The position numbers and the translations under genes are program-made. DNA of 32,301 bases from Niabella sp. (GTDB lineage Bacteria; Bacteroidota; Bacteroidia; Chitinophagales; Chitinophagaceae). The stretch spans positions 1 to 32,301 of the forward strand of contig JAPUDO010000131.1 in NCBI GenBank assembly GCA_027493055.1. Reading direction: 5' to 3'. Of the stretch, positions 1 through 32,301 are shown one piece after another. Under the pieces are notes generated by a model that was not told the DNA's origin, ran no database searches, and saw only the letters and a program-made list of their open reading frames with translations. The first letter of the stretch is position 1; each line of letters starts with the position of its first letter.

Positions 1-42
1 AGTAACCAGTATCCAGTATAATGTAAGATGTACGATGTACGA
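1..42 (-). repeat. Heptad array (AGTANCC then TGTACGA words)
   Basis: Read in steps of seven from base 1, the sequence gives agtaacc, agtatcc, agtataa, tgtaaga, tgtacga, tgtacga. Each word differs from its neighbour by zero to a few bases and there is no slippage in phase. The TGTACGA words contain GTACGAT, the reverse complement of the ATCGTAC word found at 335-362 and 27660-27799. The array may continue past the left edge of the window. Confidence 0.7.
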
Positions 43-130
43 GAGGACAGTTGAAAGCTAAAAGCGTAAGGCTAAATACCGGTTTCGTCTTCTAACTTTC
101 GGACTATTTCAAGATGACGGATGACAGGAG

Positions 131-186
131 GAAGGTTGAAAAGGTGATAGGGAGAAAGGTTTGAAAGTTTAAGGTTTAAAGGTTAA
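131..186 (+). repeat. Heptad array (GTTTAAG-like words)
   Basis: From 131 the sequence reads in sevens as gaaggtt, gaaaagg, tgatagg, gagaaag, gtttgaa, agtttaa, ggtttaa, aggttaa. The last four words are clearly related; the first four are only loosely similar. This is a different word family from its neighbours but has the same 7-bp spacing. Confidence 0.6.
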
Positions 187-278
187 CAGGAAAGCAAAAA
201 AGGATCAGCAGACAGGAGATATAGAATTTCTATACTCCCGACTGAAAGCCAAAGGCATGCACAGTCTTCAAACGAACA

Positions 279-306
279 ACCTGGAACCTTGAACTTGAAA
301 CCTGGA
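279..306 (+). repeat. Heptad array (ACCTTGA/ACCTGGA words)
   Basis: Four consecutive 7-bp units: acctgga, accttga, acttgaa, acctgga. The first and last units are identical. There is no coding potential. Confidence 0.7.
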
Positions 307-320
307 ACGAGTTTCCGGCA

Positions 321-362
321 TCCAGTAACATAAAATCGTATATCGTACATAGCAAATCGTAC
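321..362 (+). repeat. Heptad array (ATCGTAC words)
   Basis: Units in sevens: tccagta, acataaa, atcgtat, atcgtac, atagcaa, atcgtac. The ATCGTAC word recurs in the gap at 27660-27799 and, in reverse complement, at 29-42. The array ends about 40 bp before the start codon at 405. Confidence 0.7.
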
Positions 363-404
363 CTCTTATATTTTTAACGCAGCGTATCTTTATAAAAAAA
401 GAAA

Positions 405-728
405 ATGGAAATTGCTCTTACTGATATTTATTACGATGATAAGACAAAAGCGAAGAATGCTTTATACGAAGTAATAGACCCTGAACTTTTTGTGAATGTG
501 GTGGATCTTGGCCTTATTTATGATATAGACTTCAGTAACGAAAAGATTAAGGTTACTATGACACTTTCCACGCCTCATTGCCCCATGGGTGAAGCTATCA
601 CCAACGGGGTGAAGAACGTTTTGGAAAAAGAATTTCCGGGAAAAGAAACGAAGATTGAATTAACGTTCGATCCACCCTGGAGCTTTGAAATGCTCACTCC
701 CGAAGGCCGTGAGCAGCTGGGTATGTAA
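405..728 (+). CDS. DUF59 / SufT-like Fe-S assembly protein
   Basis: A 107-aa single-domain protein of the DUF59 (MIP18/PaaD-like) family, cytosolic, with no signal peptide or membrane segment. Residues 25-41 carry the family's opening motif (DPEL...VVDLGLIYDI). Residues 53-63 carry LSTPHCPMGEA, in which C59 is the conserved cysteine implicated in Fe-S cluster maturation by SufT-type members. The C-terminal FDPPWSFEMLTPEGREQLG is also typical. The length matches stand-alone family members. The start is the first ATG after an A-rich leader. Family members are known to assist Fe-S cluster assembly or transfer; the exact client here is unknown. No suf genes are visible upstream, because the window begins with repeats. 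The next gene starts 26 bp downstream and may be co-transcribed. Confidence 0.88.
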   Translation: MEIALTDIYYDDKTKAKNALYEVIDPELFVNVVDLGLIYDIDFSNEKIKVTMTLSTPHCPMGEAITNGVKNVLEKEFPGKETKIELTFDPPWSFEMLTPEGREQLGM

Positions 729-754
729 TTTTTATATACGATTAAAACATCATT

Positions 755-1003
755 ATGGATCAAAGAGATACTTTAAAGTCAGGAGAAAATTTTGAGGAAT
801 TACTGCAGGGCACCCTGAATAATAACGAGCCCGTAAGATTATTATATGATAACAATGGGCTGATGCGTACCGAAGGGGCCATCAGGGAACTGAATCTGCA
901 AAACGAAATGCCGTACATGATCCTGCAGGATGGCCAGCAGATATTTATCGAAAGCATTATAGCCGTTAACGGGCAGTTCAGGGATAATTATACGGAATGT
1001 TGA
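755..1003 (+). CDS. Small conserved-looking protein of unknown function
   Basis: An 82-aa acidic soluble protein that I do not recognise. It has no signal peptide, membrane segment or cysteine pair; its one cysteine is the last residue. The sequence has alternating hydrophobic runs and turns at residues 27-33 (VRLLYDN), 52-57 (MPYMIL) and 61-72 (QQIFIESIIAVN), suggesting a small all-beta barrel of Sm/SH3-like type; this is inference only. It starts at an ATG 26 bp after the DUF59 gene, so co-transcription is likely. An overlapping reverse ORF is weaker by context. The reading frame is supported by its position, its clean start and the lack of any competing gene. Confidence 0.6.
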   Translation: MDQRDTLKSGENFEELLQGTLNNNEPVRLLYDNNGLMRTEGAIRELNLQNEMPYMILQDGQQIFIESIIAVNGQFRDNYTEC

Positions 1004-1122
1004 CAGGAATAAGCCGTCTGCAATTTTTATCAGCAACTGTTACTTTACAGTAAGAATTTAGTAACAGCTGTTTGTTAAAAAGTATATCAGCAATTGTATT
1101 AACTAACTTTAAAAGAATAGAA

Positions 1123-1344
1123 ATGAAAAAGTTTAAAACAGGTGATGATGTAAGCTGGAATTCAGAAGCAGGAATGGTTTCCGGTACTATTATAAAAGTT
1201 CATACTAAAGATTTTGATTATAAGGGTTATACGCATCATGCCACGCCTGAAGACCCCCAGTACGAAATCAAAAGTCATAAAACTGCGCATATTGCGGCAC
1301 ATAAAGGGGCTGCATTAACCAGTATTAAAAGCAAAAAAGATTGA
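1123..1344 (+). CDS. DUF2945 (TUDOR-like) small protein
   Basis: A 73-aa protein matching DUF2945, also called the hypervirulence-associated protein TUDOR domain. Typical elements are the opening KKFKTGDDVSWNSEAG, the GTIIKVHTKDFDYKG strand, the DPQYEIKSHKTAHIAAHKG block and a lysine-rich tail. The start at 1123 (ATG, after AATAGAA) is preferred over an in-frame TTG at 1072, because the extra 17 residues are not part of the family. A -7-like TAACTTTA lies at 1104-1111. The stop codon overlaps the TTG start of the next gene in the string TTGA, which implies translational coupling. The molecular role of the family is not established; a nucleic-acid or protein-tail binding barrel is a reasonable guess. 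Confidence 0.85.
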   Translation: MKKFKTGDDVSWNSEAGMVSGTIIKVHTKDFDYKGYTHHATPEDPQYEIKSHKTAHIAAHKGAALTSIKSKKD

Positions 1345-2030
1345 AAACAATAGCAGATAAGGTCATCTCATTTAACCGGCAGTTACAATATACAGGTCCA
1401 TTACCATCAGGGTTTGGGGTAATGAACCCGTTTCAGGAAAACCCTGAAACAATGGAGGTAATGACACAGTTCTATTATAAATTTTACAACGATAACAAAA
1501 AGCGGAAGTTTCTTATTGGTATCAATCCCAGCCGGCATGGTGCCGGACTTACCGGCGTTCCTTTTACTGACACTAAAAGACTTGATGCGGTTTGCGGCAT
1601 AAAAATGAAGAGTGCTTATTCCCATGAACTGTCATCTGTGTTTCTTTACGAAATGATCCAGGCTTATGGTAGTGTTCAAAACTTTTACAACAATATTTAT
1701 ATTAATTCTCCCTTTCCTTTAGCTATCATACGGAGTGCCGGTAACGGCAGCTGGCTTAATGCTAACTACTATGACGACAGGGCCTTGTTTGAAGCAGTAA
1801 AGCCTTTCATGGTGAAAAGCCTGAAGCAACATATACAAATAGGTGTGCGTACGGATAAAGCTTATGTTTTAGGAAAAAAGAACCTGGCCTTCCTGGAGAA
1901 GATCAACCGCGAGGAAAAATTATTTGGAGAACTGGTATGCCTTGAGCACCCAAGATATATTCAGCAATACAAATCCAAAGAAAAAGCAGCTTATATAGAA
2001 AAATACCTGGTGGCACTGTTGTCAGATTGA
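1341..2030 (+). CDS. SMUG2-like uracil-DNA glycosylase (DUF4918)
   Basis: A 229-aa protein of the uracil-DNA glycosylase superfamily, resembling the SMUG2/DUF4918 group described from Pedobacter. It would excise uracil or related damaged bases in base-excision repair in the cytoplasm. Motif 1 is GINPSRHGAGLTGVPF (residues 60-75), with N62 at the usual catalytic or water-orienting position. Motif 2 is LEHPRY (residues 201-206), with H203 in the DNA-intercalation loop. The TTG at 1341 is chosen over the ATG at 1422 because residues 4-30 (ADKVISFNRQLQYTG..MNP) are, from memory, conserved in this family. The gene overlaps the DUF2945 stop by 4 bp. Catalytic specificity cannot be read from the sequence. 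Confidence 0.85.
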   Translation: MKTIADKVISFNRQLQYTGPLPSGFGVMNPFQENPETMEVMTQFYYKFYNDNKKRKFLIGINPSRHGAGLTGVPFTDTKRLDAVCGIKMKSAYSHELSSVFLYEMIQAYGSVQNFYNNIYINSPFPLAIIRSAGNGSWLNANYYDDRALFEAVKPFMVKSLKQHIQIGVRTDKAYVLGKKNLAFLEKINREEKLFGELVCLEHPRYIQQYKSKEKAAYIEKYLVALLSD

Positions 2031-2475
2031 GGCACAAATAATTGCGAATCAGGTTCTTTAAAATGACAAAAACAAATGTCATGCTGTCCAAAGGTCCGTA
2101 GGACTCCCTGGGAGACTCCTTAGGGAGAGTTTGTTGAAGCATAGTTCGATTGTAAAACACCCTTCGTCTTCCGATAGCCATCGGAACAGGGTGACATTGA
2201 CTTTCAAACTTTTAGCATACTTGTCATTAACAGCAGGACGGGCGCCTGAATTTTTATTTTACCCAGCATAGAGTATTTAAGTAAAGAACATGTTGCACAA
2301 ACAATAAGGAAAGGTTTATGTTAATGTAAATAAATGTATTAATGACAAATATTTTACCTATCTTAGTTTTCTGTCAGTAATTGATATTTAAGTTTTTTAA
2401 TAAACGGTTGTATGAATAACAAGGGGCTAACGATGTTTTATAATGCAATATCATAAAGAAAATAAATTGTAAAGT
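2031..2475. other. 445-bp intergenic region with one palindromic repeat
   Basis: No gene is supported here; a reverse ORF reaching into 1903-2181 is a shadow. The left part contains an inverted-repeat element at 2075-2198. The right part, about 2220-2475, is AT-rich and should hold the promoter of the GH97-GH43 pair, but I see no convincing TTTG/TAnnTTTG pair. Confidence 0.6.
2075..2198. repeat. Short palindromic intergenic repeat (MITE/REP-like)
   Basis: The ends are AATGTCATGCTG (2075-2086) and CAGGGTGACATT (2187-2198), inverted copies matching at 10 of 12 positions. Inside are two tandem related palindromic units, GACTCCCTGGGA (2102-2113) and GACTCCTTAGGGA (2114-2126), and a hairpin CCGAT-AGCC-ATCGG at 2171-2184. 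Elements with GTCATGCTG-type ends recur in intergenic DNA of many Bacteroidota. No transposase is encoded. Copy number in this genome is unknown. Confidence 0.5.
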
Positions 2476-4422
2476 ATGACAAGATTCTTACTATGCCTGC
2501 TGGGTTTAAGCATAGCCTGTATTTCAACGGCGCAGGAAGTAAAAGTAACCGGTCCGGACGGGCGTTTGGAAGTAACGATATCCGCTATTAACGGCAGCCC
2601 TGCTTACAGGGTTTTATATAGTGGAAAGGTTTTCCTGGAAAACTCCCCGCTGGGCTTAAAAACCAATATAGGAGATTTTACACATGACCTGATGCTGACC
2701 AATCATAAAATGGCTAAGCTGTCAGAAGACTATACGCTGAACCGGTCCAAACAGTCACAGGTGCATTATGAAGCCAATGAGCTGACGGCTACTTTTACCA
2801 ATGCGAAAAGGCAATCCGTTGATGTGATATTTCGCGTAAGCAACCATGATGTGGCTTTTTGTTATGCGCTGCAGCAACAAAGCGGCCGCACCAGCGTGGC
2901 TGTGTTGCAGGAAGCCACAGGCTTCAGGTTCCCTTTACAGACTACTACGTTTTTAACACCCCAAAGTAATGCCATGATCGGCTGGAAGCGTACCAAGCCC
3001 AGCTATGAAGAGCCTTACAAGGCAGATGTACCCATGAACACTCCTTCACAATATGGTAAAGGTTATACATTCCCCGGCCTGTTCCGGATAGGAAAGGAGG
3101 GCTGGGTTCTGGTAAGTGAAACGGGTGTGGACAGTCGTTATTGCGGTTCGCGCTTAAGCGAATACCAGTCAGGCGGATTGTACAATATTGCTTTTCCTAT
3201 GGCTGAGGAAAATGACGGGCATGGCACAGTTCCTCCTGCGTTTGCATTGCCAGGTCGTACGCCCTGGCGCACGTTAACAGTTGGTGAAACCCTAAAGCCG
3301 GTAGTGGAAACTACCGTACCCTGGGATGTGGTAAAACCCTTGTACGAAACCGATCATATCTATAAGTTTGGCAGGGGTACCTGGAGCTGGATTCTTTGGC
3401 AGGACAACAGCATCAACTATGATGACCAGGTAAAGTACATAGACCTTGCGGCTGCTATGGGCTATGAATATGTGCTGATAGATAACTGGTGGGATAAAAA
3501 TATCGGTCACCAACGAATGGAGTCTTTGATAAAATATGCCCAAAGCAAAAAAGTGGATGTTTTTCTATGGTACAGCTCCAGCGGGTATTGGAACGATATA
3601 GAGCAGGGCCCAATCAACCGGATGGACAATCCTATTATACGCAAGCATGAGATGAAATGGCTGCAGAGCCAGGGTGTAAAAGGCATTAAGGTGGATTTTT
3701 TTGGTGGTGATAAGCAGGAGACCATGCGGTTGTATGAATCTATTCTGAGCGATGCTGATGATCACGGGCTGATGGTGATCTTTCATGGCGCTACTTTACC
3801 GCGTGGCTGGGAACGTATGTATCCCAATTTTGTAGGCAGCGAAGCAGTGCTGGCTTCGGAGAATATGGTATTTGCACAGGCTGCCTGCGACCAGGAGGCC
3901 TTCAACGCTACTTTGCATCCTTTTATCCGTAACGCTGTTGCTACTATGGAATTTGGCGGAACCTTCCTGAGCAAGCATCTCAATAAAAACAATAACGGGG
4001 GTTCTGTAAGGCGCACTACAGATGCTTTTCAGCTGGCGGTTGCCATGCTCTTTCAAAACCCGCTCCAGTTCTTTGCGTTAGCGCCCAATAATCTTACCGA
4101 TGCAGCTCCGGTGGCTCTTGAATTTATGAAGCAGGCGGCTACTACCTGGGATGAAACGCGCTATATTGATGGTTATCCCGGTAAATACGTGGTGCTGGCC
4201 CGCCGTCATGGTAATACCTGGTACATAGCAGGCATTAATGCGCAGAAGGAAGCAGTAAAACTTAAGATCGACCTTTCTGCATTAGGAGGGAAGACTGTTG
4301 AGCTGATTACCGACGATAAGGAAAAAGCTCCTGTAAAGAAACAGATCAATATCAGTAAAAAGGGTAGTGTAGATATTGTAGTGCAACCGGAAGGCGGTTT
4401 TGTAATAAAGCAAACCTTATAG
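2476..4422 (+). CDS. GH97 glycoside hydrolase, likely retaining alpha-galactosidase type
   Basis: A 648-aa secreted or periplasmic enzyme with a signal peptide (residues 1-19, ending CISTAQ). It has the three GH97 parts: an N-terminal beta-sandwich (about 25-280), a TIM barrel (about 290-560) and a C-terminal beta domain. The barrel contains GYEYVLIDNWWD and KGIKVDFFGGDKQ. D407 lies where retaining GH97 enzymes carry the nucleophile (D415 of BtGal97b, from memory). E462, in SEAVLASE, is 55 residues later, the same spacing as D415/E470. Inverting SusB-type members are longer (about 730-740 aa) and lack an Asp nucleophile, so a retaining alpha-galactosidase is favoured over an alpha-glucosidase. 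It is followed after 58 bp by a GH43 gene. No SusC/SusD pair adjoins. Confidence 0.9.
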   Translation: MTRFLLCLLGLSIACISTAQEVKVTGPDGRLEVTISAINGSPAYRVLYSGKVFLENSPLGLKTNIGDFTHDLMLTNHKMAKLSEDYTLNRSKQSQVHYEANELTATFTNAKRQSVDVIFRVSNHDVAFCYALQQQSGRTSVAVLQEATGFRFPLQTTTFLTPQSNAMIGWKRTKPSYEEPYKADVPMNTPSQYGKGYTFPGLFRIGKEGWVLVSETGVDSRYCGSRLSEYQSGGLYNIAFPMAEENDGHGTVPPAFALPGRTPWRTLTVGETLKPVVETTVPWDVVKPLYETDHIYKFGRGTWSWILWQDNSINYDDQVKYIDLAAAMGYEYVLIDNWWDKNIGHQRMESLIKYAQSKKVDVFLWYSSSGYWNDIEQGPINRMDNPIIRKHEMKWLQSQGVKGIKVDFFGGDKQETMRLYESILSDADDHGLMVIFHGATLPRGWERMYPNFVGSEAVLASENMVFAQAACDQEAFNATLHPFIRNAVATMEFGGTFLSKHLNKNNNGGSVRRTTDAFQLAVAMLFQNPLQFFALAPNNLTDAAPVALEFMKQAATTWDETRYIDGYPGKYVVLARRHGNTWYIAGINAQKEAVKLKIDLSALGGKTVELITDDKEKAPVKKQINISKKGSVDIVVQPEGGFVIKQTL

Positions 4423-4480
4423 CTTTTGAAAGCTAAAGTGAGGTCCGATAAAAATAGCTTCTTATAAATAATACCGGAGT

Positions 4481-5551
4481 ATGATAAGAGCAGTATTCAA
4501 CAGAAGCCTTATATTAATAGTCCTGTGCATCCTTTTAACGGGCAATGCGCAGGCGCAGCGCGCTAAGAAACCTGCCGAAAAAGACATGGCAGCCTACCTG
4601 CTGGTTTATTTTAAAGACGATACGCATAGCCTGTACTTTGCACTGAGCAAAGACGGTTATTTGTTTACAGATGTAAATAATGGTCAGCCCATCATTGCCG
4701 GCGATACCATTGCAGCGCAAAAGGGAATTCGCGATCCCTATATTATGCGTGGTACTGACGGTTATTTTTATATGGCCATGACGGACCTGCATATTTTCGG
4801 AAAACAGAAAGGCTACCGGCAAACGGATTGGGAACGTCCGCAGGAGTTGTACGACTGGGGTAATAACCGGGGCTTTGTACTGATGAAATCGAAAGACCTG
4901 GTTAACTGGTCGCATACAGTGCTGGACATCCATAAAACATTTCCGGAGCTGAATGTTGGCTGTGCATGGGCGCCTGAGCTGATCTGGGATCATAAAGAAA
5001 AAAAGATCATGATCTATTTTACCATGCGCTCCGGTCACGGAAAAACAAAGCTTTATTATGCTTATACTAATAAAGATTTTACAAAACTAAGTTCCCTGCC
5101 AAAGATCTTGTTTGAGTATCCCGATACTACTAAACAGATCCTGGATGCCGATATCACACGCCTGCCCGATGGGCGCTACTGCATGATGTATGTTGCCCAG
5201 GAAAATCCTGGTGGTATCAAAATGGCTTTTTCGAATAAGATCAACAGCGGATATCAATATCAGCCTGATCAGGTAGATTTTGAAAAAGGCTCCTGTGAAG
5301 CGCCTAATGTGTTTAAGCGCATTGGCGGGAATAAATGGGTATTGATGTATGATATTTTTAGTGTGAAGCCACACAATTTCGGATTTGCAGAGACCAGCGA
5401 TTTTAAAACATTTACCAACCTGGGGCATTTTGATGGAGGCGTGATGCGCCGGACTAATTTTTCTGTTCAAAAGCATGGCGCTGTGATCCATTTAACCAAA
5501 AAGGAAGCACAGCGTTTGGCAGATCACTGGAAGCTGGATATGAAGTTTTAA
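4481..5551 (+). CDS. GH43-family glycosidase
   Basis: A 356-aa secreted protein with a signal peptide (residues 1-26, ending NAQAQ) and one five-bladed propeller domain of the GH43 type. The three expected acidic residues can be placed: the base D85 in IRDPYIM, the pKa modulator D222 (or D224) in LDADITRL, and the acid E273 in SCEAPNVF. The WAPELIWD motif (163-170) is also typical. GH43 members remove arabinofuranose, xylose or galactofuranose; the subfamily cannot be fixed by eye, though a galactofuranosidase/arabinofuranosidase subfamily such as GH43_34 is possible. It lies 58 bp after the GH97 gene on the same strand, so the two probably act on the same branched glycan. Confidence 0.87.
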   Translation: MIRAVFNRSLILIVLCILLTGNAQAQRAKKPAEKDMAAYLLVYFKDDTHSLYFALSKDGYLFTDVNNGQPIIAGDTIAAQKGIRDPYIMRGTDGYFYMAMTDLHIFGKQKGYRQTDWERPQELYDWGNNRGFVLMKSKDLVNWSHTVLDIHKTFPELNVGCAWAPELIWDHKEKKIMIYFTMRSGHGKTKLYYAYTNKDFTKLSSLPKILFEYPDTTKQILDADITRLPDGRYCMMYVAQENPGGIKMAFSNKINSGYQYQPDQVDFEKGSCEAPNVFKRIGGNKWVLMYDIFSVKPHNFGFAETSDFKTFTNLGHFDGGVMRRTNFSVQKHGAVIHLTKKEAQRLADHWKLDMKF

Positions 5552-5658
5552 ATGCAAATCAATAATGCGGCAATGCTACACTTCTTATTGTCATTTCGGA
5601 GCGGGGAAATCCAGATGCAAAGGACATTCGGGGATATTAAAAAAGTGGGAAAGCAATA

Positions 5659-6735
5659 TTATACAGATGTCCTTTCCAGGATACGGCTGTGTCTGTTAAT
5701 ATCAGCATCTTTTTCAATAGGGGCCTGGTACAGGATATGCGCTGCAAGCTGGCTGGCAAAGTAGGGCGCAAGTGAGCATCCTTTGGTGCCCATTCCATTT
5801 AAAATGCCAACATTTTTGTAAACAGGATGAAGGCCCACAAACGGGCGGCGTTCTACAGTAGCAGGACGCACTGCTGCTTTATGATCCACGATCTTAAAAG
5901 GAACTTTAAGCCAGCTTTTTAAAGTTTGCTCTGCTGATTTTCTAAATTCCTCTGTTGGTTTATCATCATCAAAATCCCAGATATAATTACTGCCTGCCCA
6001 GAAAGTACCTTGCTCACAAAAGGGGATCAGGGTTAGCGATTTTTTATAGATAAGATCAGAGGGCAGATCAGGTGCCTCAATAATGACCGCTTCGCCCTTA
6101 TTCAGGGCAAAAGGCAGGAGCGAAAAATAGGGATTGGTATATCCATGAGCGCCATCGCAAAACAGGATCATATCAACTGCCATACCATCATATATAATGG
6201 CATCGCTATTGACTTGCAGCTTTAAGAAATTGAAACCGGTATTCTTAAACCGGCCTTTAGACATAAGATAGTTTTTCCATGCCGGTAACAGCTCCTGTAA
6301 GTGCACAATGTAAGAGGGGCTGATAATGCCTGTACCAAACTCATAAGTAAAGTATTCGGACAGGTAAGCATCATTATCCACCAGGCTGATATAGGGGGCC
6401 TGCTGACTCAGCTTTTTTAAAAAGCTTTCCTTCATAAAAGGGTTAGGAAAAAAATCTATAATACTGGTTTTGGAAATAGCAGGTATATCAAGAAAGCTGC
6501 CTATTTCGTTATAGGTTTTTTCGGCAAAAGGCAGGATCTGCTCATCCAGCCAAACAGTAACCACACGCCTGCCTGTAACAGGATTGATCAAACCAGCTGC
6601 GGTTTTGGAAGGCGTATTACTGCTCTCATCATCAATAATAATATGATCAATACCGGCTTTTTCTAAAAACCAGGATAACATAGTGCCCGATATGCCCTGG
6701 CCTACGATCAATATTTTTTTATTTTTTAATTTCAC
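5659..6735 (-). CDS. FAD-dependent oxidoreductase (DAO family)
   Basis: A 358-aa protein of the D-amino-acid oxidase/glycine oxidase (DAO) family. The N-terminal dinucleotide-binding motif is ILIVGQGISG, with glycines 12, 14 and 17, followed by an acidic cluster (IIIDDES) that would bind the FAD ribose. TAAGLINPVTGRR (about 45-57) and the C-terminal VRPATVERRPFVG plus NGMGTKGCSLAPYFA are family-like FAD-binding elements. No signal peptide is seen, so it is cytosolic. The substrate is unknown; an amine or amino acid is likely. The stretch RPATVERRP resembles the C-terminal oxidase domain of MnmC, but the methyltransferase domain is absent. The gene is convergent with GH43, with 107 bp between the stops. 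Confidence 0.85.
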   Translation of the reverse strand: MKLKNKKILIVGQGISGTMLSWFLEKAGIDHIIIDDESSNTPSKTAAGLINPVTGRRVVTVWLDEQILPFAEKTYNEIGSFLDIPAISKTSIIDFFPNPFMKESFLKKLSQQAPYISLVDNDAYLSEYFTYEFGTGIISPSYIVHLQELLPAWKNYLMSKGRFKNTGFNFLKLQVNSDAIIYDGMAVDMILFCDGAHGYTNPYFSLLPFALNKGEAVIIEAPDLPSDLIYKKSLTLIPFCEQGTFWAGSNYIWDFDDDKPTEEFRKSAEQTLKSWLKVPFKIVDHKAAVRPATVERRPFVGLHPVYKNVGILNGMGTKGCSLAPYFASQLAAHILYQAPIEKDADINRHSRILERTSV

Positions 6736-6922
6736 TTATATTTTTGTAATGTGTTGATATTTAATTGTTTAATACGATTTCAACACTGTTGATTCTTTTA
6801 AAACGGATAATTAAGTTGAAAGCGTTTGCAACTTAGGCATTTAATTTGTCATCCTACACCATAAAATACGTTTTGAGCCTGCAATTCAGGCATTTAAATA
6901 TACTTTAACTAAATATTATTAG

Positions 6923-7804
6923 ATGAAAAAGAGAATTTTTATAGCCCCGGTAGCAGCTATTATAAGTGGATTAATATTGACCGGTTGTGTAAGCACTAAA
7001 AAATTCACGGCCCTGCAGGCTGATTATAATAACCTGAACAGCAGGTACCAGACAGCCCAGGTAGACCTGGCCAGCAGCCAGGCCAGGGTAAAAAGTCTTG
7101 AAGAGCAGCTGGAGCAGGAGAGAGCCAATAATGCTTCTCTTAAAAAGGCCCTGGCTAATTTGCAAGGCACTCTGGATAAAAGTATTAACCAGAATACCCA
7201 GGGTAATGTGAACATTGCGAAACTTGTTGATGAGATCAATGCTTCAAACAGGTATATACAGCACCTGGTGAATATGAAGAATAAAAGCGACTCGCTTAAT
7301 ATTGTGCTGACCAACAACCTTACCCGTTCTTTAAGCAGGGAAGAGCTGAGAGATGTTGATATTAAAGTGCTGAAGGGTGTGGTATATATTTCTCTGTCTG
7401 ATAATATGCTGTATAAATCCGGCAGCTACGAAATTTCAGATAGGGCGGGAGAGACATTGAGCAAAATTGCCAAGATCATTCTTGATTATAAAGATTATGA
7501 TGTGTTGATAGAAGGTAATACAGATGACGTGCCCATCAACCGTCCTAATATCCGTAATAACTGGGATCTGAGTTCGCTGCGTGCTTCGTCTGTGGTTCAG
7601 GCCCTTCAGAATAATTACGGGGTAAATCCGAAACGCCTGACTGTTGGTGGACGTGGTGAGTACAATCCTGTTGCAGATAATGCCACCGAGGAAGGAAAGA
7701 CAAGGAACCGCCGTACAGAAATTATCATCACGCCTAAGTTAGACCAGTTTATGGAGCTGATAGAACAGGCGCCGGCAAAAGATACCATTCCTGCTCAGGG
7801 CTAA
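6923..7804 (+). CDS. OmpA-family lipoprotein with coiled coil
   Basis: A 293-aa outer-membrane lipoprotein. The signal peptide ends in the lipobox LTGC with C22 as the lipidated residue. Residues about 30-125 are a heptad-rich coiled coil (LEEQLEQERANNASLKKAL and onward). Residues about 150-275 are an OmpA/MotB-like peptidoglycan-binding domain, seen in LIEGNTDDVPI, NWDLSSLRASSVV, LTVGGRGEYNPV and TRNRRTEIIITP. It likely tethers the outer membrane to peptidoglycan. Similar lipoprotein plus coiled-coil plus OmpA proteins are common in Bacteroidota. It stands alone, with about 190 bp of AT-rich DNA upstream and a strong terminator downstream. Confidence 0.9.
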   Translation: MKKRIFIAPVAAIISGLILTGCVSTKKFTALQADYNNLNSRYQTAQVDLASSQARVKSLEEQLEQERANNASLKKALANLQGTLDKSINQNTQGNVNIAKLVDEINASNRYIQHLVNMKNKSDSLNIVLTNNLTRSLSREELRDVDIKVLKGVVYISLSDNMLYKSGSYEISDRAGETLSKIAKIILDYKDYDVLIEGNTDDVPINRPNIRNNWDLSSLRASSVVQALQNNYGVNPKRLTVGGRGEYNPVADNATEEGKTRNRRTEIIITPKLDQFMELIEQAPAKDTIPAQG

Positions 7805-7829
7805 TGATAATATAACTAAATCATTTTTA

Positions 7830-7854
7830 AAGTCACCAATTTGGTGACTTTTTT
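7830..7854 (+). terminator. Intrinsic terminator of the OmpA-like gene
   Basis: A perfect 8-bp stem AAGTCACC / GGTGACTT (7830-7837, 7843-7850) with a 5-nt loop is followed at once by a T run ending at 7854. It sits 26 bp after the stop codon on the same strand. Confidence 0.88.
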
Positions 7855-8005
7855 CGTTATTTCTTACTCCCAGTTGTTGTTTTCTCTCAACCAATAAACC
7901 AGATTTGCTGATGAAAATACTCGCAAGAACATAAAAAATGATTTTAATTGTACATACTTTAATAAAATTGTAACCTTTTTCTCTTTTCCCGGTATCTAAT
8001 GTTAT

Positions 8006-8350
8006 ATGGATGTCAAAACCGTTATAACCATTCTTTTGGTCTGTTTATGCGTATTATTATTCCTTGCCTGGTTCTTTTCGCACAAAGCAAAGCATTTGGA
8101 GCGGCTAAGGTTGATCGAAAAAGGGATATACTCTGATTCCTTAAAAAATAATGACAACCGCTTTCTTTGGAAGAGAATAGGGGCCATATTATTGGGCCTG
8201 GGTGCAGGATTGCTGATTATTTCGATATTGATATTCATAAATCCAAAATTAGTCAACATAAATTCGATGCCTTTGGCAATACTTATCATTTGTTGCGGGA
8301 TAGCGATAGTGTTTTCGAATAAGGATAAAAGGTCCAGAGGTGAACGATAA
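8006..8350 (+). CDS. DUF6249-like small membrane protein
   Basis: A 114-aa inner-membrane protein with three predicted helices at about residues 5-25, 57-79 and 86-105. A basic loop (FFSHKAKHLERLRLIEKGIYSD) after helix 1 matches the DUF6249 pattern found beside ECF sigma factor genes in Bacteroidota. The stop overlaps the GTG start of the sigma factor gene by 11 bp, so translation is probably coupled. Its function is unknown; a signalling or anti-sigma role is inferred only from position. A reverse ORF across the same bases is a shadow. Confidence 0.7.
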   Translation: MDVKTVITILLVCLCVLLFLAWFFSHKAKHLERLRLIEKGIYSDSLKNNDNRFLWKRIGAILLGLGAGLLIISILIFINPKLVNINSMPLAILIICCGIAIVFSNKDKRSRGER

Positions 8351-8900
8351 TTCAATTGATCAGGAATACATTGCTAAAGTATGCTATGGGGATTCTGAAT
8401 CCTTTGGATTTTTTATCAGTAAATATAAAAACCTCCTATTTACGTATGCATTTACAATTTTAAAGGATAGCCAGCTTGCAGAAGAAGCGGTACAGGATGC
8501 ATTTTTAAACGCCTTTAGATATTTAAAAAGTTTTAAGAACAAATCCAGCTTTAAAACCTGGTTAATTAAAATAGCCATTAACGAAGCAAATAAAAAAAGA
8601 AAACAAATAATACCCCACATTATTTTATCAGAGCGCTTTAATGAAAACCTTCTTGATAATAGCGATTCTCCGGAATTAAATGATAATATAGAAATCATCC
8701 AATATGCATTAAACCGCGTTGCGAAAGAAAAAAGCCTGGTACTAAGATTATTTTATCTTGATGAGTATTCTATAAAGGAAATAGCAGGAATAATGCAGTG
8801 GGGGATACCTAAAACAAAGATCACGTTACACAGGGCTAAAAAAGAAATAGTAAAAATAGTGAAAGAACTTCAATCTAAAAAAGATGAAAAAGCCGGATGA
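8340..8900 (+). CDS. ECF-type RNA polymerase sigma factor
   Basis: A 186-aa sigma-70 family protein of the extracytoplasmic-function group. Region 2 covers about residues 20-85 (YAFTILKDSQLAEEAVQD, then FKTWLIKIAINEANKKRK). Region 4 covers about 120-175 (LVLRLFYLDEYSIKEIAG and KTKITLHRAKKEI), a helix-turn-helix that reads the -35-type element. There is no region 1 or 3, as expected for this group. The GTG start at 8340 is used because the frame enters from the overlap with the upstream gene and region 2 needs the N-terminus. Both flanking genes overlap it (11 bp and 17 bp) and encode small membrane proteins, a typical setting for membrane control of the sigma factor. Confidence 0.92.
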   Translation: MNDNSIDQEYIAKVCYGDSESFGFFISKYKNLLFTYAFTILKDSQLAEEAVQDAFLNAFRYLKSFKNKSSFKTWLIKIAINEANKKRKQIIPHIILSERFNENLLDNSDSPELNDNIEIIQYALNRVAKEKSLVLRLFYLDEYSIKEIAGIMQWGIPKTKITLHRAKKEIVKIVKELQSKKDEKAG

Positions 8901-9207
8901 AAAAGATGAGGAAATATTGAACCGGATCTCTTCCTCTAAACTTGAGCTCAGGAATATTTATTTTGAGGACAAGTGCATGCGACTTATAAGGAAGCAGACG
9001 GATCTTGATAACGCGTATATTTCCTGTTACCGAAAGTCGATCGGATTTTATCTCGCGGGTATTCTTATTTGTTTGGCTATAATCTGCTTTAGCCTGATTG
9101 CCTATCAGGAGAATATTATGTTTTCTCTTCTTTTACAGGCCTTTTTAACGGGGGTTATCTGTTATATAATTATACAAATCAGAGATAAGGTGTACGCCAC
9201 CCGTTAA
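8884..9207 (+). CDS. Two-helix membrane protein, possible anti-sigma partner
   Basis: A 107-aa protein. About 50 charged N-terminal residues, cytoplasmic by prediction, are followed by two hydrophobic helices at about 53-73 and 79-98. It begins inside the sigma factor gene (17-bp overlap), which argues for coupled translation and roughly matched amounts. I recognise no domain. An anti-sigma role is inferred from order and topology only; the N-terminal part lacks the HxxxCxxC zinc motif of ZAS-type anti-sigma factors. Confidence 0.72.
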   Translation: MKKPDEKDEEILNRISSSKLELRNIYFEDKCMRLIRKQTDLDNAYISCYRKSIGFYLAGILICLAIICFSLIAYQENIMFSLLLQAFLTGVICYIIIQIRDKVYATR

Positions 9208-9241
9208 GGTATCAATTACTCAAACTTAAAATTCTGAAAAA

Positions 9242-10339
9242 ATGAAAAAGATTATTTTCATAATGGCATTTTATTGCCTTTTACGGACCACATCTGCCAA
9301 TGGCCAGGAGTTTGGTTTCGCCGGGAAAATTAATTATACTGATTCTTTAATGATATTATTCGGCACCGAAGATGCGGTTGATACATTAATTAGTGCAACA
9401 GGGACGTTTCATTTCAAAAGGGAATTGGAGCACCCGGAGTTACTCACGATTGCCGCTATAGATATTAAAAATAACAGGATCAGTAATTTCCGTAGATTTT
9501 TTGCAGGTAGCGGATCAGGCAGTCTTAACTCAGAATTTAGCAATTTGGGAAATATCCCTGTTGAATTATCTGAAACAAGATACAACGAAATTTACGACGA
9601 CTTTAGAAATCATTTAAACCCGCTTGTCAGGATTGCACGAAAAGTTATAGACACTTCTTACTCAGAACAATTGACTGCTGAAGGAAAAGGTCTTTGCAAT
9701 AAACTATATGATTTTATAAACACTGTTGAAGATCAGGTCATAGAAGAATTTATCAGGAAAAACCCTGATAATATAGTTGGGGCGTATGTTTTCAAAAATT
9801 ATTTTAAAACCGAAGTAAATGCTGGGAAATCCAGGCATTTGTATGATAAATTTCAGGCAGATTTGCAACGGACTTCCTACCTAAAAGATGTTTTTCTAAA
9901 GATTGCGGCGGCAGAAAAGATTGCCGTAGGATTACCTGCTCCGGTATTTTCGGTAACATCTTTGGATGGAGATACGGTTGCTATTGGACTTCCACAGGAT
10001 GGTTATACAATAATTGATTTTTGGGGCACATGGTGTGGCCCTTGTTTAAAGGGCATGGAAAGAATGAAAAAGTACCATCAAAAATATCAGGACAAGATTA
10101 AATTTATCGGTGTTGCTTATAATGACAATAAGAGCGATCTTCAAAGGGTGATTGAAGAAAAACAACTTGACTGGCCGCAAATTTTAAACAATGATCAGAA
10201 AACTGATTTGGTAAAACTTTTTAATATCTATACAGCTCCTACAAAAATATTGATTGATAAAGAAGGAAAAATAGAGCAAATTTTTACAGGAGAAACAGAT
10301 GCTTTTTATTCCTATCTGGATAACCTTATCCTAAAATAA
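9242..10339 (+). CDS. TlpA-like thiol-disulfide oxidoreductase
   Basis: A 365-aa periplasmic protein with a signal peptide ending TTSANGQ (about residue 22). The first 200 residues are a DUF4369-like beta-rich and helical region typical of Bacteroidota TlpA proteins. A thioredoxin fold follows at about 235-365 with the active site WCGPC (C265 and C268) and the cis-proline loop YTAPTKILID. It would reduce or exchange disulfides on exported proteins. It starts 34 bp after the two-helix membrane gene and may belong to the sigma-factor transcript. Related proteins often accompany ECF sigma factors or cytochrome maturation in this phylum. Confidence 0.87.
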   Translation: MKKIIFIMAFYCLLRTTSANGQEFGFAGKINYTDSLMILFGTEDAVDTLISATGTFHFKRELEHPELLTIAAIDIKNNRISNFRRFFAGSGSGSLNSEFSNLGNIPVELSETRYNEIYDDFRNHLNPLVRIARKVIDTSYSEQLTAEGKGLCNKLYDFINTVEDQVIEEFIRKNPDNIVGAYVFKNYFKTEVNAGKSRHLYDKFQADLQRTSYLKDVFLKIAAAEKIAVGLPAPVFSVTSLDGDTVAIGLPQDGYTIIDFWGTWCGPCLKGMERMKKYHQKYQDKIKFIGVAYNDNKSDLQRVIEEKQLDWPQILNNDQKTDLVKLFNIYTAPTKILIDKEGKIEQIFTGETDAFYSYLDNLILK

Positions 10340-10428
10340 CTTGAGCGAAAGATGACGATGATGAAATAGTGGGCCTTCATATGTACCTCCGACAGAAATA
10401 AAGAGGTGTTTTACCGATTTGCTATATA

Positions 10429-10436
10429 TAATTTTG
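10429..10436 (+). promoter_or_regulatory. Candidate Bacteroidota -7 element
   Basis: TAATTTTG matches the TAnnTTTG consensus exactly and lies 40 bp before the ATG at 10477. No TTTG is found at the expected -33 distance; GTTTT at about 10408-10412 is the nearest, with short spacing. Confidence 0.35.
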
Positions 10437-10476
10437 TTCCACATCTTTGCAACAGTTTATATTTTATACGACAGGT

Positions 10477-10899
10477 ATGATACGATTAACAAAAGTCTTT
10501 CACTTTGAAACAGCCCATGCTATTTATGGCTATGACGGCCAGTGTAAAAATATTCATGGACACTCTTATGAGCTACATGTTACTGTAAGCGGAAAACTGC
10601 CGGATACAGATTTTATAGCCGCGCCAGGTTTCTTACTGGATTTTAAAGATATAAAGAAGGCTGGTGCAGAAGTGATAACACTGCTGGATCATAAAATAGT
10701 GTTATCTGAAGATTATGTAGCAACGCACCCTGAAATAAGCACCCATGAGAACCTGGAAATATGGCCCTGTGAGCCTACTGCAGAAAATATTTTATTATAT
10801 GTGAAAAGGATTTTTGATAAGAATCTCCCTCCCGATATAACTCCCGTACATTTAAAGTTATATGAGACTAAAGACTCCTATGCCGAATGGCTGGTATAG
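10477..10899 (+). CDS. queD: 6-carboxytetrahydropterin synthase / PTPS family (QueD-like)
   Basis: A 140-aa T-fold enzyme. The zinc ligands are H14 (FETAHAIYG), H27 and H29 (NIHGHSYE). The catalytic cysteine is C23 in GQCKNIHGH, a histidine lies at LLDHK (H72), and the pterin-anchoring glutamate is E130 (LKLYETKDS). PTAENILLYVK is the usual second helix. It most likely makes 6-carboxy-5,6,7,8-tetrahydropterin from dihydroneopterin triphosphate for queuosine synthesis; a PTPS role is the alternative. The ATG at 10477 is chosen over a TTG ten codons earlier, because the family begins at this IRLTKVFHFE strand. It stands alone, and no other que genes are in the window. Confidence 0.88.
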   Translation: MIRLTKVFHFETAHAIYGYDGQCKNIHGHSYELHVTVSGKLPDTDFIAAPGFLLDFKDIKKAGAEVITLLDHKIVLSEDYVATHPEISTHENLEIWPCEPTAENILLYVKRIFDKNLPPDITPVHLKLYETKDSYAEWLV

Positions 10900-11085
10900 A
10901 AAGCCGGCCCACAGATGCACAGATATATTATCAGGAGATTAATAAAGTAATTCAGATTTTATTACCTCGTGAAAAGTGTTGATTTCTGAAATAATCAATA
11001 ACGACTATCCCCACCCAGATTCCGAGACTTGGGAAAGAAGATACACACACTGTATATAGTGTTACTTATGTACGTGTATATCTGT

Positions 11086-11105
11086 ATTCCGATGTTTATC
11101 GGAAT
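11086..11105 (-). terminator. Hairpin after the alpha-2-macroglobulin gene
   Basis: A perfect 8-bp stem ATTCCGAT / ATCGGAAT with a 4-nt loop lies 10 bp beyond the stop codon of the minus-strand gene. No T run follows on either strand, so it may be a processing or barrier hairpin and not a classical terminator. The rest of 10900-11115 shows no gene. Confidence 0.4.
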
Positions 11106-11115
11106 GGCCTATTTA

Positions 11116-14100
11116 TTATTTAACCGTTACTCTCACCCCTTCGCTATGGCTCGAAAACTCCGGCGCATACATACATTGAATGCTTGTAATGCCATTGCTG
11201 TAATTTCCTGGTAATTGCGCAAATAATGCGTATTCAAAAACATAAGTACCCTTGCGCAGGTAATTAAAGAAGAAATTAGTGCTGGCATCTTTAGTGCTCT
11301 CATAGTATCCCAGTCCGCCCTGCCATTTGTACTGGCTGAGGACATTCACAGGTTCAAAGGAAGCCGCGCGCATATCTTTCATGTGCACATACTCCATATC
11401 CCTGTCTGCACGCAGCTCAATACGCACTTTTATTTTATCGCCCACCTTTATAAGGTCTCCGTCATTAACTGGTTTTAAAACCGGGCCACGGTCGCTATTG
11501 GTTTCTATAAATAATTTTTTACTGAGTTGTAAAGGTGTTTCGGAAGAAGTTATTTTGTCAAGGTCTTCAAAATATTGCCAGTACACGCCGCCCCATGTAG
11601 GCAGGGTAGTAGTACGGTCAGGTTGCTGCACCGTTACTGCAATATTGCCCATTGCGGGGCGTACCTTATTGCCTTCGATCACTTTTTTGAAATAACCCGT
11701 ACCTGCCTCAGCCTTTCCCTGTTGTTCTCCAAAAGATGGGGTAACAATGGTCCCTCCTAAGCTAATGCTCACTTCCGGTGTAACAGATAACCACTCCGTG
11801 CCCCGAAGCAGCAACGCATAACAGGCTTCGGCAGTAGCCTTAGTGCTTTCCCAGTTATTGGTTTGTTTGTTCTTCAATAGCCAGGTTCTTAAATCGTCTG
11901 CCGTTTTAGCGTCTTTGCCTGCTTCTTCAAATGCCTCTATGATCAATGCCTGTCTTTCTATAGGAGCTTCGTACCACCACCAGCTGCGTATAGCGTCTTT
12001 ATAATACATACCCAGCTCTTCATTCCTGATAGCTGTTTCTTTAAGTGATTGTAAAATAGCTTTAGGCGTGGCCACATCATTGTTGCGATGGGCCGATAAA
12101 GCAATCATGGCCTGCATATACTTATTTTGTTGAGTCCATGTTTTTTTTGAGCGTTCTTTAAAATAGTTCACCGCCTTTTGCGCATTGTCTGAAGTTTTTA
12201 TCTGAGGAAAGAAGCTGCGCATATATAAGTATTGTATTACATAATAGGAGGGGGTATATTTTTCAAGATCCGTTTTATACTTTAACAGATGCTCGTACTC
12301 TTCTTTTATTTTAGCATCAAGATAAGGCATGGCATTCTGAACAATCCTGTTAAGATTTGCATCCTGCAAACCTGTTGTGGCCTTCAGCTTTTTCAGATGC
12401 CCTATTCCTGTTACTATATATTGGGTCATATACCGGTCATCAGGGCCGCCTTTGAACCATACAAAGCCTCCGTTCGGACTTTGTAACTGCCTCAGTTTTT
12501 CGTATGTCTTGGTAAGCGCTCCACTCATCCGCACCAGGTCGAACAGTAAAGCAAGATTTTTCTTTTGCTGCGCTTCGCTTTTAGCCGCTAATACCCAGGG
12601 CGTTTCTTCCAGCAGCACTGCTTTTAGCTCCTGGTTTTTTTGCAGGTTACTCAGCAAAGCTGCAGTATCTTCTGTTTTCCATTGCTCAAATACCTGTTTT
12701 ATTTTAGGTGAGCTGTTGGCAATGAGCGTAGCCAATGAATTAGCATAGTAGCGGTTCCATGTTTGCTCTGCGCATTCATAAGGATATTCCATCATATAGG
12801 GCAGCGCCTGTACGGCATACCAGGCTGGATTAGAAGTGTACTCTATCGTGAGCGATTGCGTGGTCAATGTTTCGCTTTGAGCACTGTTGATTAATTTATC
12901 GAACCTGAAATTTTTTGTGCCACTGCCACGCATATTCAGCGGAAGAGTTTCTGTAACCAGCATACGATTGGTCAATACCGGCAATATATTTTCTTCTCCG
13001 TCAGAAAGCGTCCCGTCTTTTGTTTGGGCTACTATACGCCATGTAAGGGCCCTGTTATACTGATAAGGTATTTCTAAGGGAAATTGTATAGCCTGACTTT
13101 GCCCTGCAGCGATGGTTAAGTACTGTTGGGGTACAGCATTCTTAAACCAGCCGTCCATAGGCTCATTGGTAGCCGCATCAAATAGTTGTAATGTAGCAAT
13201 GCCTGTAATTTCTTTGTCAGAAAGATTCACCACTTTGCTGCTGAGCGACATTTGATCTCCTTCCCGCAAAAAGCGTGGAGGATTAGGCTGCACCATTAAA
13301 TCCTTTTGTGTGATGATCTCTCTCTGGCTGTAACCAAAAGCCAGGTCTTTGGTGTGTGTCAGCGCCTGGAACTTCCACTTTGTCAATGCCTCAGGCATAG
13401 TGAATGAAAAGCTGATATTGCCGTCCTTATCAGTTTTCAGGTCGGGGAAGAAGAAGGCCGTTTCATTAAAATTAGTGCGTATCTGAGTAGCGGGACCTTG
13501 CTGTACTGGCATACTTGGAGCTGCTTCTGTTTTGCTTGTGTCAGCCGCTGCTTCGACAGGTGCAGGGGCGGCATCAGCCTGGATGGTTGCTGAGGCTGCT
13601 GAAATCGCCTGTCTTTTTTGGGTGAATACCACCGCTTCATTCATTACCTCGCCTTCGCTGGCTACACCTCTTATCATAATGCCCGGGGCTCTTCCTGCTA
13701 AGCCAATGGGGCCACTCCATGCATTGTTTTGATAAATCAGCTGATCATATATCTTTTCAAAGCTTTGATAGTCTGTTTTAGTGTTATTAAGCAGAATAGA
13801 AGACGCCCCTGAAAAATTATTATGTGCGTTCCATACCGTACCGCTATAAACGTTACTCCATATATAAGGGCTGTTCCATTGGTGGGGCTGAAACTGGTCT
13901 AACGATGCATCATACATGCCGGCCAGCATTTCAGCAGCTACTTTTTCTTTTTTATAGCCCGATATTTTTACTGTCCATTTTTCTTCTGCTCCGGGCAAGG
14001 TTTTATCGCGGAAGCTGCTGTACTCTATGTTCAGTTGCTTATTGGTCCAGGGTACGGAAATGGTTTGGTTTTGCTGGAAAACGCGGTTATGTTTTACAAA

Positions 14101-17100
14101 TACAAAGCTGTTATTATATCCGCCCCGATCTGCTTCTGTTGCTGTAAATGTAATGCTGAGGGGTTTGTTTTGATGTAACTGATAGTAAGCGTATGCTTTG
14201 CCCTCTTTATCTGTTTGCTGGATTAAGAATACATTTTCCGCAGCGCTACTGATCTCTGCTTTTGTTTTTTCCCCGGGCTCTATGGGCTGAGGGGCAACAC
14301 TGTAAACATATTGAGGATAAGAGGGGCCTGATTTACCGGCATTGAATAATTCGATGTATTGAACATCTTTAACAACCTGGTTATCTTTATCCCTGGTTTC
14401 AATCTCCACTGTATAATACCCGGGAGTAAAGCTGGTTGGCTGCAATATAAATTTTCCGGTTGAATCTGTATCGCCATCCTGTTTTAAAACAACGCCTCCT
14501 TTTTCCCAGGTTTTAGGATCATCTTCATCCTTATAAATATCATAAGGGAAGTAGCGGATGTATTCTTCTTTGCTTAAAATAAACTGATCGGGCTTCTCCC
14601 AGTAACGCGGGCGCAGTAAACGCTCTTCGGGTTTTAGCCGGGTGATGGTGATATTGATATTGGCTTTCTCAAACGCACCGGACATATTCTCCGTACGGGC
14701 ATATATTTTGTGAAGGCTGTCAGTAGCTAACCTGTCTGCAATCTTTACTTTTAAAAGAAGGGATTTATAGCCGGCAGATACCAACTGGCTGGAGCTCCTG
14801 GTTTCGCCATTAATATCGGTTACATCTGCATAGATCCTGTAATCAAAAACCGGGTCCGATTTGATACTGAGCGATGCATCAGGGATAGCTTTAAAGGTGA
14901 TATCAAAGGTTCCATCGGCCCTGCTTGCTGCTTCACCATGAGTTATTTCCATGGCTTCGCTGCGCGGATAATAGCCTCTCCAAAACAGCCAGGGATAAGG
15001 AAAACGGGCCTCGCGTACTACACGGTATTTTACAGTAGCACCATCTATATTATTTCCTGCATAAGCTTTTGCAAACCCGGTGACTTTTACTTCTTCATTA
15101 ACCTTATAAGCGCCTTTTACCGGCTCAAAATCCACATAAAATTTAGGGCGCTTGTATTCTTCTACCCTGATGGAAGCATAACCGGCATTATCGGATGTAC
15201 GCAAAGTATATACACCATTTAAACCCGATTGCGGCAGTGCAAACTTTCCGCTGAAAGATCCGTATTCGTTGCTCACTACCTGCACATCGCTGACTTTTTG
15301 ATGATTGGCATCGTATAATGCTAATGAGGTTTTATAGTTTTCATAAACGGTAGCTTTTTTGCCGTCATTTCTTTTGCTTACTGCAATGCCTTTAAAGTGG
15401 AGCGTTTGACCGGGCCGGTATATGCTCCTGTCAGTAAACATAAAAACCGTGGTCCGGAATTTTGTATTGTTGTCAATGTTCAGGTTGTTGTGGTAGTAAT
15501 AGGTTTCATCGTCAACAAAGAGCTGATCGTTCTTATACCTGATATCAAATAATAAGGCATTATTGCCCCGCTCTTGTGCTTTGGCAGAAGAAGCGCTTAA
15601 TTTGAAATAGCCGTTTTTATCACTGGTGTAACTATCAGATTTTTGCTTTGTATAAGCTGAAGTTTTATAATCGTAGGTCTTTTTGTAAACCTGCACTGTA
15701 GCGTTAGCCAGCGGATGTCCTGTATTACGATGCAAAACAAAGAAGTCTTCATTATTTTGTACAAAGCTGATATTGGATAGGTAAGTAAGCTGTGCAGCCA
15801 GTATATTATTATTAATGCCAAAATCTCCGTTAGCTGATACAAATAAAAAGTATTCCCCGGCAGGCAGAGGACCTATTTTAATTTCAGTTGTATGAGATTG
15901 CAAGTCTGTATTTGCCGGAAGCTCTTGCTGCCAGCTCTTTACCGTTTTTGCAGCTGCCAGGACTATCCAGTTCTTATGATCTCCCTGGTCGTTTTGCATA
16001 GCTTTCTTAAGTGCTTCTGTTGCAGGTATGGCACGCAGGTAAACCCTGCTGATGTTTTTAAAATTTACTAACATCCTGAAGGGTTGCTCCGGCAGGTTTA
16101 CTTTTTCTGTTGTAAAAGAGAAATAGGGCTGCAATAACTGCTGGTTCAGGTTATAGGCATTAGCCCATCCTTCGCTTTTCTCTTTCTGTTCAAGAATTTT
16201 ATCAGTTATTTCTTTTGCTTTTAGCAGCTCGTAACGGTTAGCTGTATCTGCATGGGCGTTATATTCATTTCCTTTTTGCTGATGCAGCAAAGCCATAAGG
16301 TATTGGGCCTGGGCGGTAGCGGGTATGTTGCCGTATTTGGAAACAATATGCTGCAGAGCGATATAGTAGAGAAGGTCTTTATCCTCCATTCCTGTAATAG
16401 TTTTAGCAGCAGCGGAAGGTTTAAAATTTTTACTTTTTGATGTAATGACCACTACGCCATTTACTCCGCGCGAACCATAAAGAGCAGTAGCAGAAGCGTC
16501 TTTCAAAATGCTGATTTCCTGTATTTCTTCCGGCGTTATTACATTTAAGCCGGTGGCAATATTTCCATCTATAATTATCAGGGGTCCTGTTACCGTGTTA
16601 CTAAATACTATTTTAGAATTTACATATTGGAGGCGGGCCAGGTCAACATCTATTAATGCGTCCGGCCGGGTATCGTTCAAATGAAAGCGGATCAGATCCT
16701 GGTAAATAAGCAGCGCTTTGTGTTGCAGCGATAGAGAATCCTTTGTTTTAAACGAAGCGTTTACAAATTCCTCTGCAGGGCTAAGCGCTTTTGTATCGCT
16801 GATCTCAAAGCTGGATGCGGCTTTGGTGATATTCCGCTCATCGTTTTTGAAGTAATTCAGTGCGTGATGGGCTAAGATATCATAAAGGGTAGGTCGCAGG
16901 TAACGCACATTCCCCTTTTCAATCAGGGCATCGTAGTCGGCCAGTTTCACCTGCTGTAACAGGCGGGGGTTTTGGATGGAAAGCAGGTACAGCTCGCTGA
17001 TCTTTTTATGAAAGTCATCTGTTGTCCAGGTGGCAATATCTTCTTTATTAAAATCAACAGTATTGGTTCTGCCATACAGTTTATACCTGTTGACGGCAAA

Positions 17101-17460
17101 ATACTGATAATATAACCCTGCCAGGTAGCTGTTTAACAAAGAAGTGACCGGCTCTTTGCTGGTCTGCCGCTCTTTTTCTATTTCTTTAATGCGTAGCGCA
17201 AAATTTTCCTCACGGTTTTCCTGCTGCAGCTGGGTAATATATACCAGGGCTTTTACTATCTGTGCGTCCTGCTTTTCTGCCTTTGCAGTAGTATAAATTT
17301 TTTTAACTGCTTCAAGTGCCGAAGCAGGTAAGCCTTTGCTGATATGGTCTTCCACTGCTTTCCATTCCTGCCCGTAATTTTTTATTATTTGTGCGCCTGA
17401 TTGCATAGCTAATCCTGTTGTGCAGATGACTGTTAGTATAAATACCCTGAAAATTTTCAT
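11116..17460 (-). CDS. Alpha-2-macroglobulin-like protein with SusC plug-like segments
   Basis: A 2114-aa protein with a signal peptide (1-24, ending SGAQ). It is a bacterial alpha-2-macroglobulin, a periplasmic or surface protease trap. The MG2 domain includes FTDRSIYRPGQTLHFKGI (about 680). The A2M domain includes NETAFFFPDL and KWKFQALTHTKD (about 1330-1380). The thioester motif CAEQ is C1563-Q1566, inside YPYECAEQTWNRYY, followed by a helical thioester domain and a C-terminal receptor-like domain. Odd features are residues 292-345 (IIIDGN..., ILKDASATALYGSRGVNGVV), which match the plug of SusC-type TonB receptors, and a second fragment near 1250-1275 (GLAGRAPGIMIRGVAS) like the next plug segment. 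The frame is open throughout, so this is not a frameshifted fusion. No pbpC neighbour is present. Confidence 0.9.
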   Translation of the reverse strand: MKIFRVFILTVICTTGLAMQSGAQIIKNYGQEWKAVEDHISKGLPASALEAVKKIYTTAKAEKQDAQIVKALVYITQLQQENREENFALRIKEIEKERQTSKEPVTSLLNSYLAGLYYQYFAVNRYKLYGRTNTVDFNKEDIATWTTDDFHKKISELYLLSIQNPRLLQQVKLADYDALIEKGNVRYLRPTLYDILAHHALNYFKNDERNITKAASSFEISDTKALSPAEEFVNASFKTKDSLSLQHKALLIYQDLIRFHLNDTRPDALIDVDLARLQYVNSKIVFSNTVTGPLIIIDGNIATGLNVITPEEIQEISILKDASATALYGSRGVNGVVVITSKSKNFKPSAAAKTITGMEDKDLLYYIALQHIVSKYGNIPATAQAQYLMALLHQQKGNEYNAHADTANRYELLKAKEITDKILEQKEKSEGWANAYNLNQQLLQPYFSFTTEKVNLPEQPFRMLVNFKNISRVYLRAIPATEALKKAMQNDQGDHKNWIVLAAAKTVKSWQQELPANTDLQSHTTEIKIGPLPAGEYFLFVSANGDFGINNNILAAQLTYLSNISFVQNNEDFFVLHRNTGHPLANATVQVYKKTYDYKTSAYTKQKSDSYTSDKNGYFKLSASSAKAQERGNNALLFDIRYKNDQLFVDDETYYYHNNLNIDNNTKFRTTVFMFTDRSIYRPGQTLHFKGIAVSKRNDGKKATVYENYKTSLALYDANHQKVSDVQVVSNEYGSFSGKFALPQSGLNGVYTLRTSDNAGYASIRVEEYKRPKFYVDFEPVKGAYKVNEEVKVTGFAKAYAGNNIDGATVKYRVVREARFPYPWLFWRGYYPRSEAMEITHGEAASRADGTFDITFKAIPDASLSIKSDPVFDYRIYADVTDINGETRSSSQLVSAGYKSLLLKVKIADRLATDSLHKIYARTENMSGAFEKANINITITRLKPEERLLRPRYWEKPDQFILSKEEYIRYFPYDIYKDEDDPKTWEKGGVVLKQDGDTDSTGKFILQPTSFTPGYYTVEIETRDKDNQVVKDVQYIELFNAGKSGPSYPQYVYSVAPQPIEPGEKTKAEISSAAENVFLIQQTDKEGKAYAYYQLHQNKPLSITFTATEADRGGYNNSFVFVKHNRVFQQNQTISVPWTNKQLNIEYSSFRDKTLPGAEEKWTVKISGYKKEKVAAEMLAGMYDASLDQFQPHQWNSPYIWSNVYSGTVWNAHNNFSGASSILLNNTKTDYQSFEKIYDQLIYQNNAWSGPIGLAGRAPGIMIRGVASEGEVMNEAVVFTQKRQAISAASATIQADAAPAPVEAAADTSKTEAAPSMPVQQGPATQIRTNFNETAFFFPDLKTDKDGNISFSFTMPEALTKWKFQALTHTKDLAFGYSQREIITQKDLMVQPNPPRFLREGDQMSLSSKVVNLSDKEITGIATLQLFDAATNEPMDGWFKNAVPQQYLTIAAGQSQAIQFPLEIPYQYNRALTWRIVAQTKDGTLSDGEENILPVLTNRMLVTETLPLNMRGSGTKNFRFDKLINSAQSETLTTQSLTIEYTSNPAWYAVQALPYMMEYPYECAEQTWNRYYANSLATLIANSSPKIKQVFEQWKTEDTAALLSNLQKNQELKAVLLEETPWVLAAKSEAQQKKNLALLFDLVRMSGALTKTYEKLRQLQSPNGGFVWFKGGPDDRYMTQYIVTGIGHLKKLKATTGLQDANLNRIVQNAMPYLDAKIKEEYEHLLKYKTDLEKYTPSYYVIQYLYMRSFFPQIKTSDNAQKAVNYFKERSKKTWTQQNKYMQAMIALSAHRNNDVATPKAILQSLKETAIRNEELGMYYKDAIRSWWWYEAPIERQALIIEAFEEAGKDAKTADDLRTWLLKNKQTNNWESTKATAEACYALLLRGTEWLSVTPEVSISLGGTIVTPSFGEQQGKAEAGTGYFKKVIEGNKVRPAMGNIAVTVQQPDRTTTLPTWGGVYWQYFEDLDKITSSETPLQLSKKLFIETNSDRGPVLKPVNDGDLIKVGDKIKVRIELRADRDMEYVHMKDMRAASFEPVNVLSQYKWQGGLGYYESTKDASTNFFFNYLRKGTYVFEYALFAQLPGNYSNGITSIQCMYAPEFSSHSEGVRVTVK

Positions 17461-17558
17461 AATGTTTATGATTAATAAGCAACTAAAACTTATTATATAG
17501 ATGCAATAATTATTAAAAATACATAAATACGGGGTTTTCTGTATTTTAGTTAAAATTT
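17461..17558. promoter_or_regulatory. Divergent promoter region
   Basis: A 98-bp AT-rich gap lies between the starts of the minus-strand alpha-2-macroglobulin gene and the plus-strand S9 peptidase gene. It must carry both promoters unless they lie inside genes. TATTTTAG at about 17542 is only a partial -7 match; no other motif is clear. Confidence 0.4.
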
Positions 17559-19595
17559 ATGTTTATGAAAAAACAGCTGCTTTTAATTTTAGTAACAGGG
17601 ATAATGAATACTCTTATATATGGCCAAAATCAAACTGAAGTTCCGGTTATTGACAGGAGTATTTTCTTTGGCAACCCCGAAATAAGCGGCGGGCAGCTCA
17701 GCCCCGACGGAAAATTTATCTCGTTTCTCAAAGAATTTAAAGGAACGATGAATATATGGGTGAAAAAGTTTGACGAGCCTTTTGCTAATGCAAAGCGGCT
17801 GACCAATCTTGAAAGGCCCAGTGCAGGTTACTTCTGGACATACGATGGAAAATATATCCTGTACGCCAATGATAAAGGCGGAAATGAAAACTTTAATATT
17901 TTTGCCGTTTCCCCTTCAGCAAGCATTGATGCTTCAACCGGCATACCTGAAAACCGCAATCTTACTCCAATGGATAGTGTAACGGCGTATATATATATGG
18001 TGAGTAAGAAGGATCCTAATAAATTGATGATTGGTTTGAATAACAGGGACCAGAGATGGCACGATCTGTACCAGCTTGAAATAAATACAGGGAAACTTAC
18101 ATTGCTGAATGAGAACAAAGACCGGCTAAGCAGCTGGATTTTTGATTGGAATGAAAATCCGAGAATGGCTATCAGAAATCCAGAAGACGGATCAACTGAG
18201 CTTCTTTCTCTTGATGGCGGGGCACCCCGAAAAATATATTCGGTTACCGCGCTTGAAGGAGTAAATCCACTGGCTTTTACTAAGGATAATAAAAGTTTAT
18301 ATGTAATAACCAATAAAAGCCAGGATGTTGATCTGAGCAAACTTATTTTAATGGATCCTGCAACAGGCGCCGTAAAAGACGTGGAAAAAGATCCTTTGAA
18401 AAGGGTAGACCTGGACAATGTGTGGATCAGTGATGTAACTAAAGATATTATTAATACTTCTTACTACGATGATAAGGAACGCCTCTACTTCAGGAATAAA
18501 CAATATGAAGCAGATTATAATTTGGTTAAATCAAAATTTCCGGGTGCAGAAATAAGTATCGCAGGCTTCACAAAAGATGAACAAAAATGGTTATTTGTTG
18601 TTTTTGGTGATACTGTTGTGTCCACCGTCTACTTTTTCGACAGGGGTACAAAAAAAATAATAGAGCAATATACACCACGGCCTGCGCTTAAAAAGTATGA
18701 AGCGTATCTGAGTCCGATAAAGCCCATACGGTACAAAAGCAGCGACGGCCTTGAGGTACCCGGTTATATCACTATACCCAAAAACAGCAGTGGAAAAAAC
18801 CTTCCTTTATTAGTATTTCCTCACGGTGGCCCCTGGGGAAGAAGTTACTGGGGCTTTAATTCTTATGCACAATTTTTTGCTAACAGGGGATTTGTAGTGT
18901 TAGATCCTAATTTCAGGGGCAGCACAGGCTATGGTAAAAAGTTCCTGGATGCCGGTAACCTGCAGTGGGGAAAGCTGATGCAGGATGATATTACCTGGGG
19001 GGTGAAATACCTGGTACAGCAGGGGATTGTTGATCCTGAAAGAGTAGCTATAATGGGCGCCAGCTATGGAGGCTATGCTACACTTGCCGGGCTTGCTTTT
19101 ACACCGGATGTATATGCTGCCGGCGTTGATATTGTAGGCCCCAGTAATTTATTTACACTTTTGTCTACAATTCCACCTTATTGGGAGTCGTTCAGAAAGC
19201 AATTTACCCTGAGAATGGGTGATGATGCTACAGAAGAAGGGAAAGCCATCCTGAAGGCTGCCAGCCCGCTGTTTTCCGCTGATAAGATAAAAACGCCGCT
19301 GATGATTATCCAGGGTGCAAATGATCCCCGCGTTAAACAGGCAGAAAGCGACCAGATTGTTATTGCTATGAGAGAGCTGGGAAGAGATGTACAGTACCTG
19401 CTTGCCAGCGATGAAGGGCATGGATTCAGAAAACCTGTAAATAGTATGGCGATGCTGGCCGCCTCAGAAAAATTTCTTGCAAAATATTTGGGTACGCGCT
19501 ACCAGGAAAGTATGCCGGAGGATGTAGCTAAAAGACTGCAGGAGATCACGGTTGATATTAAGACCGTAAAACTGACAGAAAAGCCGGCACAGTAA
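17559..19595 (+). CDS. S9-family serine peptidase (acylaminoacyl/prolyl oligopeptidase type)
   Basis: A 678-aa secreted peptidase with a signal peptide ending LIYGQ. Residues about 30-400 form WD40/TolB-like propeller blades (for example GGQLSPDGKFISFL and GYFWTYDGKYILYAND). Residues about 420-665 form the alpha/beta-hydrolase domain. The catalytic triad is S502 in GASYGGY, D589 in GANDPRV and H621 in DEGHGF. It would cleave short peptides in the periplasm; exact specificity (dipeptidyl, acylaminoacyl or oligopeptidyl) is not evident. A second in-frame ATG at 17565 (MKKQLLLI) gives an equally good signal peptide and could be the true start. The next gene follows 41 bp later. Confidence 0.9.
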   Translation: MFMKKQLLLILVTGIMNTLIYGQNQTEVPVIDRSIFFGNPEISGGQLSPDGKFISFLKEFKGTMNIWVKKFDEPFANAKRLTNLERPSAGYFWTYDGKYILYANDKGGNENFNIFAVSPSASIDASTGIPENRNLTPMDSVTAYIYMVSKKDPNKLMIGLNNRDQRWHDLYQLEINTGKLTLLNENKDRLSSWIFDWNENPRMAIRNPEDGSTELLSLDGGAPRKIYSVTALEGVNPLAFTKDNKSLYVITNKSQDVDLSKLILMDPATGAVKDVEKDPLKRVDLDNVWISDVTKDIINTSYYDDKERLYFRNKQYEADYNLVKSKFPGAEISIAGFTKDEQKWLFVVFGDTVVSTVYFFDRGTKKIIEQYTPRPALKKYEAYLSPIKPIRYKSSDGLEVPGYITIPKNSSGKNLPLLVFPHGGPWGRSYWGFNSYAQFFANRGFVVLDPNFRGSTGYGKKFLDAGNLQWGKLMQDDITWGVKYLVQQGIVDPERVAIMGASYGGYATLAGLAFTPDVYAAGVDIVGPSNLFTLLSTIPPYWESFRKQFTLRMGDDATEEGKAILKAASPLFSADKIKTPLMIIQGANDPRVKQAESDQIVIAMRELGRDVQYLLASDEGHGFRKPVNSMAMLAASEKFLAKYLGTRYQESMPEDVAKRLQEITVDIKTVKLTEKPAQ

Positions 19596-19636
19596 AACAA
19601 TGAGTATTAAAATAACTGATAATCCAGAGACCCGGT

Positions 19637-20530
19637 ATGAAGCATAAAAGAGTAAGATGGAGCCGTTTTTATATGAGGACAGCGGCTGTATTCCTGTTTT
19701 TCTGCCATGCGGTATGTGGCTATTCGCAGCATACTGATTCTGCTACTTTTGTTAATGCAGCCTGGACGGTTACAAAAATAGCTAAGGAGGTTAAGTTATA
19801 CAGGTATTCTTTTGCCGGAATTGAATTGTTTGATACAACAGAACATATCAGCTATATCAAAACAAGAAAAACATTGTTTTGCCGTCCTAAATTTAGCATT
19901 GCTGCGGATGCCCAAACATTATACAAAACCTCCGATTTTGCTAAAAAAAATAAAGCGCTTGCAGCTGTTAATGGTAATTTCTTTGACATGAAAAATGGTG
20001 GAGCGGTTGATTTTACAAAGATAGATGGAACTGTTATTAATGTTAATCGTAAAGGCAAAAACGAAAAGCTGGATTTTCACCAGAAAGCAGCAGTTGTTAT
20101 TGATAAGGGAAAGTTAAACATTAAAAAATGGGACGGAATGGTGAATTGGGAAGAGTGGCTGAAGGAGCCTGATGTAATGCTGAACGGGCCGCTATTATTG
20201 TTTGACGGACAGGAGGAAAAGCTGGATTCGGGTAGTTTTAATGTGACCCGGCATCCCCGCACGGTTGTTGGTGTTACAAAGAAGAGAAATGTGATCATGC
20301 TGGTAGTAGATGGGCGCAGCGCTAACTCGGCAGGTATGAACCTTTTTGAGCTGACCAAAATAATGCGTTGGCTGGGTTGTGTGAGCGCTATCAATTTTGA
20401 TGGTGGCGGCTCTTCGGCTTTATGGGTAAAAGACAGGGGGATTATCAATTACCCTTCTGATAATAAAAAATGGGATCATGAAGGAGAGCGGAAAGTGGCG
20501 AACATATTGTACTTGAAAAAACGGAGATGA
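19637..20530 (+). CDS. Phosphodiester glycosidase family protein (NAGPA-like)
   Basis: A 297-aa exported protein with an N-terminal hydrophobic signal (about residues 13-31). The rest matches the NAGPA/DUF2233 domain of phosphodiester glycosidases and related exopolysaccharide proteins. Key blocks are AAVNGNFFDMKNGG (109-122), RHPRTVVGV (205-213), LVVDGRS (222-228) and INFDGGGSSALWV (252-264). Members hydrolyse GlcNAc-1-phosphodiester bonds or act on wall teichoic acid and polysaccharide phosphodiesters; the substrate here is unknown. It may share a transcript with the S9 peptidase 41 bp upstream, though no functional link is evident. Confidence 0.87.
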   Translation: MKHKRVRWSRFYMRTAAVFLFFCHAVCGYSQHTDSATFVNAAWTVTKIAKEVKLYRYSFAGIELFDTTEHISYIKTRKTLFCRPKFSIAADAQTLYKTSDFAKKNKALAAVNGNFFDMKNGGAVDFTKIDGTVINVNRKGKNEKLDFHQKAAVVIDKGKLNIKKWDGMVNWEEWLKEPDVMLNGPLLLFDGQEEKLDSGSFNVTRHPRTVVGVTKKRNVIMLVVDGRSANSAGMNLFELTKIMRWLGCVSAINFDGGGSSALWVKDRGIINYPSDNKKWDHEGERKVANILYLKKRR

Positions 20531-20557
20531 TTTTTGTGGGTAAGCTGTATGGAGCGC

Positions 20558-20631
20558 CCTTGCTTCGCACTATCTATCCCGGCTGTGTGAAGTGTCCTCG
20601 CTTCACACTATCTATTCTCTCGGCTTTGCCG
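20558..20631. repeat. Imperfect direct repeat with hairpins in a convergent gap
   Basis: Two copies of a 27-30 nt unit (20558-20584 and 20596-20625) share CTATCTAT and CGGCT and differ by three substitutions and a 3-nt insertion. Between and inside them lie a hairpin GTGTGAAG / CTTCACAC (20585-20608) and a small hairpin CGGC-TTT-GCCG (20621-20631). On the minus strand the bases just before this last hairpin are T-rich. The region lies between the 3' ends of two convergent genes and may hold termination signals. Confidence 0.5.
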
Positions 20632-20675
20632 ATTTAAAAAGATAAAAAAGATAGATGCAGATTCTCTAACAATTG

Positions 20676-21338
20676 CTATCTGGCAAATTTCATTTCAGGT
20701 ATGTCCCCGTTTACAATTAACCGTCCTTCTGTTACTTTTTTGATTTCCTCCACGCTCACTCCAGAGGCACGTTCCAACAAGACAAAACCTTCATCCGTAA
20801 CGTCTATAACAGCAAGGTCTGTAACTATTTTTTTTACACAGCAAACCCCGGTAAGTGGCAGGGAGCATTCTTTTAAAAGCTTGGCCTGACCGTCTTTACT
20901 GCTATGTTGCATAGCTACAATGATGTTTTTTGCAGAGGCCACCAGGTCCATTGCTCCGCCCATGCCTTTCACCATCTTGCCTGGAATTTTCCAGCTGGCA
21001 ATATCGCCTTTTTCACTTACCTCAAAAGCGCCCAGAACGGTAAGGTCTACATGGCCGCCGCGGATCATGGCAAAAGAAGTAGCCGAATCAAAAAATGCTC
21101 CGCCAGGGTTCAGGGTTACTGTTTGTTTACCGGCATTGATCAGATCGGCATCAGCATTTCCTTTTTCGGGGAAAGGCCCCATACCCAGCATCCCGTTCTC
21201 AGATTGCAGGATCACTTCTATTCCTTCAGGGATATAATTAGCTACAAGAGTAGGAATGCCAATACCCAGGTTTACATAGTATCCGTCTTTTAGCTCCTGT
21301 GCAATACGTTGCGCTATTTGTTCTTTTGTGAGGCTCAT
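20676..21338 (-). CDS. scoB: 3-oxoacid CoA-transferase subunit B
   Basis: A 220-aa beta subunit of succinyl-CoA:3-oxoacid CoA transferase. The catalytic glutamate is E47 in the family motif SENGMLGMG (46-54). GIGIPTLVA (25-33), NPGGAFFDSA and the internal RGGHVDLTVLGAFEV block are typical. With ScoA it transfers CoA from succinyl-CoA to acetoacetate, giving acetoacetyl-CoA. This fits the end of leucine breakdown encoded upstream in the same cluster. It is the last gene of the cluster, separated from scoA by the S23 gene and two repeat arrays. An A-rich leader (AAACA before ATG) supports the start. Confidence 0.93.
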   Translation of the reverse strand: MSLTKEQIAQRIAQELKDGYYVNLGIGIPTLVANYIPEGIEVILQSENGMLGMGPFPEKGNADADLINAGKQTVTLNPGGAFFDSATSFAMIRGGHVDLTVLGAFEVSEKGDIASWKIPGKMVKGMGGAMDLVASAKNIIVAMQHSSKDGQAKLLKECSLPLTGVCCVKKIVTDLAVIDVTDEGFVLLERASGVSVEEIKKVTEGRLIVNGDIPEMKFAR

Positions 21339-21352
21339 TGTTTGTTTTTAGT

Positions 21353-21380
21353 GAATAGTAAATAGGGAGTAGCCAGTAGG
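21353..21380 (+). repeat. Heptad array RARTAGN, left of the S23 gene
   Basis: Four 7-bp units read on the plus strand: gaatagt, aaatagg, gagtagc, cagtagg. The array starts 14 bp before the scoB start codon on the template side and ends 2 bp from the S23 stop. Bases 21360-21380 form an inverted repeat (18 of 21) with 21825-21845 on the other side of the S23 gene. Confidence 0.72.
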
Positions 21381-21382
21381 GT

Positions 21383-21745
21383 TTATTTGTTTTCTAAGTT
21401 GCTGATCATTTTGCTTAACATTTTGAACACGGATTCAAGATATGCTTCCAGTTTTGGAATTTCATTCTTTTTTAAATACTCAAGAATTAAAGAGATTTCA
21501 ATCTGGGTATCAACTTCAACCAGCGAGCTCCTGGATATTTCATAAAATCTTTTCTTTTCAGCCTTTGACTTCCTTGCCGACCCTTCTGCCAGGTTGCTGC
21601 AAACAGAAATTGCTGCCCGCCGAAGCTGGCTAACCAGCACAAACTGTTCTTCTTTGGGGTATGTCTTTGTATGTTGATAGACTTCTTTTACAAGCTCTAT
21701 GGAGAACTGATATACCTTTAAATTTTTGTGAGATAGTTGCAACAT
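21383..21745 (-). CDS. S23-type four-helix-bundle protein
   Basis: A 120-aa all-helical protein of the family first named for ORFs inside 23S rRNA intervening sequences and related to Avd of diversity-generating retroelements. Typical parts are HKNLKVYQFSIELVKEVY (6-23), EEQFVLVSQLRRAAISVCSN (32-51), LAEGSARKS (52-60) and KRFYEISRSSLVEVDTQIE (65-83). Avd forms a basic pentamer that binds nucleic acid and a reverse transcriptase; the role of free-standing family members is unknown. No rRNA or reverse transcriptase is in the window. The gene interrupts the scoA-scoB pair and is bracketed by facing arrays of one 7-bp word, suggesting that gene and arrays arrived or act together. Confidence 0.9.
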   Translation of the reverse strand: MLQLSHKNLKVYQFSIELVKEVYQHTKTYPKEEQFVLVSQLRRAAISVCSNLAEGSARKSKAEKKRFYEISRSSLVEVDTQIEISLILEYLKKNEIPKLEAYLESVFKMLSKMISNLENK

Positions 21746-21782
21746 GTTTTACGATTTTATATTTGGTGTTTTTAAATGCCTT

Positions 21783-21873
21783 GTTATTTCCTCCCGGCTA
21801 TTTCCAACTAGCTACTTTCTATTTCCTACTTCCTACTCCCTATTCTCTACTCCCAACTTGCTATTTCCTATTT
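21783..21873 (-). repeat. Heptad array RARTAGN, right of the S23 gene
   Basis: On the minus strand, 11 consecutive clear 7-bp units from 21873 down to 21797: aaatagg, aaatagc, aagttgg, gagtaga, gaatagg, gagtagg, aagtagg, aaataga, aagtagc, tagttgg, aaatagc. Two degenerate units follow, to 21783. The phase never slips. The array faces the one at 21353-21380 and begins 5 bp after the scoA stop codon. Confidence 0.8.
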
Positions 21874-21878
21874 ACCAA

Positions 21879-22568
21879 TTAACTTTCCGTCAGCTTCTCA
21901 ATCCTTTTCTCATAATTCTTTCCTTCAAAGATCCTTTGCACAAAAATACCCGGTGTATGTATCTGCGCCGGGTCGAGGCTTCCTGCAGGAACCAGCTCTT
22001 CTACTTCAGCAATCGTGATCTTTCCTGCCATAGCCATGGGCTGGTTGAAGTTATTGGCTGTTTTTCGGTAAATAAGATTGCCCTGCGTATCTCCTTTCCA
22101 TGCTTTGATGATGGCAAAATCGCCGGTAATGGCATATTCCAGTAAATGAGGCTTCCCGTTAAATTCGCGCACTTCTTTTCCTTCTGCAGCTTCGGTACTA
22201 TAGCCCGCCGGTACATAAAATGCCGGGATACCTGCCCCGCCTGCCCGGCAGCGCTCCGCTAATGTGCCCTGCGGTACCAGCTCTACCTCTAATTCACCGG
22301 CTAAAAGCTGCCGTTCAAATTCAGCATTTTCGCCAACATAGGAGGAGATCATTTTTTTAATTTGTCTTTGTTGTAATAGCAGGCCCAGTCCAAAATCATC
22401 CACACCTGCATTATTACTTACGCATGTGAGATTTTTTATGCCACTCTCCACCAATGCGGTAATGCTGTTTTCAGGAATGCCGCAAAGCCCGAAACCTCCC
22501 AGCAGGAGCGTCATGCCATCTGTAATGCCGCTGATGGCCTCTTTTGCGCTTGATACAACTTTGTTCAT
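21879..22568 (-). CDS. scoA: 3-oxoacid CoA-transferase subunit A
   Basis: A 229-aa alpha subunit of succinyl-CoA:3-oxoacid CoA transferase. The glycine-rich signature [11 protein letters not shown] is at 24-34. [15 protein letters not shown] (51-65), SYVGENAEF and the FYVPAGYST block are typical of ScoA/AtoD. It works as a heteromer with ScoB to activate acetoacetate. It begins 24 bp after the HMG-CoA lyase gene, whose acetoacetate product it uses. The normal scoA-scoB adjacency is broken here by 540 bp holding the S23 gene and repeats. Confidence 0.93.
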
Positions 22569-22592
22569 AAATGACTTATTTTATTTTAAACC

Positions 22593-23468
22593 TTACAGGC
22601 TTTTCAGTCCTGGCAGATTTTTGAAAGTGCTGTACCTGGAAGCAATGTCTTTTATCAATGCTTCATTCAAAAGGTGCGGTATTTGTTCTTCTGTGAAATA
22701 AGATAACAGGTTAAGTGTATCCAGGTTACCCATCAGCTCATAACCGGTCATGGGACAACCGCCGATACCGTTTATAACACCATCATAGCTTCGGCATCCT
22801 GCTTTCCAGGCTGCGTCTGTTTTTTCACGCCAGTTTTTTTGTTCTGTATGAAGGTGCAGGCCAATTTCAGTTTGAGGATATAAAGGCAATAGCTGCTCAA
22901 AAATACTTCTGATGGATGCTGCTGTTGCCAGTCCTATGGTATCTGACAATGTGATAGTTTGCACGCCGCTATCAATAAGGCTTTTTACGCAATCGCTGAC
23001 GATATCTTCATTCCATGTATCGCCGTAAGGGTTGCCAAAAGCCATGCTCACAAATACGCGGAATTCTTTTTTCGTGTCGGTACAGATCTTGCCTATTTCC
23101 TGTAAAGTGCGCCATACCTTTTCTATGTCGGAGTTGATATTTTTTTGCAGGAATGTATTGCTTACAGAATAGGGAAACCCAATAATATCTGTTTTCTTCT
23201 GAGCCGCCGCATCATTGGCGCCACGGGTATTTCCCACTATGGCTAATAGCTTTGTTGTAGATTCTGACTTATCAATTAAATCCAGCACTTTATCACTGTC
23301 TGCCATTTGAGGAACTGCTTTGGGCGACACAAAGCTGCCAAAATCAATTACGTCAAATCCCGCCTGCATCAGCTCATTAATGTATGCTGCCCGGTGTTCA
23401 GCAGGAATGATATAAGGTAGTCCTTGTTGAGCATCGCGCGGACTTTCAGTGATATGAATTTGGTTCAT
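22593..23468 (-). CDS. mvaB: Hydroxymethylglutaryl-CoA lyase
   Basis: A 291-aa TIM-barrel lyase that splits HMG-CoA into acetyl-CoA and acetoacetate, the last carbon-cleaving step of leucine degradation. The opening motif is ESPRDAQQG (8-16), with R11 and D12 matching R41/D42 of the human enzyme. The metal-binding histidines are in LHLHTE (H205, H207). The mobile-loop cysteine C238 lies in INGIGGCPM, and N248 follows in GNLD. The first motif diverges from the usual EVGPRD, as I recall for other Bacteroidota. It precedes scoA by 24 bp. The leader is A-rich (AAACA before ATG). The 94-bp gap upstream is occupied by facing heptad arrays. Confidence 0.9.
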   Translation of the reverse strand: MNQIHITESPRDAQQGLPYIIPAEHRAAYINELMQAGFDVIDFGSFVSPKAVPQMADSDKVLDLIDKSESTTKLLAIVGNTRGANDAAAQKKTDIIGFPYSVSNTFLQKNINSDIEKVWRTLQEIGKICTDTKKEFRVFVSMAFGNPYGDTWNEDIVSDCVKSLIDSGVQTITLSDTIGLATAASIRSIFEQLLPLYPQTEIGLHLHTEQKNWREKTDAAWKAGCRSYDGVINGIGGCPMTGYELMGNLDTLNLLSYFTEEQIPHLLNEALIKDIASRYSTFKNLPGLKSL

Positions 23469-23481
23469 TGTTTATATTGTT

Positions 23482-23576
23482 TAATAGTAGGTAGGAAATA
23501 GTTAGTAGTAAGTAGGAAAGGCAATTCCCTGTTTCCCACTTGCTATATTCTACTTGCTGTTTCTATATTCCTATCT
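23482..23576. repeat. Facing pair of RARTAGN heptad arrays without a gene
   Basis: On the plus strand, 23482-23516 holds five units: taatagt, aggtagg, aaatagt, tagtagt, aagtagg. On the minus strand, 23576-23528 holds seven units: agatagg, aatatag, aaacagc, aagtaga, atatagc, aagtggg, aaacagg. The two are in register: AAGTAGGAAA (23510-23519) pairs with TTTCCCACTT (23532-23541) around a 12-nt loop. The second array runs over the stop codon and last codons of the acyl-CoA dehydrogenase gene. Confidence 0.72.
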
Positions 23577-24708
23577 GCTTCGCAATTACCATCCTCAATA
23601 TTTCAGAAGTGCCTTCTCCAATTTGTAATAAACGCTGATCGCGGTAAAAGCGTTCTACGTTGTATTCTTTCATCAGTCCGTTACCACCATGCACCTGTAC
23701 TGCTGCGTCTGCAACTTCTTTAGCTATTTCAGAGCAGTACAATTTAGCTATGGCAGCTTCCTTGGTAAAAGGCTGATGGGTATCTTTGAGCCAGCAGGCT
23801 TTGTATAAAAATGTTCGTGCCAGCTCTATTTTCATGGACATATCTGCCAGTTTAAATGATATAGCCTGGAACTGGGAAATACTTTTTCCGAATTGTTTTC
23901 GTTCCTGTGCATAAGACAGTGCCAGCTCATAGGCGCCCTGTGCGCAGCCTAACCCCATAGCTGCTATGCTTAGTCTGCCCGCATCTAATGTTTGTAACAT
24001 GATTTTGGAACCTTGTCCCGGCTCTCCCAGTATATTTTCTTTAGGTACACGGCAATTATCGAAAAACAAATGGGCTGTATCACTGGCGCGCCACATCATT
24101 TTTCCGTGCATCCGCTGCTGTGTAAAGCCTTCTGTTCCTTTCTCTACAATAATAGTGGTGAATTCTTTGTTATCGCTCGTTTCTTGCGTTACTGTCTGTA
24201 CTGTTGCGCCCAGATTAATATCAACTGAACCATTAGTGATGAAGATCTTACTCCCATTAATGCTCCAGTTATCTCCCTCTGCTTTTGCGGTTGTTTTCGA
24301 GGCACGGGAATCGCTCCCGGCTTCGGGCTCTGTCAGGCCAAAACTCCACAAAGCCTCTCCGGTACAGAGTTTGGGCAAATATTTCATTTTCTGCTCTTCG
24401 GTGCCATAGTTGTAGATAGGGCCAATACCCAGTGAATTATGTGCAGCCAGTGTTGCTGCCTGGGACCCGTCAACACGGGCTATTTCTTCCACTGCAATGA
24501 TGTAGGAAAGATAATCCATTCCTGCCCCTCCATATTGTTCGGGTAAGTAAACTCCGAACAGGCCCAGTTCACCCATTTGCTTTGTAAGGTCATAGGAGAA
24601 CGCTTCTTCTTCATCGAGCTTTTGCGCCACCGGTTTTATTTTCTTCTCAGCAAATTCGCGCACCATGCTGCGCAAATGTTCATGTTCTTCATGTAAGCTA
24701 AAATCCAT
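23563..24708 (-). CDS. Acyl-CoA dehydrogenase of SCAD-like type
   Basis: A 381-aa flavoprotein dehydrogenase that passes electrons to ETF. FAD/substrate motifs are FGLTEPEAGSD (123-133), WSINGSKIFITNG (148-160), RKQFGKSISQFQ, and VQVHGGNGLMKEY near the C-terminus. The catalytic base is E365 in QIGEGTSE, the position used by short- and medium-chain enzymes. Isovaleryl-CoA dehydrogenase uses a glutamate in the LDLERL helix instead; here that site reads LDAGRL (G244). In this cluster it presumably makes 3-methylcrotonyl-CoA from isovaleryl-CoA, but the sequence class suggests a broader short or branched substrate. The end of the reading frame is written in heptad-repeat DNA (C-terminal IGI). A 69-bp gap separates it from mccA. 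Confidence 0.92.
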   Translation of the reverse strand: MDFSLHEEHEHLRSMVREFAEKKIKPVAQKLDEEEAFSYDLTKQMGELGLFGVYLPEQYGGAGMDYLSYIIAVEEIARVDGSQAATLAAHNSLGIGPIYNYGTEEQKMKYLPKLCTGEALWSFGLTEPEAGSDSRASKTTAKAEGDNWSINGSKIFITNGSVDINLGATVQTVTQETSDNKEFTTIIVEKGTEGFTQQRMHGKMMWRASDTAHLFFDNCRVPKENILGEPGQGSKIMLQTLDAGRLSIAAMGLGCAQGAYELALSYAQERKQFGKSISQFQAISFKLADMSMKIELARTFLYKACWLKDTHQPFTKEAAIAKLYCSEIAKEVADAAVQVHGGNGLMKEYNVERFYRDQRLLQIGEGTSEILRMVIAKQIGI

Positions 24709-24777
24709 ATAGCATTATGTTTAGCTTCTCCAAACCACTCTGTTGCTTGGAAGGGGGTTTAGATCTGCGGTTTAAAA

Positions 24778-26793
24778 TTATGGTTCAGACAGCTTCACTA
24801 ACCTGCTACTTGTATCCACTTTGTCTCCTTCTTTTACAAGAATTTCTTCTACAATGGCATCCCTGTTACAAACGATATTATTCTCCATTTTCATAGCTTC
24901 AACAATCAGTAAGACCTGTCCCTTTTTAACGCTGTCGCCCGGCTTAATATTTACACTGATCACTTTGCCCGGCATAGGCGACACAATAGCCCCTGTCTTA
25001 TTATTTATTGCGTCCGCGGCTGTAAATATTGCTGCATCTACATAAAATATATCCGGCCTTGTTATTAAATGGGTACCTTCCTGGCAGGTAATCTCGTAAC
25101 TGCCGGGCCTTATTTCATATATGCTTAATTCGTGGAGTGTTCCATCCTGCATCAGTGTATAATGGATGTTTCCTTTATGTATCAGTTCTGCCTCGTATCT
25201 TTTATTGTTCAGTATAAATACCGATTGGAGATAGCCATGCTTTATCAGCTCAATAGATACTGTTTTCCCGTTTACTATAATATCCGTAATTTTTATATGC
25301 CTCCAATAGCCGATGTGATGCCATATGTTTTTTTGTTGGATAGGAGCATTGTCGAAGCTTTTTATTAATGCTGCGGATAATGGTACGGTAATATCTGCCT
25401 CCGTTCTTTTTTGCTCTATGTAGCTATTTATTTTGTCCAGGTGGTCATCAATATATTTTGTTGAAATATTGTTATGAATATAATCAGGGAGCTGCATCAG
25501 GCTTGTTAAAAACTCAATATTGGTTTTAATGCCTTTGATATGATATTGATGAAGCGCTAAAAGCATGGCTTCCCGCGCCTCATCTCTTGTTGCTGCACTT
25601 ACAATAAGCTTGCTAATCATAGGATCAAAATCTCCGGAGATGGTATCTCCGTTTTGAAGCTGCATTCCATCTATTCTTATGGTTGTGCCCTGGTTAAAAG
25701 CAGGTTCTTCATAATATTTTATTAAGCCTGGCGATGGCAGGAAGCCCTGGGCCGGATCTTCTGCGTAGATGCGGCATTCAATAGCATGACCTTGCTGCTG
25801 TATATCTTCCTGTTTGTACTGAAGCGCTTCACCGGCAGCAATCTTTATTTGTTGTTCAACAATATCGATGCCGGTAGTTAATTCTGTTACAGGGTGCTCT
25901 ACCTGTATGCGTGTATTCATTTCAAGAAAATAGAAATTCAGGCGCTCATCTGCTAAGAACTCCATAGTGCCGGCGTTATAATACCCAATAGATTTTGCCA
26001 GTTGAACGGCTGCGTTGCAGATCTGTTGCCTTGTTGCCGGGTCTAAAGTAGGAGAGGGTGCTTCTTCTATGATCTTCTGGTGCCGGCGTTGCAATGAGCA
26101 TTCGCGTTCGTATAAATGAATGATATTGCCTTGATGGTCACCCAATACCTGTACTTCAATATGCCGGGGATGGGCAATATATTTTTCAATATAAATAGTG
26201 CTGTCTCCAAAATAATTTTGAGCTTCGCGGGCTGTTGCTTCAAGCGCTGTCTGGATCTCAGCTTCGCTATAAACTATACGCATGCCTTTACCACCGCCAC
26301 CTGCCGCTGCTTTTACTAATAAAGGAAACCCTATGGATTGATAGTTGCTGAGCAAGGCTGATACAGCGCCTGTGATGCCCGGTATAACAGGGATGCCCGC
26401 TTTGACCGCTGTTTCTCTTGCGGCAATTTTATTACCCATAGCCTTCATAGCAGCCGCATCAGGGCCAATGAAAATAAGGCCTGTCTTTTCACAGGCGTCT
26501 GCAAAGCCGGGGCTTTCAGATAAAAAACCATAACCCGGATGGATGGTATCCGCTCCTGTTTGTTGTGCTATTGCAATGATCTTTTCAATGTTCAGGTAGG
26601 TTTCGCTCAGTTGGTTGCCTTCTAATAATATGGAGGTGCCCGCTTGCTTTACAAAAGCAGCTTCCCGGTCTGCATTACTATAAACAGCCACGGTTGCTAT
26701 GCCCATCCGGCGTGCTGTACGCTGCACGCGCAGGGCAATTTCTCCGCGGTTGGCTATCAGGATCTTTTTGATATGCTTTCTTTTTTCTGGCAT
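24778..26793 (-). CDS. mccA: Methylcrotonoyl-CoA carboxylase, biotin-carrying alpha subunit
   Basis: A 671-aa biotin carboxylase plus biotin carrier protein. The biotin carboxylase domain begins at KKILIANRGEIALRV. It has the ATP-grasp glycine loop (KAAAGGGGKGMRIV) and EMNTRIQVEHPVTE. A linker domain follows (about 455-590). The C-terminal biotinyl domain carries EAMKMENN, with the biotinylated lysine at about K635. It supplies carboxybiotin to the beta subunit encoded two genes upstream; the pair carboxylates 3-methylcrotonyl-CoA. Propionyl-CoA or acetyl-CoA carboxylase alpha is the alternative, but the neighbours decide for MCC. The ATG at 26793 gives a normal N-terminus; an in-frame TTG at 26817 would overlap the liuC stop by 8 bp and add eight residues. 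Confidence 0.9.
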   Translation of the reverse strand: MPEKRKHIKKILIANRGEIALRVQRTARRMGIATVAVYSNADREAAFVKQAGTSILLEGNQLSETYLNIEKIIAIAQQTGADTIHPGYGFLSESPGFADACEKTGLIFIGPDAAAMKAMGNKIAARETAVKAGIPVIPGITGAVSALLSNYQSIGFPLLVKAAAGGGGKGMRIVYSEAEIQTALEATAREAQNYFGDSTIYIEKYIAHPRHIEVQVLGDHQGNIIHLYERECSLQRRHQKIIEEAPSPTLDPATRQQICNAAVQLAKSIGYYNAGTMEFLADERLNFYFLEMNTRIQVEHPVTELTTGIDIVEQQIKIAAGEALQYKQEDIQQQGHAIECRIYAEDPAQGFLPSPGLIKYYEEPAFNQGTTIRIDGMQLQNGDTISGDFDPMISKLIVSAATRDEAREAMLLALHQYHIKGIKTNIEFLTSLMQLPDYIHNNISTKYIDDHLDKINSYIEQKRTEADITVPLSAALIKSFDNAPIQQKNIWHHIGYWRHIKITDIIVNGKTVSIELIKHGYLQSVFILNNKRYEAELIHKGNIHYTLMQDGTLHELSIYEIRPGSYEITCQEGTHLITRPDIFYVDAAIFTAADAINNKTGAIVSPMPGKVISVNIKPGDSVKKGQVLLIVEAMKMENNIVCNRDAIVEEILVKEGDKVDTSSRLVKLSEP

Positions 26794-26809
26794 TTTAAAG
26801 TATCTGATT

Positions 26810-27601
26810 CTATTCAATCCAATTGGGCTTTCTCTTTTCTAAAAAAGCAGCCATGCCTTCCTGTCCTTCGGCAGATGAGCGTATATCTGCTATCATTGTA
26901 GCAGTGTAATTCAGCGCCTCCTGCATGGAAATGGTATTGGTAACGGCGTTAATAAGTGTTTTACAATACTCAATGGCTTTGGGCCCGCCTGTAAGCAATA
27001 GCTGAATAGTTGCCTGCAGGTGGGCTTCTGTTTCATGGATATTATTAAAGCACCTGTTTACGAGCTTTAAGGCTTCTGCTTCTTTACCATTGATGCGTTG
27101 CCCTGTCAGCATCAGCTCTCTTGCAGGAAACTCACCAATACGCTTGATGATGTATGGTGAAATACAGGCGGGGATGATGCCTATTTTTACTTCTGACAAA
27201 GAGAAAATGGTATCGGCCTCACAAAACGCAAAATCGCAGGCAGCCAGTAAGCCGTTGGCACCACCCATTGCTGCGCCATGTACAACAGCCAGCGTAGGTT
27301 TGGGGCAATTATAAATAGTGTAAAAGCAAGCTGCAAGCTGTAAGCTTTCCTTATGGTTCTGTTCATAACCGTAATTGGCCACAGCACGCATCCAGTTAAG
27401 ATCTGCACCGGCGCAGAACACTCTGCCTTTTCCACGCAGTACAATAGCACGGATGTCTTCGCGCTTCCCCTCTTCCTTAACTGCTGTAATAAGCTCGTTT
27501 ATCATTATTTCATTGAAGGCATTGCGTACGTCGGGACGGTTAAGCCAGATAGTGCTTACTTTATAATTGCGTTCTATTTCGAGGGTTGTGTATGGATTCA
27601 T
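26810..27601 (-). CDS. liuC: Methylglutaconyl-CoA hydratase (enoyl-CoA hydratase family)
   Basis: A 263-aa crotonase-fold enzyme. The oxyanion-hole segments are FCAGADLNWM (62-71) and HGAAMGGANGL (108-118). The catalytic glutamate is E137 in LSEVKIGIIPA. The sequence GADLNWM and the small residue in place of the first crotonase glutamate (GGANGL) resemble LiuC, which hydrates 3-methylglutaconyl-CoA to HMG-CoA. It lies between mccB and mccA, the expected place in a leucine operon. The upstream gap to mccB is 212 bp and filled with heptad words, so it may have its own promoter or depend on read-through. Confidence 0.88.
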   Translation of the reverse strand: MNPYTTLEIERNYKVSTIWLNRPDVRNAFNEIMINELITAVKEEGKREDIRAIVLRGKGRVFCAGADLNWMRAVANYGYEQNHKESLQLAACFYTIYNCPKPTLAVVHGAAMGGANGLLAACDFAFCEADTIFSLSEVKIGIIPACISPYIIKRIGEFPARELMLTGQRINGKEAEALKLVNRCFNNIHETEAHLQATIQLLLTGGPKAIEYCKTLINAVTNTISMQEALNYTATMIADIRSSAEGQEGMAAFLEKRKPNWIE

Positions 27602-27659
27602 GATTCATTGTTGTTTAAAGCTCATGGTTTAGGGTTAATAGAAAATTGTCCTGTCAATG

Positions 27660-27799
27660 TTCGTACATCGTACACCGTACATCTGACATAAGATTAATAA
27701 GCACCTTTTTTAACACTCAATGCGCAATGTTCTATAATCAATGCTCAGTGCTGTTTACCCATTTGTTGTATATCTTACATCGTACACCGTACATCGTAC
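27660..27799 (+). repeat. Heptad arrays with ATCGTAC and TGCNCAA words
   Basis: Three short arrays lie in one 212-bp gap. 27660-27687 reads ttcgtac, atcgtac, accgtac, atctgac. 27714-27748 reads cactcaa, tgcgcaa, tgttcta, taatcaa, tgctcag. 27772-27799 reads atcttac, atcgtac, accgtac, atcgtac. The ATCGTAC word is the same as at 335-362, some 27 kb away. The two ATCGTAC arrays point the same way, unlike the facing RARTAGN arrays. Confidence 0.7.
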
Positions 27800-27813
27800 A
27801 TGATATAAACATC

Positions 27814-29421
27814 CTACATTCTGAACACGCCAAATTTTGTTTCCTCCCATTTTTTATTTAAGGATGCGGCTATGCTCATTGCTATTATATTCCGGGTATC
27901 CGCCGGATCAATAATGCCATCATCCCAAAGACGGGCCGTACTGTAATAGGCCGAGCCTTCTGCTTCATATTTGTCTAAAATGGACTGACGCAATGCCTCG
28001 CGATCTGCTTCTTCAAATTTTCCACCCTTTGCTTTTAGTTGCTCTTCTTTTACAGAAACCAATACGCCGGCGGCCTGTTCTCCACCCATTACGGAAATTT
28101 TTGCGTGAGGCCACATGAATAAAAACCGGGGATCATAAGCCCTGCCACACATAGCATAATTACCGGCTCCAAAAGAGCCACCCGTTATAACAGTGATCTT
28201 TGGTATATTAGCATTAGCCACGGCATGTACCATTTTTGCGCCATCCCGGGCAATCCCTTTATGTTCATATTCTTTTCCTACAATAAAACCAGTAATATTT
28301 TGCAGGAACAAAAGAGGCGTATTTCTTGCACAGCACAGTTCAACAAAGTGAGCGCCTTTTAAAGCAGATGCTCCAAAGAGCACGCCATTATTAGCAATAA
28401 TGCCTACAGGAAAGCCCATAATACGGGCAAAGCCTGTTACCAGTGTAGGAGCGTATTTTTCTTTGAACTCATGAAAATGGCTGCCGTCTGCTATGCGCGC
28501 AATGATCTCTTTGGCATTCACCTGCTTTTTCAGATCGGTTGGAAGAACGCCGTATAGCTCTTCAGGATTATAAGCCGGTTCTTCAATGGGTTTGATATCG
28601 AGGAACTGTTTATTTGCAGGTTGGAAGGTCTGCACTATGTTCCTGCAGATAGCGATAGCATGCGCATCGTTTTCTGCAATATGATCGGCTACGCCGGAAA
28701 TGGAAGTGTGCACTTCTGCGCCTCCTAATTCCTCAGCAGACACTTCTTCGCCGGTAGCAGCTTTTACCAGGGGAGGGCCTCCGATAAAAATAGTTCCCTG
28801 GTTACGTACAATGATCGTTTCATCGCACATAGCAGGAACATAAGCCCCGCCTGCAGTACAGGAACCCATTACAATGGCCACCTGGGGAATACCTATTGCC
28901 GACATCCTTGCCTGGTTAAAAAAGAAACGGCCAAAATCATGTCTGTCAGGAAATACCTTGTCCTGTTCCGGTAAAAAAGCCCCGCCGGAGTCTACCATAT
29001 AAATACAGGGCAGATAGTTTTCCATCGCAATTTCCTGGGCGCGCACATGCTTTTTGATAGTGTATTGCATATAGGTGCCGCCTTTTACGGTGGCATCATT
29101 AGCTATGATCATTACTTCGCGGCCATGAACCAAACCAATGCCTGTAACAATACCTGCCGACGGGAACTGGTTGTTATAAGTTCCATATGCTGCCAGTGGA
29201 GAAAGTTCGAGGAATGGGGTATTAGAATCAAGTAACTGGTTGATCCGCTCTCTTGCCAGCAGCTTGCCCCGTTGCCTGTGTTTTTCTATGGCTGCATTAC
29301 CGGCAGGGTGAATAACTTCGGCCATCCTGCTTTGCCATAACTGCATCAGCTCCTGGTAGGTTGCTTTATTAGCCATAAAATCGGGCGATTCGGTGTTGAT
29401 ATTTGACTGGATCCTGTACAA
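27814..29421 (-). CDS. mccB: Methylcrotonoyl-CoA carboxylase, carboxyltransferase beta subunit
   Basis: A 535-aa carboxyltransferase with the duplicated crotonase fold. MCC-type motifs are [50 protein letters not shown] and [14 protein letters not shown] in the N-half. [32 protein letters not shown] and [10 protein letters not shown] are in the C-half. It moves CO2 from biotin to 3-methylcrotonyl-CoA. The start is a TTG at 29421: the nearest internal ATG (29376) would remove the conserved IQSNINTES segment. It is the first gene of the cluster. A perfect palindrome lies 50 bp upstream (29472-29497) and may be the operator. Confidence 0.93.
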
Positions 29422-29471
29422 CCGGATTGTTTTTAGAAGTTTAAGTTACGCTAAATAACGGATTATTTTTT

Positions 29472-29497
29472 ATAAAACTAACAACTGTTAGTTTTAT
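29472..29497. promoter_or_regulatory. Perfect palindrome, candidate TetR-family operator
   Basis: ATAAAACTAACA and its exact complement TGTTAGTTTTAT are separated by 2 bp, a 26-bp site 50 bp upstream of the mccB start. The size and the 2-bp centre suit a TetR/AcrR dimer pair, the regulator class often found on fatty-acid and branched-chain acyl-CoA operons. No regulator gene is in the window. It could also fold as a hairpin with T-rich flanks, but its place between divergent starts favours an operator. Confidence 0.5.
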
Positions 29498-29580
29498 TTT
29501 GATTTTTTTAAACTTTTAACCCCCGTTATATCAATGGGGAATTGGATGTTTAATAATGACCTTAAATTATATGCTTAACG

Positions 29581-29625
29581 TAATACTATTTGATTAAAAT
29601 ATTATCAAATAGTATTACTATTTGA
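29581..29625. promoter_or_regulatory. Inverted repeat plus third half-site before the ATPase gene
   Basis: TAATACTATTTGAT (29581-29594) and ATCAAATAGTATTA (29604-29617) are perfect 14-bp inverted copies around a 9-bp spacer. A third copy of the core TACTATTTGA lies at 29616-29625, exactly 32 bp from the first, about three helical turns. It contains the putative -33 TTTG of the promoter. This looks like an operator array for a dimeric regulator. Confidence 0.5.
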
Positions 29626-29654
29626 AATTTTTAAACTTAAAAATTGTATCTTTA
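29621..29654 (+). promoter_or_regulatory. Candidate promoter of the AAA ATPase gene
   Basis: TTTG at 29621-29624 and TATCTTTA at 29647-29654 are separated by 22 bp and lie 24 bp before the ATG. The -7 box differs from TAnnTTTG at its last base. The spacing is at the long end of what is known for Bacteroidota. Confidence 0.4.
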
Positions 29655-29678
29655 TGATACAATAAAATTCGGATAACT

Positions 29679-30866
29679 ATGTTTGGCAGGGATATTTATA
29701 GTGTGCTGGAAGCACATTTAACAAAAAGGCAGGTTACGGTGATCACAGGTATGAGACGCGTGGGCAAAAGTACTGCTGTGAAGCATCTTCTTGCCAAAGC
29801 ACCTCAAAAAACAAAGATATACCTGGATTGTGAGCGTATTGAAATAAGGGCATTATTAAATAAACCTAATTATGAAGAAATAAAAGAGGAGCTGGAATTG
29901 TGGGGTTTAGAGTTTACGAGGCCCTGCCTTATTGCATTGGATGAAATTCAACTGGTGGAGAACCTGCCCAGTTTTATCAAATACCTGTATGATACCTATA
30001 ATGTAAAGTTTATAGTAACCGGCTCCAGCTCCTATTATATGAAAAATACATTTTCTGAAAGTCTGGCAGGCAGGAAGAAAATATTTGAGTTATTCCCGCT
30101 TAGCTTTAAAGAATTTCTTGTATTTAAAAAGCAATGGGCGCCGGCGTTTATACGTTATCAATGGAAACCTTTTAAAGAAGCCTGGTATAAAAGAGTAAAG
30201 GATTGGTATAAAGAGTATCTTGACTTTGGCGGTTTTCCTGAAGTAGTGCTGCAAAAGAAGCTGGCGGATAAGAAAGACCTGCTCCGGGATATTATAAATT
30301 CATATATCGAACTGGATGTAAAGTTGTTGTCGGATTATGCGGCGGGTGAAGAGTTGTATAAACTGGTAAAATTGCTTGCTGCCCGTAGTGGCAATAAAGT
30401 GGATTATTCCAAATTGAGCAGTATATCAGGATTGAACCGGCAAAAGATTGCTTCTTATATACAGTTATTAGAACAAACTTACCTGGTTTACCAGCTTGCT
30501 CCTTTCACTAAAAATATAGACAGGGAGATATCTCAGCAAAAAAAGCTTTATTTCAGCGATACCGGTATATTAAATATTTTATCAGAAAATAAACTTTCCA
30601 GCGGACAGGTATTTGAGAATACAGTGGCGGCACAATTAAAACCTTTGGGTGAACTGCAATATTATCAGAAAAAAACAGGACAGGAAATAGATTTTATTTT
30701 TAACGGCGAGGTGGCCATTGAAGTGAAAGAAACGCCTACTGTACAGGACTTAAGAACACTTTCCCAAAGGGCAGGTACGCTGCAAATAGAAAAACAGGTA
30801 CTGGTAGGGTATCATCAACCGCCTGCAGGATTTGATGCCTTTGTTTGGGCCGGAGTTATTTGGTAG
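29679..30866 (+). CDS. AAA ATPase with DUF4143 domain
   Basis: A 395-aa protein of the AAA_14/DUF4143 family. Walker A is GMRRVGKST (24-32), Walker B is LIALDEI with D88 and E89, and a sensor-like VTGSSS follows at 113-118. The middle contains a winged-helix-like segment (LLAARSGNKVDYSKLSSISG onward). The C-terminal DUF4143 part has QEIDFIFNGEVAIEVK, a D...ExK pattern of the PD-(D/E)XK nuclease fold. Such ATPases are widespread, often multi-copy, and have no settled function; roles in DNA handling or defence have been suggested. It stands alone on the plus strand, with its own repeat-containing promoter region, and 113 bp before ccmE. Confidence 0.9.
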   Translation: MFGRDIYSVLEAHLTKRQVTVITGMRRVGKSTAVKHLLAKAPQKTKIYLDCERIEIRALLNKPNYEEIKEELELWGLEFTRPCLIALDEIQLVENLPSFIKYLYDTYNVKFIVTGSSSYYMKNTFSESLAGRKKIFELFPLSFKEFLVFKKQWAPAFIRYQWKPFKEAWYKRVKDWYKEYLDFGGFPEVVLQKKLADKKDLLRDIINSYIELDVKLLSDYAAGEELYKLVKLLAARSGNKVDYSKLSSISGLNRQKIASYIQLLEQTYLVYQLAPFTKNIDREISQQKKLYFSDTGILNILSENKLSSGQVFENTVAAQLKPLGELQYYQKKTGQEIDFIFNGEVAIEVKETPTVQDLRTLSQRAGTLQIEKQVLVGYHQPPAGFDAFVWAGVIW

Positions 30867-30914
30867 GCAGGTATGATGCTAATAATTTTTTGATTTGCTG
30901 CAACAAAACAGTCC

Positions 30915-30933
30915 CGGTATTGTTAAAATACCG
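30915..30933 (+). terminator. Hairpin between the ATPase gene and ccmE
   Basis: CGGTATT / AATACCG forms a 7-bp stem with a 5-nt loop, 48 bp after the ATPase stop. It has no T run directly after it, so termination is uncertain. Confidence 0.3.
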
Positions 30934-30951
30934 TATAACGGGCTATTGTCT

Positions 30952-30959
30952 TAATTTTG
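30952..30959 (+). promoter_or_regulatory. Candidate -7 element of ccmE
   Basis: TAATTTTG is an exact TAnnTTTG match, 20 bp before the ATG at 30980. No TTTG stands at the usual -33 distance. Confidence 0.4.
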
Positions 30960-30979
30960 CGAAAATTTTCAGCAGGGAA

Positions 30980-31429
30980 ATGAAGAAGATCCACATTGTT
31001 TTATTGGTTTTAACTGCCGCAGCCATAGCTGTTCTGGTAAGTTTTTTGCAAACCACCACTACTTATGATACGGTTGCCATCGCAAAATCCAAACCGGGCA
31101 AATATGTGCACCTGATGGCAAAATGGGACAAAAGCGAACCTATGGAGTATGATGCGATCAAGAATCCCAATTACCTCTCCTTTACGGCAGTTGATACTCT
31201 GGGTGAAAAAGTAAAAGTTATTTATCACAGTCCCAAACCTGAGAATTTTGAGCTGAGTGAGAGGTTGGTAATGAAGGGTAAATATGAAGAGGGCCAATTC
31301 ATCTGCCAGAGCATTCAGACCAAATGCCCCAGTAAATACAAGGACCAGGATCCTTCCAAACATATTCCCCAGGAAGAACGTACAACTACATACAACGGTA
31401 ATTCCGAAGGTATAACAGCAAAACAATAG
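30980..31429 (+). CDS. ccmE: Cytochrome c maturation protein CcmE (CXXXY type)
   Basis: A 149-aa periplasmic heme chaperone anchored by one N-terminal helix (residues 5-22). The OB-fold body includes AKSKPGKYVHLMAKWD, NYLSFTAVDTLGEKVKVIYH and ERLVMKGKYEEGQF. In most bacteria heme is bound covalently through a histidine in HXXXY. Here the site reads KCPSKY, so C116 and Y120 form the CXXXY variant known from Desulfovibrio and archaea. The ATG at 30980 is chosen over an upstream in-frame start at 30845, since the signal anchor begins here and the extra 45 residues have no family match. It is followed 13 bp later by ccmF. Confidence 0.87.
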   Translation: MKKIHIVLLVLTAAAIAVLVSFLQTTTTYDTVAIAKSKPGKYVHLMAKWDKSEPMEYDAIKNPNYLSFTAVDTLGEKVKVIYHSPKPENFELSERLVMKGKYEEGQFICQSIQTKCPSKYKDQDPSKHIPQEERTTTYNGNSEGITAKQ

Positions 31430-31442
31430 TAATATTACTTTT

Positions 31443-32301
31443 ATGGAGTATGCAGGCGAGCATTTGTTGCCCGGACAGATAGGACATTTATTTATTCTGG
31501 TATCATTAGTTGCTTCATTTACAGCGGCTTTTGCGTACTTTAAAGCGGTGCAGGCTACGCCCGATCAGAAACCGGGATGGCTGAAGCTGGGCCGCATGGC
31601 TTTCTTTACGGAAGTGGCTTCCGTGCTTATTATTTTTGCGGCGCTGCTGCATATTCTTTACCATCATTTATTTGAATATAAATACGCATGGCAGCATACC
31701 AGCCTTTCGCTGGAATTTAAATACATCATGAGCGCTTTCTGGGAAGGACAGGAGGGGAGCACGCTGCTTTGGGCCTTTTGGCATTGTGTGTTGGGGTTGA
31801 TTGTTATAAAGCGGGAGAAGCAATGGGAAGCGCCTGTAATGTCTGTAGTAAGTTTTGCCCAGTTCTTTTTGGCAACAATGGTAATAGGGATCTATATTTT
31901 TGATGTTAAAATAGGCTCTAATCCGTTTATATTATTGCGGGATTCGGGTGTGCTGGACGAGGCGCCTGGTATGCATATCAATTTTGATGTAACACAACCG
32001 GTAAGACCTGATTACCTTTCCATGATTACTGATGGTAATGACCTGAACCCTTTATTACAGAATTACTGGATGGTTATTCACCCGCCTGTATTATTCCTCG
32101 GTTTTGCCTCAACGCTTATACCTTTTGCTTTTGCAATGGCCGGCCTTTGGACAAAGGATATCAAAGGATGGATCAGCAGGGCTATTCCATGGGCTTTATT
32201 TTCGGTAGCGATGCTGGGTTTGGGTATAATGATGGGCGCCAAATGGGCTTATGAGTCGCTGAACTTTGGAGGTTACTGGGCCTGGGACCCGGTGGAGAAT
32301 G
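31443..32301 (+). CDS. ccmF: CcmF heme lyase subunit, N-terminal part (cut by window end)
   Basis: An open frame of 286 codons running off the right edge. It is a polytopic inner-membrane protein of the CcmF/CcsA heme-handling family. Motifs are FWEGQEGSTLLWAFWH, NPLLQNYWMVIHPPVLFLGF and the heme-binding WWD-type segment GAKWAYESLNFGGYWAWDPV, reached just before the cut. CcmF accepts heme from CcmE and attaches it to apocytochrome c in the periplasm. It starts with ATG at 31443, 13 bp after the ccmE stop, in the usual ccmE-ccmF order. The C-terminal half lies outside the window. Confidence 0.92.
   Translation, partial: MEYAGEHLLPGQIGHLFILVSLVASFTAAFAYFKAVQATPDQKPGWLKLGRMAFFTEVASVLIIFAALLHILYHHLFEYKYAWQHTSLSLEFKYIMSAFWEGQEGSTLLWAFWHCVLGLIVIKREKQWEAPVMSVVSFAQFFLATMVIGIYIFDVKIGSNPFILLRDSGVLDEAPGMHINFDVTQPVRPDYLSMITDGNDLNPLLQNYWMVIHPPVLFLGFASTLIPFAFAMAGLWTKDIKGWISRAIPWALFSVAMLGLGIMMGAKWAYESLNFGGYWAWDPVEN

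Follow-up and report, generated by a model that had tools for sequence, protein, structure and literature searches.

The system closest to the one described here is the intervening sequence (IVS) of 23S rRNA, in which a gene of the S23 (four helix bundle) family lies in a hairpin that is excised from the 23S rRNA (PMC4990558). The stem of the Coxiella IVS is 28 bp long with one mismatch and a bulge, and RNase III cuts it in vitro. Tandem GACAGAT heptamers lie just before the S23 open reading frame and vary in copy number among strains; the cut falls at the start of the first of these repeats, and the site in 23S rRNA is helix 45. In the authors' view the RNA matters more than the protein (PMC4990558).

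Heptamers have also been described on their own. GGGAATC in Xanthomonas and GGGGA(C/T)T in Nostoc form intergenic repeats, mostly between codirectional genes, and facing pairs number 70 and 75 in two Xanthomonas genomes and are few in Nostoc (PMC4692102). They were treated as G-quadruplex repeats, and neither S23 nor a helix bundle appears in the main text of that paper. TAACTGA direct repeats are known from Beggiatoaceae, Cyanobacteria and five Bacteroidetes, where the arrays end just before start codons and a post-transcriptional regulatory role was proposed for them (PMC4679880). These are direct repeats of one word, and the available text of the paper mentions S23 zero times. Two further systems have a bearing on the locus. 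The Avd protein of diversity-generating retroelements (DGRs) belongs to a family related to S23. REP/REPIN sequences with their RAYT, and MITEs, occur as many gene-less palindromic copies in genomes that carry the gene-bearing element. Among open-licence papers we found none that links S23 outside rRNA to heptad arrays, and none that gives a role to S23 genes outside rRNA.

The element between scoA and scoB

The window, that is the whole stretch of 32,301 nucleotides which was analysed, is one contig of the 5.75 Mb genome of Niabella sp. Its features of interest are the following.

21879..22568, minus strand: scoA, 3-oxoacid CoA-transferase subunit A, the upstream operon gene (TIGR02429, 7.9e-80)
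21339..21878, minus strand: the whole element, which is the entire scoA-scoB intergenic stretch of 540 bp
21825..21852, minus strand: 5' arm, purine-rich heptads on the S23 strand, pairing with 21353-21380; core of the array 21789-21873
21383..21745, minus strand: gene for an S23 / four helix bundle protein of 120 aa (PF05635, E 4.6e-34; TIGR02436, 1.8e-30)
21353..21380, minus strand: 3' arm, pyrimidine-rich, complement of the 5' arm; the predicted RNA fold pairs the arms around the open reading frame
20676..21338, minus strand: scoB, 3-oxoacid CoA-transferase subunit B, the downstream operon gene (TIGR02428, 1.5e-101)
23469..23562, minus strand: gene-less facing arrays of a RARTAGN-like word (by eye, and TRF at 23485-23515; missed by the stricter array scan)

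The three genes are on the same strand. Read along the coding strand, a purine-rich array (GAGTAGAGAATAGGGAGTAGG...) is followed by the S23 gene, the pyrimidine-rich complement and, 15 bp after the end of the 3' arm, the start of scoB; much of the gap outside the S23 gene consists of arrays. The best local alignment of the two flanks joins 21825-21852 with 21353-21380, and TRF reports tandem repeats of periods 7 and 21 at 21798-21870. The gene-less arrays at 23469..23562 sit between the next two genes of the scoA/scoB cluster.

The original prediction saw here a compact element with the S23 protein as its sole gene, bracketed by facing copies of RARTAGN, and this architecture is supported. The inverted repeat of 21360-21380 with the complement of 21825-21845 has 18 of 21 matches, as claimed, a value reached by none of 300 mononucleotide shuffles of both flanks. 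Exact copies are somewhat fewer. Instead of four plus-strand copies there are three exact ones in register (21353, 21360 and 21367) followed by CAGTAGG with one mismatch; instead of eleven or more minus-strand copies there are nine exact ones in a single phase, from 21873 down to 21803, and eleven in register when up to one mismatch to RARTAG is accepted.

Both structures predicted for the RNA, that of minimum energy and the centroid, pair the arms into a stem that encloses the S23 frame; the fold energy is only modestly low compared to shuffled sequences (z -1.65, 6 of 100 shuffles as good). A search of the window against Rfam gave no match. Among named proteins the S23 protein is closest to one from Niabella hibiscisoli (81% identity). 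A phage origin was considered and dropped, as the protein had no match in the phage collection.

As in the Coxiella IVS an S23 family gene lies within a hairpin of terminal inverted repeats and heptamers are present. The elements described here differ in that they sit in protein-coding operons and not in rRNA, that 7-nt arrays make up both arms, that there are many per genome with locus-specific words, and that the protein is under purifying selection. We file these operon-resident elements as a variant of the S23/IVS kind.

S23 genes and facing arrays in other genomes

The arm score compares the two flanks of a gene: the 150 bp on its left are aligned with the reverse-complemented 150 bp on its right, and the best alignment is scored. 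A locus passes if it scores above the 95th percentile of control genes. PF05635 has 20 matches in the Niabella sp. genome, which correspond to 18 genes (two genes have two matches each), and is present in 28 of 40 genomes of the family (0 to 20 matches each) and in 17 of 17 of the genus. The 58 distinct S23 genes from the source genome and the family were compared to 605 control genes, which include one S23 remnant (L084 9823-10035, score 27). The median scores were 29.5 and 16, respectively (p 3e-26), and 47 of the 58 genes pass. Direct instead of inverted flanking repeats show no excess at these 58 genes over the controls (p 0.14). When arms are swapped between the 58 loci the score drops to the control level, thus the two arms of a typical locus share a word that is particular to it. 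Such words are for example GGATGTT, GTTCATG, GCTATGA and GTTAGAC, occasionally an 8-nt word such as AATTTGAA. In the source genome 13 of 16 tested genes pass, the failures being L018, L008 (with an 8-nt word) and the fragment L015; one gene lacking flank (L010) and one broken gene (L016) were left out.

The same holds for a wider sample. One S23 protein used as query found 80 named loci; of the 79 that were testable 57 pass against 180 controls. Six genomes from outside Bacteroidota (Lyngbya, Campbellbacteria, Ignavibacteria, Scalindua, Zapsychrus and Neomarinimicrobiota) have 30 loci, 27 of them testable, and 22 of these exceed the threshold that the earlier control genes had set; six of the 27 also belong to the named set. 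The facing-array pattern thereby extends to Cyanobacteria, Patescibacteria and other phyla. On plasmids 7 of 12 S23 loci, chosen from 35 records with a match, pass, as do 17 of 132 swapped pairs. Failures number 11 of 58, 22 of 79, 5 of 27 and 5 of 12 loci in the four sets. The loci of the 58-gene and 79-locus sets, and those of the polarity count given below, are not all independent; counted by site, 60 of 74 sites have a locus scoring over 22. The link between S23 genes and heptad arrays, which the original prediction had put forward as its own inference, is confirmed and general.

S23 genes lie mostly between codirectional genes. With open-ended gene calls both neighbours are available for 156 of 158 S23 genes, the other two being at edges, and 137 of these lie in the sense and 10 in the antisense direction between codirectional genes, with 9 placed otherwise. 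This gives 147 of 156, to be compared with 662 codirectional gaps among 1011 in long stretches. From a sense S23 gene to its two neighbours the gaps have medians of 65 and 42 bp. Among the junctions that NCBIfam or Pfam matches could name are scoA/scoB, argC/argD, thyA/DHFR, hemF/hemB, ilvB/ilvN, gnd/zwf, sdhA/sdhB and leuC/leuD, further ones are MurD-like ligase/FtsW family and MoxR-like/DUF58, where the gene before DUF58, which has no NCBIfam match, is presumably MoxR-like. Two of these, argC/argD and MoxR-like/DUF58, are occupied by S23 in several genera. At leuC/leuD an S23 gene is found in Zapsychrus, a Cytophagales MAG and, when loci are grouped by BLAST, the genus member G053; the words differ, and any two of the three proteins are joined only by splits of at least 83 of 158 tips, so these look like independent insertions.

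S23 genes were observed within CRISPR-Cas operons of cyanobacterial plasmids at three loci (L373, L379 and L381), twice between cas6 and cas4 and once between cas10 and a Cmr3-family gene. One of the cas6/cas4 loci and the cas10 locus are among the plasmid loci that pass, together with an S23 gene lying antisense between nrdB and nrdA; the second cas6/cas4 locus, L379, fails. A location inside 23S rRNA in distant phyla was also considered and dropped, as none of eight S23 loci from other phyla had an LSU rRNA match.

Closely similar copies at unrelated loci, as expected of a mobile element, were found in the source genome, where three similar, broken S23 copies (L013, L017 and L016) share a similarity that stops inside AATTAAT arrays. 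The fixed terminal inverted repeats typical of a DNA transposon or MITE were not found, since the words differ by locus and swapped arms score as controls. No transposase was seen at S23 elements, nor, by eye, a target-site duplication, there being no empty site close enough to align. S23 elements differ from REP/REPIN-RAYT systems and MITEs in that S23 is not a known transposase and that the ends are arrays of changing words.

Words, polarity and co-variation of the arms

Ten junctions shared between genomes could be used to ask how well an arm matches its partner in the same genome compared to the arms of other genomes. At three of them the own arm is clearly better: junction 0 (35.3 vs 21.9, n 18, p 0.0002), junction 2 (35.2 vs 22.5, n 8, p 0.003) and junction 3 (34.8 vs 20.5, n 6, p 0.003). 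A fourth, junction 1, is marginal (29.9 vs 27.7, p 0.047). At junctions 4-9 the difference is not significant, and three of them slightly favour arms of different genomes. The S23 proteins of junctions 0 and 1 are not strict clades (the 18 members of junction 0 lie within a split of 49; for junction 1 the split is 24). Loci of this kind are a natural experiment in which matched repeats change their sequence while staying paired.

The arms have a polarity relative to the S23 gene. Clear arms are present at 106 of the 158 loci; G outnumbers C in the 5' arm of 94 of these, and C outnumbers G in 11; by site it is G-rich at 46 versus 9 of 56 sites. Control genes with weak arms give 39 versus 24. 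In the antisense insertions polarity follows the S23 gene in 9 of 10 cases, an argument weakened by a single junction that supplies six of the ten.

One arm per site (52 sites) folded at period 7 gives the motif R-G-T-T-n-n-n. Its score of 0.218 exceeds those of all 40 sets of permuted words (mean 0.156, maximum 0.179), and periods 5, 6, 8 and 9 fit the arms far worse. When the motif is trained on 32 sites the forward strand is preferred in 13 of 19 remaining sites. Words are shared by 45-76% of different-site pairs if the S23 identity is above 60% and by about 2% if it is below 40%; as both neighbours must match for two loci to count as one site, a few of these pairs (e.g. L150 with L247) are probably one site. 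The published heptamers are not far away: the Coxiella GACAGAT can be rotated to AGATGAC, which is close to the heptad seen at the present loci, and the reverse complement of TAACTGA rotates to AGTTATC, the word of S23 loci L146 and L147. With the Xanthomonas and Nostoc repeats S23 loci have in common that they carry 7-nt tandem arrays in intergenic DNA.

The protein is conserved as well. At six junctions the median dN/dS of S23 is 0.04-0.26, with 88 of 200 pairs usable (unsaturated), and this purifying selection implies that the protein matters too.

Origin of the elements and of gene-less arrays

The model we favour, with moderate confidence, is that of an operon-resident, IVS-like family of mobile elements which also seeds gene-less arrays. 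Architecture and similar copies at new sites rest on observation; that the elements are excised and spread is our inference. The element would consist of an array of purine-rich heptads, then the S23 gene, then a pyrimidine-rich array complementary to the first; placed between co-transcribed genes, it would span the whole distance from the stop codon of one to the start codon of the other. Transcribed as part of the polycistronic RNA, the two arrays could form a long stem whose loop contains the S23 frame, as in the IVS of 23S rRNA. RNase III of the host, or some nuclease like it, may cut the stem and thereby part the flanking messages; with the element leaving the mRNA in this way the insertion should cost the operon little. 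Against the model count the loci that fail the arm test, the frequent gene-less arrays, the modest fold energy and the junctions at which co-variation is marginal or not significant. The S23 protein may bind the heptads or the stem and help the element and the gene-less arrays to spread. Slippage in steps of 7 nt together with hairpin-templated copying from arm to arm would let the words drift while the arms stay matched, with or without selection for the stem; that slippage and hairpin-templated repair account for the joint change of the word in both arms is a guess.

A wider formulation can be put forward tentatively, and we hold it to be possible rather than probable. S23 proteins might drive a bacterium-wide writing and keeping of matched 7-nt arrays whose word drifts but whose period, motif and polarity are fixed; wherever S23 is present such arrays would arise and spread, whether or not they carry the gene. 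A single process of this kind would have produced the heptamers of Cyanobacteria and Xanthomonas, the TAACTGA repeats and the rRNA IVS alike; its unit length would be set and its sequence free, and no reverse transcriptase would take part.

The main alternative, which we consider possible but somewhat doubtful, is that slippage and the correction of palindromes give rise to the arrays as operon hairpins in their own right, and that S23 settles in their loops, like IVSs in 23S rRNA helices. Gene-less arrays are indeed many. They occupy 50 codirectional gaps without S23, of which 26 hold an inverted pair, with a polarity of 20:5; in the source genome the inverted pair is present in 4 of 22 array-bearing codirectional gaps, at least two of the four not being heptads. 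In the source genome arrays are almost exclusively in codirectional gaps, for G021 and G009 the fractions are 12 of 19 and 17 of 25. Two gene-less facing heptad elements were seen in G009 (L306, 2060-2368 and 15720-15916). Both contain one and the same longer palindrome around GAACGCAGATTTTCATGATT further inside, which may be a dispersed palindrome of separate origin that lies in the loop.

Genomes without S23 are, however, nearly free of arrays. For nine such genomes of the family 99.2 kb of intergenic DNA yielded 4 arrays of lag 7 and 3 of lag 8. Seven genomes with at least four PF05635 matches have 82 and 26, respectively, in 104.5 kb at a distance from S23 genes (the lag-7 densities differ with p 0.0006, kinship being ignored). 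Eight other lags give 13 arrays in the S23-free and 14 in the S23-bearing genomes; lag 7 stands out, together with 14 and, less so, 8. This link at the genome level is a correlation. The density in S23-bearing genomes ranges from 2.2 to 21.3 per 10 kb with no simple rise with copy number, taken as the count of PF05635 matches (the source genome was entered as 17, which leaves its rank as it is). The lowest of them, G029 (2.2), is below the S23-free G017 (2.9, two arrays in 7 kb), and G022, a genus member with one S23, is near background (1.6). Densities for the source genome come from stretches mostly chosen for S23, with the S23 neighbourhoods removed. The original prediction had named arrays without the gene, and the gene without arrays, as what would speak against the association; gene-less arrays turned out to be common, but in genomes with S23 at other loci, and nearly absent from those without S23.

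The scoA/scoB junction gives evidence in both directions. In the genus 14 of 17 genomes have scoA, and six carry S23 with related words at this junction (arrays judged by eye). G042 retains an S23 remnant, and in G041 same-word arrays are present and the S23 gene is gone, the alignment suggesting a deletion between copies of AATAGCAAG; this loss of the gene from same-word arrays argues against independent hairpins. In favour of them, six of the 14 have gene-less facing arrays of other words (by eye), and five of these six use the AATTTGAA word, which is also found at L008, the sdhA/sdhB locus of the source genome that fails the arm test. At MoxR-like/DUF58 16 of 17 loci in the genus are readable: two have S23, G022 and G053 have short gaps without arrays, and the remaining ones have gene-less stretches with varied short repeats (by eye). 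The polarity that follows S23 in nine of the ten antisense insertions, although six are one junction, and the word similarity that tracks S23 similarity across sites both point to S23 rather than to hairpins that arose without it.

A regulatory cassette appears unlikely; here the S23 protein would recognise the heptads of the operon in which it lies, either as mRNA or as DNA, and adjust the gene downstream or S23 itself. It would agree with the use of the same junctions in several genera, with the purifying selection on S23, with 3' arms ending near the next start codon and with the post-transcriptional role proposed for TAACTGA repeats (PMC4679880). The partner operons seen have, however, no common function, and the element and its word turn over within the genus. 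In the wider family, where 27 of 30 loci have the scoA/scoB pair, S23 is absent from 25 of the 27: two have S23, four or five have arrays only (by eye), 15 have gaps of 3-52 bp without arrays (by eye), and the rest have longer gaps or another gene.

The original prediction had suggested an element assisted by a reverse transcriptase, on the basis of the relation of S23 to Avd. The relation, although distant, is supported: all 17 aligned S23 proteins match PF05635, six of them match PF22296 (bAvd) and seven the NCBIfam Avd model. The S23 protein of the window reaches 26.3 bits against a cut-off of 80 and is not an Avd by that cut-off. Solved structures of the S23 family are 2rld and 2gsc, the latter being XCC0516, where we take XCC to stand for Xanthomonas campestris. 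RVT_1 (PF00078) has no match in the source genome, which speaks against the RT-assisted element there, and in the 40 family genomes it is found in 6 of 28 with S23 and 4 of 12 without, i.e. no commoner with S23. A DGR-like retroelement with its reverse transcriptase in trans is accordingly very improbable, and for the source genome this reading is largely refuted, as it would need an RT too divergent for PF00078. An artefact of chance or base composition in AT-rich intergenic DNA, which short, low-complexity words might bring to mind, is refuted by the control genes, the swapped partners and the distinctness of lag 7 from the eight other lags.

If S23 elements are what we propose they may tie together several repeat puzzles that have been described separately. 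The widespread S23 genes are given a context by the array link, that of a bracketed element inside operons, and the heptamer arrays of several phyla, so far explained separately and partially, gain a likely source. The IVS of 23S rRNA may represent the one branch, resident in rRNA, of a far larger family that resides in operons, and the question of its origin becomes testable.

The window has other stretches of short repeats. Positions 1-404, ahead of the first gene, are a dense patchwork of the heptad words AGTATCC, ATGTACG, GACAGTT, GGTTTAAA and AACCTGG, and by eye some of the outer words recur inverted on the far side as if the arrays were nested. At 27602-27813 two TCGTACA arrays in the same orientation (direct, not facing) flank a CAATGYT-like stretch. 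By far the longest open frame of the window, with 2114 aa, is found on the minus strand at 11116-17460.
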